Assembly: GCF_002494345.1 (NCBI RefSeq)
Contig: NZ_NXNI01000001.1
Location: forward strand, 2,790,001 to 2,854,000
Direction of reading: 5' to 3'
Origin: Natrinema ejinorense
Lineage (GTDB): Archaea > Halobacteriota > Halobacteria > Halobacteriales > Natrialbaceae
DNA length: 64,000 bases
Position numbers and translations under genes: made by a program. The notes below the pieces were generated by a model. The model did not search any database and had not been told where the DNA came from. It saw only the letters and a program-made list of their open reading frames with translations. Each line of letters begins with the position of its first letter. Within the stretch, counting starts at the first letter, position 1. Below are positions 1-64,000 of the stretch, piece by piece.

Positions 1-936
1 GCCGATATGGGCGTTGCACTGGGGCAGGCAGACGGAATGACCGGGATCGGTCAGGCCAGTGAGTACTATACCGATATCTATGACGAACTCCCGGGAGTGA
101 GCGTCGATCGCGAGCGGATCGCGACGAACGACTTGGTCGAGGCGGAGATGGACAAAGAACTGTTCTACGAGATGGACAACGATGTCCACGTCATCGACAC
201 CGGAATGCTACGCAACTGGTTCGATTGGGACCGATCCGATATCGACGAACTCAGCGAAGCCGTCGGCCCGTTCGTCGGGAATATGATTTTCAGACAGTCC
301 GACAGTTGGCACGACTACCGGTACTACACGCTGTATCAGGCGTTCGAAAAGATGGCGACACTGTTTCAGGAGAGAGAGCGGTTCGAGGCCTTCAAACGAC
401 TCCACGACGAGCTTATCGCCGACGTTCAGTCGCGAATTCCGCCGACGGACGAGCGCCCGAACGTCCTCCTGACGTACGAAGGAACGGACGAACCGGAAAC
501 GTTCTCCCCCTACCGGCTCAATGATGCGGGAACGAGCAAAAAGCAGTGGAACGACCTCGGTGTTGCGGACGCGCTCACCGGGACCGGAATCGAGAATCTC
601 AGCACCGAAAACCGGAGCGAGCTCGATTACGAGACCCTCCTCGAGATCGATCCCGACGTCCTCCTCGTTCGCGGGCACGAACAAAAGTCAGCGTCGGAGT
701 TCCGCGAAACGGTCCTCGAGTACATGCGAGACCACCCCATCGCCAGTGAACTGACAGCCGTCATGAACGGCCGTGTCTATCGGGGCGGCTATCTCCGTCA
801 GGGGCCGATCCACAATCTCTTCCTGACCGAACGCGGGGCGAAACAACTCTACCCGGAAACGTTCGGCGACATCACCAGCAAGAACGACCTGTTCGACCGC
901 CAACGGGTCGCAGATATCATCACGGGGGCACAGTGA
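1..936 (+). CDS. Iron-siderophore/cobalamin-type ABC transporter substrate-binding protein (5' end outside window)
   Basis: Binding protein of the TroA/FecB-BtuF superfamily, which captures an iron chelate or corrinoid outside the membrane for an ABC importer. The frame is open from the window edge. Its first residues (ADMGVALGQ) match an internal stretch of the next binding protein at 1299-2432, about 80 residues from that protein's start, so the signal peptide and N-terminal lobe lie outside the window. The two proteins match along their whole shared length: WHDY motif, helix-rich linker, YETLLEIDPD and a FDRQRVADI C-terminus. No permease or ATPase gene is visible here. The ligand is inferred from family only. 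Confidence 0.85.
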   Translation, partial: ADMGVALGQADGMTGIGQASEYYTDIYDELPGVSVDRERIATNDLVEAEMDKELFYEMDNDVHVIDTGMLRNWFDWDRSDIDELSEAVGPFVGNMIFRQSDSWHDYRYYTLYQAFEKMATLFQERERFEAFKRLHDELIADVQSRIPPTDERPNVLLTYEGTDEPETFSPYRLNDAGTSKKQWNDLGVADALTGTGIENLSTENRSELDYETLLEIDPDVLLVRGHEQKSASEFRETVLEYMRDHPIASELTAVMNGRVYRGGYLRQGPIHNLFLTERGAKQLYPETFGDITSKNDLFDRQRVADIITGAQ

Positions 937-1110
937 ATGCGCGCTCGAGAGTGGGTGATTGCAGGAGCCTTCCGTGAGCCGGAAGAGTACGACATTCCCA
1001 CCCTGCCGGCGTGGCACGTCCGTCGCAGTGATTGTGGCAGGCTGGAGTTTGCCGACGAGGACGGAGAGCCGTTCATCGCCGCCGACCGCCCGGTGAGGGT
1101 CAGACGATAA
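937..1110 (+). CDS. Small conserved-looking protein, 57 aa
   Basis: The ATG follows the TGA of the binding-protein gene with no gap, which suggests translational coupling. The product begins MRAREWVIAGAF and ends in a basic PVRVRR tail, with an acidic middle (FADEDGEPFIAAD). There is one Cys, no membrane segment and no signal peptide. The two-sided composition and exact junction support a real gene, but I do not know its function. The 188 bases from its stop to the next gene (1111-1298) hold only weak overlapping frames. Confidence 0.55.
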   Translation: MRAREWVIAGAFREPEEYDIPTLPAWHVRRSDCGRLEFADEDGEPFIAADRPVRVRR

Positions 1111-1298
1111 CGTCGATCGATGTGGGACGACACGACCCAGACGACAGACGAGAGCTGGAGGCAGTCATCTCGAGCCGGCACGCGTTCGGACTCGCGGGTC
1201 CTCTCGGACGGAAAGAGCGGCAACCGTTCCGCCTCCGTGAGGCCAAACGGCGGTTCGAGTACCAGCAGGACGGACATCGGTAATGGAGAGAGCGATCT

Positions 1299-2432
1299 AT
1301 GAAAGAGAACGACGACACGACTGAGGGACCGACGCGCAGGGCTGCACTGGAATACGGCGGGACCGTACTCGGCGGCGGACTGCTCGCCGGCTGTACGGGC
1401 GATCCGGGAACGGAGTCACCCGAGGACACGGACGGCTCGTACTCGGTGACGATGGAGCCCGTCGGCACCGTCGAGTTCGACCAGGTTCCCGAAACCTGGT
1501 TCCCCTACACGGGCGATTACGCGGACATGGGTGTCGCACTCGGCCAGGGCGACGGGCTGGCGGCCGTCGGCGTCCACGCTCGGTTCGCATCGCACGTATA
1601 CGACGAGCTACCGGGCGTCTCCGTCGACGAGAACGACCTCGTCGAACTCTATCAGGACGGCACCGGCAAAGAGATCTTCTACGAACTCGGGGCCGACGTC
1701 CACCTCATCGACCCGAACTTCATGGTGAACCGACTCCAGTGGAGTCGGGCCGACGTCGACGAGATCAGAGAGACCGTCGCGCCGTTCGTCGGTAACACGA
1801 TCTTCTCTCGCGCCTACGACTGGCACGACTACACGGCGTACACGATGTACGAGGCGTTCGAAACGGTCGCGGACGTGTTCCAAGAGCAGTCGCGGTACGA
1901 GGCCTTCGAAGAGTATCACGACGACGTGCTCGCGGACGTTCGAGCACGGATTCCGGACGAAACGCCGAACATCGCGGTTCTCTACCCGGCCGAGGTGCCG
2001 CCGGAATCGTTCTACCCGTACCTGATCGGCTCCGGGACGCAGTCCAAACACTGGAACGACCTGAACGTCGGAGACAGTCTCGCCCGGAACGGCATCGCGG
2101 ACGCGCAGGCTGGCGGGGGCATCATCGACTACGAAACGCTGTTGGAGATCGATCCGGACGCCATCGCGATCAGGATGCAAGGCGAAATCACGCAGGCGTA
2201 CTTCGAGGACGAGATCGTCTCACACCTCCGGAACCACGACGTCGCGAGCGGGCTGCGGGCGGTCCGAAACGACCGCGTCATCTACGGCGGCCTGACTTAC
2301 CAGGGGCCGATCATCCACCTCTTCCAGCTCGAGCGAGCGGCTCGTGACCTCTACCCCGAGGAGTTCAGGGACGAACAGCTGTTCGACCGCCAGCGGGTCG
2401 CAGATATCGTCACCGGAGCGTTCGAGCGATGA
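1299..2432 (+). CDS. Tat-exported lipoprotein, iron-siderophore-type ABC substrate-binding protein
   Basis: Full-length paralogue (377 aa) of the partial gene at the window start. The N-terminus has a twin-arginine motif (TRRAALEYGG), a short hydrophobic stretch and a lipobox ending LLAGC, so it is probably exported folded and lipid-anchored at Cys. The mature part has two lobes joined by a long helix as in TroA-like binding proteins; residues around YETLLEIDPDAIAIR are typical of the Peripla_BP_2 C-lobe. Its last four bases overlap the ATG of the FAD oxidoreductase (ATGA), so the two are cotranslated. Fe-siderophore is the likely ligand; cobalamin is possible. Confidence 0.85.
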   Translation: MKENDDTTEGPTRRAALEYGGTVLGGGLLAGCTGDPGTESPEDTDGSYSVTMEPVGTVEFDQVPETWFPYTGDYADMGVALGQGDGLAAVGVHARFASHVYDELPGVSVDENDLVELYQDGTGKEIFYELGADVHLIDPNFMVNRLQWSRADVDEIRETVAPFVGNTIFSRAYDWHDYTAYTMYEAFETVADVFQEQSRYEAFEEYHDDVLADVRARIPDETPNIAVLYPAEVPPESFYPYLIGSGTQSKHWNDLNVGDSLARNGIADAQAGGGIIDYETLLEIDPDAIAIRMQGEITQAYFEDEIVSHLRNHDVASGLRAVRNDRVIYGGLTYQGPIIHLFQLERAARDLYPEEFRDEQLFDRQRVADIVTGAFER

Positions 2433-3337
2433 GGTCGCCGGAGACGACCCACGCGGCGGAGGGGTTCGATCACGACGTCGTCGTGGTCGGCGGCGGTCCC
2501 GCGGGCTGTGCAGCCGGCGTCTTCACCGCCCGATACGGTCTGGATACGGTCGTCTTCGACCGCGGGCGGTCCTCGATTCAGCGCTGTGCTCACCTCGAGA
2601 ACTACCTCGGCTTCCCGGCGGGGATCGACATCGAGACGCTGTACGGACTGATACACGATCACGCCGAGCAAGCGGGGTGTGAGATCGTCGCCGACCTCGT
2701 CGAGTCACTCGAGCGCAGCGAGGATCACCAGGGGTTCCGCGTTCGCACACAGGACGGGGATCGGGTCACCGCTCGCCGAGTGATCGCGGCAACGCGCTAC
2801 GACGGCGAGTACATGCGCGGGCTCGACGACGAGACGGCGATGTTCGAGACGTTCGAGTACGACGGCGAGGAACGCGAGCACTTCGACAAGAGCTACGCCG
2901 AGCGCGACGGGACCACGCCGGTCAACGGGCTCTTCGTCGCGTCACCGTACGGAGAAACCGGCTACCAGGCGAGTATGGCCGCCGGACGCGGCACGCGAGT
3001 AGGGATCACCGTCGTCGAGGCGATCCGGCGAGAGCGGGGCTATCCCGACCCGATAGCGAACCACTACGACTGGATGCGTCGAAGGGCGGAACTCGACGAC
3101 GAGCGGAGCGACCGCGAGCAGTTGGGCGAGCGCTTCGACGAGCGATTGCCCGACGATCACGACCTCGAGGCGGGGCGACTCGCCGAGCTCCGCGAGCGGG
3201 AGGTCGACCGCAGGCTGGCGACGTATCTCTCCGCGGACGAGATCGAGCGCCGGACCGAGCGCGGGCAGAAACGACTGCTCGAGCACATCGACGACGACCT
3301 GATCCGCCAGGCGGCGCGGGAAATCGAGGGCGAGTGA
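2429..3337 (+). CDS. FAD-dependent oxidoreductase, thioredoxin-reductase-like, without redox Cys pair
   Basis: A 302-aa flavoprotein. Residues about 17-30 form the dinucleotide-binding VVVVGGGPAGCAAG motif, followed by the acidic end of strand 2 (VVFDRG). A second FAD-contact region resembling thioredoxin reductase appears near NGLFVASPYGETGYQASMAAG. I see no CxxC disulfide centre and no clear separate NAD(P) domain; instead the last 100 residues are highly charged and helical. It overlaps the preceding binding-protein gene by 4 bases. A role in reducing the imported iron complex is an inference from that coupling. Another FAD oxidoreductase role cannot be excluded. Confidence 0.75.
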   Translation: MRSPETTHAAEGFDHDVVVVGGGPAGCAAGVFTARYGLDTVVFDRGRSSIQRCAHLENYLGFPAGIDIETLYGLIHDHAEQAGCEIVADLVESLERSEDHQGFRVRTQDGDRVTARRVIAATRYDGEYMRGLDDETAMFETFEYDGEEREHFDKSYAERDGTTPVNGLFVASPYGETGYQASMAAGRGTRVGITVVEAIRRERGYPDPIANHYDWMRRRAELDDERSDREQLGERFDERLPDDHDLEAGRLAELREREVDRRLATYLSADEIERRTERGQKRLLEHIDDDLIRQAAREIEGE

Positions 3338-3411
3338 GCGGCCGGAGCCAGGTCGTCGTGGTGATGCCGCCGGGACCGTTTTCTATTCGACGACCATACT
3401 GTTCGCTCGAG

Positions 3412-3837
3412 ATGAGTGTTCGAACACCACTGACGACCGTCGAGACGGTCCACGAGAACCGTTCGTGGCTGTTCACGGTTCGAGACCAGTACGGCGAGCC
3501 CGACGAAGTGATTCTCGTTCCCTGCGAGAACGGTGTCGAAGCGTGGATCAATCGCTGCACCCACGAAGCCCAGCGGTTCGATACGGGACGTGGAGTCGCG
3601 ATGCGCGACGGCCAGCTCATCTGCCCGAAACACGGCTCGATGTTCGACGCCTGTTCGGGCCATTGCGACAACGGCGAGGCGGCCGAGACGACCCTGCCGT
3701 CCGTCGATATTAGCGTCGACGATGGAACCGTCTACTTGACCGACGATGCCGTAACCTTTGCCCACGAGGGCGGCATCGACGACGGGGACGACGAGAACGA
3801 CGACGGTCCCGCATCGACGTCGCACATCGGCTTCTGA
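3412..3837 (+). CDS. Rieske [2Fe-2S] domain protein
   Basis: A 141-aa single-domain Rieske protein. The cluster ligands are visible as CTHEAQRFD (Cys-x-His) and CPKHGSMFD (Cys-x-x-His), with the usual glycine-rich spacing. The first residues, MSVRTPLTTVETV, lead into the beta-sandwich. The C-terminal 25 residues are acidic and probably disordered. A longer frame exists upstream, but the ATG at 3412 gives the normal domain start. Stand-alone proteins of this kind act as ferredoxin-like electron carriers or oxygenase accessory proteins. It is separated by 74 bases from the flavoprotein gene, so electron transfer between them is only a possibility. Confidence 0.85.
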   Translation: MSVRTPLTTVETVHENRSWLFTVRDQYGEPDEVILVPCENGVEAWINRCTHEAQRFDTGRGVAMRDGQLICPKHGSMFDACSGHCDNGEAAETTLPSVDISVDDGTVYLTDDAVTFAHEGGIDDGDDENDDGPASTSHIGF

Positions 3838-3888
3838 TTCGAAGCACCCGTCCATCGGGGACGAGCGCAGTCGTGCCGTATGACAGGT

Positions 3889-3898
3889 ATTTTTAATT
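3889..3898 (+). promoter_or_regulatory. TATA-like box of the RidA gene
   Basis: AT-rich box (atttttaatt) centred about 26 bases before the ATG at 3919, in otherwise GC-rich sequence. This spacing places the transcription start at or next to the start codon, as in leaderless haloarchaeal mRNAs. Confidence 0.6.
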
Positions 3899-3918
3899 AT
3901 TCGTCTCAGAACCACCAC

Positions 3919-4308
3919 ATGGACAGAGAGACCGTCTCGAGCGGGACCGAATGGGAACCGCAAGTCGGGTACTCCCGTGCTGTCCGGACTGGTTCGCAGG
4001 TACACGTATCGGGAACGACGGCGACCGACGAGGACGGTGCTGTCGTTGCTCCCGGAGACCCACACGCCCAGACCGTCCGAGCGCTCGAGATCATCGAGGA
4101 CGCACTCGCGGAGGCGGGAGCGACGCTCGAGGACGTCGTTCGTACGCGAATCTACGTAACCGACATCGAGGACTGGGAAGCGGTCGGCGAGGCCCACGGC
4201 GAGTTCTTCGCCGACGTTCGTCCAGCGTGTAGCATGGTCGAAGTACAGCGGTTGATCGATCCCGAGCACCTGGTCGAGATCGAAGCGGTTGCAACCGTCG
4301 GCGACTAA
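3919..4308 (+). CDS. RidA family enamine/imine deaminase
   Basis: A 129-aa member of the RidA (YjgF/YER057c/UK114) family, which hydrolyses reactive 2-aminoacrylate and related imines made by PLP enzymes, notably threonine dehydratase near the isoleucine pathway. Typical pieces are present: [16 protein letters not shown] near the start, the Arg of RTRIYVTD that binds the substrate carboxylate, and a C-terminal EIEAVAT strand. The ATG at 3919 was chosen because of the TATA-like box 26 bases before it; the longer frame starts inside that promoter. Confidence 0.9.
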
Positions 4309-4380
4309 GAGCGAGTCCGAACGCCGGGGGTCGTGAGTCGTCTCGAAAGGGTATTCCGAGTGCTGGCAGTACGGCCGCCT

Positions 4381-5154
4381 ATGCTCACCTTCATCGGCCT
4401 CGGTCTCTACGACGAGCGCTCGATCACCGTCGAGGGCCGGGATGCCCTGCAGGCGGCCGACCGGGTCTACGCCGAGTTCTACACCAGCAAGCTGATCGGA
4501 ACGACGATCGACGACCTCGAGTCCTATCACGACATCGAGATCGAGGTCCGGGACCGTGCCGGCGTCGAGCAACACCCGGAGGACATGCTCGAGGCGGCCG
4601 AGCGCGAGGACGTCGCGTTCCTCACCGCGGGCGACACGATGATCTCGACGACTCACGTCGACCTCCGCCTGCGGGCTCACGACCGCGGGATCGAGACGCG
4701 AGTGATCCACGGCGTCACCGCCCAGACGGCTACCAGCGCGCTGACCGGTCTGCAGAACTACCGCTTCGGAAAAGCGACGACGCTGCCGTTTCCCTACGCC
4801 CACGGAGCCGACGGACTCCCGGCGAGCGTGACGGAGACGATCGACGACAACCGGGTCGACGGCCTGCACACGGTCGTCTATCTGGACATCAAGGTAGAAC
4901 GAGAGGAGTACATGACCGCCGACACGGGTGCAACGCTGCTCGCCGAGGAGTATCCCGGCCTCGTGGGCGTCGTCGTCGCACGCGCCGGCAGCCCCGACCC
5001 GCTCGTCGAGGCCGGGACGATGACGGAACTCGCGGACCGGGACTTCGGCGATCCGCTGCATCTGCTGGTCGTTCCCGGCGAGTGTCACCTGCTCGAGGCC
5101 GACGCCCTCGTCGAACTGGCAGGAGCCGACCGGGACGCCCTCGAGATCGCCTGA
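4381..5154 (+). CDS. dph5: Diphthine synthase (diphthamide methyltransferase)
   Basis: A 257-aa SAM-dependent methyltransferase of the tetrapyrrole-methylase fold that methylates the modified His of elongation factor aEF-2 in diphthamide synthesis. Signature stretches are MLTFIGLGLYDERSIT at the N-terminus, the FLTAGDTMISTTHVDLRL loop and the VIHGVTAQTATSALTGLQNYRFGKATT region. Length matches archaeal Dph5. The start is the ATG aligned with the family start; the frame extends upstream without homology. Single gene with its own promoter region. Confidence 0.95.
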   Translation: MLTFIGLGLYDERSITVEGRDALQAADRVYAEFYTSKLIGTTIDDLESYHDIEIEVRDRAGVEQHPEDMLEAAEREDVAFLTAGDTMISTTHVDLRLRAHDRGIETRVIHGVTAQTATSALTGLQNYRFGKATTLPFPYAHGADGLPASVTETIDDNRVDGLHTVVYLDIKVEREEYMTADTGATLLAEEYPGLVGVVVARAGSPDPLVEAGTMTELADRDFGDPLHLLVVPGECHLLEADALVELAGADRDALEIA

Positions 5155-5197
5155 TCGACGCCGGCAGATTTACGGTCGGGGCGGGAAAGGGTGGCCC

Positions 5198-6028
5198 ATG
5201 AGCGGTCGGGAGGTCACGGACGATTCGGCCCGTGGGGACGGGGCGACGGCGGCCAGCGAGCGGAGCGACTTCGACCGGGAGACGTTCGAGTTGGCCCACG
5301 AAGAGCTTCGGTCGACGTTCGACTACCAGGTAACCCGGGTGCAGGAGATAGACGAGAAGGCCATCGAAATCCTGAAAGCGAACCTCCTGTTGATCGGGCT
5401 GGTCGTCACGGGTGGGTCGATCGTCGTCCAGACCGACCTCGACGTCGTCCCCTTCATCAACCTCTTTTCGATCACCAGCGCGCTCCTCCTGCTGGCGTCG
5501 ACAGGACTCGCCGGCGTAACGTACACGGCGTCGAACCTCAGAGGGGGTATCGACGGCGACGCGGTCGAGGTCGCCCTCGCGACGGCTCGCGGCGACCCCA
5601 CAGTCGACGCGGACCGGTTCGAGGTGCGACTGCTTCGCAGCTACGGGCGGTGGATCGAGTACAACGCCCGAGTGACGGCCGTCAACGACATGTTCGCGAC
5701 GATCACCGTCCTCATGGTGATCGCCGCGTTCGTCTACGTCGTCGCCGGGATCACGGTCGGCGCGCTCGGTCCGTCGACGATCGTCTCGGCGGTCGCCTTC
5801 CTCGCACTCACGGCCGTCCTCCTGTGGCTCGGTGCCTTCGCGTACTACATGGACCACCTCGGCGCGAGCGACGACCGCTGGGAGGGCACGTTCGACGGCG
5901 TCAGAATCTCGAAAGGGGTGACCCGAAAAGGCGGGCTGTCGACGCTGCGATCGATGCGCAGCGAGGGGGCGACCGACGAAGCGGAAGAAGAGCGGGACGG
6001 CGACGCGGCACGAAACGCGCGGTCGTAA
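5198..6028 (+). CDS. Four-helix membrane protein with N-terminal helical segment
   Basis: 276 aa. Residues 1-35 are acidic and disordered. A predicted amphipathic helix (FELAHEELRSTFDYQVTRVQEIDEKA) leads into two hydrophobic helices (about 67-85 and 92-115), a 50-residue cytosolic-type loop, two more helices (about 172-195 and 200-222) and a charged tail. This helix-plus-2+2-TM plan resembles the SLATT/Pycsar-TM kind of small effector membrane proteins, but I cannot show homology. No enzyme motif is visible. Convergent with the hydrolase gene, 36 bases away. Confidence 0.75.
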   Translation: MSGREVTDDSARGDGATAASERSDFDRETFELAHEELRSTFDYQVTRVQEIDEKAIEILKANLLLIGLVVTGGSIVVQTDLDVVPFINLFSITSALLLLASTGLAGVTYTASNLRGGIDGDAVEVALATARGDPTVDADRFEVRLLRSYGRWIEYNARVTAVNDMFATITVLMVIAAFVYVVAGITVGALGPSTIVSAVAFLALTAVLLWLGAFAYYMDHLGASDDRWEGTFDGVRISKGVTRKGGLSTLRSMRSEGATDEAEEERDGDAARNARS

Positions 6029-6064
6029 CGACCCACTGAACGCGGCGGCCACACCGCGGCCCCC

Positions 6065-7150
6065 TCAACCGTCCAGAACGGACTCGAGGCGGTCCAGGAA
6101 GTCGCCGGGGACCTCGAGATGCGGTGTATGCCCCGTATTGCCGAAGACGACTTCCTCGAACTCGCCGCCGCGATCGGCGTAGGTCTCGAGGACGGCGCGG
6201 GTCTGGTCGACCATCGGTTGGGGCGGGAAGACGTCCTCGCCGGGCCAGTCCGGAAGTTGCCCCATCCGGCCGAGCGTCCCGAGATCGAACAGGGAGGCGT
6301 TCGAGACGATCTGGTCGGAATCGCCGCGAATCCACAGGACGGGCGGTTTCTCGTCGGGGTCGATCTCGGAGATTCCCTCGAGGTCGCAGTACTTCGGCGA
6401 GATGGCGTTGTTCACCCCGGTTTCGCCCGGCGCGATGCCGGGCCAGTTGTCGCTCGGTTTCGACGTACCCGGATAGTTCCCGTCGCCGGTGGCCGTATCG
6501 AGCATTCCGGTCAGGTACGACTCCTCGCGGTCGGCGTCGAACTCGTGGGTCGGGTCGACGTAGTACGTTCGCAACACCTTTCGGGGCGAGGTCTGGCCCT
6601 CCTCGCTCCGATCGCGGGTCGCCAGCCCCGCCACGAACCCGTCGTTGCCGATCCCCCCGCCGGAGCCGGCGTAGTCGTCGAAGCAGGGCGTCCCCTCCGT
6701 ATCTTTCGTACCGCCGAAGCCGTACGGCGAGAGCGGGTTGACGAGCACGAGGTCGGCGACGGCTTCGGGATGATCGATCGCGTACCGCATCGCGACCCCG
6801 CCGCCGTTCGACCAGCCGACGAGAACGAACGGTTTCGGGAGAGCGAGTTCGTCGACGAGCGCTCGAAAGTCCCCCGCGAAGTCGCCGAGCCCGTTCGTCG
6901 CGTCGACCGGTTTCGTTTCCGAATCGCCGTACCCGCGAAGATCAGGTGCGATCGCCCGGTGGCGAGCCGGGAGATCGGCCAGTACGTCCTCGAAGAACCG
7001 CGAGGACGAGACGTTTCCGTGGAGGAGGACGATAGTTCGGACCGCCCCGTCGGTTCGACCGTTGCCCCCCGACTCGAGGACGTGTGTCTCGAGTCGACCA
7101 GTGTCGACGGTTCGCGAGTCGACCCCGGCGAGGGTGTCGTCTCGAGTCAT
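6065..7150 (-). CDS. Alpha/beta-fold hydrolase
   Basis: 361 aa. The oxyanion-hole motif is LLHGNVSSS (about 42-50), the nucleophile elbow GWSNG puts the catalytic Ser at about residue 114, and the catalytic His lies in GNTGHTPHLE near the C-terminus. Between them is a long cap insertion (about 150-270) with several Gly/Asp loops. Family members are esterases, epoxide hydrolases or related enzymes; the substrate cannot be told. Start: the ATG at 7150 gives a short acidic N-terminal extension before the first strand. Confidence 0.85.
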   Translation of the reverse strand: MTRDDTLAGVDSRTVDTGRLETHVLESGGNGRTDGAVRTIVLLHGNVSSSRFFEDVLADLPARHRAIAPDLRGYGDSETKPVDATNGLGDFAGDFRALVDELALPKPFVLVGWSNGGGVAMRYAIDHPEAVADLVLVNPLSPYGFGGTKDTEGTPCFDDYAGSGGGIGNDGFVAGLATRDRSEEGQTSPRKVLRTYYVDPTHEFDADREESYLTGMLDTATGDGNYPGTSKPSDNWPGIAPGETGVNNAISPKYCDLEGISEIDPDEKPPVLWIRGDSDQIVSNASLFDLGTLGRMGQLPDWPGEDVFPPQPMVDQTRAVLETYADRGGEFEEVVFGNTGHTPHLEVPGDFLDRLESVLDG

Positions 7151-7230
7151 GGCCGCGGGTACTACGGCCCCTCTGATAACTCTCGGGCCGAGACTCGGTC
7201 GCTGAGCCGCTCGGTCGCACCGACGTTCGG

Positions 7231-8490
7231 TCAATCGCCCGCAGTGACGCCGTCCCCGGCCCGCCGTCCGGAGCGGTAGCGGAGCGTCCCGCCGACGAGA
7301 GCGGCGATCACGGCGCAGGCGGCGACGACGACGAACAGCACCGTCGGCGTCGACCGCGTCAGGATGAGGCCCGCGAGCGACGATCCGACCGCACCGACCC
7401 CGAAGATCGCCGCGTACGTGTAGCCAAAGGAGAGCCCCCTGGCGTCGGCCGGCGTGTACGTCGAGATCGCTTCCTGATTGATCGGTGCGATCATGAACGT
7501 GAGGAAGCCGAGGATCCCCGCGACGATCAACAGCGGGGCCAGCCCCGCGTTCGTCGACGGCACGAACGCGAGCGCGACGACGGCCAGGGCGGCGTACCCG
7601 CCCAGGAGGACGGTCTCGAGTCGCGCGCGGTCGACGAGTTTGCCCCCGACGTACTGGCCGATCCCGCCGACGAGCAGGAGTCCCGAGTAGACGTACCGGC
7701 TGGGCTCGAACGAGCGGCCGGCGAGCGCGACCGGATCGAACAGCGGCAGGGCCGCCAGGATGTCCGGCAGGAAGGTAAACGTCGCCCGGTAGTAGAGGCC
7801 ATAGAGGATACCGATCGCGAAGACGAGGCCAAAGCCGACGGTAAACAGCCGCCGCGAATCGGTGAGAAACGCCGCGAGACTGCGCGGCCCCTGGCGATCC
7901 GTGGCGGCGTCGGTCGTGCCGCGAGCCGTGGCGCCGGCGGTCTCGTCGAACTCCAGTCGCGCCCCGACGGCCGCCGCGAGGAGGACCGGCACCAGGAGCA
8001 GGGCGGCGACGGTTCGCCAGTCGACGAACGCGAGCAGGATCGCCGCGAGCAGGGGGCCGGTCGCGACGCCGACGTTGCCCGCAGCGCCGTGATACGCGAA
8101 TGCGGTGCCCCGCTCTTTCGTCCCGCGGCTGAGCAGCGCCAGACCCGCCGGATGATAGAGGCTCGCCGCCGCGCCCCACAGCAGCAGTCCGACCGTCAGG
8201 ACGGCGACGGTCGGGGCGATCGAGACGACCGCGAAGGCACCCCCCATGCCGAGCAGACAGACGAGGATGAGTCGCTTGGAACTGACCCGGTCGGCGAGGA
8301 GCCCACTCGGGAGCGCGCCGACGCCGATCAGGGCGTAGCTCGCGCCGACCACGACGCCGAGAAACGCCACCGTCGTCGAGAACGCCTCGAGCCAGCTGAC
8401 GACGAAGATCGGAATGACCAGCTCGTAGGTGTGGAACATGGCGTGGCCGAGCATGGCGAATGCCGTCACGGCTCTGTCGTTGCGATCCAT
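7231..8490 (-). CDS. MFS transporter
   Basis: 419 aa with about 12 hydrophobic segments in two halves separated by a charged central loop (about 190-215). The family loop between helices 2 and 3 is visible as GLLADRVSSKRL, followed by a GxxxxHPAGLALLSR motif after helix 4 resembling sugar/fosmidomycin-resistance-type MFS proteins. Substrate unknown. It sits upstream of the hydrolase gene on the same strand with an 80-base gap, so cotranscription is possible. Confidence 0.85.
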   Translation of the reverse strand: MDRNDRAVTAFAMLGHAMFHTYELVIPIFVVSWLEAFSTTVAFLGVVVGASYALIGVGALPSGLLADRVSSKRLILVCLLGMGGAFAVVSIAPTVAVLTVGLLLWGAAASLYHPAGLALLSRGTKERGTAFAYHGAAGNVGVATGPLLAAILLAFVDWRTVAALLLVPVLLAAAVGARLEFDETAGATARGTTDAATDRQGPRSLAAFLTDSRRLFTVGFGLVFAIGILYGLYYRATFTFLPDILAALPLFDPVALAGRSFEPSRYVYSGLLLVGGIGQYVGGKLVDRARLETVLLGGYAALAVVALAFVPSTNAGLAPLLIVAGILGFLTFMIAPINQEAISTYTPADARGLSFGYTYAAIFGVGAVGSSLAGLILTRSTPTVLFVVVAACAVIAALVGGTLRYRSGRRAGDGVTAGD

Positions 8491-8630
8491 GGTCAGTGCA
8501 GTTCACTCACATAGCCATCCCGTCACCCGAAAACGCGTGCGGGAACGATGCTCGTACGCACCGTCGCGTATACTGCCGAACGGAACGACGTAAAGACGAT
8601 CGTCTTCGTATCGACTGCTGTCCGGTCGTC

Positions 8631-9611
8631 TTAGAGTCGGTCGATGATCGCTTCGGTCACGTCGTCCGTCGAGGCGTCGCCCCCCAGATCCGCCGTGCGT
8701 GGCCCCTCCTCGAGCGTGGCCTCGACGGCGTCGTCGACGGCCGCGCTTTCCGCCTCGTAGCCCAGATACTCGAGCAACATGGCGGTCGAGAGGATCATCG
8801 CGGCGGGGTTCGCGATCCCCTCACCCGCGATGTCCGGCGCGGTGCCGTGGACGGGTTCGAACACGGCGCGCTCGGGACCGATGTTCGCCGAGGGGAGCAG
8901 GCCCAGCCCGCCCACGAGTCCGGCCGCGAGGTCCGAGAGCACGTCGCCCGCGAGGTTGGGACAGACGACGACGTCGAACTGTTCGGGGTCGAGACAGACC
9001 CGCGTCGCGAAGGCGTCCATCAACACTTCGTTCGTCTCGACGCCCTGCTCCTCGGCGACGTCGCGAACCGTATCACGGAAGAGGCCGTCGGTCTCCCGCA
9101 TGACGTTGGCCTTGTGGACGATCGAAAAACCGTCGTGTTCGTCGCCGGCGACGTAGTCGCAGGCGAATTCGGCGAGTCGCTTCGAGGCCGATTCCGTGAC
9201 GACGCGCGTCAGCGTCGAGACGTCCTGTGTCAGTCGATCCTCGAGCCCCGAGTAGACGCCTTCGGTGTTCTCCCGGAGGAAGACCAGGTCCGTCTCGGGT
9301 CGCACGGCGTCGACTCCCGGATACGCCTTCGCGGGGCGGATATTGACGAACGAATCGACCGCCGTTCGAAGCGGCAGGATGACGTCGGCTGCAGTCTCAC
9401 CGACCGCACCGAACAGGGTCGCGTCGGCCGATGCCGCCAGATCGTAGGTCTCCTGGGGCAGCGCCTCGCCCGTCTCCGCGAGGACCGCGTCGCCGGCCTC
9501 GGCCTCGACGAACTCGAAGTCGATCGGGAACGACTCGAGGACCTCGATTGCGGCGGGTGTTACTTCCTGTCCGATTCCGTCGCCCGGAATCACGGCGATT
9601 TCGTGAGTCAT
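8631..9611 (-). CDS. leuB: 3-isopropylmalate dehydrogenase
   Basis: Third dedicated step of leucine synthesis: NAD-dependent oxidative decarboxylation of 3-isopropylmalate. 326 aa. Family motifs: [14 protein letters not shown] at the N-terminus, the substrate Arg region [23 protein letters not shown], the Lys in [14 protein letters not shown], and the metal-binding Asp residues in [16 protein letters not shown]. The NAD loop [16 protein letters not shown] indicates NAD rather than NADP. The inner ATG (9611) is preferred over one two codons upstream. It is separated from leuCD by an EamA transporter gene. Confidence 0.95.
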
Positions 9612-9676
9612 GCCCAAACATCGATGTGGAGCCGAAAAGAGGGTATCGATACCGTCATCGTCACGCAGGTGGTGAG

Positions 9677-10591
9677 TTACGGGCTTCCGACGCCCGTCGA
9701 GGTCCCCACCGCGTCGGCGATCGAGCGCCGTTTGAGCAGTGCGAACCCGACGACGACCAGCCCGAAGCCGGCGATCGTCATCGTCCCGACCGTCTCGTCG
9801 AGCAAGACGACGCCCGCGATCGTCGCGACGATCGGGACCAGATAGCCGATCAGCGCCGCCTCGAACGCGCCGTGTTCCTCGAGGACCCTGAAGTAGATCA
9901 GAAAGGCGATCGCGGTCGCGAAGACCCCGAGATAGACCACTGCGCCGACCGCGGTCGGGACGAGGACGTCCGGTGACGGGAACTCACCGGCCCCGAAGCT
10001 GACCGTGTGCAGGACGAACCCGCCGACGAACATCGACCAGCCGACGAGCGACGCCCGCTCGATGGTCGGGCCGGCGCGCTGGATCAGGACGCCGCCGAGT
10101 GCGACGCTACAGACCTGGCCGACGACGAGCAGTCGGCCGGCGGCGTCACCCCCGAGGAGATTACTCGGATCCGGCTGGACGACGAGACCGACGCCGAAGA
10201 AGCCGATCGCCGCGCCGACGGCACCGAGCGGGGAGAGTCGTTCGCCCAGCAGGACGATCGCCCACAGCGCAGTGACGATCGGAACCAGCCCCTGAATGAT
10301 CGCGGCGACCCCGCTCGGGACGGTCTGCTGGCCGATGAACAGGAGTCCGTTGCCGCCGATCAGGAACACGCCACCGCCCACGACCGCGACCAGATCGTTT
10401 CGTCGGGTGGGCACCCAGTCGTCGACTCGGAGCGCGGCGTAGGTCAACAGTATCACCGCCGCGATGTCGTACCGAACGGCTGCGAACAGCAACGGCGGAA
10501 GAGACTCGAGGCCGACGGAGATGGCCGGAAACGAAAAGCCCCACAACACGGCGAGCACCAGGAAAAGCGATACGTCGAGGGAACGAGACAT
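9677..10591 (-). CDS. EamA/DMT family transporter
   Basis: 304 aa with ten hydrophobic helices forming two EamA repeats. The first repeat begins [20 protein letters not shown]; the second ends in [19 protein letters not shown] followed by a last helix, both hallmark regions. Drug/metabolite transporters of this type export amino acids, metabolites or drugs. It lies between leuD and leuB on the same strand, with 239 bases from leuD and 65 from leuB, so branched-chain amino acid or precursor export is an attractive guess without direct evidence. Confidence 0.85.
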
Positions 10592-10830
10592 ACGGAACGA
10601 TATCGAGGCAGTCGCCGAAATATCTCGCGGTTTCGGTGGCCCGCTGCCGCTACCACAACGGGTGAGCGATGCCAGTCAGGCGACGGCTTCGGTCCACGAC
10701 GGAGTCGATCGTGCCGACGTCGACGGTTCGGACGGCTCGGCTCCGGAACACGGGGACGGGGGGAGAAGCGATCTACGACAATCGCTGTTGGATCGATTTT
10801 TCGGAAAAAACGAAACGGACGACCGCTACG

Positions 10831-11466
10831 TTACTCGGCGTCGGGAATCGCCGCGTCGTCGACGTAGGGCAACTCTCGAGCCGTCTCTCGGACTGCGCCG
10901 GCGTTGGACTTCATCAGCGCCGTCGTGTCCCAGACGCCGTCGACGAGGGCCTTGCGCTGGGCGTCGTCGACGGTGACGTCGATGGTCCGATCGCCGTAGG
11001 TCACTGTTTCGGCCTCGACGTCGATCTCGAGCTCACCGTCGGGGTTCGCGTCGACCCACTCCTGGAGGTCCTCGATCGTCTCGCTGTCGGCGGTCACGGT
11101 CGGAATCCCGAGGGCCAGACAGTTGCCCGCGAAGATTTCGGCGAAGCTCTCGCCGATGATCGCGTCGATCCCCCAGCGCATCAGCGCCTGGGGCGCGTGC
11201 TCGCGCGAGGAGCCACACCCGAAGTTCGAATTGACGACCATCACCGAGGAGTCCTGATAGCGGTCCTCGTTGAACGGGTGCTCTTTCTGGTTGTCGTCGT
11301 CGTCGAACCGCAGGTCGAAGAACGCGAACTCGCCCAGTCCGTCGAAGGTGACGACCTTCATGAACCGGGCGGGGATGATCTGGTCCGTGTCGATGTCGTT
11401 GCCCCGAATCGGGACGCCCGAACCGGAAACGTAGTTGACCTCCGGAATCTCGACTTCATCCGTCAT
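10831..11466 (-). CDS. leuD: 3-isopropylmalate dehydratase small subunit
   Basis: 211 aa. Pairs with LeuC to isomerise 2-isopropylmalate to 3-isopropylmalate. Visible motifs: [17 protein letters not shown] and the swivelling-domain loop [17 protein letters not shown], both diagnostic. Its ATG overlaps the leuC stop codon by four bases (ATGA), indicating coupled translation of the two subunits. The C-terminal tail is acidic. A wide gap (10592-10830, 239 bases) without a recognised gene follows. Confidence 0.95.
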
Positions 11467-12884
11467 GCGAGGTTCACCTCCTTCAGATCGCGCACGTCGG
11501 AGACTTCGCCGGTAATCGCCGCTGCGGCGACCATCCGCGGGTTCATCAGGACGGTCCGCCCGTCCTTCGATCCCTGCCGGCCGACGAAGTTCCGGTTCGA
11601 GGAGGAGGCACAGGCCTCGTCGCCCTCGAGTTGGTCCTCGTTCATCCCCAGACACATCGAACAGCCGGCGTTGCGCCACTCGAAGCCGGCCTCCTCGAAG
11701 GTGTCCTTGAGCCCTTCCTCCTCGGCAACGCGCTGGACGCGCTGGCTGCCGGGGACGACCATCGCGCGGACGTCGTCGGCGACCGCCCGTCCCTCGACGA
11801 TCCGGGCGGCGCGTCGCAGGTCCGGCAGGCGGGCGTTCGTACAGGAGCCGAGGAAGGCGACGTCGATATTGTAGCCCTCCATCGTCTCACCGGGCTCGAC
11901 GCGCATGTGTTCCTGCGCACGCCGGGCGGTGTCTTGCTTCTCCGCTGGAAGCGACTCCGGCTCCGGAATCGGATCGGAGATGCCGACTCCCTGCCCGGGC
12001 GTGGTCCCCCAGGTGACGACCGGCTCGAGTTCGTTCGCGTCGATGTGGACGACATCGTCGTACTCGGCGTCCGCGTCGGAGCGAATGGACTCCCAGTAGG
12101 GCTTGAGTTCGTCGAACTTCTCGGGGTTCTCCTGGAAGTAGTCGGTCTCCTCGAGCCACTCGTAGGTGGTCTCGTCGGGGTTGACGTAGCCCGCGCGAGC
12201 GCCGCCCTCGATGGACATGTTACAGATCGACATCCGACCCTCCATCCCCAGCGACTCGATGGCCTCGCCGGCGTACTCGTAGACGTAGCCGACGCCGCCC
12301 TCGGTGCCCAGGCGACGGATGATCTCGAGGATCACGTCTTTCGCCTCGACGCCGTCACCGAGTTCGCCGTCGACCTGGATCTTGCGGACCTTCTGTTTCT
12401 CCATGGCGACGGTGCCCGTCGCGAGCACGTCGCGGATCTGGGAGGTCCCGATGCCGAAGGCGAGCGCGCCGAAGGCACCGTGGGTCGAGGTGTGGGAGTC
12501 CCCACAGACGATGGTCTTGCCGGGCTGGGTGATCCCCTGCTCCGGTCCGATGACGTGGACGATCCCCTGATCGCCCGTCGTCGGATCCGAGAACTCGATG
12601 CCCGCGTCGCGGACGTTTGCCTCGAGTTCGGCCATCATCTCCTCGGCCGCGTCCTCCTTGTAGGGCCGGGACTGGTCGGCCGTCGGGACGATGTGGTCGA
12701 CCGTCGCGTGGGTCAGTTCCGGATAGGCGACCTCGAGGTCGCGCTCGCGGAGCATGCCGAAGGCCTGCGGGCTGGTCACCTCGTGGATGAGGTGGAGCCC
12801 GACGAACAGCTGATCCTGTCCGGTCGGCAGGCGGGTTACTTTGTGTCGATCCCACACCTTGTCGTACAGTGTATCCTCGCTCAT
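11463..12884 (-). CDS. leuC: 3-isopropylmalate dehydratase large subunit
   Basis: 473 aa aconitase-superfamily subunit carrying the [4Fe-4S] cluster. The cluster Cys residues are seen in LGSCTNARL (one) and [11 protein letters not shown] (two). The active-site [21 protein letters not shown] motif is intact. It overlaps leuD by four bases downstream and the 97-aa protein gene by four bases upstream, so the three form a tightly coupled translation unit within the ilv-leu operon. Confidence 0.96.
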
Positions 12885-13174
12885 TCTTCGTCCTCTACGG
12901 AGTCACCGTGCTCGACGCCGCGTTCGAAGACGCGGTTCGCGTCGTCGGCACTGTTGGGCGGCGTGTGGTCGACATCGCGCATTTTCGTTTTTCGCCCCGT
13001 CCGTTCGTCGGCCCCGTCGGTCTCGTCGGGCTCCGCTGCAGCCGGGTCCGGCTCGCCACCGTCAGCTGCGACGGTCGGCCCGCGGCTGAACAGCTGGCCA
13101 GCCGTTCGTCCCGTGTAGGGATTCGTGTGGCTGACGTCGCCCATCGTCTCTGTCGTGTCGTCGGTTTCGTTCAT
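12881..13174 (-). CDS. Acidic 97-aa protein between ilvC and leuC with a two-copy 22-residue repeat
   Basis: Starts 18 bases after ilvC and overlaps leuC by four bases, so it belongs to the branched-chain operon. The sequence is rich in Asp, Glu, Thr and Pro and probably disordered. Residues 11-32 and 65-86 are related copies of equal length with the shared pattern M-x-D-V-x-H-T-x-P, nine variable residues, F-x-R-G. The linker between them is acidic. No catalytic or membrane feature is visible. Function unknown; a bridging or regulatory role with pathway enzymes is only conjecture. Confidence 0.8.
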
Positions 13175-13192
13175 CGTCGTTCGGGTCCGTGG

Positions 13193-14242
13193 TTAGTCGT
13201 CCGCCTGCACCGTGGCGGACTCGTCTTCGCTTTCCGCTGTCTCGGCCCAGGCGAACAGGTCGCGCAGTCGTTCGCCGACCTGCTCGATCTCGTGGTTTTT
13301 CTCGGCCTCCCGAAGCTGGTTGTAGCTCGGACGACCGGCCTGGTTCTCGAGGATCCACTCGCGCGTGAACTCGCCGTTCTGGACCTCCTCGAGGGCCGCT
13401 TCCATGTTCTCGCGGACGGTCTCGTCGACGATGTCGTCGCCGCGGCTCAGACCGCCGTATTCGGCGGTGTCGGAGACGGAATCCCACATCTCGGCGTGGC
13501 CACCCTCGTACATCAGGTCGACGATCAGCTTGAGTTCGTTGAGACACTCGAAGTAGGCGATCTCCGGCGAGTAGCCGGCGTCGACGAGCGTCTCGAAGCC
13601 GTGTTTGACCAGCGAGGTGACGCCGCCACAGAGGACGGCCTGCTCGCCGAAGAGGTCGGATTCGACCTCCTCCTGGAACGTCGTCTCGATGACGCCGGCA
13701 CGGGTACAGCCGATTCCCTTCGCGTACGCCAGCGCGCGGTCGGCCGCGTCGCCGGTCGTATCCTGGTAGACCGCGAACAGACCGGGCGTTCCCTCGCCGT
13801 TGACGTAGTTGCGGCGGACGAGGTGGCCCGGGCTCTTGGGGGCGATCATCGTCACGTCGACGTCTTCGGGCGGCTCGATCTGGTTGTAGTGGATGTTCAG
13901 CCCGTGAGCGAACTGGAGCGTGTCGCCTGCCTCGAGGTTCGGCTCGATGGCGTTCTCGTAGACATCCGGCTGGACCGTATCGGGGATCAGCACGGAGACG
14001 TAGGAGGCCTGTGCGGCCGCGTCGGCGGGCGTCGTAACCGTGAGGCCGTCGGCTTCGGCGGTATCGCGCGAGGACGATCCCTCGTGGAGGCCGACGACCA
14101 CGTCGACGCCGCTGTCGTCGAGGCTCAGCGCGTGGGCGTGACCCTGGCTCCCGTAGCCGAGCACGGCCACGGTCTCGTTGTCAAGCGTCGATACGTCTGC
14201 GTCGTCGTCGTAATAAATCTCGGTGGTGAATTCGTCAGTCAT
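13193..14242 (-). CDS. ilvC: Ketol-acid reductoisomerase
   Basis: 349 aa class I enzyme that isomerises and reduces acetolactate or acetohydroxybutyrate with NAD(P)H and Mg2+. The Rossmann motif is [13 protein letters not shown], and the all-alpha domain carries the metal-ligand regions [12 protein letters not shown] and [19 protein letters not shown]. Length is slightly above the common 330 aa because of an acidic N-terminus and C-terminal tail. Its start overlaps the ilvN stop by eight bases, so the two are translationally linked. Confidence 0.96.
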
Positions 14243-14897
14243 CGTTAGCAGTGTGTGTGTATTGGTCTTCGTAGTTCGCCTCGTCGGCGGGCTGTGCCGT
14301 CGAACTGGCCGCGGTCCGATCGGTACCGCGGGCCAGTGCCGTCGTCCCCGTTCGGGAGATCTCCCGAACGCCGAACTGACTGAAGGTATCGATCGCGGCC
14401 TCGATCTTCTGGCGCGCGCCGGTCACTTCGATCGTCGCGGTCTCCGGACTCGAGTCGACGGTCTTCCCGTCGTACATCTCCGCGACGGCGGCGACCTGAT
14501 CCGGCCGGCTGGCGTCGACCTTGATCAACGCCAGTTCCCGGCGCATCGCGTCGGGCTCGAGTTCGCGCACGGAGATCACCGGCACGAGTTTGCGGAGCTG
14601 TTTCTCGATTTGGTCGATGCCGGGATCGGGCTCCTCGACGACGATCGTGATCCGCGCGTGATCCTCGTCTTCCGTGGGGCCGACGGTCAGGCTCTCGATG
14701 TTGAACTGCCGTCTCGAGAACAGCCCCGAGACGTCGGAGAGCACGCCCGGTTCGTGCGTGACCAGCGCGGAGATGACGGTGCGGCGAGGCTCGTGAGTCG
14801 CTTCGACCTCGGGATCGATACGAATGCCTTGCTTGTTGCGTCGCCCGGCTGGCGTCGGTCGGTCCGCCGGCGGCGGGCCTTCGAGTCCTTTCTTCAT
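14235..14897 (-). CDS. ilvN: Acetolactate synthase small (regulatory) subunit
   Basis: 220 aa. Residues about 35-110 form an ACT domain ([26 protein letters not shown]), the valine/isoleucine-binding regulatory module, followed by the ALS small-subunit C-domain. The ATG at 14897 was chosen because a purine-rich GAGGTG lies about ten bases before it; a GTG three codons upstream is possible. It has an unusually long basic N-terminus and an acidic C-terminal tail compared with bacterial IlvN. About 100 bases separate it from ilvB. Confidence 0.93.
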
Positions 14898-14997
14898 GCG
14901 AAACACCTCGTGTGTCGCTGCACGGAGCGTGGCAACGCTCGAGACGGCGACGTCGTCTCGGGGTTTCGGTTACAGTCGGACGCGGTTCGTCCGGCGC

Positions 14998-16818
14998 TCA
15001 TAGCTGGTCCTCCGTGAGTGCGAACTGGCCGTTGTCGCCGCCGCTTGGCACCATCGGATAGACGTTGGCGTCGGGATCGATGTGGACGTCGATCACCGAG
15101 GGGCCGTCGTACGCGATGGCGTCGTCGATCGTCTCGGCGACATCGTCGTAATCGTCGATTCGGAAGCCACACGCGCCAAACGCCTCGGCGAGTTTGTCGA
15201 ACTCGGGCATCCAGCCGTAGTCCGACGCGGAGTGACGCCCGTCGAAGAAGGCGTCTTGCCACTGGCGGACCATGCCGATGTACTCGTTGTTGAGCACGGC
15301 GACCGTGATGTCGAGTTCCTCGCGGACGGCGACCGACAGTCCCTGCAGCGTCATCAGGAACGAGCCATCGCCGTCGATACAGACGACCTCCTGGTCGTCG
15401 TCGGCCGCGAGCCGCGCGCCGATCGCCGAGGGCAGTCCGTACCCCATCGCGCCGAGGCCGTGACTCGAGACCCAGGTCCGGGGCTCGGTGTACGTCCAGT
15501 ACTGACAGGCCCACATCTGGTGTTGGCCGACGCCGGTGGTGACGATCGCCCGGTCGCTCGTGGCCTCGTCGAGGGCCTCGACGACGAACTCCGGCTGGAC
15601 CGGCTTGTCCTCGGGCGCGTCGTAGGCCATCGAGTAGTCGGATTTCCACTGCTGGCACTGGGCGCGCCACTTCTTCGCTTCCGGCGAGGAATCGACGGCC
15701 TCGCTCAGCTGCTCGACGACGGTTTCGGCGTCGCCGATTAGCGGGTAGTCCGCGTGGATGTTCTTCGAGATCTCCGCCGGATCGATGTCGACGTGGATGA
15801 CCTTCGCGTCGGGCGCGAAGGTCTCGATGCCACCGGTCAGCCGGTCGTCGAACCGGGTACCGATCCCGATCAGCGTGTCACAGTGGGTGACCGCCATGTT
15901 CGCGTAGCCGGTGCCGTGCATGCCCGCCATCTCGAGGGACAGCTCGTGGTCTTCGGGGAACGCGCCGATGCCGGGCATCGTGGTGATGACCGGGATCTCG
16001 TGTTCGATGGCGAACTCGCGGCAGGCCTCGCTGGCCTCGCCCTTGATGACGCCACCGCCGAGCAGCATGACCGGACGAGCGCAGTTCTCGATCCGCTCGG
16101 CCGCCGCGTCGACGATCTCCGAATCCGCCCGCTCTTGCACCTGGTAGGTGTCCGGAACGGTCGGGGCGTCGGGCTCGCGGTCGGTCGCTCCCTTGGTGAT
16201 GTCTTTCGGCAGGTCGACCAGCGTCGGTCCCGGTCGGCCCTCGCGGGCGAGTGCGAACGCCTCGCTGACGTCGCTGCCGACGCGATCCGAATCGCTCGCG
16301 AACGTGTTGTCCTTCGTGACTGGCGTCGTGACGCCGGTGGTGTCGGTCTCCTGGAAGGCGTCGTTGCCGACGAACTCCGTCGGAACCTGCCCCGTAAGCG
16401 CGACCATCGGATCAGAGTCCATATCGGCGTCCGCGATGCCGGTGACCAGGTTGGTCGCACCCGGCCCCGACGTCGCCAGGCAGACGCCCGGCTCGCCGGA
16501 AACGATGCCGTAGGCGTCGGCCGCGTGGGCCGCGCCCTGTTCGTGGGCCATCGTCACGTGACGGATGTCCGAATCGTAGAGGGCGTCGTAGACGGGCATG
16601 ATCGCCCCGCCCTGGACGCCGAAGGCGTACTCGACGCCCGCGTTCTCGAGGGCGCGAACGACGGATTCGGCACCCGTCGTGACCGGCTCGGCCGTCGATC
16701 CGGAGTCGCCGCCTGCCGCGTCGTCCTCGGTGACCGCATCGGGCGCGGCGCTGTCGGTGATCTGATCGTCGTCCTGTTCGTCGTCCGCTGGCGTGACCTT
16801 TGCTGCGCGTTCGCTCAT
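14998..16818 (-). CDS. ilvB: Acetolactate synthase large (catalytic) subunit
   Basis: 606-aa thiamine-diphosphate enzyme condensing pyruvate with pyruvate or 2-oxobutyrate. The catalytic Glu region is MAHEQGAAHAADAYG, the FAD/central domain follows, and the TPP motif runs from GDGSFLMTLQG to NNEYIGMV. An acidic N-terminal extension of about 45 residues precedes the fold, a common halophilic feature. A GGGAG sequence lies about ten bases before the ATG. It is preceded by a 128-base leader region containing a hairpin and a short ORF described separately, suggesting amino acid control. Confidence 0.96.
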   Translation of the reverse strand: MSERAAKVTPADDEQDDDQITDSAAPDAVTEDDAAGGDSGSTAEPVTTGAESVVRALENAGVEYAFGVQGGAIMPVYDALYDSDIRHVTMAHEQGAAHAADAYGIVSGEPGVCLATSGPGATNLVTGIADADMDSDPMVALTGQVPTEFVGNDAFQETDTTGVTTPVTKDNTFASDSDRVGSDVSEAFALAREGRPGPTLVDLPKDITKGATDREPDAPTVPDTYQVQERADSEIVDAAAERIENCARPVMLLGGGVIKGEASEACREFAIEHEIPVITTMPGIGAFPEDHELSLEMAGMHGTGYANMAVTHCDTLIGIGTRFDDRLTGGIETFAPDAKVIHVDIDPAEISKNIHADYPLIGDAETVVEQLSEAVDSSPEAKKWRAQCQQWKSDYSMAYDAPEDKPVQPEFVVEALDEATSDRAIVTTGVGQHQMWACQYWTYTEPRTWVSSHGLGAMGYGLPSAIGARLAADDDQEVVCIDGDGSFLMTLQGLSVAVREELDITVAVLNNEYIGMVRQWQDAFFDGRHSASDYGWMPEFDKLAEAFGACGFRIDDYDDVAETIDDAIAYDGPSVIDVHIDPDANVYPMVPSGGDNGQFALTEDQL

Positions 16819-16941
16819 CTGTTGTCTCCCGCCGTTGTCTGGCGATCGAGTGGTGTACGGTAGTGTGGTGTCATCTGGTGGGGTGGTGATCGCTCGAAGA
16901 ACGATACGCCGTCGGGTCCGAAGCTACGAGGTACTAGAAAT

Positions 16942-16957
16942 GGGGCTACAGAGCCCC
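16942..16957 (-). promoter_or_regulatory. Perfect hairpin in the ilvB leader, containing the leader-ORF stop codon
   Basis: On the minus strand the sequence GGGGCT-CTGT-AGCCCC forms a 6-bp GC-rich stem with a 4-base loop. The last Ala and Leu codons and the TAG of the upstream 28-codon ORF fall in the left arm, loop and start of the right arm. The stem is followed by ATTTCTAG, only weakly T-rich. A translating ribosome reaching the stop would prevent the hairpin, so it is placed to sense leader translation. Whether it terminates transcription is not shown by sequence. Confidence 0.5.
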
Positions 16958-17032
16958 TACAATACGAATCGAAGCGAACGCGCTGGTGTCGACCGTGCGA
17001 ACGCGAGCCGACAGGGGAGCGCGGACCGTCAT
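16946..17032 (-). CDS. Candidate branched-chain leader peptide, 28 aa, upstream of ilvB
   Basis: Short ORF starting MTVRAPLSARVR and ending ASIRIVGAL, 127 bases before ilvB. The last seven residues are Ile-Arg-Ile-Val-Gly-Ala-Leu, that is all three amino acids made by the operon. They are encoded by ATT, CGT, ATT, GTA, GGG, GCT, CTG, while surrounding genes strongly prefer ATC and GTC/GTG. A TATA-like box lies about 30 bases before the ATG, so this ORF would be the first translated element of the ilvB transcript. An in-frame ATG ten codons upstream falls in that box and is unlikely. The arrangement parallels bacterial ilv leader peptides. Confidence 0.55.
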   Translation of the reverse strand: MTVRAPLSARVRTVDTSAFASIRIVGAL

Positions 17033-17058
17033 TACTGTATACGTAGTTCCGTCGAGGA

Positions 17059-17065
17059 TCATAAT
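17059..17065 (-). promoter_or_regulatory. TATA-like box for the ilvB leader transcript
   Basis: On the minus strand ATTATGA lies about 30 bases before the leader-ORF ATG at 17032, in a locally AT-rich spot between GC-rich stretches. It suggests a nearly leaderless transcript that begins with the leader ORF. Weak match, so only moderate support. Confidence 0.4.
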
Positions 17066-17144
17066 CCTTACGAGTCGCTCGAGCCCGATCGCTCGACCGC
17101 GATAGCCGGGGCTCGCCAACGGAGGCAAACGGGGAGGACATCCC

Positions 17145-18378
17145 TCAGGCGCGCACCTCCTCGTGGTCTTGCTGGCGTTCGACGCCAGCCTCCGTCGCGA
17201 AGCGCTCGAGGTCGTCGACGGTGACCCGGCGCTTCTCGGCCCCGTAGTCTTTGACGCGGCGGGTGACCGCTCGGACCTGCTCGTCGGTGGGTGCAAAGCC
17301 ACACTCGACGAGCCGTTCGCGGACCGAGTGGGTCCCGGTGTGTTTCCCCATGACCAGTCGGCGTTGTGCACCGACCATCTCGGGGGTCATGACGCCGGGT
17401 TCGAAGGTATCGGAGTTCTCGATGACGCCGGCGGCGTGGATGCCGCTCTCGTGGGAGAAGGCGTTGGCACCGACGACGGGCTTGTTGCCCGGCGTGTCCA
17501 TGCCGCTTTTCTCCTCGACGACGTTCGAGAGTTCGGTGATGCGTGTCGTGTCGATCCCCGTATCGGTCTGGTAGAGCGACTCGACGGCCATCACGTACTC
17601 CTCGTAGGCGGCGTTGCCGGCGCGTTCGCCGATCGAGTTGACCGACACCTGCGCCTGGGCCGCGCCGGCTTCGATGCCGGCCAGGGCGTTGGCGGTCGCC
17701 AGCCCGAAGTCGTCGTGGGTGTGGACGTCGACCTGTGCGTCGGTGTGGGCACAGACCTTCTCGATCATGGCCCGGAACCGGGTCGGCGTGGCGACGCCAC
17801 AGGTGTCGGGAATGTTGATCCAGTCGGTTCCCGCCTCGGTGACCGCTTCGATCACGTCGATCAGGAACTCCTCGTCGGTTCGGGTCGCATCCATCGGCGA
17901 GAACATGCAGGTCACGCCCGCGTCTTTGATGCGTTCGACCGACTCGACTGCGCGCTGTACGACTTCCTCCCGGGTGGCGTGCATCGAATCCTCGATCTGG
18001 ACGTCGCTGGTGGACACGAACGTATGCACCATCTCGACGCCGGAATCGAGTGCCGCTTCGATGTCCTTGTCGACGACGCGGGCTAACCCGCAGGTCGTCG
18101 AACTGGTTGCCGAAGCGATATCACGAACGGCCTCGAACTCGGCGTCCGAGTTGACGGGGAACCCGGCCTCGATGACGTGGGTTCCCATCTCGTCCAGGAT
18201 GGACGCGATCTGCCGTTTGTCGTCGTAAGAGAACGAAGTGCCGGGTGACTGCTCGCCGTCCCGGAGGGTCGTATCGAAGACACGTGCTGACTCTATTTCG
18301 TCAGTGGAATCTAACGTGCCCTGGAAGAACTCGACCCCCCTGATTGGTATCAGAGGATGGGCTGTCTTGTGAAGACAT
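17145..18378 (-). CDS. leuA: 2-isopropylmalate synthase (LeuA/CimA family), start separated by an apparent frameshift
   Basis: Claisen-condensing enzyme that opens leucine synthesis; the related citramalate synthase activity cannot be excluded. Catalytic motifs in one frame: VFDTTLRDGEQSPG, HTHDDFGLA, the GERAGNAAYEE loop and the HESGIHAAGV region. That frame has no ATG, GTG or TTG before the catalytic DTTLRDGEQ. The only good start is an ATG at 18378, 29 bases after a strong TATA box, but it is one base out of frame. Removing one G from the G6 tract (minus strand, 18335-18340) would join MSSQDSPSSDTNQG to VEFFQGTLDST and give about 410 aa. It lacks the C-terminal allosteric domain of long LeuA forms. 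Confidence 0.85.
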
Positions 18379-18401
18379 TGTATCTGAACCCGACGTGCGA
18401 C

Positions 18402-18413
18402 GATATATATAAA
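18402..18413 (-). promoter_or_regulatory. TATA box of leuA
   Basis: On the minus strand TTTATATATATC, centred 29 bases before the ATG at 18378. It is the clearest TATA box in the locus and predicts that the mRNA begins at or beside that ATG. Confidence 0.7.
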
Positions 18414-18870
18414 ACTATCGCTGTTGCCAGCGCAGGCTGGCGGTCAACAGGCCGTTATCGTTCGTGGTGTTCCGAAAATCGCAAGACAGCGACGACCTAT
18501 TATGGTATCCCCCTCTCCTAGTACTCTCTAGTGATCGGCGGACGACTGGCCCAATCGACGGCTGCTCACCTCGGATCGCCGCCCGTTTTCTCCCGCTGAC
18601 CTCGCTCGAGCGCTGGCGCGCGCTCGATGGTGGACGTTCGGTCGATATGATCTTCGATAGCACCCGATTTCAGGAGATTGTCAAAATATCGGACGTATGC
18701 AGTCACGAACGATCGGTCGGACGGTGTCGGACTCGAGAATCACAACTCCTCCCCCCGACGGGATCGTGGTTTCGGAGCCGCCGCGAGGTGAGGTCCGGAC
18801 ACAGCTGTCGGCGTCCCGAAGCAAGCGCGCGTGTGAGGACTATATGCCCGGTCGTGATAGGACGGTGCGC
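18414..18870. other. Intergenic region between leuA and the ferritin-like gene, no gene recognised
   Basis: About 450 bases between the leuA promoter and the next start codon. Open frames here lack the acidic composition of the neighbours and overlap each other. A TATA-like ACTATAT at about 18838-18844 fits the promoter of the downstream gene. No RNA gene was recognised. Confidence 0.5.
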
Positions 18871-19326
18871 ATGACGACTGACGAGATTACCGATCTACTG
18901 ACCGCAGCGTACATCGACGAACTCGAGACCGTAATGAACTACCTGACCAACGCGATCGTCCTCGACGGCATCCACGCCGAGGAGGTCAAGGCGAGTCTCG
19001 AGGAGGACATCCAGGAGGAACTCGAGCACGCCCAGATACTCGGCGAACGGCTGAAGCAACTCGACGAGTCGCCGCCGGGCTCGGAATCGTTCGAAGCCAA
19101 CCAGCACAGCCTCCAGCCGCCCGAAGACACGACCGACGTCCAATCGGTGATCGAGGGCGTCCTCGAGGCCGAGGAGAGTGCCGTCGAGACCTACCGGTCG
19201 CTGATCGAGGCCGCGACCGAGGCCAACGACCCCGTCACCGAGGACGTGGCGGTGACGATCCTCGCCGACGAGGAGGCCCACCGCACCGAGTTTCGGGGCT
19301 TCCAGAAGGAGTTCCCGATGGACTGA
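18871..19326 (+). CDS. Ferritin-like four-helix di-iron protein
   Basis: 151 aa, all helical. Candidate metal ligands are arranged as in ferritin-like proteins: Glu in ELETVMNYL (helix A), ELEHA (E-x-x-H, helix B), Glu in EESAVETYRSL (helix C) and DEEAHRTEF (E-x-x-H, helix D). It could store iron or protect against peroxide as Dps or rubrerythrin relatives do; there is no rubredoxin domain. The ATG at 18871 was selected because the TATA-like box is about 29 bases upstream; a longer frame begins in non-coding-like sequence. Confidence 0.8.
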   Translation: MTTDEITDLLTAAYIDELETVMNYLTNAIVLDGIHAEEVKASLEEDIQEELEHAQILGERLKQLDESPPGSESFEANQHSLQPPEDTTDVQSVIEGVLEAEESAVETYRSLIEAATEANDPVTEDVAVTILADEEAHRTEFRGFQKEFPMD

Positions 19327-19379
19327 CCGATCGTCTCCGCGAGCGAACGCAGTGAGCGAGCGGGCCGAGGAACTCTCGA

Positions 19380-19400
19380 AGCCGCGCCTCCGGCGCGGCT
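19380..19400. repeat. Perfect 9-bp inverted repeat, loop 3
   Basis: AGCCGCGCC-tcc-GGCGCGGCT lies 54 bases after the ferritin-like gene. It is the first of two similar hairpins 38 bases apart and could end the ferritin-like transcript, though no clean T-run follows directly. Confidence 0.6.
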
Positions 19401-19438
19401 GAGGGGGTGACGCAGGCTTTTCATCGAAGTTTTGCCGA

Positions 19439-19459
19439 GGGCGCGCCAAAGGCGCGCCC
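19439..19459. repeat. Perfect 9-bp inverted repeat, loop 3
   Basis: GGGCGCGCC-aaa-GGCGCGCCC, flanked by TTTTGC on the left and GCAAAA on the right, so the structure can extend with an interrupted outer stem. It lies 57 bases before the next gene. Confidence 0.6.
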
Positions 19460-19515
19460 GCAGCGCAAAAGTTCGGAGGCGAACGTTTTTCTCGCCCCGG
19501 TTCGACCCACCGGGT

Positions 19516-19806
19516 ATGAGCGATTTCGACCTCGACCTCCGGGCTGTCGAGGACCACATCGACGAGGAACTCGACCTCGAGGGGAGTATCGTCCTCGGCG
19601 TCCTCGATGGGACGACACCCGACGACGAGTGGCTCGAGTCGGTCTCGAACGGAAACGTCCTCGTCCTCAACGTCGAAGGGGACGTCAACGAGTTGGCCGC
19701 AGGGTTCGCACGGGATCTCAAGGAAGCGGGCGGCAGCCTCGTCCACTTCCGCGGGTTTCTGCTCGTGACGCCGCCGGGCGTGGACGTGAGTATGGATCGG
19801 CTCTAA
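19516..19806 (+). CDS. Conserved haloarchaeal protein, 96 aa (probably DUF5779)
   Basis: Begins MSDFDLDLRAVEDHIDEELD and ends VTPPGVDVSMDRL. Predicted to be a small alpha/beta fold with a hydrophobic core (IVLGVLDGTTPDDEW, NVLVLNVEGDVNELAAGFARDL). From memory this matches the haloarchaeal DUF5779 family, of unknown function. The ATG at 19516 follows the second hairpin of the upstream repeat pair and gives the conserved N-terminus; a longer frame begins inside the hairpin. About 180 bases with no gene follow. Confidence 0.8.
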   Translation: MSDFDLDLRAVEDHIDEELDLEGSIVLGVLDGTTPDDEWLESVSNGNVLVLNVEGDVNELAAGFARDLKEAGGSLVHFRGFLLVTPPGVDVSMDRL

Positions 19807-19986
19807 GAACCCGCCCGACGCGACGGCGGCACCGACGTCGAAGGCGACGAGAACGGCGCGTCCGAGCGCCTGCCGTGGACCGTCCCTCCCGGACGCAACC
19901 GGCTCGAGGCCGACGTCGGAGCCCCGTTCGAGACCACGGAGGCACCCGATAGCCGGGACGGGACCGGCTGCTCGAAGGCACCGGTC

Positions 19987-20673
19987 TCACGTCGAAACGA
20001 ACGTCACGAAGTGACCGTCCGGATCGCGAACGACGACTGCTTCGTCCGTCTCCCGCTCGAGCGACCGGATTCGATCATCGACCGCCGCGAGCGCCGCCGC
20101 CGGATCGGCCGTTTCGAACCCGAGATCGACGTGGACGCCGCCGCGAGCGTCGGCGATTCCCAGTTGAGGTTCCCAGAGCTCGAGCGCCGTCGGGCCCTGC
20201 AGTCGCACGCGTTTGCGGCCGCGGCCTTCGTCGACGGGTTCGAACCCCAATTCCTCGTAGAAGGCCCGTGAACGCTCGAGATCCGCGACCTCGAGGACGA
20301 CTTCGAAGATTCCGTCGATCCCCGGACCGGCGACGTCCTGTTGACCGAGTTCGACGCAGTTGCCGTCGGGATCGTACAGATACAGCGACCGCGTGGGGCC
20401 GAACTGCGCTTCCTCGAGGTCGTAGTCGTCGCCGAGCCGGGACCACCACTCGTCGTACTCGGCGTCGGGAATCGAGAACGCGTAGTGGGTGTGCAATCCG
20501 CCCCGCGGGAGGCCATCGGGACGGCGGACCACGAGGTCGGTATCGCCGGCTGCAAAGGCGAGTTCCCGATCCCCGCGCTCGCGGACGGTCAGTCCCAGGC
20601 GCTCCGCATAGAACTCACGTGCCGACTCGAGGGATTTCGCCTCGAGTGCCAGCCAGGCCAGCCCGGTTAGCAT
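19987..20673 (-). CDS. Two-domain VOC (glyoxalase/dioxygenase) family protein
   Basis: 228 aa made of two vicinal-oxygen-chelate modules. Module 1: WLALEAKSLESAREFYAERLGL to YLYDPDGNCVEL. Module 2: VVLEVADLERSRAFYEELGFEP to VVRDPDGHFVTFV. Each has the F-Y-x-x-x-L-G helix and the terminal DPDG-x-x-x-x-x loop with a candidate metal Glu or Thr. Substrate unknown; relatives are lactoylglutathione lyases or ring-cleavage dioxygenases. A TATA-like CAGTATATG lies 27 bases before the ATG at 20673. Confidence 0.85.
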   Translation of the reverse strand: MLTGLAWLALEAKSLESAREFYAERLGLTVRERGDRELAFAAGDTDLVVRRPDGLPRGGLHTHYAFSIPDAEYDEWWSRLGDDYDLEEAQFGPTRSLYLYDPDGNCVELGQQDVAGPGIDGIFEVVLEVADLERSRAFYEELGFEPVDEGRGRKRVRLQGPTALELWEPQLGIADARGGVHVDLGFETADPAAALAAVDDRIRSLERETDEAVVVRDPDGHFVTFVST

Positions 20674-20945
20674 ACGAGAACGTACGCGGGGGAGGAGCAT
20701 ATACTGTTGGACGGCAGTCAGTGCGAAAGCGGTAGTCCGGCTCCGATCAGTGCGCGGTCGGTGAGGAACGAGGGCGCTGCACGCCTGATGGACCGACAGC
20801 CGTGCGATCAGTGTGTAATAGTCGCAGTCGTGCCGATAGCAGCGGCCGCCGTCAGGGCCGGTTCGGTCCCACCGATCGACTCCTCCACCGACCCGAAACA
20901 ACGGGAAGCCATCGAGGGCCCGTTTACTTACGCTTATGGGGTTAC

Positions 20946-20955
20946 GTTACGTAAC
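20946..20955. promoter_or_regulatory. 10-bp palindrome between TATA-like box and start codon
   Basis: GTTACGTAAC is self-complementary and lies 7 bases before the ATG at 20963, just after a TATA-like CTTATGG. A partial extra copy (gttacg) precedes it. A repressor bound here would block transcription start. Confidence 0.4.
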
Positions 20956-20962
20956 CTTCGGT

Positions 20963-21646
20963 ATGAGCTCACATGTCGACGAGCGGCCGAGCGGTTTCGT
21001 GGAGATCGACCGATTCGACGGCGGCGTCGGCTGGATCGCCTATCCCGAGGAGACGATGAAACGTGCCAGTCACGCCCTCGAGATCGACGGCGAGGTCTGG
21101 GTGTTCGACCCCGTCGACGCCGCGGGGATCGACGACCTCTTCGCGGAGTTCGGTGACGTCGCCGGCGTCGTCGTCATGCTCGACCGGCACAAACGAGACG
21201 CCGCCGCCATCGCGAACCGCCACGACGTTCCCGTCTACGTCCCCCAGTTCTTCGAGGGGGTCAGCGAGGAACTCGACGCGGCGGTCGCTCGCTTCGACGA
21301 CGAACTCGCCGATACCGGACTCCAGGCGTTTCCCGTGGTCGACAACCGCTTCTGGCAGGAAGTCGCACTGTACAACCCGGCTGACGGAACGCTCATCGTC
21401 CCCGAAACGGTGGGAGCGGCCGACTACTTCCTGGCCGGCGACGAGGAGCTCGGCGTCCACCCCATGTTACGGCTCAATCCACCACGGGAAGCGCTTCGCA
21501 ACGTGGCTCCCGAACGGGTACTCGTCGCCCACGGGCCCGGTGTCATGGCGGCTGCAGCGCGACCGCTCGAGGACGCGCTCGCCGGGTCCCGCAAGCGAAC
21601 CCCACGGCTGTACGGAGAGATGGTCCGAGCCCTGCTTCCCGTCTGA
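20963..21646 (+). CDS. Metallo-beta-lactamase-fold-like protein without metal motif
   Basis: 227 aa. The order of strands and loops (ASHALEIDGEVWVFDPVDAAGIDDLFAE, then VAGVVVMLDRHKRDAAAIANRHDVPVYVP) resembles the start of an MBL-fold hydrolase, but the HxHxDH metal motif is absent, only one His in LDRHKRD. The C-terminal part contains HPMLRLNPPREALRNVAPERVLVAHGPGV. Function not assigned. The ATG at 20963 fits the promoter; an ATG nine codons upstream lies in the palindrome region. Confidence 0.75.
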   Translation: MSSHVDERPSGFVEIDRFDGGVGWIAYPEETMKRASHALEIDGEVWVFDPVDAAGIDDLFAEFGDVAGVVVMLDRHKRDAAAIANRHDVPVYVPQFFEGVSEELDAAVARFDDELADTGLQAFPVVDNRFWQEVALYNPADGTLIVPETVGAADYFLAGDEELGVHPMLRLNPPREALRNVAPERVLVAHGPGVMAAAARPLEDALAGSRKRTPRLYGEMVRALLPV

Positions 21647-21722
21647 TCGGCCAGCGAACGCGGCCGGAAACCCGACCCCTATCGGGCATACATCTAACTA
21701 GCAGCCACTCAAAGGAGGGGCT

Positions 21723-22145
21723 GTGGTCTACGTAACCCGCGCGCTCGTCGACGTACTACTGGACCTGGCCAGCGACGCCGACCCCGACGACGTGACGACC
21801 GGCGTTTCGATCACGCCCGCCAGCGAACTCGAGGGCGCGGACGGTCTCCCCGAAGCGATGCCGGTGTTTACCGACTTTTTCCTCCCCGATCCTGGCAACG
21901 CCGTCAACGCCGTCTTCGGCGTCGATCTCTCGACGCCCGCTCGTCAGGCCCAGGGACGGTTCATCTCCCACCCGGTTGGCGAACTCGAGGTCACGCGACG
22001 GGACGATCTCGCCGAAATCGTCTTCGTCGCCGTCCCCCCGTGGGAAGTCGACGACGGCTCGTTCGCCGCGTTCGACCGGAGCGGCAAGCGCCAGCCCCTC
22101 GAAATCGTCGACGCCTCGCCACCGGGGCAGTCGCTGACGGACTGA
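21723..22145 (+). CDS. Conserved hypothetical protein, 140 aa
   Basis: GTG start giving MVYVTRALVDVLLDLASDADPD. The N-terminus resembles the first helix of JAB/MPN-fold proteins, but the Zn motif (ExnHxHx10D) is missing, so no peptidase activity is expected. Hydrophobic strands alternate with acidic loops (AVNAVFGVDLSTPARQAQG, IVFVAVPPWEV). The function is unknown. It lies 76 bases after the preceding gene on the same strand and may be cotranscribed. Confidence 0.65.
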   Translation: MVYVTRALVDVLLDLASDADPDDVTTGVSITPASELEGADGLPEAMPVFTDFFLPDPGNAVNAVFGVDLSTPARQAQGRFISHPVGELEVTRRDDLAEIVFVAVPPWEVDDGSFAAFDRSGKRQPLEIVDASPPGQSLTD

Positions 22146-22243
22146 ATCGAACGGCTCTCGTCTCGAGTCGAACACGTGCTACTTACCGTGGGTCTCGGTA
22201 GCGGGGTCGTATCGACCGATAGCAGGGCGTGGGGCCGCCTCCC

Positions 22244-22453
22244 CTACTCGAGGTAGCCGAGTCCGCGGAGCTGTTCGGTGATCTCTTCGAACTCGGCTTC
22301 GGTGAGTTCGCCTTCCTTCTGGTGTTGGATGACGATGCTTCGCAACAGGAACCGGACGAGGTCGCTCGTGCTCTGGAAACTCGTCCCCTCGATGGTCTCC
22401 TCGACCCGATCCGCGAGGTCCTTCGGGATCGACACCGTGGTGTATTCGGTCAT
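22244..22453 (-). CDS. Ribbon-helix-helix DNA-binding protein
   Basis: 69 aa. Residues 4-10 (YTTVSIP) form the DNA-contacting beta strand and residues about 11-43 the two helices, with the ST-S-DLVRFLLRS turn typical of CopG/Arc dimers. The tail QLRGLGYLE resembles the last residues of the sulfatase-family proteins elsewhere in the window. Probably a small transcription regulator. No toxin gene is adjacent on the same strand, so an antitoxin role is not supported. Confidence 0.85.
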   Translation of the reverse strand: MTEYTTVSIPKDLADRVEETIEGTSFQSTSDLVRFLLRSIVIQHQKEGELTEAEFEEITEQLRGLGYLE

Positions 22454-22622
22454 ACGCCATACTCCGTCCCGGCCCCCAAAGGAGTGTCGACGGCTGACTC
22501 GCCGAGGCGGTTCCGATGGGGGGGCGTCGCCACCCGGTTCGGTCGACCGTCGTGTTCCGTCGCGGCTGGTCGACCGTCTCCCCAGCCATTTTTGTATCAG
22601 GCTCCATAGCGAGAGGTATAGC

Positions 22623-22952
22623 ATGGGAGTCCGGCCACCATCGAGCGGAGACGACGAGGAACCCGACAGCGTCGAGTTCGGTATCGCTGCCGTCGACGCT
22701 CATCTCAGGGACGCGGATCTGTCTTTCCCGGCCACGAAAGACGACGTCCGAGCCGAACTCGGTCACGAACGCATCCCCTACGACGTTCACGGAAACGACG
22801 TGCCGCTGGGCGAGATGCTCGCCGAAGTCCGGGCCGAGCGGTTCGACTCTCGGCAGGAGTTGCTGAACGCGCTCCATCGCCCCTTCGAAAAGTACCGCCA
22901 GCGCCACTCGAGTGGCGTCGTCGCACAGGTTCGCTCGCTGTTACCGTTCTAG
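22623..22952 (+). CDS. Conserved haloarchaeal protein, 109 aa (DUF5789-like)
   Basis: An acidic N-terminus precedes a domain that resembles, from memory, DUF5789: VDAHLRDADLSFPATKDDVRAELG and a Gly-containing PLGEMLAEV helix pair, ending in a basic helix (RPFEKYRQRHSS). A TATA-like TTTTTGTAT lies 29 bases before the ATG at 22623. Function unknown; possibly a DNA- or protein-binding regulator. Convergent with aglJ, 11 bases apart. Confidence 0.7.
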   Translation: MGVRPPSSGDDEEPDSVEFGIAAVDAHLRDADLSFPATKDDVRAELGHERIPYDVHGNDVPLGEMLAEVRAERFDSRQELLNALHRPFEKYRQRHSSGVVAQVRSLLPF

Positions 22953-22963
22953 CGCAGTCTCCC

Positions 22964-23971
22964 TTACTCGTCGTCCGTGTCTCGAGCGATCCGCTCGAGG
23001 CGACGGCGTTGTTCGCGGTGTAAGGTCACGAGCATGTCCGAGAGGACGCCGAACATGAGCAACTGGACGCCCAGCAGGATGGCAGCCGCCGAGGCAAGCG
23101 CCATGACTTCGTGGCTCTGGTGGTACTGAACCCACTCCCAGAGGACGTACACCGCGATGAGGCTCCCCGAGAGGATGCCGGCAACGCCGAGACTGCCGAA
23201 GTAGAACAGGGGGTTGTTCGTCTTGGCCAGCGAGTACAGAGCGAGGAGAATCGTCCCGCCGTCTTTGACCGGGTGCAGGTTCGTCTCGGATTCGTCGGGT
23301 CGAGCGCTGTAACTGACCGGAACGACCGTCGTCTCGACGCCGTGTTTGACGCATTCGACCGCCAGTTCGGTCTCGATCGTGAACCCGTCCGAATCGAGGG
23401 ACAGCCGTTTGAACGAGTCGACGGTAAATGCTCGATACCCCGAGAGGATGTCCTCGTAGTTGGCCCCGTGGACGAACCCGAACGCGCGGTTTATCATCCG
23501 GTTGCCAAAGCCGTTCAGCGCGCGCATCGCGTCGTCGTCCATGTCGGCGAATCGGTTGCCGATCACGTGTTCGTACCCCCGCGAGAGCGGCTCGAGCATC
23601 CTGTCGGCGTCGGCCGGATCGTAGGTCCCGTCGCCGTCGAGCATCAAGACGTACGGAACGGTGATGTACTCGAGCGCTTCGCGGACCGCTTGCCCCTTGC
23701 CGTCGCCCGACTGGACGAGTACCTCCGCCCCGTGGTCGCGGGCGATCTCACGGGTATCGTCGGTCGAATCGCCGTCGATGACGAGGACGTTCGTGTACCC
23801 CTGCTCGGCGAAGCCCTCGATCACGTCGGCGATCGTCGCCGCCTCGTTGAGCGTCGGAATGAGAACGCACACCTCGTCGGGCGAGATTTCCTCGGCCTCA
23901 TCCGTAACGGCTATCGCCTCGCCGCCGTCCGAGAGGGGGCTCGAGCCTGTTCGAACCGCATCGTCTTCCAT
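22964..23971 (-). CDS. aglJ: Dolichyl-phosphate hexosyltransferase AglJ (GT2)
   Basis: Loads the first hexose onto dolichyl phosphate for S-layer N-glycosylation in Haloferax. 335 aa. The GT2 domain has VLIPTLNEAATIADVI, the metal-binding DGDGTYDPAD (D-x-D), the GNRFADM stretch and the acceptor region SGYRAFT. Two C-terminal transmembrane helices (about 255-275 and 290-315) and a basic cytosolic tail match AglJ. The ATG at 23971 was preferred over a TTG three codons upstream. First gene of the glycosylation region, transcribed toward 22 kb. Confidence 0.9.
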   Translation of the reverse strand: MEDDAVRTGSSPLSDGGEAIAVTDEAEEISPDEVCVLIPTLNEAATIADVIEGFAEQGYTNVLVIDGDSTDDTREIARDHGAEVLVQSGDGKGQAVREALEYITVPYVLMLDGDGTYDPADADRMLEPLSRGYEHVIGNRFADMDDDAMRALNGFGNRMINRAFGFVHGANYEDILSGYRAFTVDSFKRLSLDSDGFTIETELAVECVKHGVETTVVPVSYSARPDESETNLHPVKDGGTILLALYSLAKTNNPLFYFGSLGVAGILSGSLIAVYVLWEWVQYHQSHEVMALASAAAILLGVQLLMFGVLSDMLVTLHREQRRRLERIARDTDDE

Positions 23972-24063
23972 CGAACACAACTCCCCTACCGAACCGCAAA
24001 AGGCTACTGATTGAGCAGTGTCGGGTTTTTACGGTCAGTCGGTCCGACGCGAATCAGACGTCG

Positions 24064-25353
24064 CTACCAGGTCAGTCCCTCGTAGACCTCGAGCGCGTCC
24101 TCGTCGAGGTCGATCCGCCGCCCATCGACCACGACGCTGCGGGCCATTCCCTCGAAGGAGAGGTCGTCGAACGCCGGCCAGTCGGTCGCAACGACGGCCC
24201 CGTCCGCGCCCTCGAGGGCACCCGCCGCCGAGTCGGCGTACTCGATGTCGGGATAGTCGGGCCGGACGTTCTCGATCGCGACCGGGTCGAAGGCGACGAC
24301 GACAGCGCCGCGATCCGTCAGGTGATCGATCACGTCGAGTGCGCGCGACTTGCGGATGTCGTCGGTGCCGGGCTTGAACGACAGACCCAGCACCGCGATC
24401 CGGGCCCCCTCGAGGTCGACGTGGGCCGCGAGCAGGTCGACGAGCCGTCGCGGTTGCTCGTCGTTGACCGCGACGACCGCATCGAGCAGTTCGGGGTCGT
24501 ACCCCTGTTCACGAGCGCCGGCCCGCAGGGCGTTGACGTCCTTCGGGAAACAGGACCCTCCCCAGCCCAGCCCGGAGCGCATGAACCGTTCGGAGATCCG
24601 ATCGTCGAGCCCGACCGCCTCGAGCACCTCGTAGGCGTCCGCGTCGTACTCCCGGGCGATATTCCCGAGCTCGTTGACCAGCGAGACCTTCGAGGCGAGG
24701 AAGGCGTTGTTCGCGTACTTGATGAGTTCGGCCTCGCGGATATCGGTCTCGACGAGGTCCGTGTCGCCTCGCTCGAGGATCGGCGCGTACAGGTCGCGAA
24801 GCGTCGCGGCGGCTTCGTCGCTGGCCGTCCCGAAGACGACCTTGTCCGGCTCGAGGAAGTCCTCGACTGCGGTTCCCATCCGGAGGAACTCGGGGTTCAT
24901 CGCGAGCTCGAGCCCGTCGCCGATCTCGGTTCCGGATTCGGCCTCGAGGATCGGACCGACGACGTCTTCGGTGGTGCCGGGCAGAACCGTGCTCTTGACG
25001 ACCACGAGGTGATCGTCGTCTTTCTCGGCGAGTGCGCGCCCGAGCGATTCCGCACCGGCCTGCATGATCGCGAGGTCGAGACTCCCGTCTTCGGACTGTG
25101 GCGTGGGCAAACAAAGGAACGTGACATCCGTCTCGCGGACGTCCTCGTAGTTCGTCGTCGCACGGAGAGTCGTGCCGGCGTGTGCCGCGATTCGCTCCGC
25201 GAGGCCGGACTCGTGAATCGGGGCCTCGCCGGCGTTTATCGCCTCGACGATGTCCTCGTCGATCTCGACGTTGGTCACGGTGTGGCCGAGATCGGCGAGA
25301 CAGGCGGCGACGGTCGTGCCGACGTAGCCGCTCCCGACGATGGAGACGTTCAT
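24064..25353 (-). CDS. aglM: UDP-glucose 6-dehydrogenase AglM
   Basis: Makes UDP-glucuronate from UDP-glucose with NAD, the donor for hexuronic acids in the N-glycan. 429 aa. NAD motif SIVGSGYVGTTVAACLADLGH at the N-terminus; catalytic Cys268 in GWGGSCFPKD; lysine region ELIKYANNAFLASK; C-terminal UDP-binding domain with GLSFKPGTDDIRKS. All key residues are intact. It lies between aglJ and the nucleotidyltransferase gene on the same strand, forming a sugar-nucleotide and glycosyltransferase group. Confidence 0.93.
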   Translation of the reverse strand: MNVSIVGSGYVGTTVAACLADLGHTVTNVEIDEDIVEAINAGEAPIHESGLAERIAAHAGTTLRATTNYEDVRETDVTFLCLPTPQSEDGSLDLAIMQAGAESLGRALAEKDDDHLVVVKSTVLPGTTEDVVGPILEAESGTEIGDGLELAMNPEFLRMGTAVEDFLEPDKVVFGTASDEAAATLRDLYAPILERGDTDLVETDIREAELIKYANNAFLASKVSLVNELGNIAREYDADAYEVLEAVGLDDRISERFMRSGLGWGGSCFPKDVNALRAGAREQGYDPELLDAVVAVNDEQPRRLVDLLAAHVDLEGARIAVLGLSFKPGTDDIRKSRALDVIDHLTDRGAVVVAFDPVAIENVRPDYPDIEYADSAAGALEGADGAVVATDWPAFDDLSFEGMARSVVVDGRRIDLDEDALEVYEGLTW

Positions 25354-25445
25354 AGGATCTGCAAGGGAAGGGGACGATTAGTCCCTTTTGGGTTGACCTC
25401 GAGTCGTTCGACGACTCGACGACGGACTCGGTCGGGGGAGGGAAC

Positions 25446-26180
25446 CTATTGTTCGACCGGCTCGGCTGGGGGGTCCGTGAGTCGCTCCTCGGCGCGCTCC
25501 CTGTCCTCGGGGTAGCCGACGTCGATGCGCCAGCCGTCCATTCGGATCGCATCGATGGTCCGACCAGACTGGATGAGCAGATCGATCGCGTCCGGCAGTT
25601 CGTACTCGCCGCGATCCGAGGGCTGGACGAGGTGACACGCGTGGAAGATCTCGGGCGTGAACGTGTAGAACCCGGTCATGACGAGGTTCGACGGCGGATC
25701 CTCGGGTTTCTCCATCACTTCGACGATCTCGCCGTACTCGTTGGTGTCGAGGACGCCGTATCTCGAGGCCTCCTCGTAAGGGACTTCCTCGACGAGGAAC
25801 GCGGCGTCGGCCCGTTCCTCCTGCTGGCGGTTGATCACGTCGCCGAGGTTCGCCCGGAAGACGTTGTCCCCGAGCATGAGCATGAAGTCGTCGTCGACGT
25901 GGGGTTCCGCCTGGAGGATGGCGTGGGCGAGTCCGAGCTGTTCCCGTTGGTGAGCGTAGGTGATCGGAACGCCCTCGTACTCGTCGCCGTAGCGCTCGAT
26001 GATTTTCTCTTTCATGTAGCCGACGACGAGCACGAATTCGGTTGCGCCGACCTCGATGAGGTTGTCCATGACGTCCTCGACGAGCGGTTTGCCGTCGACT
26101 TCGACGAGGACCTTCGGCTTGTCTTCGGTGAGCGGCCGGAGGCGGGTTCCCTTCCCTGCGGCCAGTACGACTGCTTGCAT
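25446..26180 (-). CDS. aglF: Sugar-phosphate nucleotidyltransferase AglF-like (glucose-1-phosphate uridylyltransferase)
   Basis: 244 aa. Nucleotide motif VVLAAGKGTRLRPLTEDKPKVLVEV at the N-terminus, the metal Asp in MLGDNVF, the sugar-binding EKPEDPPSN loop and a final DVGYPED. Hexose-1-phosphate would be converted to UDP- or dTDP-sugar; with aglM adjacent, UDP-glucose is most likely. The ATG at 26180 has a TATA-like CATATAAC 28 bases before it; a GTG two codons upstream is less likely. The region 26181-26478 upstream holds no recognised gene. Confidence 0.85.
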   Translation of the reverse strand: MQAVVLAAGKGTRLRPLTEDKPKVLVEVDGKPLVEDVMDNLIEVGATEFVLVVGYMKEKIIERYGDEYEGVPITYAHQREQLGLAHAILQAEPHVDDDFMLMLGDNVFRANLGDVINRQQEERADAAFLVEEVPYEEASRYGVLDTNEYGEIVEVMEKPEDPPSNLVMTGFYTFTPEIFHACHLVQPSDRGEYELPDAIDLLIQSGRTIDAIRMDGWRIDVGYPEDRERAEERLTDPPAEPVEQ

Positions 26181-26478
26181 GTGCACACTGATTCTACTTG
26201 AGTGTTATATGTTTTCGGGGATTGTCGTCGGCTCGGCGTGCGTTCGACAGAACACCGTGGTAGTTTCCGTCCCATCGTGCAACGACGTGCAAAACTCGTA
26301 CTGAGAGGGAGAGTCGTCGCCGACCGGCGTTGTCGACGGCCGCCCGTCGGAAGTCAGCCGGCGCGATCGTGGCTCCTGCGACACGTCGACGAGATTCCTG
26401 CAGTGAGGGACGTGTCGGTGAATGAGATCGTCCTCCGAGCCTGTCGATCGAGCGGCGATGTCCGTCCGGCCATTGATT

Positions 26479-27924
26479 TCAAACCGCCGGGAAATCGACC
26501 GGAATGTTTTGTTCGACGGTTGTCCGGAAATACGAGGAGATGGCAAACAGCGTTCCGAAGTATACCGCTGCACCGAAACCGACGAGTGTTAACACTACGA
26601 CAATGTTATTGCCGACAGAAATATACGCTGACTCGAGCCAGAGGCCAGTATAGACGACTCCGCCCATAACGACTGCTGCAGCCCATTGTTTCCCAATTTC
26701 GCCGAGCGGAACGGAGAACTCGATCAGTGACGAGAGTGAGAAGTAGGCTACGACGAGGCTGATGGCGACCGATGCAGCGGTCGCCGCCGCTGCGCCCACG
26801 ACTTCGAAGGTAGGGATCAGACTGACGTTTAAAATCACGTTTGCACCGATGAATACGGCATTCACTCTGAAAGAGACATCCGGTCTGTCGATGGCATCCA
26901 GTGTCGTCGTGAACTGACGCTGGTATCCCTGGATGAGGGTTGCAACGATGAGTACCGAGAGCACGGTCGCGCCTTGTGTGAATTCCTCACCATATATTCG
27001 GAGGAGGCGTTCCCCGAGTAGCGTTCCCCCGATGAGTCCCGGAATGAGAATCAAGCCGCCGTACGTGAGTGCGGTTTCGAATAGGTCTGTTACCGATTGT
27101 GCGTCTTCTTCGGCCGAGAGTGAACTCATCTCGGGGAACATCGTCTGGCTCAGTGACCCACCGAACAGTATTAGAAACACCGCGATGTTCCAGGCCGCCG
27201 TGTAGATACCGACGAGTGACGACGACACGAAGAATCCGAGGACGGCTACGTCGACCCAGTTGAACGCACGGGAACGGATCTCTCCGAGCCATGAATACTC
27301 CGCGTAGGAGAGGAGTCTTCGGTAGTGGTCCACACTCGGTGTCTGTATTTCTTTAAATCGGCGAACCACGATCCACAGTCCAGCCACAGAGACGAGTGCG
27401 TAACCGACAGTATATCCGAAAAAGAGACCTGTGATTTTGAATCCACCGAGTATAGCCCCGATCTGCACGATGCTCCGCGTCCCAGTACGAATCGGACTAA
27501 AAACACCCAAGACGTGGACAAGATGCTGACCGCTCAGAATCGCATTTACAACCGACTTCGCGAGGTTGACGAACAGGAACAGAATAATAACTTCCGAAGC
27601 TGGATATCCGATATAGTCGTTTATCCACCCACTGAATAACAATATTAGTAGAGACATAACTAGGAAGAGGGAAACAACAACGGTCCCACCAGCAATCGCG
27701 TAGGCCGCTTCGTCTTCGCCTTCGCTGACGCGTTTGTTAATAGCTTCTGGAATTCCCATTTTCACGCCGATACCTAACCATGCTACTGTTGAGAGCACGA
27801 GATAGTAGATACCAAGCGTTTCGGGACCGAGAAGCCGCGCAATAAATATCGTCGCAACGAACCCTAGTACGGACGATAAAAGTCGAGAAGCAAAATGGAT
27901 AATTGATGTTTGACCAAGCCGCAT
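26479..27924 (-). CDS. Polysaccharide/lipid-linked glycan flippase (MOP/Wzx family)
   Basis: 481 aa with about 14 hydrophobic segments and the family start SIIHFASRLLSSVLGFVATIFIARLLGPETLGIYYLV. Moves lipid-linked oligosaccharide to the outer face, the role of AglR in Haloferax. GC content and codon choice (many AT-ending codons) differ from the neighbours, suggesting acquisition. The ATG at 27924 sits 29 bases after a TATA-like box; a longer frame starts beyond it. The upstream 28018-28196 interval is strongly AT-rich. Confidence 0.88.
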   Translation of the reverse strand: MRLGQTSIIHFASRLLSSVLGFVATIFIARLLGPETLGIYYLVLSTVAWLGIGVKMGIPEAINKRVSEGEDEAAYAIAGGTVVVSLFLVMSLLILLFSGWINDYIGYPASEVIILFLFVNLAKSVVNAILSGQHLVHVLGVFSPIRTGTRSIVQIGAILGGFKITGLFFGYTVGYALVSVAGLWIVVRRFKEIQTPSVDHYRRLLSYAEYSWLGEIRSRAFNWVDVAVLGFFVSSSLVGIYTAAWNIAVFLILFGGSLSQTMFPEMSSLSAEEDAQSVTDLFETALTYGGLILIPGLIGGTLLGERLLRIYGEEFTQGATVLSVLIVATLIQGYQRQFTTTLDAIDRPDVSFRVNAVFIGANVILNVSLIPTFEVVGAAAATAASVAISLVVAYFSLSSLIEFSVPLGEIGKQWAAAVVMGGVVYTGLWLESAYISVGNNIVVVLTLVGFGAAVYFGTLFAISSYFRTTVEQNIPVDFPAV

Positions 27925-28196
27925 ACGTCTACCGGTTGGAGCAATACAGTAATATGTACTTTTCGTTTCTGGTAGCGGAATAACACCTGTACAGTCATGG
28001 ATTTTACAGTACCACATCTAATTACAGGCAATTCATGACGTGTAGAAGCAATCACCATCAACCATCACCGATATAACAACATATTTGACGGTCAGTGTGG
28101 CCCCATGTGATTTTACTCTACAAAAACTATATTAAATATATTATTCTTAACTAAGACGACATAAGTCAGTTGCATACCACTGATGCCCTGACTTCT

Positions 28197-29417
28197 TCAC
28201 CCGATCTGTTTCATTACTTTGTCTTTTAATTCCATAGTGTCTACGTAGAGATCAACCCCGTGACTGTCACACTGTAGGTACTCGTACTCGAGATTGCACA
28301 GACATGCGATCCGATAGAACGTCGATTTGAGCCAATCGCCGAACAGTTCAACGACGGTGGTATCCGACGAGTAGATGATATTGGTTAGCCCTGCTCCGTG
28401 CGGTCCGATCACGATGTCAGCGTTCGCGAACAACGCGATCTGTTCTTTGACCGTGAGATCCTCAAGTGTATAGGACGTAAACCCGAACCGTTCGAGCGTC
28501 GAAATCACGTCCGCCTCGTTCGCGATTCGCCTGCGAGTCGCGTTGGACCTCGAGATGTAGATCCGCTCGTCGTTCCCGGGGGAATCGATATCGAGCCGGT
28601 CGTAGGCACGCTGACGCAGCCACTGACATTCTTCGGGCGACGGATCGGGGAACGATGGGACGACGAGACGATCGACCTGCATCGTGTCGGCACCCGTTTG
28701 GATCCATCTCCGTGGACCGAACCCGAGCAGTTCGAGAGACTCAGTCATCCACGAGGGGGGATCAGTTGGCACCAAGAGTTTCGGCGATCTGTCCGTTTCG
28801 CGTTCGTACAAAGAGACGCCCATGAGTTTCGTGAGCGATTCTGCCGTCCAATGATAATAGTTGTCCCAGAGTGGGACGAGTGTACAGACCGAATCGACCG
28901 TTGGTCCGTCCTGTGGCCGTGTTCCGTTCCTGGTAAGCGTTCGCCGTCCCGTTTGGATGGGGTTCCTTTCGTGAAGGACGACCGAGAGAGCCGTCTGAAG
29001 GCGATTTTCGAGATTCCACTGAAACGAAATCGTATCGCCGATAAACGAGCCATCGCCTGTAAGACCAAGGCCAGCAGCGGCCCAGAGTTGCGCATCGGGG
29101 ACTTCACAGACGAACGGCTCTGGGGGGTCTCGATGCTCGAGTGAATCGAATCCATCCTGAGTGTCCGTGACGTCCTTCGTCGGTATTTCTGGTCGAACCG
29201 CCTCGGTTGGAACATCCCACCGCCGTCCATGCTGATCCGCCCAGACAGCGAGCGAGTTCGTATCGAGGACCGGCCGAGACGTACGCGAGAGAAGTGCCGG
29301 TGCAACGAATCGCTTTAACAGCGATTTCCGGTACGCGATGTCCCAGCCGTTCAGGAGAACACTTTGGAGACCGTTTTGCTGATATTTTCGGTATGCTCGG
29401 GTGGATAATTCCGTCAT
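28197..29417 (-). CDS. Glycosyltransferase family 61 protein
   Basis: 406 aa. GT61 hallmarks: WDNYYHWTAESL in the middle, ISRSNATRRR, and GPHGAGLTNIIY with PHGA near the C-terminus. Members add xylose, GlcNAc or other sugars. Start choice: ATG at 29417; a TTG 33 codons upstream lies only a few bases from a TATA box and adds no homology. It is divergent from the sulfatase gene at 29552, with 134 bases between them. The acceptor is probably an extracellular or lipid-linked glycan. Confidence 0.82.
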   Translation of the reverse strand: MTELSTRAYRKYQQNGLQSVLLNGWDIAYRKSLLKRFVAPALLSRTSRPVLDTNSLAVWADQHGRRWDVPTEAVRPEIPTKDVTDTQDGFDSLEHRDPPEPFVCEVPDAQLWAAAGLGLTGDGSFIGDTISFQWNLENRLQTALSVVLHERNPIQTGRRTLTRNGTRPQDGPTVDSVCTLVPLWDNYYHWTAESLTKLMGVSLYERETDRSPKLLVPTDPPSWMTESLELLGFGPRRWIQTGADTMQVDRLVVPSFPDPSPEECQWLRQRAYDRLDIDSPGNDERIYISRSNATRRRIANEADVISTLERFGFTSYTLEDLTVKEQIALFANADIVIGPHGAGLTNIIYSSDTTVVELFGDWLKSTFYRIACLCNLEYEYLQCDSHGVDLYVDTMELKDKVMKQIG

Positions 29418-29515
29418 CGTATTAGAGAGAGCCAGAACACACCAATAGGTCCACGCTCGTGCCGTCTCTGAAATAGTCGTCCACGGGTCGATCAATTCCA
29501 GCTTCTTGGTCGACA

Positions 29516-29526
29516 AATATATATTC
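29516..29526 (+). promoter_or_regulatory. TATA box of the sulfatase-like gene
   Basis: AAATATATATT centred about 30 bases before the ATG at 29552, consistent with a leaderless transcript in this AT-rich section. Confidence 0.6.
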
Positions 29527-29551
29527 TGCCTTTGATTACTGCGGGCAACTA

Positions 29552-31021
29552 ATGATAGACAATGTCATCGTCGTTGTCCTCGATGCACTCCGTGCGGACA
29601 GGGTCAAGTCCGACGATGGTCGAGATCTCACCCCTTATTTAGACGAACTTGCGAGCGATAGCGTATTCTTTAGTCAGGCGTACAGTACGACGACTGCCAC
29701 GGACCCGGCGGTTACCTCGCTGCAAACGGGACAGCATCCACTGTCACACGGAGTGCGTAATCACGGAACGCACGTGACTAGCGAGGAGAAGGCAGCCGTC
29801 GAAGCCGTCGAATCTGCACCCGAGGTATTCAGCCGAAACGGGTTCGCAACGTCCAAGATCGGGCGTCCCCTCGGCAGGTGGCACAAGCGCGGGTTCGACG
29901 AGTATCCGAACGTCTCATCGACTCACTGGCATCGACGTGCGTTCGAAAAACGGATGAGCAAACTCCTGTATAACGTTCATCCGTCGATCGGGGATACGAT
30001 ATCCGGCGTCTACAACAAAATATTCGAATCCGAAGAAACCGACTATGCGGAGCCCGAGGAAGCGGCGGACGAAATCGTCGAAACTCTCGAGGGCGATGAC
30101 CGCGCGTATAGCTTCGTCCACTGGATGGATACGCACACCCCGTACTCCGCACCGAAGGGGTACGTCGAGGAATGTCTCGATCGGTACGAATACGGCGATT
30201 CCAGATCGCTGGAAGCCGTCGCTTCGGAGTACCCGGAGGAATCAATAACTGCGAACAGTCTCCGATCCGGCGGTGTCGTCTACGAGGGATCCGAACCTTG
30301 GATCGAAACGGAGTCCGATCCAGGGACGGGACTTATCGACGCTCGATACGACGCTGCAGTGCGATACAGTGATGCCAAACTCGGTGCCCTGGTATCGGAA
30401 CTTCGAAATCGAGGGTTGTACGATACGACTATGATCGTCGCGCTCTCGGATCACGGAGAATCCCTCGGTGAACACGGAATTTATTACGAGCATCACGGTC
30501 TCTACGAGTGTACGGTACGTATCCCCCTATTGATTCACGTTCCGGGTCAGCAACCGACGGAGGTCAACGAACTCGTGAGTATAATGGACGTTCTCCCGAC
30601 GATGTATGATTATGCAGGGATAGATGACGCACCTCCGACGGACGGTCAGTCGCTGCGACCGGTCATCGAAGACGGTGAAGCGGTCAATCGAACGGAAATC
30701 CTTGCCGGAGAGGCCAATGCCCAGCGACGTCGTGCGATACTAACAGACAACTGGAAGTATATACGGGCGCTCGACGACGGAACCTGTCGGTACTGTGATC
30801 TTCAACACGCTGCTCGTGAGGAGTTGTACAATCTCGAAGAGGATCCGGGAGAGAATCGGAACGTCGTCGAAGAGAACCCAGATATAGCGACCGATCTTTC
30901 AGCACGGATGGAGAATCGAGTCGAAGAACTAACACAAAACAGATCGGAATCCGACGACGATATCACCTACGACGACGAGGAAGAAATGATGGATAGACTT
31001 GAGGCGCTTGGCTATCGATGA
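29552..31021 (+). CDS. Sulfatase-like hydrolase (alkaline phosphatase superfamily), Thr at the nucleophile site
   Basis: 489 aa. Metal-binding Asp in VVVLDALRADR, the nucleophile loop and SDHGESLGEHG with metal Asp/His. The sulfatase C-x-P-S-R motif reads T50-D-P52-A-V here, so there is no Cys for formylglycine and a classical sulfatase is unlikely; Thr/Ser versions include phosphoglycerol and phosphoethanolamine transferases. A Cys pair near the C-terminus (CRYCD) is odd. It ends LEALGYR. The next sulfatase gene starts 13 bases downstream. Cytosolic or exported location is unclear, as no signal peptide is seen. Confidence 0.85.
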   Translation: MIDNVIVVVLDALRADRVKSDDGRDLTPYLDELASDSVFFSQAYSTTTATDPAVTSLQTGQHPLSHGVRNHGTHVTSEEKAAVEAVESAPEVFSRNGFATSKIGRPLGRWHKRGFDEYPNVSSTHWHRRAFEKRMSKLLYNVHPSIGDTISGVYNKIFESEETDYAEPEEAADEIVETLEGDDRAYSFVHWMDTHTPYSAPKGYVEECLDRYEYGDSRSLEAVASEYPEESITANSLRSGGVVYEGSEPWIETESDPGTGLIDARYDAAVRYSDAKLGALVSELRNRGLYDTTMIVALSDHGESLGEHGIYYEHHGLYECTVRIPLLIHVPGQQPTEVNELVSIMDVLPTMYDYAGIDDAPPTDGQSLRPVIEDGEAVNRTEILAGEANAQRRRAILTDNWKYIRALDDGTCRYCDLQHAAREELYNLEEDPGENRNVVEENPDIATDLSARMENRVEELTQNRSESDDDITYDDEEEMMDRLEALGYR

Positions 31022-31034
31022 AAAGGGGAAAAGT

Positions 31035-32393
31035 ATGAATACGATTCTGATCACCGTCGATGCCCTTCGTGCGGATCATCTCGGTCAATACGGCTACGAA
31101 CGCGAGACGATGCCGGCTCTCGACCGATTGTTGGCGGACGGAACGAAGTTTACCAACGCCTTTGCTAACGGGCCATACACACGCATCTCGGTCCCCTCGT
31201 TTCACACGTCCCGATATCTAGCGTACGAGCGATTGGACGAACTCCCGACGATCGGATCGACGGTCAGCGACGCGGGAATCCAGACGGCAGCGATCGGAAC
31301 ACGGACGGGATTTAGACAGTACGAAGGCGGCCTGATGTTCGACGAATTCGTCGATCTCGGGCGGGACACCTATTACGAAGAAGCAAATCAAAACCGTGGA
31401 CCGATCGAACGACTATCGCAGGGAACCCGACGGGCCGCACAGTACATCGGTGACAAAATTCCGGAAGAGAGTCCCGTTTACGAGCAAGCGAAACGGGCAT
31501 ACGACGCCGTATTGGGGGAAGGGTTCGAGTTCAAGGGATACACTAGTGCCGAGGTGCTGACCGATACTGCAAACGACTGGCTACAGAAGCAAGGCGACGA
31601 TGAGTTTTTCCTGTGGCTGCACTATATGGAAGGTCATCGGCCATACGGTGTCCACACCAACAGCCCCGCATATCACGACGGGGTGTCGGAAACTCGAATC
31701 CGAGAGTTAATGAAGAAAGCCGGAACGGATCCAGAAGCCGTTTCAGCTGCGGAACGGGAGACGCTTATCGACTTGTACGATTCCGATCTCCGCTATTGTT
31801 CACAGCAACTCTCGAGGCTGTTCGACGAACTCTCGAAATTGGACCTCTGGGAGGAGACCGCGATACTGTTCTCTAGCGATCACGGCGAAGAGTTCGGCGA
31901 TCACGGAAAATACTTTCATCGAAACTACCCATACGACGAACTAATTCACGTTCCGCTGATAACCAAGACACCGGAAGAGAACCCAGAAACGATAAGCGAC
32001 CAGCGAGAGCTGATCGATCTCGCGCCGACGATCTGTGCACTTCACGATATCGAAACCGAGACGCGTCCGTTTTTGGGAACGAATCTCTTCGAGGGGGCCG
32101 AACGCGACGTGTACTCGATCGGCGCACAGTGTTCGCGGGAATCAGTCACCGCTGCTCGAAGTAACGGGTGGAAATACCTCTCCGTTGGAGACGATAAATC
32201 GTTGTTCGACCTCGAAAACGATCCCACGGAGTCGAAATCGGTCGCGGAGGAGCACTCGCGGGTCGTCTCGAGGTTCGAGCGGCAGATCCCGACTCGACTG
32301 TTCGAGTCGGATCCCGAGCAGTTAGAGGCACCCGAGGACGAAGTCGACGAGGGACATCTCGAGGCGTTAGGCTATCTGGAAGTCAAAGACTAG
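31035..32393 (+). CDS. Sulfatase-like hydrolase, Ser at the nucleophile site
   Basis: 452 aa, same superfamily as the preceding gene but a distant sequence. ITVDALRADHLGQYG at the N-terminus; nucleophile loop TRISVPSF, with Ser52 where the sulfatase Cys would be (S-x-P-S); SSDHGEEFGDHG; ends LEALGYLEVKD. The purine-rich aaaaggggaaaag before the ATG at 31035 can act as ribosome-binding site; the ATG 36 bases earlier overlaps the previous gene. It is convergent with a GT4 gene, sharing four bases at the 3' ends. Likely glycan modification. Confidence 0.85.
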   Translation: MNTILITVDALRADHLGQYGYERETMPALDRLLADGTKFTNAFANGPYTRISVPSFHTSRYLAYERLDELPTIGSTVSDAGIQTAAIGTRTGFRQYEGGLMFDEFVDLGRDTYYEEANQNRGPIERLSQGTRRAAQYIGDKIPEESPVYEQAKRAYDAVLGEGFEFKGYTSAEVLTDTANDWLQKQGDDEFFLWLHYMEGHRPYGVHTNSPAYHDGVSETRIRELMKKAGTDPEAVSAAERETLIDLYDSDLRYCSQQLSRLFDELSKLDLWEETAILFSSDHGEEFGDHGKYFHRNYPYDELIHVPLITKTPEENPETISDQRELIDLAPTICALHDIETETRPFLGTNLFEGAERDVYSIGAQCSRESVTAARSNGWKYLSVGDDKSLFDLENDPTESKSVAEEHSRVVSRFERQIPTRLFESDPEQLEAPEDEVDEGHLEALGYLEVKD

Positions 32394-33349
32394 GCCGAGT
32401 CGATCGTTCGCGCGTAGATCTCTTTGAGGCGATCCCCGATCCGATCCCAGCTGACTTCCCGGACGGCTTCACGTCCGTTCGAGCGCGTGTCCGCATCGAG
32501 TACCGAGACCAGCTGTGCGACCAGCTCGTCTTCCGTCTCGCCGACACCGGACGGGGAGACGTTTCGGAGCCGTGCCCGAACGTCACCGACGTCCGTCGAG
32601 ACGACGGGGAGGTTACACGCCAGTGCCTCCTTAACGGTATTCGGTGACCCCTCGTGCTCCGAAGTGAGCAAGAGCACGTCGGCGGCGTTCATATACAGTG
32701 GCACTTCCTCGTGACGGACACCGGATATCGTCTGGAGTTCGATCTCACTATCGATCCGTTTTCGGGTTCGCTCGACGACGCGCTCTGCCAGTGGATAGTT
32801 TTTCCGTTCGTAGTCGGGTGAGTAGGGGAAGAGAACGTGCGTCCGATCGGTACGCCAGCCGACTTCCTCACGCGCCACACGGTCGTCGATCGGTTTGAAT
32901 CGCTCGAGATCGACCCCACTGGGGATGATGTGTGCGTCGTCACGTCCCAGCAGTTCGCGCATCTCTCGACTTCGAACTGTCACGGCATCGCACTGCCACG
33001 CACACGCTTTCGTCACCAGTCCGTCAAATCCGACAACGTCCGATCCCCACAGCGTCAACACGACGGGAAGTTGAAACTGTGTAACTGCATACGGTGCAGT
33101 GAGCCCGTAATTCGCGTGTACGAGGTCGTATTCCCCTCGACGCAACTCCCGACGGACGCGAGGAAAGTATTGGAGGTATTCTTTCACGCCGCGACGCCCA
33201 CCCATGTCACCGTCGATCTGTTCGGCTCCTGGAACGACACACACCGTACAGTCAACGCCTTTTTCCTCGAGAACCTCGATCTGTTGGTCGAAAAAGATCT
33301 CCCTCGCAGTGACTAGATGGAGAACCTGAAGGCTGTCGTCGGCTGTCAT
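32390..33349 (-). CDS. Glycosyltransferase family 4 protein
   Basis: 319 aa GT-B fold. The N-terminal half has YDLVHANYGLTAPYA and LTLWGSDV; the C-terminal donor domain has IPSGVDLERFKP and the E-x7-E motif region SEHEGSPNTVKEALACNLPVV. The R/K-rich YSPDYERKNYPLA stretch contacts the nucleotide sugar in this family. Soluble, membrane-associated. Last gene of the minus-strand group aglG, epimerase, GT4. Confidence 0.9.
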   Translation of the reverse strand: MTADDSLQVLHLVTAREIFFDQQIEVLEEKGVDCTVCVVPGAEQIDGDMGGRRGVKEYLQYFPRVRRELRRGEYDLVHANYGLTAPYAVTQFQLPVVLTLWGSDVVGFDGLVTKACAWQCDAVTVRSREMRELLGRDDAHIIPSGVDLERFKPIDDRVAREEVGWRTDRTHVLFPYSPDYERKNYPLAERVVERTRKRIDSEIELQTISGVRHEEVPLYMNAADVLLLTSEHEGSPNTVKEALACNLPVVSTDVGDVRARLRNVSPSGVGETEDELVAQLVSVLDADTRSNGREAVREVSWDRIGDRLKEIYARTIDSA

Positions 33350-33490
33350 TCGATTACAGCAGAATTCCCGCGGCGATTGGTTATACTCTTTGCTTGGCGT
33401 TCGACAGTATCGGTTCCCCTGACGAGATGTCTCCGAGACCCGATCCGACGGTCCGGTACTCGCTATCGGACGGGACCCCGGAAGTGCATA

Positions 33491-34477
33491 TCACGACCGT
33501 CGAACCAGTGGGTCGTACCAGTCCTCGTTCTCGCGGTACCACTCGATGAACTTCCTCGTGCCCTCCTCGATCGAGACGCTGGGCTCGTATCCGAGCACTC
33601 GTCGGGCTTTCGATACGTCGGAGTGGGTATGCTGGGCGTCGCCATCTCGGGGGTCGGCGTACTCAATGTCGATCGACGGGTCGATTTCGTCCCGAATGAC
33701 GTGGGCGAGGTCGTCGATCGTAATTCGATCCGTCGACCCGACGTTCATCACCTCGCCGTCGGCAGCGTCGGTCTCGAGCAATCGCTTGTTCGCATCGACG
33801 ATGTCGTCAATGTAAGTAAAGTCCCGCGTCTGTGATCCGTCACCGAAGATGACGGGCGGTTCGCCGTGGAAACACCGCGAAACGAAGTTCGTAAAGGCCA
33901 TATTTGGTCGCATTCGCGGGCCATACACCGTAAAGTACCGTAGTGAGACAGTCGGAAGCCCGTACACCTCATTGTAGACGCGGACGTACTGTTCGGTAGC
34001 GACTTTGGAGGCCCCATAGGGGCTCACGGGCGTCGTCGGATGATCCTCGTCATAGGGTAGATACTCGGGTTTGCCATACACCGACGAGGAGCTTGCGTTT
34101 ACGAATCGATTCACACCGGCCGCTCGAGCCGCTTCAAGCACAGTAAACGTCCCTTCGACGTTTATCCGGGTCGTCTTTTCCGGGTTTTCGACACTCGCGT
34201 GTACTCCCGCTTGGGCGGCTTGATGGAAGACGAATTCGACATCAGAGATAGCGTCCGTTACGAGGTCTTCGTCCGTGATGCTACCCTCGAGAAAGGTGTA
34301 GTGACCGTCTCCTGTCGTCGCAGCTTCCCTGGCGACTTCGACGTTGCGTTCCTTGATACCGACATCGTAGAACGGTTCCAGAGAGTCGAGAACGACGACG
34401 TCGTGTCCATCGCGAACGAACTGCTCGGCGAGATGGCCCCCGATGAACCCTGCGCCTCCGGTAACCAGGATGTTCAT
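33491..34477 (-). CDS. NAD-dependent sugar-nucleotide epimerase/dehydratase (GalE-like extended SDR)
   Basis: 328 aa. NAD motif VTGGAGFIGGHLAEQF; the catalytic Ser and Tyr-x3-Lys triad are NASSSSVYG and YGASK; the substrate region has RYFTVYGPRMRPNMAF. Interconverts a UDP-hexose or UDP-hexuronate epimer pair (UDP-Glc/Gal, UDP-GlcA/GalA); the exact sugar cannot be told. With AglM nearby, a UDP-hexuronate substrate is plausible. It follows aglG by 49 bases and precedes GT4. Confidence 0.9.
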   Translation of the reverse strand: MNILVTGGAGFIGGHLAEQFVRDGHDVVVLDSLEPFYDVGIKERNVEVAREAATTGDGHYTFLEGSITDEDLVTDAISDVEFVFHQAAQAGVHASVENPEKTTRINVEGTFTVLEAARAAGVNRFVNASSSSVYGKPEYLPYDEDHPTTPVSPYGASKVATEQYVRVYNEVYGLPTVSLRYFTVYGPRMRPNMAFTNFVSRCFHGEPPVIFGDGSQTRDFTYIDDIVDANKRLLETDAADGEVMNVGSTDRITIDDLAHVIRDEIDPSIDIEYADPRDGDAQHTHSDVSKARRVLGYEPSVSIEEGTRKFIEWYRENEDWYDPLVRRS

Positions 34478-34526
34478 TGGTTGTGTAAGCGAGCGTCCGA
34501 GTGAAAAACACCTCGGAACCGACCGA

Positions 34527-35486
34527 TCAGTTACCGACCCCAGTGTCTCGACCGGCTATCAATCGCGAGCGATCGACGTCGATCAGTCCATAGAGGTAGC
34601 CAAAGCCGACCGCCGCGGTAAAGACGAAGATCGTCACGAGCTGTTTCACCTGTGGCATCGACGGCTTCCCGATCAGATCCGAGAGCCGGTCCGGCACGAA
34701 CTCGAGCATGAGCTGGCCCAAGTACTCGTTCTTGTCCCCCGACGCCTCCGGTAAGAGCAGATCCATGATCCGCTTGGAATACCCCTGCCAGAAGGACCGA
34801 AACACGAGCCACTGGAAGTCGCCACGGTAGTCGAACAGCTTGTGGTGGACCACCGCGTCGGTGTTGTAGATCACGCCCTTCCCGTACTCGTTTGCCATTC
34901 GGATACAGATGGGTGCTTCGTGGGCCTGGATATGTCGATCGCCCTTTCGGCCCGTGTTCTCGTCGTAGCCGCCGACGTTCAGGAACACGTCCCGCCGGAA
35001 CGAGATGTTCGAACCGTACGTGTTCCGTAACTCCTCCATATGTTCGCCCATTCCGCGCTCGTCACACCCGACGAGCCAGTAGAACTCCTCCGGGAAGAAA
35101 TCGGGTTTGTCGGTGACCCAGTCGGGCGCGACGTGGCCGCCGACCGCGATTGCGTCCGTCTCGTCGTAGACCCGAGCCAGTTCGGCGATCCAGTCGGGTT
35201 CGGCGACAGCGTCGTCGTCGATGAACGCGACCACGTCACCCGTCGCGATCTTCGCCCCTCGAGTTCGACTGTAGGAAATCCCCTGATTCTCCTCGTTACA
35301 GTGGAGGACGACGTCGTCGAGGTCGCCGTAATCCTCCTGGACGCGCTCGAAGACCGGCTCGTTGCCGTCGACGACGAGGACGATCTCGAGTGGGTCGTAC
35401 GTCTGGGCGAGGACGCTATCGACACACTCCGAGAAGACGTCGTAGCGTTCCATCGCGTAGGTACAAATGACGACGGAGAGCTTCAT
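34527..35486 (-). CDS. aglG: Glucosyl-dolichyl-phosphate glucuronosyltransferase AglG (GT2)
   Basis: 319 aa. GT2 start VVICTYAMERYDVFSECVDSVL; D-x-D-type metal site AFIDDDAVAEPDW; acceptor-side GSNISFRRDVF and GGYDENTG; C-terminal hydrophobic helix about 285-305. In Haloferax AglG adds the second sugar, a glucuronate, to dolichyl-phosphate-glucose, fitting AglJ and AglM here. The ATG at 35486 gives the normal start; the upstream frame enters the divergent aglB promoter region (35487-35660). Confidence 0.88.
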   Translation of the reverse strand: MKLSVVICTYAMERYDVFSECVDSVLAQTYDPLEIVLVVDGNEPVFERVQEDYGDLDDVVLHCNEENQGISYSRTRGAKIATGDVVAFIDDDAVAEPDWIAELARVYDETDAIAVGGHVAPDWVTDKPDFFPEEFYWLVGCDERGMGEHMEELRNTYGSNISFRRDVFLNVGGYDENTGRKGDRHIQAHEAPICIRMANEYGKGVIYNTDAVVHHKLFDYRGDFQWLVFRSFWQGYSKRIMDLLLPEASGDKNEYLGQLMLEFVPDRLSDLIGKPSMPQVKQLVTIFVFTAAVGFGYLYGLIDVDRSRLIAGRDTGVGN

Positions 35487-35660
35487 TGGGAAACGGATTT
35501 CGGAGAGGCCAGAATAAGCTTTTTCGTTCACGAGGGATCGCTATAACGAGGATCACGGTACTCGACCGACCGAGGGGAGACGCCTGGTGGGGGAGCGGGT
35601 GTCAGCGATCCCACGAGTATATAACAAGACTTATTCTTGGGTTGGGTCTGGTGCAACCTA

Positions 35661-38567
35661 ATGAGTACCGACACAGAACACGTCGAGGACGGGACCGAAA
35701 CCTCCATCCTCGAGACGTGGCGGGAATGGTATCATCTCCCCGTTCTCGGGGTCGTGATGCTGTTTATGGTCTGGTTGCGAACCCAGGCGTACGGGCGGTT
35801 CATTACCGACGACGGCACGCCCGCGCTGGCTGGGATCGACTCGTGGTATCAGTGGCGAACGATCAGCTGGACGGCCGAAAACTATCCACAGACGGTTCCG
35901 TACGAGGTCTGGACGGGGTTCCCAACCGGAAACTACGTGGGGCAGTTCGGGACGTTGTTCGACCAGCTCATCGTCACCGCGGCGATGATCGTCGGGCTCG
36001 GCGATCCGTCCACCGAAACGCTGTACGCCGTTTCCCTGCTCGCGATTCCGGTGATGGCCGCACTCGTGGCGATCCCGGTCTTTTATGCCGGTCGCCGGCT
36101 CGGCGGGACGATCGGCGGCATCGTCGCCGTCCTCGTCCTCGCGCTCGCGAAGGGACAGTTCCTCGCCCGCTCGACGGTCGGACAGCTCGACCACCACGTC
36201 GGTGAGGTCCTGTTCATGGCGATCGCCGTCCTCGCGATGATGGTCGCGCTCACCGTGGCGGAACGCGAAAAGCCGATCTACGAACTGGTCGTCGACGGGG
36301 ACTGGGACGCGCTCCGGACTCCCGCCCTCTACAGCGGGCTCGCCGGCCTCGCGCTCACGCTGTACATCTGGGTCTGGCCGTCCGCGGTCTTGCTGATCGG
36401 TATCTTCGGCGTCTTCTTCACCGTACAGCTCTGTCTCGATTACCTCCGCGGGATCTCGCCGGATCACGTCGCCTTCGTCGGCGCGGTGAGTCTCGGCGTG
36501 ACCGCCGTCCTGACCGCACTGTTGATAGAGCGACCCGGTAGTATGAGTTCGACGAGCTTCGGCTTCCTCCAGCCGCTGACGGCCCTTCTCGTCGCCGCTG
36601 GCTGTGTCTTCATGGCCTGGCTGGCTCGCCAGTGGAACGACCGCGGCCTCGAGCGCGCGTACTATCCCGTCGCCGTCGGCGGACTCATCGGCGCAACGTT
36701 GCTGGTGATGTGGCTCGTCCTTCCGGGACTGTTCGACACCCTCATCGGGAACGCGACCCGTCGCATGCTCCCGTTCGGTGGCGCGACGACTGACCTCACG
36801 ATTCAGGAAGCACAGCCGCCCGAGGACTTCTTCGGGAGCGTCTTCCGGGAGTTCGGCAGCGCGTTCTATACGATGCTCGCCGGCCTCGCATTCCTCGCGA
36901 TTCGGCCGCTGTTCGACCGGAAATTCCGTGCCGAGCACACCCTGATCATCGTCTGGTCGCTGTTCTTGATTAGCATGTCGGCGACACAGGTTCGCTTCTC
37001 GTACTACCTCCTGCTCGCCGTCGCAATCGTCAACGCCGCGTTCGTCGCGGAACTCGTCAGGCTCTTCGATCTGGATCTCGCCGGGAGCCTCGAGTCGCTC
37101 CGGCAGGTCGAAACCTATCAGGTCATCGTCGTCGTCTTAGTCGTGCTCCTCCTGTTCGCGCCGTTGTTGCCACCGCTGGCCACGGCGACTGCATGGAGCA
37201 CTGCCGAGAACACCGAACCGCATGGAAGCGCCACGACCTGGGAGGAATCCAATCACTGGCTCGCGGAGAACACCCCTGCGCCGGGCAACTACGGCGAGCC
37301 GAACAACGCCGACCAACTCGACTACTACGGCGCGTATAGCCCTGGGGACGGTGATTACGAGTATCCGGACGGGTCCTACGGCGTGATGTCGTGGTGGGAC
37401 TACGGCCACCTGATAACCACGCAGGGCGAACGGATTCCCCACTCGAACCCGTTCCAGCAGAACGCGCGATCGTCGTCGGCGTACTTGACTGCGGGCTCCG
37501 AGGAACGAGCGGAACTGATCCTCGATGGGATCGCCGCTGGCGGCTCCGTCACCGACAAATCCAACGCGGAACTCGAGAGCCTCGTCGACGGTAACGAGAC
37601 CGACGAGGAGATCCGCTACGTGATGATCGACGACCAGATGGTCGGCGGAAAGTTCAGTGCGATTACTCGATGGACCGGCCCCGATTACAGGTCGTACGTC
37701 GGAACCGAACAGTACCAGGTCGGCAACAACACGAGGGAGTTGCCGAGCATGAACAGCAACTACGACAATACGACGATGGCGTCGCTGTATCTCGATGACG
37801 CCACGGGGATGGAACAGTACCGACTCGTCCACGAGAGCGACGAGTACGCGATCGTCGGGAGTATGATGGTACGTGGGACCCCGTACCCGCGGAATTCGTT
37901 GCAACTCACGAGTTCGGGATGGAACAATCAAACGCAACGGATCAACAGCCAGCTCGCGACAGCCCGCAGTAACGATGCAGTCACGCAGCTGTCCGGTATC
38001 CAGCTGTGGGACGCTCACGTTACGTCGTCGGTGAAGACCTTCGAGCGCGTCGAGGGAGCGACGATTACCGGGAGCATCGACGACACGAGCGGCATCGACG
38101 CCGCCAACGCGACGGTCGGGACCTCGGTCGAACTCGAGACCGACACCGGCCGAACGTTCACGTACGCACAGCAGACGGAACTCGCCGAGGACGGTAGCTT
38201 CGAGATGACCGTTCCGTACGCGACCGACGACGAGCTCGGCGTCGACGACGGCCACACCAACAGTAGCGTCGAAGCGGTCGGCAACTACAGCATCGGTACC
38301 GTGATTCCAAGCGGGGACGGCGTCGTCCGGTATACCGGCGAGACGACGGTCTCCGAAACCGCCGTGGTCAACGGTGAAACGGTCGACGTCACCCTCGAGG
38401 AACTCGAGACGCAGGAGCCAACGGAAGGCAACGAAACGACCGGCAGCGAAACCAGCGGAACCGACGGGACCACGGAGTCGAGCGACACCGAGTCGACGAC
38501 CGACGGTGCGACTACCAACGAAACGGCTGAATCGATCACACCCGTTGCAGTCGAACCAGCACACTAA
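35661..38567 (+). CDS. aglB: Oligosaccharyltransferase AglB (STT3 family)
   Basis: 968 aa. Transfers the lipid-linked glycan to Asn of S-layer and other surface proteins. About 13 membrane helices fill residues 30-515, with the first external loop DGTPALAGIDSWYQWRT carrying the metal Asp. The WWDYG catalytic motif is at 578-582 in the extracellular domain. A Thr/Ser/Gly/Glu-rich tail (about 905-968) is unusual and contains many N-x-S/T sites itself. Promoter: GTATATAAC at about 35617 and CTTATTC at 35630; the ATG at 35661 was chosen over one eight codons upstream. DUF368 follows on the same strand. Confidence 0.96.
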   Translation: MSTDTEHVEDGTETSILETWREWYHLPVLGVVMLFMVWLRTQAYGRFITDDGTPALAGIDSWYQWRTISWTAENYPQTVPYEVWTGFPTGNYVGQFGTLFDQLIVTAAMIVGLGDPSTETLYAVSLLAIPVMAALVAIPVFYAGRRLGGTIGGIVAVLVLALAKGQFLARSTVGQLDHHVGEVLFMAIAVLAMMVALTVAEREKPIYELVVDGDWDALRTPALYSGLAGLALTLYIWVWPSAVLLIGIFGVFFTVQLCLDYLRGISPDHVAFVGAVSLGVTAVLTALLIERPGSMSSTSFGFLQPLTALLVAAGCVFMAWLARQWNDRGLERAYYPVAVGGLIGATLLVMWLVLPGLFDTLIGNATRRMLPFGGATTDLTIQEAQPPEDFFGSVFREFGSAFYTMLAGLAFLAIRPLFDRKFRAEHTLIIVWSLFLISMSATQVRFSYYLLLAVAIVNAAFVAELVRLFDLDLAGSLESLRQVETYQVIVVVLVVLLLFAPLLPPLATATAWSTAENTEPHGSATTWEESNHWLAENTPAPGNYGEPNNADQLDYYGAYSPGDGDYEYPDGSYGVMSWWDYGHLITTQGERIPHSNPFQQNARSSSAYLTAGSEERAELILDGIAAGGSVTDKSNAELESLVDGNETDEEIRYVMIDDQMVGGKFSAITRWTGPDYRSYVGTEQYQVGNNTRELPSMNSNYDNTTMASLYLDDATGMEQYRLVHESDEYAIVGSMMVRGTPYPRNSLQLTSSGWNNQTQRINSQLATARSNDAVTQLSGIQLWDAHVTSSVKTFERVEGATITGSIDDTSGIDAANATVGTSVELETDTGRTFTYAQQTELAEDGSFEMTVPYATDDELGVDDGHTNSSVEAVGNYSIGTVIPSGDGVVRYTGETTVSETAVVNGETVDVTLEELETQEPTEGNETTGSETSGTDGTTESSDTESTTDGATTNETAESITPVAVEPAH

Positions 38568-38659
38568 CTACGTCGGATCGGCCCGTCGCCCCTCGAGTCC
38601 CGGTTCGGTCGACGCGTGAAGTGAGAAGCCTTTTGCTGCGGAACGAATACCCTCGAGCA

Positions 38660-39601
38660 ATGCGGAAGTTTCTCACGGTGTATTGCAAGGGATTCGCGAT
38701 GGGATCGGCCGACGTCGTCCCGGGGGTCTCGGGAGCGACGATCGCACTGATCGTGGGCATCTACGATCGGCTGATTCGGGCGATTACGGCGATCGACCCC
38801 CGTGCGTTCCGACCAGCGATGCGCGTCCACGAGCCGACAGGGCGAACGGCGCTGCGGACGGAACTCGAGCGGATCGACGCGGCGTTTCTGGTGGCGCTTG
38901 GACTGGGGATCGGGACGGCCATCGTCGCCTTTTCGGAGCTGATGCATACCGCGGTGACCGAGTACCCGGTTCCGACCTACGGCTTCTTTTCGGGATTGAT
39001 CGGCGCGTCGGCGATCGTGTTGTACGGTGAGATCGAGCAGTGGACGCGCCGCCGTGTCGTCGTCTCGGCCGCGGGGGTCGTCGTCGCCGCCGGTGTGACG
39101 GGGCTTACCCAGACCACCGCCTCGCACGGGCCGGCAATGATCGTGTTGGCGGGAGGGGTTGCGATCTGTGCGATGCTTCTACCGGGGGTTTCGGGCGCGT
39201 TCTTCCTGTTGATACTCGGTCAGTACGAGTACATGACGGGAGTGCCGAGTGCGTTCATCGATGCGCTGATCGGGGTGTTCGACGGCAACGGGCTCGCGCC
39301 CGTCGTCGAGACTGGAACGGTCATCGCGCTCTTCGGGCTCGGTGTGTTCGTCGGACTGTTCACGATGGCACACGCCGTTCGGCGCGCCCTCGCGGCGTAC
39401 CGGGCCGCGACGCTCGCCTTCCTGGTGAGTTTGATGGTGGGTGCGTTGCGGCTCCCGGTCACGGAGGTCATGACGAACCTCGGGATGGGACCGCTGGAAC
39501 GGCCTCTGGTCGCCGTTGCCGCGGCCGTCGTCGGTGCCGGTGCCGTGTTGTTGGTCGATCACACCACCGCCGGCCTCGAGTACGAACCGAGCGACGCGTA
39601 G
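38660..39601 (+). CDS. DUF368 membrane protein, putative polyprenyl-phosphate transporter
   Basis: 313 aa, eight to nine hydrophobic helices. The family motif GSADVVPGVSGATIALIVGIYDRLI is at the N-terminus and a second related repeat LLPGVSGAFFLLILGQYEYM in the middle, as expected for the inverted-repeat fold. Bacterial DUF368 proteins (PopT) return undecaprenyl phosphate to the inner membrane face. The position 92 bases after aglB suggests recycling of dolichyl phosphate released by N-glycosylation. The archaeal role is inferred. Confidence 0.88.
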   Translation: MRKFLTVYCKGFAMGSADVVPGVSGATIALIVGIYDRLIRAITAIDPRAFRPAMRVHEPTGRTALRTELERIDAAFLVALGLGIGTAIVAFSELMHTAVTEYPVPTYGFFSGLIGASAIVLYGEIEQWTRRRVVVSAAGVVVAAGVTGLTQTTASHGPAMIVLAGGVAICAMLLPGVSGAFFLLILGQYEYMTGVPSAFIDALIGVFDGNGLAPVVETGTVIALFGLGVFVGLFTMAHAVRRALAAYRAATLAFLVSLMVGALRLPVTEVMTNLGMGPLERPLVAVAAAVVGAGAVLLVDHTTAGLEYEPSDA

Positions 39602-39719
39602 CGGCAACCGGTATCCGGTCGAATCCGTCACTCGAGTCCGATTGCAGTTCTATCACGATAATTCCTCTCCGGAAGTATAAGATAAATTTATTTCCATCGG
39701 CGACAACCAATGGAATGTA

Positions 39720-39854
39720 ATGTCCGCGAAAGACAGCATGAAGGATTACCTCGCACAGCACCCACGAATGATCGGCGCCCTGTTCACCCTGTTCGTCCTG
39801 CTCAGTCAGGCCGGCTCGGTGGCAGCAGGAAGCACGTCCCAGATCGGACCGTAA
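39720..39854 (+). CDS. 44-aa hydrophobic small protein (DUF7503-like)
   Basis: Begins MSAKDSMKDYLAQHPRMIGA, then a hydrophobic stretch LFTLFVLLSQAGSVAA and a short tail QIGP. Haloarchaeal genomes carry several such peptides with the same DYLAQHPRM and LLSQAG pieces, listed as I recall under DUF7503. A TATA-like ATAAATTTATT lies about 30 bases before the ATG in a very AT-rich spot. One membrane helix or an export signal (AGSVAAG) is possible. Function unknown. Confidence 0.75.
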   Translation: MSAKDSMKDYLAQHPRMIGALFTLFVLLSQAGSVAAGSTSQIGP

Positions 39855-39939
39855 CGCGGCGACGAAAATTCAATCAGTTTTGTTCGAAGCGGCGACGAGA
39901 CGTACCACGATAGCACGACCGGTCAGCAGCGACTCTCGC

Positions 39940-42012
39940 TTACTCGAGTAATCGCGTTCCGATCCCGTCGTTCCACCGGAGCGTTCCATCGGACAACACC
40001 GGCAGTTCGGTCCACGTGAAGTACTCACGAAGCGGTCCCTTTTTCGTTCGCGAAACCGGCGTTTGGCCCGGTGTCAGATGACGGTCCGAGACGGAATCGA
40101 GGGTCGAAGCGGTCGCCGTCCCTAATTTGAACTCCTTGGTCGAGTACGACTGGACTGCGAAGTCGAACTGATCTTCGCCACGCGGCTCGAACTCCACGAG
40201 CATCGGCGCACCGCCGTCGGATTGGGCGATATCCGCCGATCCGTCCCCAACGATGAGATACTGATCGCCGAGGCCCGCGTTCGTCCGTGCGATCTCGAGC
40301 GCGCCTCGAAGCGGGAAGCCGCGGTTGAGCAGTCGAGCCATCGTTTCGCCGGCCTCGACGGCGTTTTCGTTGATGACGTCGGCATACGTGCTGACGCCAC
40401 CGAACGCCCCCTGACGGGTGAGCGCGAGGCCCTGTTCGTAGGAGCGACAGGCGTTCAAGAAGAAGACGCCGAGGTCGACCGATTCGAGGGTGCGGACGTC
40501 GAGGTCGCCGTCGGAACAGCGGAGGCCGTCCTCGACCGCGTGGCCGATGTAGTGAAAGAAGTCGTAGCCGCCGTCGGCCAGCAGTTCGGCGAGCCGATCC
40601 GAATCGATCCCGAACTCCGAGTGGATCTCGAAGGGGAGGTCCGACCGGTTGCCGTAGGTTCCGTCGAGGAGGTCGTGTTCGTCGATCATGCGGGCGTCGT
40701 TACAGACGAGCAGGATTTCGATCGATTCGCTCCGTTCGTCGTGATCGAGTTGATTACGGTAGGCCTCGATGGTCGCCTTCGACGCCTGCTGTGGGATGCC
40801 GTCGCCGAACCAGGCGTGTTCGACGGACTCGTCGGTCACCGACGGAACGACGAATTTCCCGTTCTCCGCGACCGGTGACGGAGACCGGTACGTCGTCGCG
40901 GAGCGAACGAGCCCCGAACTCGGGTCCGGCTGTGGAACCGACTCCGACGTTCGACCGCGGGGTTCGCGAACGATCCCGAGTTCGTTGACGACGAACGGCA
41001 ACAGCGTGGCGCTTTCGGGGTCGGACGGAACGTGTGCGGTCAGGGGCCACCGCGGGACGTGCGGTTCGATCAGCTCGAACGGAACGTCGAGGTACCGCTC
41101 CAGCCGGTGTGGGAGCGACAGGTCGTACGTGTCCGCGAGGTCGAAGGGCAGGTCGTCTTCGAGCGCCGATCGCTCGAGGAGGTCGTACTGGAAGACGCCT
41201 TCGGTGCGAGTCAGACAGTCGAGGAAGAAAAACCGTTTCAGAAGGGCGGCGATCTCGTCCTCGAGCGGGCGTCCAGTCGCCAGCGAGTAGTCGAACCGCG
41301 GCGTCTCGAGCATCGGTTCCGTGCCCGGCTGAATCGTGGCACCCAAGAAAAACGCGAGCGGGGCGGCCTGATACAGCGACGCGTAATCGGGCGGAACGGT
41401 GAGCGTACTGTTGCCCGTCGGTTCGTCGATGGAGTCGGGGATGTCGAGGCGGTCGCCGAGTTCGATCAGCGGCGGATGGCCGCGCAGGGTCGGCCACGTC
41501 CGTTCCGGCGAGGTCGTCTGCAAGGCGGAGGGAAGCGCGGAGACGGCGTGCATCATCGATTCGATGTCCGGCGGCGTCGTGATCGTTCCGACCGGCAGGT
41601 CGTGTGGAGATCGAGCGCCGAGTTCGATCGACGTCGTTCGGTCGGTCGTTATCGTAATCGAGGTGACCCCGATGTCGATCGTTCCGGGTGCGTCGATTCG
41701 ACAGTAGAGTTTGATCGGGCCGCTCAGGCCGACGAACTGAGTTCGATTTTCGAGTCGAGCCGTCTCGCTGGCGTCGAACCTCGCCTCCGTTCGGCCGGTC
41801 TCGTCGTGAACCGTGACGGAGTACAGCTGCGTGACGGTGATCGAGTCGGTCTCGAGTCGACAGGTCGAATCCACCGGAAACCCGAACTCGTCCGGCTCCC
41901 TGGCGTCGTACGAGACGGTCCCCGCGGTTTCGATCTGCAAGCGACGGTGTTCGATCGAGTCGTATATTTCGAGCCCCGCCCCGTCTGCCATCTCTGTAAA
42001 CTCGATCGTCAT
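39940..42012 (-). CDS. CHAT-domain (caspase-like) protein with N-terminal beta-rich region
   Basis: 690 aa. The C-terminal third has the CHAT peptidase pattern: YDFFHYIGHAVEDG with His491, VFFLNACRSYEQG with Cys522, then GAFGGVSTYADVINENAVEAGETMARLLNRGFPLRGALEIART. His and Cys form the expected catalytic dyad. The first 150 residues look like beta-sandwich repeats and the middle is an adaptor-like region. CHAT proteins act in signalling or defence and are usually fed by an ATPase or sensor; the neighbour upstream is an AAA/Orc1-like protein. A TATA-like TATTTTG lies about 35 bases before the ATG, with a CGGTTA direct repeat between. No signal peptide. Confidence 0.8.
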   Translation of the reverse strand: MTIEFTEMADGAGLEIYDSIEHRRLQIETAGTVSYDAREPDEFGFPVDSTCRLETDSITVTQLYSVTVHDETGRTEARFDASETARLENRTQFVGLSGPIKLYCRIDAPGTIDIGVTSITITTDRTTSIELGARSPHDLPVGTITTPPDIESMMHAVSALPSALQTTSPERTWPTLRGHPPLIELGDRLDIPDSIDEPTGNSTLTVPPDYASLYQAAPLAFFLGATIQPGTEPMLETPRFDYSLATGRPLEDEIAALLKRFFFLDCLTRTEGVFQYDLLERSALEDDLPFDLADTYDLSLPHRLERYLDVPFELIEPHVPRWPLTAHVPSDPESATLLPFVVNELGIVREPRGRTSESVPQPDPSSGLVRSATTYRSPSPVAENGKFVVPSVTDESVEHAWFGDGIPQQASKATIEAYRNQLDHDERSESIEILLVCNDARMIDEHDLLDGTYGNRSDLPFEIHSEFGIDSDRLAELLADGGYDFFHYIGHAVEDGLRCSDGDLDVRTLESVDLGVFFLNACRSYEQGLALTRQGAFGGVSTYADVINENAVEAGETMARLLNRGFPLRGALEIARTNAGLGDQYLIVGDGSADIAQSDGGAPMLVEFEPRGEDQFDFAVQSYSTKEFKLGTATASTLDSVSDRHLTPGQTPVSRTKKGPLREYFTWTELPVLSDGTLRWNDGIGTRLLE

Positions 42013-42077
42013 ACCCGGTTACACTACGGTTAGCCGGGACCGACAAAATAGATTGCCCATCCACGAACGGCAGTCGA

Positions 42078-43244
42078 TCAGAGCGACTGCGTTCCGGGCG
42101 AACTCAACAACCGGAACGCGATCGTCGGGAACCGCGGCTCGACTGTACTGGGCCGTCGGCCGCTGCCGGTGTCGCCCGTCGGTACCGGGACCCGCTCGAC
42201 GATGCCCCGATCCGCGAGTTCGTACAGGAACCGTTTGACCGTGCCGGCGGTCAGCGACGATCGGTCGGCGATCGACGCTGCGATGTCACGGATCGGGAGA
42301 TCCGTCACCCCGATCTCGATGAGCGCCAGGAGGACCCGCTGGCGGGTCGCCGAGAGTGCGAGCGGACGGCCGACGTGGACGCCGTCGTCGGGCACGTCGT
42401 TTCGTGCTCGCTCGAGGTGACGGTGTTCGATCCGCTCCGTGTCGTCCTCGCTGGCGAGGACGGCAGCGCCGAACAGGGCCGCGAGGGCGTCGTGTGCGTT
42501 CCCGTCCGCCCACGTGGCGAGCCCGCGAACGGCGTCGTGATCGAGCGCCCCCGCGGCAAGCCCCGTCGAGGCGCGTTCGGTCACGACGTCGACGAGTTCG
42601 TGATCGCGGTAGGCAGGGACGGTGACGGTCGGTCCCCGATGGTCGTCGGGTTCGCGTTGTCCGACTGCGACGGTCGCGACGGAGTCCTCGACCGGGGCCA
42701 GCAACTCGTGGACCCGATCAGTGCCGAGGGTTTCGGGCTCGTCGTGGTGATCGATCGCGACGATCGCGTGGTGATCGACGCGGGCGAGCCGATCGGACAG
42801 GCGATCGAGCAGTTCGTCGGTTCCGACACCGCTCTCGGGGACGTGGTCGTTCGAGAGCGCCGCCAACACGGCTCGATAGAACGCGAACGGACTCTCGACC
42901 TGGCGGCCGTCGACGGCGACGAACCACGTCGCGGATCCGGTGTCGCCACCTCGCGTCGTCGTCGCGATCGCGCGATTCGAACCGCTGAACTGTACGTTCA
43001 ACGCGTCGAACAGCGCAGTCACCACGGCCGAGGTCCCCGACCCAGGCGGGCCGACCACCGCGACCGGCGGCGGTAACTCGCCCTCGAAAATCGGCTCGAG
43101 CGCATCGAGCAATTGCTCCAGGACGGGACCGCGACCGACCGGTTCGGGGCGGTGGACGGCGGGACTGAGCTGGTCGCGGTCGACGACGACCTGCCGGCCC
43201 TGCCGTGCCGATCGTCGGCGTGCGATTCGCTCCTGTAAGTCCAT
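42078..43244 (-). CDS. AAA/Orc1-Cdc6-like protein with winged-helix C-terminus and Lys-less P-loop
   Basis: 388 aa. Residues 65-72 read GPPGSGTS: the Walker A Lys is replaced by Thr, so ATP binding or hydrolysis is doubtful. The Walker B-like strand is HAIVAIDHHDEP. The lid region has ERASTGLAAGALDHDAVRGL. The C-terminal 90 residues (LSATRQRVLLALIEIGVTDLPI to FLYELADRGIVERV) form a winged helix as in Orc1/Cdc6. The ATG shares a base with the glpC stop (TAATG), so it is read with the glp operon. It precedes the CHAT gene by 65 bases. A nucleotide-sensing or DNA-binding regulator of CHAT is an inference. Confidence 0.75.
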   Translation of the reverse strand: MDLQERIARRRSARQGRQVVVDRDQLSPAVHRPEPVGRGPVLEQLLDALEPIFEGELPPPVAVVGPPGSGTSAVVTALFDALNVQFSGSNRAIATTTRGGDTGSATWFVAVDGRQVESPFAFYRAVLAALSNDHVPESGVGTDELLDRLSDRLARVDHHAIVAIDHHDEPETLGTDRVHELLAPVEDSVATVAVGQREPDDHRGPTVTVPAYRDHELVDVVTERASTGLAAGALDHDAVRGLATWADGNAHDALAALFGAAVLASEDDTERIEHRHLERARNDVPDDGVHVGRPLALSATRQRVLLALIEIGVTDLPIRDIAASIADRSSLTAGTVKRFLYELADRGIVERVPVPTGDTGSGRRPSTVEPRFPTIAFRLLSSPGTQSL

Positions 43245-44572
43245 TACTGGGGAGCCGTCTCCGTCCCGACGAGGGCCGCCTCGAGCACCTCGAGGGTGTG
43301 GGTGATTTCGTAGCCCGTTCCGTGTTCCATCTGCATCGAGCAGGTTGGACACTCCGTAAGTCCGGTTTTCGCCTCTGACGCTTCCATGTGGTCGAACATT
43401 TCCGACCCGATTTCCATGGAGGTTTCGTAATTCTCCGCCTTCCAACCGTACGTGCCGGAAATGCCAGAACAGGAGTCACCGACGTCGTGGGCGTCGACGC
43501 CGTCGATGGCGGCCAGTAGTTCCGTCGTCTGGCCGTCGAGTCCCTGATTTCGGGCGTGACACGGCGCGTGGTAGGCGAAGTCGTCGAACTCGTCCCCGAC
43601 CGAGGCCCCTGCGAGCTCGCCCTCGAGATCCTCGTGGACGCGCAGGTACTCGACGGCGTCCCAGGTGTTCGCCGCGACGTCTTCGGTCCCGTCGAAGTCG
43701 AACAGTTCGGGGTACTCCTGGCGAAGCGACATCGAACACGAACTACAGGAGGCGACGATGTCCGCGCCGTCCTCGATGGCTGCGGCGAGCTCTCGGACGT
43801 TCGTCTCCGCCGACCGGCGCGCGTCCTCGAGCATGCCGTTGGCGAACATCGGCGTCCCCGAACAGTGCTGATCGGGGACCATGATCTCGTAGCCGAAGTG
43901 TTCGTAGACGTGAACGAGCGCTTTCGCCACCTCGGGGGTGTTGTAGTTCGAGTAACAGCCGTGGAAGTAGGCGATCCGCTTGTCCTCGCTCTGGACCTGT
44001 GCGCCACCGCGTGCGGCCCACCACTCCCGGAACGTCTCCGTCGCAAACTCCGGGAACTCCCGCTCGCCCGTGATCCCGAGCACTTTTTCGCCCAGCCACT
44101 GCGTCGCGGAGAGGCCCATCACGAAGTTCGTCGTCCGCGGGAACATCGATCCCAGCGGCGCGAGTCGACGGTAGTTCGCGAGGATCCGGTTGCGGACGTA
44201 CTCCCGCGAGAACTTGTTCATCTGTTCCTCGACGTACTCCCCTCGAGCGGTGTTGTGCATCTGTGAGAGGGGCACGTCGGAGGGACAGGCGCTGTCACAG
44301 CGCATGCAGTTGGAGCATTTCATCACCGAGTCGTCGATGTCCTGGTCGTCCTGGCGTTTGAGCCGCCACTGCTCGGGTCCCTGGAACTTCGGGCCAGGGA
44401 ACTCGTCGTCGACCTCGGCGACTGGACAGTTGGTGTCGCAGGTCGAACACTTGTAGCAGTCGTCCGCACCCGGCCGGAGGTCCATCTCTTCGGCCTCCGG
44501 AAAGACCTGAATCGGCTCGAACTCGTCGTCGCCCGGTACGCCATCGTCGGTCGGCTGTTCTGCATCACTCAT
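43244..44572 (-). CDS. glpC: Anaerobic-type glycerol-3-phosphate dehydrogenase subunit C
   Basis: 442 aa membrane-associated iron-sulfur subunit that passes electrons from GlpAB to the quinone pool. Two CxxCxxC...C ferredoxin motifs are visible: CYKCSTCDTNCPV and CSNCMRCDSACPSDV. Two Cys-rich CCG-type domains follow, with HGCYSNYNTPEVAK and ASCSSCSMSLRQEYPE. It is the third gene of the glpABC operon, after a 148-base interval that may hold a small ORF. Confidence 0.94.
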   Translation of the reverse strand: MSDAEQPTDDGVPGDDEFEPIQVFPEAEEMDLRPGADDCYKCSTCDTNCPVAEVDDEFPGPKFQGPEQWRLKRQDDQDIDDSVMKCSNCMRCDSACPSDVPLSQMHNTARGEYVEEQMNKFSREYVRNRILANYRRLAPLGSMFPRTTNFVMGLSATQWLGEKVLGITGEREFPEFATETFREWWAARGGAQVQSEDKRIAYFHGCYSNYNTPEVAKALVHVYEHFGYEIMVPDQHCSGTPMFANGMLEDARRSAETNVRELAAAIEDGADIVASCSSCSMSLRQEYPELFDFDGTEDVAANTWDAVEYLRVHEDLEGELAGASVGDEFDDFAYHAPCHARNQGLDGQTTELLAAIDGVDAHDVGDSCSGISGTYGWKAENYETSMEIGSEMFDHMEASEAKTGLTECPTCSMQMEHGTGYEITHTLEVLEAALVGTETAPQ

Positions 44573-44724
44573 CGAATCACCGTTGTGGGTCGGTCGCTGT
44601 CGATCGCATCGTGGGGTCGTCGCGGGTCACTCGTGTGGGGTCGCTGCTGTTCGCTCGCGTGCGGAACCTCGAGTCCGAGACGCGAGTCGCGTCTGCGGTC
44701 CGCGTCCCGTCGCTCGGCCGTCAT
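44569..44724 (-). CDS. Possible 51-aa ORF coupled between glpB and glpC
   Basis: Begins MTAERRDADRRRDSRLG and ends RPTTVIR. The ATG overlaps the glpB stop and its stop overlaps the glpC ATG, both as ATGA, so it exactly bridges the 148-base interval. The product is Arg-rich, unlike acidic neighbours, which argues against it. It may be a translated spacer that keeps ribosomes moving rather than a functional protein. Confidence 0.3.
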   Translation of the reverse strand: MTAERRDADRRRDSRLGLEVPHASEQQRPHTSDPRRPHDAIDSDRPTTVIR

Positions 44725-46028
44725 CGCCCGGCCTCCGTGCCGGCACGCTGGCCCGCGACGTAGCCCGTCGCGAGCGAGACGCCCGAGCCGGATTTCTCCG
44801 CGGCGAAGTCGTAGCCGCCCAGTACCGCACCAGCCGCGCGCAGGTTCGAAAACTCGGGTCCGTCGTCGGCGTCGAGCGGTCTGAGTTCGCGGTCGACGGG
44901 AAGGCCGAACTGGGCGTAGGGGTGATCGCCGAAGACGTCGTCGACGAACCAGTCGTAGCGGTCCGTCGGGTGGGGGACGTGGCAGTCGAAGATCGGTTCG
45001 AACACCCGCTGGCGCTCCGATTCGACGCCCTTGCCGACGAGTCCGCCCGTCGCGAGCACGTACTGGTCGGCCCGGTGGGGAACGGCGGCACCGTTGCGGT
45101 CGACGATGACGCGGGCGATCCGTTCGGAGCCGTCCGCGTCCGTCCCGTCGGCCGCGCTCTCGTAGTCGACCACGGGGACACCGGTCGTCACGCGGACGCC
45201 CGCGTCCTCGAGCGCGTCGTAGAGCAGATCCGCGAGTCGCATGCCGGGGAGACTCGGCGGCCCCATCGGCACCTCGAAGACGTCGACGCCGAGTCGGTCC
45301 GCGAGGTCGGCCCTGACCTCGTCGGCGTGGTCGTCTCCGAGGATCGCGGGGAAGCCGATGCGAGTTTCGTCCTGGAGATGCCCGCGGACGGTCTCGACGA
45401 GGGCTGCACGGGCCGTGGACTCGCCCGTCGCCGTCGCCAGGGTCTCGTCGCGGTCGAGCAGGTGTGCGTAGCGCGTGATCTTCGCGTCGTCCCGGACGAT
45501 TCCCGGGAAGCGAACGGTCACGCCGCGGGCCGCGAAGGGTGCGCCCGCGGCCTCGAGGTGAGCGGCTGCCAGCGGGGCCTCGAAGTCCGGCAGCGTCTCG
45601 AAGCCGACGAGCACGGTATCGCGGTCGTCGCTCGCGAGGCCGGCGGCAGTCGCGACCGGGTATCTGGCGGTCGGTTTGACCGTCCCGCCGTGGGTCGGCA
45701 CGAGCGCGTTCGCGTCCGTGTGCGACCCGGCGTAGGCCTCGCCCGCGATCCCGTCGAAGAAAGCGAGGGCCTCGCGGACCGCCTCGCTCCCCACGCGCTC
45801 GTAGGGATGCCCGTCGGGGAGCCCCTCGAGCGCCGCGAACGGGTCGACGAGCGGGCCGTCGCCGTCCGGCGTGTATCCCAGCACGTCGATCAGCCCGCTG
45901 GCGTGACGGAGCGTGCTCTGCTTGGCCGAGACGAGTCGTACCTGGACGTCCCGCTGTGCCGCGGCGAGTGCGGCAGTCGTGCCGGCGAGGCCACCGCCGA
46001 TGACGAGGACGTCGTCCTCGATCGCCAT
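44721..46028 (-). CDS. glpB: Anaerobic-type glycerol-3-phosphate dehydrogenase subunit B
   Basis: 435 aa FAD/FMN subunit. FAD motif LVIGGGLAGTTAALAAAQRDVQV at the start; further flavoprotein regions are GPPSLPGMRLADLLYDAL, DQYVLATGGLVGKGV and, near the C-terminus, FSNLRAAGAVLGGYDFAAEKSGSGVSLATGY. Works with GlpA to oxidise glycerol 3-phosphate to dihydroxyacetone phosphate. Its ATG directly follows the glpA stop codon, showing coupling. Confidence 0.93.
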   Translation of the reverse strand: MAIEDDVLVIGGGLAGTTAALAAAQRDVQVRLVSAKQSTLRHASGLIDVLGYTPDGDGPLVDPFAALEGLPDGHPYERVGSEAVREALAFFDGIAGEAYAGSHTDANALVPTHGGTVKPTARYPVATAAGLASDDRDTVLVGFETLPDFEAPLAAAHLEAAGAPFAARGVTVRFPGIVRDDAKITRYAHLLDRDETLATATGESTARAALVETVRGHLQDETRIGFPAILGDDHADEVRADLADRLGVDVFEVPMGPPSLPGMRLADLLYDALEDAGVRVTTGVPVVDYESAADGTDADGSERIARVIVDRNGAAVPHRADQYVLATGGLVGKGVESERQRVFEPIFDCHVPHPTDRYDWFVDDVFGDHPYAQFGLPVDRELRPLDADDGPEFSNLRAAGAVLGGYDFAAEKSGSGVSLATGYVAGQRAGTEAGR

Positions 46029-47738
46029 CTAGCGGGCCCCCCGGGCGGTCCCGGCCTCGTCTTCGCTGGGTTGGCCGCCGTCGAACGCGGTGAAGTCGAC
46101 GTCCCCCGCCGCGCTCGCTGGATCCCGATCGCGGTTCATCGTGGTCGCGTGGAGCGCGTAGTTGAGCATCGCCTGCGAGAGCTGTTCGCCCCACAGCGCG
46201 TGCCGTTCGCCCTTCCAGCGTTCCTGAAAGAGTTCGTCGAGCGACGCCCGGACCGTCTCCTCGTCGTACGTCGGGTGGAGCTCGTTTGCCATGTTTTGAC
46301 AGCAGAACCCGCCCTGGCAGTTCCCCATCGACGCCCGCGTCCGGATGCGAACCGCGTTGAGGTCCGACCCGGACTGGGAGACGGCGTCCTGAATCTCCGC
46401 GCGCGTCACGCCCTCGCACTGGCAGATCACCGGGTTCGCGTCGTCCGTCTCGAGCACCTCGCTCGCCCGGCTTCCAAGCCGCTGCTTGCTTCGGCGAGCC
46501 ACCGGCGAGCGCAGCCCGAAGTCGTCCATCCCTGCCTCGAGGGTTTCGATGTTCTCGCTGCCGGGAAGGGGCTCGTCGGCGGTCGCACAGGCGGCGGTCA
46601 CCCCCAGCTTCTCGCAGACGTGATCCGATATCTCCTCGGCCATCGCCCGGTAGGTGGTGAGCTTCCCGCCGACGATGCTCGCCATCCCGGACACGCCGTC
46701 GCGGTCGGCGTGATCGAGCAAGAAGAAGTCCCGCGTGATGTCGGTGGGGTCCTGAGTGCCGGTCCCCGGGGGCTCGTAGAGCGGACGGACGCCCCAGAAC
46801 GAGCGGATGGTTCGGGCTTCCGAGAGGATCGGCACCAGTTCCGAGAGCGTATCGATCATCTGATCCACTTCCCAGCTCTCCTCGGGGTAGTCGTCCGGAT
46901 CCGAGACCTCCTCGTCGGTCGTCCCGAGGATGGCCGTCGTCTCGTGAGGGACGACGATGTCGGCGTCGCCTTTCGGTCGACAGCGGTTGATCACGGTGTC
47001 GACCTGCCGGACGTTCATGATCGTCATCACGCCCTTCGAGGGTCGGACCTCGATCTCGAGGTCCGCCATCGCGCCGATCTGGCCGGCCCACGCGCCGGTC
47101 GCGTTGACGACGTAGTCGGCGGTGATCTCCTCGGTCGTGCCGGGCGTCTCGTGCGTGCGCTTTCCCGGCCCCGAGTCGTGGCGAACCTCAACCCCGTAGA
47201 TCTCGTCGCCGTCACGCAGGAGGTCGATCACTTCGGCGTGAGTTTCGACCCTCGCGCCGTGGTTCTCGGCGTCGATCGCGTTCGCGACGCAGAGTCGGAA
47301 CGGGTCGACCGCGCCGTCGGGGACCTCGATCGCTCGCTTCACGTCGCCCGCGAGGTGGGGTTCGACCTCGCGGGCTTCCCGACCCGACAGCACGCGGGCG
47401 GGAATCCCACACTCCCGACACCCCTCGAGTTTCTCCTGAAAGTAGTCGTCCGAGTCCTCGGGACGCTGGACGAACAGGCCACCGGTGGGCTCGACGCAGT
47501 GGCCGGCAATCTCCCGAAGGATCTCGTTTTCCTCGATACATTCCGTCGCGCTGGCCTGATCGGAGACGGCGTATCGCCCCCCGCTGTGCAACAGGCCGTG
47601 CATGCGGCCGGTCGTTCCGTCTGTGAGAGTTCCTCGCTCGACGAGCGTGACGTCGAGGCCGCGCATCGCCAGATCACGGACGATGCCACAGCCGGTCGAG
47701 CCACCGCCGAGTACGAGAACCTCGGTATCGCGTGCCAT
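46029..47738 (-). CDS. glpA: Anaerobic-type glycerol-3-phosphate dehydrogenase subunit A
   Basis: 569 aa catalytic FAD subunit. [28 protein letters not shown] at the N-terminus, [19 protein letters not shown], and WGVRPLY in the substrate domain. The C-terminus has the BFD-like [2Fe-2S] Cys cluster [11 protein letters not shown] plus [11 protein letters not shown], typical of GlpA. A TATA-like GATAAAATAAAG lies about 37 bases before the ATG at 47738, giving a short untranslated leader; an in-frame ATG ten codons upstream is too near that box. Divergent from glpK. Confidence 0.94.
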
Positions 47739-48029
47739 TCTGTCACTGGACCCTACGGACACCCGCATCTTTATTTTATCGGCGGTGGGATAACGGCCAT
47801 AACAATCAGTCGGTAGCGTGAACCGCGGCGGTAGTTCGGACCGTCGTCGGACGATATCGGGACCAGTCGCCCCCGGAAATCGTTCGTAACGCTCGATACA
47901 GTCAGATGTAGTTACCAATATGGTCTGTAATTTATGGCTTTGAAAACATTTATAATGATCGTAGGGGTTGTTTACTAGTGACACGCTCCCACCAGTAAAG
48001 ACGGCGCGTGGAAGTATGGGTGACCACCA
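47739..48029. promoter_or_regulatory. Divergent promoter region of glpABC and glpK
   Basis: 291 bases without a gene. Toward glpA there is an AT-rich box at about 47770-47780. Toward glpK there is TTTATAAT at 47949-47956, which would give a leader of about 50 bases, and a second AT-rich stretch near 47928-47937. A shared operator for a GlpR-type regulator is likely here, but I see no clear palindrome. Confidence 0.6.
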
Positions 48030-49571
48030 ATGACAGAGAATACCTACGTCGGCGCAGTAGACCAGGGAACGACGGGGACCCGCTTTATCGTGTTCGATCA
48101 CGAGGGGCAGGTCGTCGCGAACGCCTACGAGAAACACGAACAGATCTACCCGGAACCGGGCTGGGTCGAACACGACCCGATGGAGATCTGGGAGAACACC
48201 AAAGACGTCATCCAGCAGGCGCTCGGGCAAGCAGGCGTCAGTCCGGACCAGCTCGAGGCCATCGGCGTGACCAACCAGCGCGAGACGACGCTGCTGTGGG
48301 ACGCCGACTCCGGTCGGCCGGTCCACAACGCCATCGTCTGGCAGGACCGCCGAACCACCGACCGCGTCGAACAACTCGAGGAAGACGGGCTCGTCGGGAC
48401 CATCCGCGAGAAGACCGGGCTCGAGGCCGACGCCTACTTCTCGGCGACGAAAGCCGAGTGGCTGCTCGAGAACGCCGATCCGATCAAACTCGAGCGCTCC
48501 CGCCCCGAGGACATCCGCGACCGCGCGGAGAACGGCGAGGTCCTCTTCGGGACGATCGATACGTGGCTGATCTACAACCTCACGGGTGAGCACATCACCG
48601 AGGTCACGAACGCCTCGCGGACGATGCTGTACAACATTCACGACCTCGAGTGGGACGACGACCTGCTCGCGGAGTTCGACATCCCCGCGGAGATGCTGCC
48701 GGAGGTCCGCCCCTCGAGCGACGACGCCACCTACGGCGCGACCGATCCCGAGGGCTTCCTCGAGGCCGAGGTTCCGGTTGCGGGTGCGCTGGGCGACCAG
48801 CAGGCGGCGCTGTTCGGCCAGACCTGTTTCGACGCCGGCGACGCGAAGAACACCTACGGGACCGGCTCGTTCTTCCTGATGAACACCGGCAGCGAGGCCG
48901 TCGAGAGCGATCACGGCCTCCTGACGACGATCGGCTTCCAGCGCTCGGGCGAAGACGTCCAGTACGCCCTCGAGGGATCGATCTTCATCACGGGCGCGGC
49001 GATCGAGTGGCTCGAGGACATGTCGCTGATCGACAACCCCGCCCAGACGGCGGAACTCGCCCGCAGCGTCGATTCGACGGACGGCGTCTACGTCGTCCCC
49101 GCCTTTACCGGGCTGGGCGCACCCCACTGGGATCAGCGCGCACGCGGCACCATCGTCGGGATGACCCGCGGCACGCGCAAGGAACACGTCGTTCGTGCGA
49201 CGCTCGAGTCGATCGCCTACCAGACCCGCGACGTCGCGGAGGCGATGGAGGCCGATTCGGGGATCGAGATGCGCTCGCTGAAGGTCGACGGCGGAGCGGT
49301 CAAGAACAACTTCCTCTGTCAGCTCCAGTCGGACATCATCGGCTCGGAGATCGTCCGTCCGGTTGTCGACGAGACGACGGCGCTTGGCTCGGCCTACGCG
49401 GCCGGCCTCGCCGTCGACTACTGGAGCGATCCCGACGAACTGCGGAGCAACTGGCAGGTCGACGCGGAGTTCGAGCCGAAGATGGACTCGAAGACGGCCG
49501 ACCAGCGGTACGACCGCTGGAGCGACGCCGTCGAACGATCGCGCGACTGGGCACGCGACGCGGAGGAATAA
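48030..49571 (+). CDS. glpK: Glycerol kinase
   Basis: 513 aa FGGY-family kinase: ATP + glycerol to sn-glycerol 3-phosphate. Signature pieces: [20 protein letters not shown] at the N-terminus, [47 protein letters not shown] and [15 protein letters not shown]. All conserved residues are present. Together with glpABC it carries glycerol into glycolysis, a major carbon route of halophiles living beside glycerol-producing algae. The membrane protein downstream starts five bases after its stop. Confidence 0.96.
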
Positions 49572-49575
49572 TTCC

Positions 49576-50652
49576 ATGTACGGGACGCTCCTTCAGGTAC
49601 CAGTCATCGGCATGGAATTCGAGCGGTTCGCCGTGCTGCTCATCGCTTCCCTCGCCGGCGGCGCGTTCGGTGCGGCGCTCGGCGCGTTGCCCTCGTTCGT
49701 CTTCACGGGCTTCGTCGTCTTCCTCGGCGAAGGGATCGCCATTCTGCAGCGAGAAATCGGGAGCGAGATCGGCGCGGTCGAGGCAGGAGATATCGCGACC
49801 GGTGTGACCGGGACGATCGGCTTCGGCGCGGTCACCGGCCCCCACATCGCCTTCGCCGGCGGCGTCGCCGCGACGGCCTACGCCGGCCGGAAGTATCCCG
49901 AGATGGAGCCCGACGACTGGGATTACCACTTCGGGAAGAACATCCTGTACGCGTTCGGAACCAAACCCGACATCCTCGCGGTCGGTGCGATCTTCGGCGT
50001 CGTCGGGATGCTCATCACCCGGGTTATGGGCGGTCTCGGGTTCCCGACGGACAACATCGCGCTCTCGGTCGTCGCGACGGCGTTCCTTGCCCGCATCGTG
50101 TTCGGCTACCCGATCGTCGGCAAGGTCGGCGGCTCGAGCATCCTCGACATGTCGCCGTTCGAGCGCGAGGAGAAACGCGTGGCGGCCGACGGCGGCACCG
50201 AGACGGGCCGGCTGGCGACCGAACCCTGGCTGCCACACCAGTACAAGTGGTCCGGCGTGACCGCGATCGGTCTCGTCGGGGGGCTTCTCGGCGGCTTCAT
50301 CTGGCTCAGGACGGGAAGCATCTTCATGGGCTACGCGATTTCCGCGATGAGCCTGCTGTTCCTCAACCTCGGCGTCGAGAAGATTCCGGTTACCCACCAC
50401 ATCACGCTGCTGGGTGCCGTGGGCGCGGTGATCGCGATGCCGGCCATCGGCAGCGAGCTGGCCGCACTGCTCGCCGCCGGCGCGTTCGGCGCGATCAGTG
50501 GCCTCATCGGCGAACTGAGTCAGCGCGTGTTCTACTCCCACTCCGGGACGCACGTCGACCCGCCGGCGATGGCCATCGCGGCGTTCATGTTCGTGCTCGG
50601 CCTCCTCTATCTGGCCGGGCTGTTGCCCAACGCGGGCTATCTCGCCCTCTAG
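49576..50652 (+). CDS. Polytopic membrane protein linked to glpK (putative glycerol facilitator)
   Basis: 358 aa with about ten hydrophobic segments, rich in Gly and Ala. The N-terminus is [23 protein letters not shown]. The middle has a cytosolic loop (about 188-220) with acidic/basic residues. The equivalent gene beside glpK in Haloferax has been called glpX and proposed as a glycerol facilitator, as I recall; it has no NPA motifs of aquaporin-type GlpF. Start four bases after the glpK stop indicates cotranscription. Function is inferred from position. Confidence 0.75.
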
Positions 50653-50761
50653 ACGATCTCGGCCGGCGTGGCCGCACCCGATGCGACGGGACGGCCGCCA
50701 CGTCGATACTCTTCTCGACACAACCGACTCTTTTAGGGCACTCAGCCCTCGAGTACCGGCC

Positions 50762-51445
50762 ATGAGAGCCGATCCGCCGCTCGTCCTCGACATCGACGGC
50801 ACCCTGACCCGTCCCGAAGGGTGGGGAATCGATCCCCGCGTCTTCGACCCCCTCCGAGAGTGGGACGCGCCAGTCGTGATCGCCACCGGGAAAGCCTTCC
50901 CCTATCCCGTCGCCCTCTGTCACTTCGTTGGGATCCCCGAACTCGTCGTCGCCGAAAACGGCGGCGTCGTCTACACCGGCGACGACGTCTTCTTCACCGC
51001 CGATCGGGAGGCCGCCCGAGCGGTCGTCGAGGAGTACCGGGCCGCCGGCTACGACCTCGGCTGGGGCACGGAAGAGACGGTCAACCGCTGGCGCGAGACC
51101 GAAATCGCCGTCAATCTCGAGCAGCCGATCGAACCGCTGCGCGAGATCGCCGCCGAGTACGGGCTCGAAGTGATCGACACGGGCTATGCCTACCACGTCA
51201 AGGACGCCGACCCGAACAAAGGCGAGGGGATCGCGCGGATCGCCGATCACGTCGGGGTCGACCTCGCGGACTGCGTCGCCGTCGGCGACTCGATCAACGA
51301 CGTCTCGACGTTCGAGACCGTCGGTCGCGGGTTCGCCGTCGGAAACGCCGACGAGGCGGCGAAAGCGGCCGCAGACGAGGTACTCGAGGAGCGCCACGCC
51401 GACGGGACCCTCGCCGTCCTCGATCGGGTTCGCGCCACGACGTGA
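50762..51445 (+). CDS. Phosphoglycolate phosphatase (archaeal HAD type)
   Basis: 227 aa HAD-superfamily hydrolase of the Cof/TA0175 group. Motif I is VLDIDGTLTRPEGW (nucleophile Asp, general acid Asp), motif II IATGKAFPYPVAL, motif III is Lys in YHVKDADPNKGEG and motif IV is AVGDSINDVSTFE. Removes phosphate from 2-phosphoglycolate. The ATG at 50762 gives the family start. It is separated by 109 bases from the glp-linked gene and is probably independent. Confidence 0.88.
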   Translation: MRADPPLVLDIDGTLTRPEGWGIDPRVFDPLREWDAPVVIATGKAFPYPVALCHFVGIPELVVAENGGVVYTGDDVFFTADREAARAVVEEYRAAGYDLGWGTEETVNRWRETEIAVNLEQPIEPLREIAAEYGLEVIDTGYAYHVKDADPNKGEGIARIADHVGVDLADCVAVGDSINDVSTFETVGRGFAVGNADEAAKAAADEVLEERHADGTLAVLDRVRATT

Positions 51446-51472
51446 CGCGGTTTCGGGGCCGCGAATAGCCGA

Positions 51473-51486
51473 TTCGCGGCCGCGAA
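51473..51486. promoter_or_regulatory. 14-bp palindrome, copy 1
   Basis: TTCGCGGCCGCGAA, perfect dyad, 16 bases before the ATG at 51503. The same 14 bases recur at 53865-53878. A related imperfect copy lies at about 51450-51466. Confidence 0.5.
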
Positions 51487-51502
51487 ATGCGCTCCTACTT
51501 TT

Positions 51503-52120
51503 ATGTCCCTCCTGGAGACAGTCCGAACTACCGTGTCCGCCCTTCCGAACTGGATCGACGACCGGATCGACAGGAACCTCGACAACACGTTGACCCAACG
51601 GCACGTCGTCGAGACGATGTTCGAGTCCGAGCGCCCGTTCTTCTCCATTCGACAGCTACAAGCGCGCGTCAAGCCGGACATCAGCAAGGCGACCGTTCGG
51701 AACCGCCTCAACGAATTACAGGAGATCGACGTCGTCGCCACCGAGACGTATCCGGAGTCGGTGACGCTGTACTACATCGATTATCCGGAGTCGGACTGGC
51801 CCCTGTCGCCGGAGGGGAAACGGGCGCTCGTGACCGACTCCCCGCTGGATCGGCTCTCCACGCGGGACTTTCTCACGATGCGGGATACGGCCGGTATCCG
51901 GACGCTGGTGCTCGCCGGGTTCCAGTTGACGCTCGTGGCGTTCGCGTTCGGCGGCGTACTGACCGTCGTCGGCGCGGACATCGGCACGCAGAGCGACATC
52001 GTCCTCTGGGATACGGCCGTCGACCTGTTCGGGATCAGCCTCCTGTTGTTGCTCACCGAGCGGCTGGTACGCTGGGTGCGTTCCAGAGACGGCCCGCTGG
52101 ACGCGCTCTCGGCCGACTGA
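51503..52120 (+). CDS. Membrane-anchored winged-helix protein
   Basis: 205 aa. Residues about 28-85 form a winged helix-turn-helix (LTQRHVVETMFESERPFFSIRQLQARV, then SKATVRNRLNELQEIDVV). Two C-terminal transmembrane helices (about 138-160 and 168-188) anchor it. Such one-component membrane regulators couple surface state to transcription. The ATG at 51503 overlaps a TATA-like CTTTTATG; if that box is used, the start would be the in-frame GTG ten codons downstream (51533). Function unknown. The palindrome just upstream may be its operator. Confidence 0.7.
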   Translation: MSLLETVRTTVSALPNWIDDRIDRNLDNTLTQRHVVETMFESERPFFSIRQLQARVKPDISKATVRNRLNELQEIDVVATETYPESVTLYYIDYPESDWPLSPEGKRALVTDSPLDRLSTRDFLTMRDTAGIRTLVLAGFQLTLVAFAFGGVLTVVGADIGTQSDIVLWDTAVDLFGISLLLLLTERLVRWVRSRDGPLDALSAD

Positions 52121-52166
52121 ACCGACGAGATGACCGAACGACGATTACGATAGAGACACGATACGA

Positions 52167-52616
52167 ATGTCCTCGAACACACAGACGCCGAGTCACGGAC
52201 CGGAACTGCTCACTGACCGTTCGATCGCCGGAATCGCCGTTCATCCGCTGGCCTTTCTCACCGGGATCATCGGTGCCGGCTTCGTCTACGTCGTCTCGAC
52301 GAACGAATTTACGAGGGTGAACGCGCGAAACGCGCTCAACTGGCACCTCTCGGTCCTCGTCCTCAGCGTCGTCGCCGTCGTGACGTTCGTCCTCGGTGCC
52401 GACGAGCTGACGGTCGCCGGCGAGGCGATGGAGTTGTCGGTGCTACCCACACCGCTCGAGACGGTTGCCGGCCTCGTCGGAACGGTGCTGTTGCTGGCAG
52501 CAGGGTTCGCGTGGCTGCTCACGGGCCTCTTTACGGCTATCGCCACGGTCAAAGCGATCTTCGGCACGCCGTGGGAATACCCGCTCGCACGCGACATCGT
52601 CAAGACCGACATCTGA
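52167..52616 (+). CDS. DUF4870 membrane protein
   Basis: 149 aa. A short polar N-terminus is followed by about three to four hydrophobic helices, including VHPLAFLTGIIGAGFVYVVS and ETVAGLVGTVLLLAAGFAWLLTGLFTAIATVKAIFG. The VNARNALNWHL sequence after helix 1 is the DUF4870/Tic20-like mark. No function is established. It starts 46 bases after the preceding gene. Confidence 0.85.
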   Translation: MSSNTQTPSHGPELLTDRSIAGIAVHPLAFLTGIIGAGFVYVVSTNEFTRVNARNALNWHLSVLVLSVVAVVTFVLGADELTVAGEAMELSVLPTPLETVAGLVGTVLLLAAGFAWLLTGLFTAIATVKAIFGTPWEYPLARDIVKTDI

Positions 52617-52766
52617 CCGAGACGAGCGGACACCGATAGATCGCCCACGAGAGGGCAGTCGTCGGGTGCAACGACGCCACCACGAGCAGTATTCGATTAC
52701 CGTACTCCCACCTCACGCACCGTTCTCCCACAAGGTTTTCACTCCAGCTGAAATAAGACCGAACGC

Positions 52767-53528
52767 ATGTCTTCTCGTCGGTCACTACTCCTCGAGGAGA
52801 TGGTATGGCCGGAGGTCGAATCGGCACTCGAAAACGGGACCCGGACGGCGATCGTGGCTATCGGCTCGATTGAACAGCACGGGCCACATCTGCCGCTGAA
52901 TATGGACACGCTGGACGGCGACGAACTCTCTCGTCGGATTGCAAGCGAACTCGGCGACGCTCTCGCCGCGCCCACGATCCGCCCTGGCTGTTCCGGACAT
53001 CATATGGAGTTCCCTGGCACGATTACAGTCCCACCCGAAACACTGATGGACGTGATTCGCTCGTATTGCCGCTCACTCGACGAACACGGCTTCGAGCACA
53101 TCGTGTTGGTGCCGACTCACGGCGGAAACTTCGGCCCAGTCAAGACCGTCACACCGGATATCGCACGTGAGATCGACGCCAGTGTGATTCCGCTTGCCGA
53201 CCTCGACGAACACATGCAGCTGCTGAATGAGGGGCTCAGTGATGCAGGCATCGAATACGACCAAGACGTGATTCACGCCGGGGCGGCCGAAACGGCGATA
53301 GTGTTAGCACTCGAGGAGGGGCTGGTCAGAACGGAGAACCTCGAGCGCGGTCACGAAGGGTCGATTGCGACCGCTCGCCTACTCAGCGAGGGGTTCAAAA
53401 CCATCACCGAGAACGGCGTGCTCGGAGATCCAAACGAGGCAACCGCCGAAGCCGGCGAACGGATCATCGAAACGGTCGTGAGTTCGTACGTCGATCACAT
53501 CGAGACGGAACGAAAGACGGTGGGTTGA
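52767..53528 (+). CDS. Creatininase family amidohydrolase
   Basis: 253 aa. Metal ligands in the typical order: GSIEQHGPHLPLNMDTLDGDELS at the N-terminus (Glu, His, Asp) and LVPTHGGNFGPV in the middle, followed by DVIHAGAAETAIVLAL (Glu). The family includes creatininase and enzymes of riboflavin/F420 or mycofactocin routes; the substrate here is unknown. It is alone between a DUF4870 gene and a 396-base interval. Confidence 0.88.
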   Translation: MSSRRSLLLEEMVWPEVESALENGTRTAIVAIGSIEQHGPHLPLNMDTLDGDELSRRIASELGDALAAPTIRPGCSGHHMEFPGTITVPPETLMDVIRSYCRSLDEHGFEHIVLVPTHGGNFGPVKTVTPDIAREIDASVIPLADLDEHMQLLNEGLSDAGIEYDQDVIHAGAAETAIVLALEEGLVRTENLERGHEGSIATARLLSEGFKTITENGVLGDPNEATAEAGERIIETVVSSYVDHIETERKTVG

Positions 53529-53924
53529 CGTGTCGTCTTGGTACCGTCCGACGACGGAGACGCGGTCTCACCGACCACCACAGCCACGGTGACTGAATCG
53601 TGAGGAAACGATGCTCCCCTGAACGTGCGCGTCTAAACGACTCGTCGGACGAACGCCCGTGAACGTCCGACCGCGTCTCGAGCGCGATCGCTATCCGACC
53701 CGTTCCGTCCGGCAGGAGGGCCGGCCCCCACCAGTCTCGCGGCTATCCCGGCAGTCCACGATCCCTTTCGGTCCGGAGCGCCCTCCACAGCGGGGACCTG
53801 CCCCGTCGAGGAACAGGTCGGCTCGAGTGTCGTGAACTGCCGTTTCGAGGCCGCTGATCGGCGGTTCGCGGCCGCGAAATTCGGATCCGGGTTTACGTAT
53901 CCGTGACTGCTCGGGACAACTGCA
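53529..53924. other. Intergenic region, no gene recognised
   Basis: 396 bases without a credible acidic reading frame. It contains the second copy of the 14-bp palindrome (53865-53878) and a TATA-like TTTACGTAT at about 53893 for the lipoprotein gene. Confidence 0.5.
53865..53878. promoter_or_regulatory. 14-bp palindrome, copy 2
   Basis: TTCGCGGCCGCGAA, identical to the copy at 51473-51486, followed by the same two bases (at). It lies 46 bases before the ATG at 53925, just upstream of the TATA-like box, suited to an activator or a repressor. Confidence 0.5.
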
Positions 53925-54929
53925 ATGTTCGAACTCCGAAATTGGTCCCCCCGACAGCGCGATAGCGAGTCATCGACGACGACCACCGCCGTGAGCCGGC
54001 GGCGCGTCCTCCAGGGCGGTGCGGTCACGACAGTACTGACCACTGCCGGATGCCTGGGCGACACGCTCACTGCCGACGACGACGCGGCCGACGGCGACGG
54101 CTCGACCAGTGATGGCTCGAGTAGCGACGGCGACTCGACGAACGCCGACGGTGACGACGCGGACGGCGACGAATCGGCAACTCTCGAGGACGAACTGCGG
54201 CCGCTCATCGACGACTATCTCGATGCGGCCGCCGCCGAAGACACCGAGACGATCGCGACGCTCAGCCACGGCTCGAGTCCGCTTCATCCCGGCGACTGGG
54301 AAGACGCTGGCTGGGAGTTCCAGGGCGACGCCTACGAGGACGTCGACGGCTACGAGATCGAACGCGTGGCCGAGAACGCCGCCGTCGAGGACGTCTCCGA
54401 CCTGGAGTTCGTCGAGTTCTGGTTCGAAGACGACGGGCTCGCCGAGGCGATCGGCTCGGAAGAGATCGCGATCGTCGAGGTTGCGTCCGACGACCTCGAG
54501 GCCGAAGACCTCGACGTGTGGGTGTTCGTCACGGAAGACGAGGAGTGGACGGTCTTCTTCGTCGGTACCGAAGACGAGACGCCGGCGGATCCGACGGCGG
54601 CGTTCGAAGACCCCATCGAAGACGAGGGGAACGACGTCGTCGCGAAGATCGACTGGGAGTTCGACCAGGACAATCTCGGCGAAGAGACGGAGTGGGCACG
54701 GGTCCACCTCACTGACTCGCCGGGCGTCGACGCCGACACCGTTCGCATCGAGTCGACGATCGCCGGCACGGAGATCGAATTCTACAACGACGAAAACGGC
54801 GCGGTCTCGTCGACCTGGGCGGGCGCGACCGGAACCGTCGAGCTGAATCCGGACGGCGACCAGATCGTCGTGACCGCGATCGACGGGGACGAGGAACGGG
54901 TCGTTCACCGCCAGCACTACGAGCCCTGA
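53925..54929 (+). CDS. Tat-exported lipoprotein with Ig-like C-terminal domain
   Basis: 334 aa. SRRRVLQGG (twin arginine) and VTTVLTTAGC (lipobox) show Tat export and lipid anchoring at Cys. A Gly/Asp/Ser-rich disordered linker (about 45-95) follows. A middle domain (about 95-220) resembles a SnoaL/NTF2-type fold, judged only from helix-strand order. The last 100 residues (WARVHLTDSPGVDADTVRI to VVTAIDGDE) look like the archaeal pilin/type IV C-terminal beta domain. TATA-like box 27 bases before the ATG. Surface function unknown. Confidence 0.8.
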   Translation: MFELRNWSPRQRDSESSTTTTAVSRRRVLQGGAVTTVLTTAGCLGDTLTADDDAADGDGSTSDGSSSDGDSTNADGDDADGDESATLEDELRPLIDDYLDAAAAEDTETIATLSHGSSPLHPGDWEDAGWEFQGDAYEDVDGYEIERVAENAAVEDVSDLEFVEFWFEDDGLAEAIGSEEIAIVEVASDDLEAEDLDVWVFVTEDEEWTVFFVGTEDETPADPTAAFEDPIEDEGNDVVAKIDWEFDQDNLGEETEWARVHLTDSPGVDADTVRIESTIAGTEIEFYNDENGAVSSTWAGATGTVELNPDGDQIVVTAIDGDEERVVHRQHYEP

Positions 54930-54965
54930 GATCGGTCGCTCCGATCGACGACGGAATCGCTCTCG

Positions 54966-55331
54966 TTAGCTACTCCCCGTGCTCGAGTCGTCCCCGCCCG
55001 TGCTGTCGGCGAACTCGTCGGTTTCGTCCTCGGCCGACGACTGAACGTCGTCCATGTCGAACCCGGTGCCGATTTGCTCCTCGTCGATGACCCGATCGAG
55101 GGTTTCTTTCTCGGTGACCGCGCTCAGTCCCGTCTCCTCGACCGCGGACTGAATCCCATCGGCGTTGATCGCCGAATCGACGGCTCCGTCGCTCGTCGAC
55201 GATTTCAGGGCGCGTCGGACGATCAGATACCCCGCCAGCGCTGCGCCGCCCGAGGCGACCGCGCCCGGAATCCCGTATCGTTTGTAGCCGAAAGTGACCG
55301 CTTTCTTGCCGACCGTGTAGGCACCGATCAT
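54966..55331 (-). CDS. Small membrane protein, 121 aa
   Basis: Starts MIGAYTVGKKAVTFGYKRYGIPGAVASGGAALAGYLIVRRALK, giving one Gly/Ala-rich transmembrane helix between basic flanks. The C-terminal 75 residues are acidic and disordered. No family recognised. Convergent with the lipoprotein gene, 36 bases apart. The upstream interval 55332-55588 shows no gene. Confidence 0.65.
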   Translation of the reverse strand: MIGAYTVGKKAVTFGYKRYGIPGAVASGGAALAGYLIVRRALKSSTSDGAVDSAINADGIQSAVEETGLSAVTEKETLDRVIDEEQIGTGFDMDDVQSSAEDETDEFADSTGGDDSSTGSS

Positions 55332-55588
55332 ACGTGACGGTCGGGCCGGCGCGCGGAAGAACACGCGGCTTTCGTACGGAAGCGGGCGCGGAACGGCGAC
55401 GAGAGGCTTCGAGCGTTCCGGTCTCCGTCCACCGCTCTCGGAGCGCGATCTCGCGTCCGAGCGGGGCTGCAGACGCCGTTCCCGTCTTCCCGGAGACGGG
55501 GAACCGGACGTAACTGGGCACGTCGCAAACGCGGCGAGCGACCCGGCGAATCGCCACACTGACTTACAGCCGGCGGTACGACTCGAGT

Positions 55589-55924
55589 ATGGGCACGCTG
55601 CAGGCGGCCGCCGTCGCCGTCGTGGGGTTCGCGATCGTCCTCGGCTGTGGAGTCGCCGTCTACCGGGACGCGACCCGGCTCGAGCTCTCGCGACCGGGAC
55701 TGTGGGCCGGCCTCGTGGTCGTCACCTGCGGGAGCGGGCTCGCCGTGTACCTGGGCCCCCCGGACGTGCCGATTCCCGGCCTACTCGTGATCGTCATCGC
55801 GGGCCCGGCACTGTACCTGTTCGAGCGGGACGATGCCAGACACGGCGACGAGCCCGCCGATCCACACGCGCTTCCGGACGGCCCCGACGACGAGTCCTCG
55901 AGGGAGCGCCGCGGCGAGGAGTAA
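55589..55924 (+). CDS. Small membrane protein, 111 aa
   Basis: Three hydrophobic helices: AAAVAVVGFAIVLGCGVAVY, GLWAGLVVVTCGSGLAVYLG and IPGLLVIVIAGPALYLFE, then an acidic hydrophilic tail. The RDATRLELSRPGLWAG loop between helices 1 and 2 is conserved-looking. No function known. 72 bases before the wyosine synthase gene on the same strand. Confidence 0.7.
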   Translation: MGTLQAAAVAVVGFAIVLGCGVAVYRDATRLELSRPGLWAGLVVVTCGSGLAVYLGPPDVPIPGLLVIVIAGPALYLFERDDARHGDEPADPHALPDGPDDESSRERRGEE

Positions 55925-55996
55925 TCCGGGCGCGACCGCCGATCGGGAGCCACCGACCACACGCCTTTTGCCTTCGCCGATGCAACGACTGGCAAC

Positions 55997-57037
55997 ATGA
56001 GCGACTCCGCGAATCCCGGGCGCGACGGGGCCGGCCCCGATACCACTACCGACGCTGCCGACGGCGACGGTAGCGAAGCGGCACAGGTCTCGAGTCCGGA
56101 CTACCACAGCGAGAACCACACGGCCGCCCAGACCTGTGGCTGGACGGCCAACGCCATGCGCGGCGAGGGGAAGTGTTACAAGAACATCTTTTATGGGATC
56201 GAATCCCACCGCTGTATCCAGATGACCCCCGTCGTGCGGTGTAACGAGCGCTGTGTCTTCTGCTGGCGCGACCACCAGGGCCACTCCTACGAGATGGACG
56301 ACGTCGAGTGGGACGATCCGGAAGCGGTGGTCGACGCCTCGATCGACCTCCAGAAGAAGCTGCTCTCGGGCTTTGGCGGCAACGAGGAGGTCCCTCGCGA
56401 GGTGTTCGAGCAGGCGATGGAGCCACGTCACGTCGCCATCTCGCTGGACGGCGAGCCAACCCTCTATCCCTATCTGCCCGAACTCATCGAGGCCTTCCAC
56501 GATCGGGACATCACCACCTTCCTCGTCTCGAACGGCACCCGCCCCGAGGTGCTCCGCGAGTGTGACCCGACCCAACTCTACGTCAGCGTCGACGCTCCCG
56601 AGCGCCACACGTTCGATCAGGTCGTCGGCGCGATGGAGGACGACGCCTGGGAGAACCTCCTCGAGACGATGCACGTCCTCGCCGAGAAAGACGACACCCG
56701 AACCGTGCTCCGGACGACACTCGTCAAAGGCGAGAACATGCACAATCCCGACTGGTACGCCGGGTTTTACCAGCAGGCCGATCCCGACTTCATCGAGTTG
56801 AAGGCGTACATGCACGTCGGTCACTCGCGGGGCCGACTCGACCGATCCGCGATGCCCGACCACGACGAGGTCGTCGAATTCGCCGAGGACGTTCGGGAAC
56901 ACATGCCCGGCTTCGAAGAAGTGATGGGCGTCCCGGCCTCCCGCGTCGCCCTCCTCTCGAAGACGAAAGACACGTGGGTCCCGAAACTGCAGAAGGGAAG
57001 CGAGTTCTGGGAACGCGACCCGGTCACCGGCGACTGA
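55997..57037 (+). CDS. twy1: 4-demethylwyosine synthase (radical SAM, TYW1/Taw1)
   Basis: 346 aa. Joins pyruvate to N1-methylguanosine 37 of tRNA-Phe, forming the tricyclic base. The radical-SAM cluster motif is CNERCVFCWR. A conserved Cys in CGWTANAMRGEGKCYK upstream fits the auxiliary cluster. AISLDGEPTLYPYLPEL is the SAM-binding stretch, and FIELKAYMHVGHSRGRL is characteristic. It lacks the flavodoxin domain of eukaryotic TYW1. An acidic N-terminal extension of about 40 residues is halophile-specific. The next 288 bases contain no gene. Confidence 0.94.
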   Translation: MSDSANPGRDGAGPDTTTDAADGDGSEAAQVSSPDYHSENHTAAQTCGWTANAMRGEGKCYKNIFYGIESHRCIQMTPVVRCNERCVFCWRDHQGHSYEMDDVEWDDPEAVVDASIDLQKKLLSGFGGNEEVPREVFEQAMEPRHVAISLDGEPTLYPYLPELIEAFHDRDITTFLVSNGTRPEVLRECDPTQLYVSVDAPERHTFDQVVGAMEDDAWENLLETMHVLAEKDDTRTVLRTTLVKGENMHNPDWYAGFYQQADPDFIELKAYMHVGHSRGRLDRSAMPDHDEVVEFAEDVREHMPGFEEVMGVPASRVALLSKTKDTWVPKLQKGSEFWERDPVTGD

Positions 57038-57325
57038 TACTGGTGGACAGAACGACGTGAAGATCGGTCGCTCCGCTGTGGCCGTCGCTGGTGGGGACGG
57101 CCACGAATTCGCGATCGATTTCGTATTGACTTCTGTCCGACAGTATGAATCCGGTCCCCGAGTTCGATTGCGATCGAGTGACTCGAGAGAGCGATCTCGG
57201 CCGGACGGCGTCGAGACGGGCCGAACGGTGAACGGAGCGACCGCGGCGGAGCGAACCGCTAGAACTGTGTTACTAACCACGCCGTTGAAAATAGCTTCAC
57301 AAGAGCGGCCATTGACGCCCCCATT

Positions 57326-58327
57326 ATGGCGGACATCATCGCGAAGGCGACGCAAGCGCTCACCGATCCGACCGTGGTCCAGCCGTGGTTCGAGGCCAAT
57401 CGGCGCAAGGTCAACCGCTGGATCCGGCGTCGGGAGATCGGTCCGCTACTCGGCGGCCTCACGGCCGGGACCCTCGACTGGAACGCGTACACGAACTATC
57501 TCGCCTGGCGAAGCGACGACGGGACCGTGGTCCGGGAAATCAACGGCAGCGAGATGGTCCTCGACCCGTCGATGGCCGGGATCTCGCGGGAATTGCTCAT
57601 GTACGGCGGCCGCGAAGAACTGTCGGCGAGCGTCTTTCGAGCGGAACTCGAACGGCTCGCAGGGCAGGTCGACTCGCCCGTGACGGTACTGGAAATCGGC
57701 GCGAACATCGGCTACTACGCGCTGCTCGAGGCCCAGGTTCTCGGTCCCGACGCTCGGATACTGGCGTTCGAACCCGACCCGAGGAACGTCGACCTCCTCT
57801 CGAGGTCGATCGAGCGCAACGGATACGGCGATCGGATCGACGTCGACCGCGTGGCGATCGGGAACAGCGACGACACGATCACGTTCAATCTCTTGCCGTT
57901 GAGTAACAAATCACACGTCGACGAGGACTCCTTCAACCGGGCCCATCGAATCGAACAGCAGATAGACGTTCCACAGAAGGCGGTTTCGACCGTCCTCGAG
58001 GAGCGGGAGCTTCCGCCGGATGCGATCAACGTCGTCCGGATGGACGTCGAGGGGTACGAAGCCCAAGTATTCGAGGGGATGCAGGGCGTCCTCGAGTCCG
58101 AGCAGCCGCTGGTCGTCTTTTTCGAACTCCACCGCTCCCGGTTGGACGACGAGACGATCGACCGGATGCTTCGAACGCTTGCAGACGCCGACCTCGAAAT
58201 CGTCGCCGTGACGGATCTGGTTGGCCCGATGTGGTACGAAGTCCAGCTTCCGTGGGACTCGTTCGACGATCTCCGCGGGATCGACGAGGATCGCTCGCTG
58301 CACCTGATTCTCAGACGAACGTCGTGA
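57326..58327 (+). CDS. FkbM family methyltransferase
   Basis: 333 aa. The SAM-binding domain begins VTVLEIGANIGYYALLEAQVLG and continues AFEPDPRNVDLLSRSIERNG. The FkbM marks are NVVRMDVEGYEAQVFEGM and the acidic loop LVVFFELHRSRL. The N-terminal 110 residues are an extra region seen in archaeal surface-glycan methyltransferases. FkbM enzymes O-methylate sugars, so it fits the glycan genes that follow. Divergent context: the flippase is convergent, 50 bases away. Confidence 0.9.
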   Translation: MADIIAKATQALTDPTVVQPWFEANRRKVNRWIRRREIGPLLGGLTAGTLDWNAYTNYLAWRSDDGTVVREINGSEMVLDPSMAGISRELLMYGGREELSASVFRAELERLAGQVDSPVTVLEIGANIGYYALLEAQVLGPDARILAFEPDPRNVDLLSRSIERNGYGDRIDVDRVAIGNSDDTITFNLLPLSNKSHVDEDSFNRAHRIEQQIDVPQKAVSTVLEERELPPDAINVVRMDVEGYEAQVFEGMQGVLESEQPLVVFFELHRSRLDDETIDRMLRTLADADLEIVAVTDLVGPMWYEVQLPWDSFDDLRGIDEDRSLHLILRRTS

Positions 58328-58377
58328 CCGCGCCACACCGGTCGCGACCCGGCGGCGTCGGAGGGCGGAGACGCCCC

Positions 58378-59820
58378 TTACAGCTCGAGGCGCGAACTCC
58401 GAACGACGCCTTCGATCGTCACGCGGAGTTTCTGGCTGATCGCGAGCAGGGCCGCCGAGTAGACGGTCGCGCCGACGGAGACGATGGCGAGCAGCTGGTA
58501 CCACTGGTCGATGGGGACGGTTCGCACGAGCGGGACGACCACGGCGAACATCAACAACGCCGCGCCGACCTGCTCGAGGAGCGTCCGGGGGAACAGGACG
58601 ACGTTCGGGAGCACCCGTTTGACCACGAACGCGGAGAGGACGTACCGGAGCGTCTCGGCGACGACCGTCGCGACGACGACGCCGATCGCCCCGTAGGCGA
58701 GCGTCAGCGCGACGCCGAGGACGACGTTCACTGCGAGCGTCGCGACCGAGATGCGCGTGTTGCTCTCGGGCCGATCGATCCCGCCGATCGCGCTCGTGAG
58801 GGGGCCACTCTGCGTACTCACGATTTGGAACAGCGCGAGCCCGACCAGCAACGCGGCGGCATCGGCGTACTCGGGTCCAAACGCCGTCACGACGAGTTGC
58901 TCGGGCATGGAGACCGCACCGAAAAACATCGGGACCGCGACAACGCTCGAGAACGCGAGCGTGTTCGACACGTCGTCGCTGACGTCTTTGCCCTGGCTGT
59001 GGAGTCGGCTCACGCGGGCCATCAGCACGCTCTGGGCGGCCATCATCACGAACGTCGCCGGGACGGTGAGCTTCAGCGCGACTTCGTACTGTCCGGCCGC
59101 CGCGGGCGCGAGGAGGTAGCCAAGAAGGAGGATATCGAATCGGTCGTAGGTCTGCCCGAGAAACGAGTTCGGGATGCTGTACTTGGCGTAGGACCAGAGA
59201 CTCGCGAGCGTTTCGCGGGTCGGGACCGTCGGTTTCGTCCGCACGAAGTACCAGAGCGCGGGCAAGGAGAGGAACGTCGCCGCGGCGAGCCCGTACGCCA
59301 TACCGGCAGCGCCGAGCCCGAGGAGGACGAGCGCGAGCTGGATGGGGAACGTCAGCAGCGACCGGAACGTGTCGGTCCACATCGAGGCACCGACGAGTCC
59401 CCGCGCCTGGACGACCCGATCGGTCGGCTCGTAGAGCGTGACGGCACCCATCAAAACGACGAACAGCACCGGCGCTTCCGTGAGCCCCGTGTAGGAAACG
59501 AGCCACCGCGACGCAACCGCGGCGACCGCACTCATGAGCACCAGCCATGCCGCCGTGAACACCAGTTGGCCGCCGATCAGTTCCCGCTTCGGGGCCTCGA
59601 CCTCCGAGAACCGTTTCATGATCGCCGTTCCCCACCCGTTGACCGCACGGTCGCCGAGTTTCACGAGCGAGAAGAGCAAGTAGTAGCCGCCGAAGCCGCT
59701 CGGGCCGAGCACCCGCGCGAAGACGACGGTGCCGGCGAACCCGATCACGGCCATCGTGAACTTCGCGGCCGTCGCCTTCACCGTCTCCCCGCCGAGACTG
59801 ACCGACGTCGCGTCAGTCAT
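58378..59820 (-). CDS. Flippase of the MOP/Wzx superfamily (second in window)
   Basis: 480 aa, about 14 hydrophobic helices. Family start VKATAAKFTMAVIGFAGTVVFARVLGPSGFGGYYLL; middle loop YAKYSIPNSFLGQTYDRFDILLLGYLL. It has the normal high-GC codon use, unlike the flippase at 26.5-27.9 kb, so it is probably the older copy. Exports lipid-linked glycans. Upstream 59821-60150 (330 bases) is a divergent intergenic region with no gene recognised. Confidence 0.88.
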   Translation of the reverse strand: MTDATSVSLGGETVKATAAKFTMAVIGFAGTVVFARVLGPSGFGGYYLLFSLVKLGDRAVNGWGTAIMKRFSEVEAPKRELIGGQLVFTAAWLVLMSAVAAVASRWLVSYTGLTEAPVLFVVLMGAVTLYEPTDRVVQARGLVGASMWTDTFRSLLTFPIQLALVLLGLGAAGMAYGLAAATFLSLPALWYFVRTKPTVPTRETLASLWSYAKYSIPNSFLGQTYDRFDILLLGYLLAPAAAGQYEVALKLTVPATFVMMAAQSVLMARVSRLHSQGKDVSDDVSNTLAFSSVVAVPMFFGAVSMPEQLVVTAFGPEYADAAALLVGLALFQIVSTQSGPLTSAIGGIDRPESNTRISVATLAVNVVLGVALTLAYGAIGVVVATVVAETLRYVLSAFVVKRVLPNVVLFPRTLLEQVGAALLMFAVVVPLVRTVPIDQWYQLLAIVSVGATVYSAALLAISQKLRVTIEGVVRSSRLEL

Positions 59821-60150
59821 TCGTCTCGAGCGAGGCGTGGCGTCTGGATGGCCCTGCCGGTCGACGTCGAGCGGTCGTCGCCGATCGACGTGAACCGGAC
59901 GGTCGGAGAATCGTCACCATCAGCGAACGAGTTCCGTAGGGAGACACTGCATCAGCCGGCCATATCAGTGTACTGCCTGCCCCGGCCATCGGACCGTTCC
60001 CGTCCCGCCCACCGAACCGTCCCGTCTCAGCCACCGAACCGCCGCCGGTCCCGGCCGCCGGTGCTCGATCCGTCCGCGACAGCGGGCGCGACGACCGGCC
60101 TGTGAAACACAGCCCCGGCGTTGAATACCCTGTTCGTGGTGGGGGAGGAT

Positions 60151-61098
60151 ATGACGACGCTGGGGATCGTCGCCCTCGACGCCGCTGACTACGCCCTCGC
60201 CCGTGACTGGGAGTGTGAGAACCTCCTGCTCGAGCGCCACTGCGACCTCGAGACGTTCGCTCACTCCGGGCGATACCCGAACACGCTCGAGGTCTGGACG
60301 TCGGTCGCGACGGGCGTCGGGCCGACGGAACACGGCCTCGCATCGACCGGCGAACAACAGCAGTGGGAGAATCCGATACTCGAGTACGCGAGCACGCTCG
60401 CTCCCTACGTCCTCCCCAAGGAAGCGCGCATCACGCTCGGGACGTGGCTCCGCGGCGATGCCGGCGGCGACGGCAGCGACGGGGACGGCGGCGTCGACAT
60501 GACGCTGCGGCAGACGGCACACTCGCACCTCTTCCAGCAAGACGCCCGCGCCGTGCGGTGGTGGCCCGGCGTCACGCCCGGCGAACACCTGAGCGAGACC
60601 TGGCACTGGCTCAATCTCGCCTCGAACGGCGAGATCACCGACGACGAGCTCTGGCGACGACTGTACGGGAACGCGGGCCTCGAAGTCGGCTGGCTACAGG
60701 GCATGGGTGGGGCCGACGTGGCCGTCGCCGGGGTACACATGCACGTCCTCGACGCCGCCGGCCACGCGTTCGCGACGCATCCCGACCGCCTCCGGATGGT
60801 GTACGAACGGGTCGATCGCCTGCTGGGATCGGTTCGCGAGCACGTCGACGACCTGTTGATCCTGTCGGACCACGGCATGCAAGTCGCCTGGCTCGAGGGA
60901 GATGCCGAGCCCGGCTTCCACAGTTGGCGGGCGCTCGCGTCGACGACGCTCGACGACGACCCACCCGAGCACGTGTTCGACGTTCGCGAGTGGGTCGACG
61001 CACACGCCGACGACAGCGACGGCACGCGAGACGACTCCGGGCCGGCGGTGATGGACACGACGGAGGAACAGCTTCGGGACCTGGGATACCTCGAGTGA
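60151..61098 (+). CDS. Small alkaline-phosphatase-superfamily protein (phosphodiesterase/sulfatase-like)
   Basis: 315 aa. N-terminal metal Asp in IVALDAADY; nucleophile loop RYPNTLEVWTSVATG, with Thr as likely nucleophile; VHMHVLDAAGHA and LILSDHGMQVAW give the remaining metal His/Asp. It ends LRDLGYLE. It is much shorter than normal sulfatases and resembles type I phosphodiesterase/nucleotide pyrophosphatase. A GGGGGAGG ribosome-binding site precedes the ATG at 60151; a TTG ten codons earlier is rejected. Paralogue of the convergent gene at 61157-62083. Confidence 0.8.
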   Translation: MTTLGIVALDAADYALARDWECENLLLERHCDLETFAHSGRYPNTLEVWTSVATGVGPTEHGLASTGEQQQWENPILEYASTLAPYVLPKEARITLGTWLRGDAGGDGSDGDGGVDMTLRQTAHSHLFQQDARAVRWWPGVTPGEHLSETWHWLNLASNGEITDDELWRRLYGNAGLEVGWLQGMGGADVAVAGVHMHVLDAAGHAFATHPDRLRMVYERVDRLLGSVREHVDDLLILSDHGMQVAWLEGDAEPGFHSWRALASTTLDDDPPEHVFDVREWVDAHADDSDGTRDDSGPAVMDTTEEQLRDLGYLE

Positions 61099-61156
61099 CG
61101 ACGGTCGAGTCGGCAGTCGCGCCGCGGTCGTCGTCGCGCCCGCCGGATGGCAGCGA

Positions 61157-62083
61157 TCAGTCGAGATAGCCGAGTTCGCGGAGGTGATCGGTCGGGAGGT
61201 CGATGGCCTCGTCACCGGCCGCTGGCCCGGAACCGCCGACTCGAGTCCGACGTGCGCGGGACTCGACCCACTCGCGAACGTCGAACACCGACGCCGGCAC
61301 CGAGGCCGTCGTCGAACTCGCGTACGCCCGCCAGGAGTGGGTCGCCGGATTCTCGCCGGCGTCGGGCGGGTAAAACGCCGCGCGCATCCCGTGGTCGCTG
61401 CAGACGAGGAGGTCGTCGCCCTCCTCGAGCGCGTCGGCGAGCTCCCGGACGAACCCGCCGACGCGGGCGTAGGCCCGCCGGAGCGCGTCCTCGTCGTCGG
61501 CGTAGGCGTGGCCGGCCGCGTCCAATGCATGGACGTGGACGCCGGCGATCGAGACGGGGTGGCGCAGCATCTCGCGGGCCCAAGCGAACTGCTGGGCGCA
61601 CTGCCCGAACAGTTCGCGCTCGAACTCGCTGCGGGGCATCCCCTGGGCGACGGCGTTCATCAGGTCCCACGCGCGCTGGAGCGGCCGACCGTCGTCGACG
61701 CCCGGCCAGTTGTGGACGACCGCCCGATCGGCGTCGAACATCGATTCGGCGTCGGTGCGTCCGATCCGCTCGCGTTCGCCCGTTCGGGAGCGAACGACCT
61801 TTCCGAGCGTCCCGCGGGTCGACTCGTCCAGCCGCCCCGAGACGCGCGAGAGCCCCTCGAGGACCGGATTGTCCCACTCGCTCGTGCCACCGCCCGTCAC
61901 GCCGTGGTCCGCCGGCGGAAGGCCGGTCGCGACCGTCGCCCACACCTCCGGCGTGTACGGGAGGTCCTGCGTCCGCGCAAAGGTCTCGAGCTCGCCGCTG
62001 GACTCGAGCCGGACGTCCTCGAGGTCGAAGTGCTCGACGAGCCCCGCATCGAGCGCGTCCAGTGCCAGGACGATCACCGTCAT
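61157..62083 (-). CDS. Small alkaline-phosphatase-superfamily protein, paralogue of the previous one
   Basis: 308 aa. IVLALDALDAGL at the N-terminus; LPYTPEVWATVATG with candidate nucleophile Thr; VHVHALDAAGHAYADD and LVCSDHGMRAAF with metal ligands; FDVREWVESRA and the LRELGYLD tail. Collinear with the protein at 60151-61098. The start codon lies in a tandem repeat and overlaps a short upstream ORF. Probably works on glycans or sugar phosphates. Confidence 0.8.
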   Translation of the reverse strand: MTVIVLALDALDAGLVEHFDLEDVRLESSGELETFARTQDLPYTPEVWATVATGLPPADHGVTGGGTSEWDNPVLEGLSRVSGRLDESTRGTLGKVVRSRTGERERIGRTDAESMFDADRAVVHNWPGVDDGRPLQRAWDLMNAVAQGMPRSEFERELFGQCAQQFAWAREMLRHPVSIAGVHVHALDAAGHAYADDEDALRRAYARVGGFVRELADALEEGDDLLVCSDHGMRAAFYPPDAGENPATHSWRAYASSTTASVPASVFDVREWVESRARRTRVGGSGPAAGDEAIDLPTDHLRELGYLD

Positions 62084-62141
62084 CCGTCGCCCCCTCCGTC
62101 CGGCGTCATCCGTCGCCCTCTCCGTCCGGCGTCATCCGTCG
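62079..62141. repeat. 26-bp tandem repeat, about 2.4 copies, spanning the start codon
   Basis: Units at 62079-62104, 62105-62130 and a partial 62131-62141; the first two differ by one base. Each unit carries the minus-strand ATGACG of the downstream gene's start, so potential ATGs occur at 62135, 62109 and 62083. Confidence 0.85.
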
Positions 62142-62159
62142 GTCGTCTGCAAGCGTCAG

Positions 62160-63323
62160 TCATGCGTATCCGAGGTCCTCCAGGTCTTCCCGCAGCGCGT
62201 CCTCCGTGACCACGTAGTCGGGGTCGAACCGCTCGAGTTGCTTCTCGAGGGCGGGGTCGGTCGCCGGTTCGCCGTCCGAGAGCCGGACGGTGTGGTCGTC
62301 CGTCGCGACGTGCTCGGCGTTCATCGCCGCCGTCCGCTCGCCGTAGGCCGCGAAGGCGACCTCGCGCTCGAGGGTCCCGACGCCGTGCTCGCGTCCGGTG
62401 AGGATCGTCGGCACGTCGATCAGCGAGACGACCTCGCCGAGATCGGGCGCGTTTCGCGTTCCGAACGGCACGGTGAGCAGTTCCGGCCGCATCTCGCCGG
62501 GATGGCCCCACAGGCCGTCTTCGCCGAGTAGCTCGCCGTGGTCCGCACAGAAGACGACCCGCGTCTCGTCGGGGATGGCGTCCCAGAGTCGCGCCAGTTT
62601 CCGGTCGAGTTCGACGACCTCCTGGCGGTAGAGGTCGCGAACGAGGGTCTCGTCGGCCACCGAGCCACGGCCCGCGAGCACGCGCCGGCTCACCCGCTGG
62701 GCTTCCGCCCGGCTCACGCTCGCGTCCTCCGGATCGTACGGATGGTGCGGTTCCATGAAGTGCAGCCAGCCGAACCACTCCTCGCGTCCCTCGCGTTCGG
62801 CGAGGAACTGCTCGATCACGTCCTCGGCCGGGCGAAACGACTTCTCGAGGTCGGTAACGCGGCTCCGAAGCGCCTGATACCGGTTCCAGCCCCAGCTGGC
62901 GATCTCGTAGGCGAGCGTGCCCCGCTCGAGCAAGACCGCCCCTTTCTCCTTGAGCGTCTCCCCGCCGCCTTTCGGCGAGGTAAACGAGTCGAACGCGTCG
63001 GCGTAGCCGTACGCCGCCGAGAGGAGGTGATTCGTCGTGATCCCGATCCGCCGACAGTCGAACGCGGTAGCCACGCTCGTCGCCTCCCCGAGGCCGTCGC
63101 CGGTCGCGTACTCGCCGCCGACGATCGCGGGAAAGCTTCCGAGGGTCGCCGTCGACGTCGCGAACGCCCGCGGATGCTGCGTTTCCAGATAGGCCTTCGT
63201 TCGCTCCATCTCGTCGAAGTGGTCGGCGCGCAGGGAATCGACCGTGACTAACAGCGTCGTCCGTGCCGGTTCGGTCGAGTCCACACGGGCGTCCGTGCTC
63301 GTCGTCGCTGACTCACCGCTCAT
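62160..63323 (-). CDS. Sulfatase-like hydrolase, Ser at the nucleophile site
   Basis: 387 aa. LLVTVDSLRADHFDEME (metal Asp), nucleophile region TATLGSFPAIVGG with Ser63 at the Cys position (S-x-P), WLHFMEPHHPYDP and CADHGELLGEDGLWGH. It ends LEDLGYA. The N-terminal 20 residues are acidic. Its ATG overlaps the upstream GT2 stop (ATGA). Lacking Cys, it is unlikely to be a formylglycine sulfatase and may transfer a phospho group to glycans. Confidence 0.83.
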   Translation of the reverse strand: MSGESATTSTDARVDSTEPARTTLLVTVDSLRADHFDEMERTKAYLETQHPRAFATSTATLGSFPAIVGGEYATGDGLGEATSVATAFDCRRIGITTNHLLSAAYGYADAFDSFTSPKGGGETLKEKGAVLLERGTLAYEIASWGWNRYQALRSRVTDLEKSFRPAEDVIEQFLAEREGREEWFGWLHFMEPHHPYDPEDASVSRAEAQRVSRRVLAGRGSVADETLVRDLYRQEVVELDRKLARLWDAIPDETRVVFCADHGELLGEDGLWGHPGEMRPELLTVPFGTRNAPDLGEVVSLIDVPTILTGREHGVGTLEREVAFAAYGERTAAMNAEHVATDDHTVRLSDGEPATDPALEKQLERFDPDYVVTEDALREDLEDLGYA

Positions 63324-64000
63324 CGCGGACTCACCACCGGGAGTCGGTCACTCACGCCCGCAGTCGCGGCCTCGAATCGCAGCCGTGCGTCGCGAACGTC
63401 CATCAGTTTCGCACCGAGCCACGTGGGGATCGGGACCGAGCCGTCGAGGACGGCGAGGGGTTTGTCGACGGACTGGTTCCCGAGCCAGAACTCGCGGGCG
63501 ACGACCTGATCGTAGCCCCACTTCTCGCGGAAATAGGACTTGCTCGCGAGGAGTTTGGCGGGATCGAGTCGATTCGAGTCGTACTCGCCGCCGCCGCCGG
63601 GACGGTGGGGAAAGAGCACCGCTGGGCAGGTGCCAAAGCGCCAGTCGGTCGCCCGGTGGGCGACGAAGAAGTCGAGGTGCTCGCGGCCGATCACGTACCG
63701 TTCGTCCCAGCCTTGCTCCTCGAGACACGCCCGGCGGAACGTCGCGACGTTCGGGACGAAGTCGAACGCGACGAGGGGGTAGCCCGCCACTATCGCCGCC
63801 GTTTTCGAGCCCGTCTCCCGGACGAGCACGTCGCCGTCCTCCGACAGATCGTGACACAGGCCCTGTATCGTCCCGTGTTCGAGCAACAGTCCGCTGATGC
63901 CGCCGAACTCGGGACGGGCCTCGAGTTGGCGAACGAGGACGTCCGCGTTCGGCGGCACCTCGTGGTCGCTGTCGACGATCGTCAGGTACTCCTCGGAGAG
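63320..64000 (-). CDS. Glycosyltransferase family 2 protein (5' end outside window)
   Basis: The frame continues beyond the window edge. The first visible residues EEYLTIVDSDHEVPPNAD contain the D-x-D metal site of GT2 enzymes, so about 80-100 N-terminal residues are missing. Later parts include NVATFRRACLEEQGWDERYVIGREHLDFF, the acceptor-side region with E-x-x-D. A GTG at 63958 would start after the catalytic motif and is not the true start. It overlaps the sulfatase gene by four bases. Continues the glycan locus. Confidence 0.82.
   Translation of the reverse strand, partial: LSEEYLTIVDSDHEVPPNADVLVRQLEARPEFGGISGLLLEHGTIQGLCHDLSEDGDVLVRETGSKTAAIVAGYPLVAFDFVPNVATFRRACLEEQGWDERYVIGREHLDFFVAHRATDWRFGTCPAVLFPHRPGGGGEYDSNRLDPAKLLASKSYFREKWGYDQVVAREFWLGNQSVDKPLAVLDGSVPIPTWLGAKLMDVRDARLRFEAATAGVSDRLPVVSPR

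Follow-up and report, generated by a model that had tools for sequence, protein, structure and literature searches.

Results

Organization of the ilvB locus

The window, i.e. the whole stretch of 64,000 nucleotides of Natrinema ejinorense DNA that was analyzed, carries on its minus strand a branched-chain amino-acid gene cluster in the order leuA, ilvB, ilvN, ilvC and a gene of the aconitase family, the latter being presumably leuC. The gap between leuA and ilvB contains a short open reading frame (ORF) preceded by a core promoter and overlapping a GC hairpin at its 3′ end. The features are as follows:

~18.3 kb down to 17145, minus strand: leuA, upstream member of the branched-chain amino-acid gene cluster
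17059..17069, minus strand: BRE/TATA core promoter of the leader (AA at 17069-17068, TTATGA at 17064-17059), recognized from the class-wide profile
16946..17032, minus strand: leaderless leader ORF of 28 codons, MTVRAPLSARVRTVDTSAFASIRIVGAL followed by a stop, with its ATG at 17032-17030, in the leuA-ilvB gap
16958..16969, minus strand: control codons ATT CGT ATT GTA (Ile-Arg-Ile-Val), from codon counts in 209 distinct leaders
16952..16957, minus strand: left arm of the hairpin, GGGGCT, overlapping the Gly-Ala codons (stem scan and fold; compensatory stems in loci L131 and L136)
16946..16948, minus strand: leader stop TAG, at the junction of loop and right arm of the hairpin (in-frame stop counts)
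16942..16947, minus strand: right arm of the hairpin, AGCCCC (sequence and fold)
16925..16941, minus strand: tail 3′ of the hairpin, ATTTCTAGTACCTCGTA, presumed termination zone (G-poor composition profile)
14998..16818, minus strand: ilvB, acetolactate synthase large subunit of 606 amino acids (Pfam TPP_enzyme N/M/C), presumed regulated gene

An earlier note on this DNA had proposed a ribosome-sensing attenuator at this site, and all of its coordinates were confirmed on the minus strand. Its description of the ORF was also borne out by the sequence: the 28 codons end with Ile-Arg-Ile-Val-Gly-Ala-Leu, and the stop codon is shared between the loop, where its T is found, and the right arm, which is opened by its AG. 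The two arms of this GGGGCT/AGCCCC hairpin pair perfectly, and ~125 nt separate the leader stop from the ilvB start (16818). A segment of 37 nt around the hairpin folds at −12.8 kcal/mol (z −2.5), while the full-length leader folds no better than shuffles (z −0.9), meaning that only the hairpin does so. Concerning the outer part of the stem in the window, the fold suggests that GUAUUG may instead pair with a CUAGUAC segment. Rfam covariance models gave no match at the element in the window or in six relatives.

Conservation in the class Halobacteria

The leader arrangement is kept across most of the class Halobacteria. An ATG at a fixed spacing from the promoter opens an ORF of ~20-40 codons that ends with [I/L/V]-x-Ile-Val-Gly-(Ala/Val)-(x)-stop. 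A GC hairpin takes its left arm from the codons for Val, Gly and Ala, and the stop, in frame, is found either in the loop of this hairpin or where the loop meets the right arm. As a strict pattern, TATTGTAGGGG-N(1-22)-CCCC was found in 249 of 394 Halobacteria genomes, compared with only a handful for the backwards control. Moreover, 80 loci were selected solely for encoding an ilvB relative and scanned over up to 700 nt upstream. The core [AG]TN-GTAGGGG occurs exactly once in 78 of them, and an in-frame stop invariably follows 4, 5 or (in one group) 9 codons further on, which refutes a chance origin of the motif. The two exceptions correspond to a truncated contig (L067) and to an Ile-Ile-Gly variant (L081). 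Elsewhere in the same loci, the core pattern was encountered five times in 0.6 Mb (counting both strands), and none of these five occurrences has a stop at codon 4 or 5. All counts are given without P values because related genomes are not independent.

Genomes devoid of the strict pattern mostly possess both the gene and a leader, as ilvB is present in 79 of 80 genomes sampled among them and the core motif in 69 of the 82 loci of this strict-pattern-negative set. Recognizable variants are found among the remaining loci (L131, L136, L139, L142, L148, L153, L167 and L174), paralogous second ilvB copies included, and only L166 and four loci of families f5 and f11 lack a leader motif among these 82 loci. 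Families f5 and f11 are the two most divergent ilvB families sampled (57-58% identity for ilvB). Beyond the class, none of 242 further genomes of the phylum contains the exact motif. The DNA upstream of ilvB in other classes was also scanned roughly, over the readable part of 24 loci, and revealed no similar leader. One weak candidate outside the class, located close to the ilvB start, is probably a chance match, and the match at L200 also looks fortuitous. Besides, a second copy of the leader, with promoter and hairpin, is found in L085 (G124:C2:397923) with no ilvB nearby and is probably the relic of a lost ilvB paralogue. A shallow look at loci of the genome that contains the window matching the anthranilate-synthase and IGPS families gave no convincing Trp leader.

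The earlier note had predicted that an attenuator would retain its I/V codons and its hairpin and little else, and this is what is seen class-wide: IVG[A/V], the in-frame loop stop, the stem, the GTA codon and the promoter-ATG spacing are kept, while the body of the ORF diverges. In 15 close relatives, the three codon positions of this body are equally variable, with no codon-position bias; therefore, the peptide is not the product. Although one could annotate the leader as a small protein, it is hardly credible that it encodes a conserved functional micropeptide or that the ORF is fortuitous and without regulatory function: chance is refuted by the single-copy motif, the body shows no codon-like conservation, conservation being restricted to the terminal codons and the hairpin, and in almost all loci retrieved the leader precedes ilvB.

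Promoter register and translation of the leader

Relative to the leader ATG, the class profile displays A at −37/−36 (69% and 80%) and T-T-A-T at −32 to −29 (74-88%). In the window, TTATGA is 27-32 nt upstream of the ATG; the TATA-like box at leaderless spacing previously noticed is therefore real, and its spacing is kept class-wide. The choice of the ATG for this profile made use of AT-richness. In a separate start test that ignored the frame, the best TATA-like site was taken and then the next ATG. In 195 of 200 distinct loci, this first ATG past the TATA box shares the frame of the Ile-Val-stop motif, one third being expected. A TATA-to-ATG distance of 32 nt, again measured without regard to frame, was obtained for 139 of these 200 loci. 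Because the BRE/TATA register is fixed relative to the ATG, we infer that the transcript starts at the ATG or within a few bases of it, as in leaderless haloarchaeal mRNAs.

The other end of the ORF is equally constrained. The first in-frame stop is found 4-5 codons after the Ile codon in 198 of 209 leaders, 6 codons after it in two and 9 in nine; TAG, TAA and TGA are all used, and the other two frames are almost without stops in this region. In nine loci (L015-L019, L024, L031, L033 and L034), the loop stop is lost and the hairpin is read through to a later TAG at codon 9, beyond the right arm (GAxSPHL-stop or GAPTPRL-stop). As judged from the sequence, with its promoter spacing and in-frame ATG, the leader qualifies as a short ORF ahead of a biosynthetic operon, and this ORF is in all likelihood translated.

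Ile and Val as control codons

End-product codons are enriched near the end of the leader, as expected for leader peptides. Ile, Val and Leu together account for 47% of the last 8 codons versus 16% earlier in the ORF, and Ile alone for 20% versus 1.6%. The central position (codon 0) is Ile in 203 of 209 distinct leaders (ATT 152, ATC 50, ATA 1), with four Val, one Met and one Leu among the others. It is followed by GTA in 206 of 209 leaders and by an Ile codon in the other three, and then by GGG, bearing in mind that the search pattern itself favors GTAGGGG. The rarity of the control codons claimed by the earlier note is confirmed in ilvB genes, where ATT represents 5.8% of Ile codons and GTA only 0.6% of Val codons; yet, a Val at the conserved position is encoded by GTA in 206 of 206 cases. 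GTA has its outer T-A stem pair in only 89 of 208 leaders and is nevertheless fixed, so that pairing alone is an insufficient explanation for its conservation. The Ile codon shows synonymous variation between ATT, ATC and ATA and also changes to Val, and GTA is swapped only for Ile codons. The inclusion of Leu among the control residues did not hold, unlike that of Ile and Val, which are conserved: Leu is not a conserved control codon, the final residue being L, F, S, V, A, N, Y, H or others.

In several leaders, Ile codons are multiplied while stop and hairpin are kept, as in GIIGIIGIIGAPQ-stop (L081, L148), SIIAIIAIIGVS-stop, AIRIRIVGAY-stop (L027) and IIAIIAIIGVS-stop (L153). Such changes bear on the idea of a nascent-chain arrest, in which the C-terminal IVG[A/V] would stall the ribosome at the stop in response to the free ligand, similarly to TnaC or SpeFL, rather than through uncharged tRNA. 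The near invariance of IVG[A/V] beside the stop is what such an arrest would require, but the expanded leaders GIIGIIGIIGAPQ-stop and IIAIIAIIGVS-stop alter the peptide while adding Ile codons, the residue after Ala is free, and Gly-GGG and Val-GTA are fixed at the nucleotide level, beyond the need of a peptide. We consequently view this mechanism as improbable. Translation-dependent sensing as such is strongly supported. A second type of leader was also observed, in which Ile replaces Val (IIGAPQ-stop or IIGVS-stop) with a hairpin like GGGGCTCCCCAGTAGCCCC (L081, L148, L153 and L174). It precedes copies of ilvB that, for at least L148, L153 and L174, come in addition to another ilvB of the same genome.

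A single hairpin followed by a G-poor tail

Stems located by script range from 5 to 11 bp and loops from 3 to 12 nt across leaders, the MAFFT alignment of the motif having left the loops ungapped. The inner (fifth) pair is C-G, U-A or U-G in 187 of 208 leaders. The arms are rewritten and yet complementary, in sequences and folds, in L131 (GTAGGGCC/GGCCCTAC) and L136 (CGGGCC/GGCCCG). Since TGTAGGGGC...GCCCCTACA is palindromic and its sequence strongly conserved, it could be considered as a DNA operator for a branched-chain-amino-acid repressor, the ORF being incidental. This reading is disfavored and we hold it for very improbable: the spacing between the arms varies from 3 to 12 nt, the loop nearly always contains an in-frame stop with three interchangeable stop codons, and the start ATG shares the frame of the motif. 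In addition, no second exact copy of the palindrome was found in the genome, and this single site offers no regulon.

Across the class, the hairpin is followed by a tail of ~17 nt that is nearly G-free and U-rich at +12 to +16, after which composition returns to normal. The G content is 4% at +1 to 15, compared with 32% in the ORF and 24% at +15 to 30; the window tail, with 2 G in 17, is hence not G-free. The RNA between the active site of the polymerase and its exit measures ~15-17 nt, which, together with the length of the tail, means that the hairpin would fully emerge as the U patch is copied. Termination as the attenuation step would agree with such a tail. In Haloferax volcanii, T stretches with TC are found at intergenic 3′ ends, and 59% of transcripts ended at a hairpin that had been cloned for testing, which makes a termination output plausible (PMC7237163). 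Only 43 of 208 tails have a run of at least 4 U; with so few U-runs, an intrinsic terminator would be out of the ordinary, and the polymerase may depend on a factor (aCPSF1/FttA) to terminate.

The same codon, stop and stem evidence would equally suit a ribosome-sensing leader with another output, in which hairpin and C/U-rich tail steer either the cleavage or decay of the mRNA, through aCPSF1 or a different RNase, or else how accessible the ilvB start is, a stalled ribosome shielding the RNA and a released one exposing it. The lack of strong U-runs in the tail is in keeping with this view, as is the termination by archaeal aCPSF1 via 3′-end cleavage (PMC7515710). However, the U peak at +12 to +16 fits a polymerase stop, and ilvB is at no fixed distance (~60-580 nt past the Ile codon), which speaks against the start-access variant. 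Altogether, we regard this other output as rather unlikely.

To return to attenuation, an antiterminator was sought by counting segments complementary to either arm in the ORF and the 90 nt downstream, with base-composition shuffles as expectation. No mutually exclusive structure was found in this region: complements are depleted about three- to four-fold (28 vs 87, 23 vs 71, 27 vs 113 and 4 vs 14 expected), so that nothing points to an antiterminator and the leader seems to avoid competing pairings.

Possible frameshift and lack of the allosteric domain in leuA

Further upstream, positions 18301-18378 of the window (minus strand; conserved block 18316-18336) are the site of a possible frameshift in leuA, whose translation appears to require a ribosomal shift by +1. 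Of 78 leuA loci (L002-L081 and the window), 71 have a leaderless ATG, with a TTTATATA box, whose reading frame differs from that of leuA. No stop interrupts this frame across the near-invariant block GGGGGTCGAGTTCTTCcAGGG in 73 of 75 cases, and a slip from CTT to TTC is conceivable. A start problem and a possible slippage were already raised for HVO_1510 (PMC8305020); the class-wide conservation may be new.

The allosteric domain LeuA_dimer is present in the upstream leuA of the two loci checked, L170 and L171 (families f5 and f11, with no ilvB leader), and absent from LeuA of the window (17145-18188). That families lacking the leader keep the domain while the window LeuA does not suggests, from very few data, that RNA-level control may have accompanied the loss of enzyme feedback.

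Discussion

The attenuator interpretation of the earlier note finds support in the comparison of loci, and we consider it probable that the ilvB operon is controlled by a ribosome-sensing attenuator with a single hairpin. With somewhat more reserve, we favor an ancient archaeal transcription attenuator composed of one hairpin with no alternative structure, in which a stalled ribosome masks the hairpin and the loop stop makes release the termination trigger. RNA polymerase would start at the leader ATG or within a few bases of it, and a ribosome loading on the leaderless 5′ end would trail the polymerase. When Ile and Val are plentiful, the final Ile-Val-Gly-Ala codons would be read and the ribosome would stop inside the hairpin, covering both arms, and leave. 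The hairpin, able to fold after this release, would then form close behind the polymerase copying the G-poor, U-ending tail; the archaeal machinery would carry out termination on ribosome release, and transcription would end before ilvB. When Ile-tRNA or Val-tRNA is uncharged, the ribosome would stall with those codons in its A site. With the A site at codon −1, 0 or +1, its leading edge should reach ~+9 to +15 from the Ile codon, assuming a typical footprint. By this geometry, it would cover GUAGGGGC and block the hairpin, and the polymerase would enter ilvB. In this logic, starvation would switch ilvB on through stalling and the absence of the hairpin, plenty would switch it off through release and hairpin formation, and a lack of translation would also leave it off. 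An antiterminator would be unnecessary, the ribosome being the sole competitor for the left arm.

Leader-peptide attenuation is commonly regarded as bacterial. The enterobacterial ilvGMEDA/ilvBN and leu attenuators combine long runs of I/V/L codons, an antiterminator and a stop ahead of the terminator. The haloarchaeal leader resembles them by a peptide rich in operon-product codons and a presumed coupling to transcription, but contains only 2-6 I/V codons and would act by direct occlusion. For archaea, no report of a ribosome-mediated attenuator was found among the open-access papers searched, a coverage that falls short of proving absence.

The nearest analogues are the ilvB attenuators of actinobacteria (Corynebacterium, Mycobacterium and Streptomyces), whose short ORFs contain Ile/Val/Leu codons and overlap with terminator hairpins (PMC1262725), GUA being among the control codons of ilvL (MTIIRLVVVTARRLP) in Corynebacterium glutamicum (PMC11857589). 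A short ORF upstream of ilvB with Ile/Val/Leu codons, its overlap with a candidate terminator hairpin and a GUA control codon are thus shared features. In contrast, actinobacterial terminators have poly-U, and C. glutamicum uses three alternative hairpins, whereas in the haloarchaeal leader the promoter is of the archaeal leaderless kind, the stop falls in the loop, and one hairpin stands alone without competing structures; no sequence homology is claimed. As for the hairpin terminators of H. volcanii, they likewise indicate that hairpins with T-stretch/TC tails can terminate in vivo, although they are located at 3′ ends or within genes and not in translation-controlled leaders (PMC7237163).

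If true, our proposal would mean that transcription-translation coupling serves gene control in archaea, on a leaderless mRNA and with a eukaryote-like polymerase. Besides, the leader would offer a simple assay of coupling and of factor-dependent termination in genetically tractable haloarchaea. Finally, it may explain how branched-chain amino acids are sensed in haloarchaea whose LeuA is devoid of the allosteric domain.
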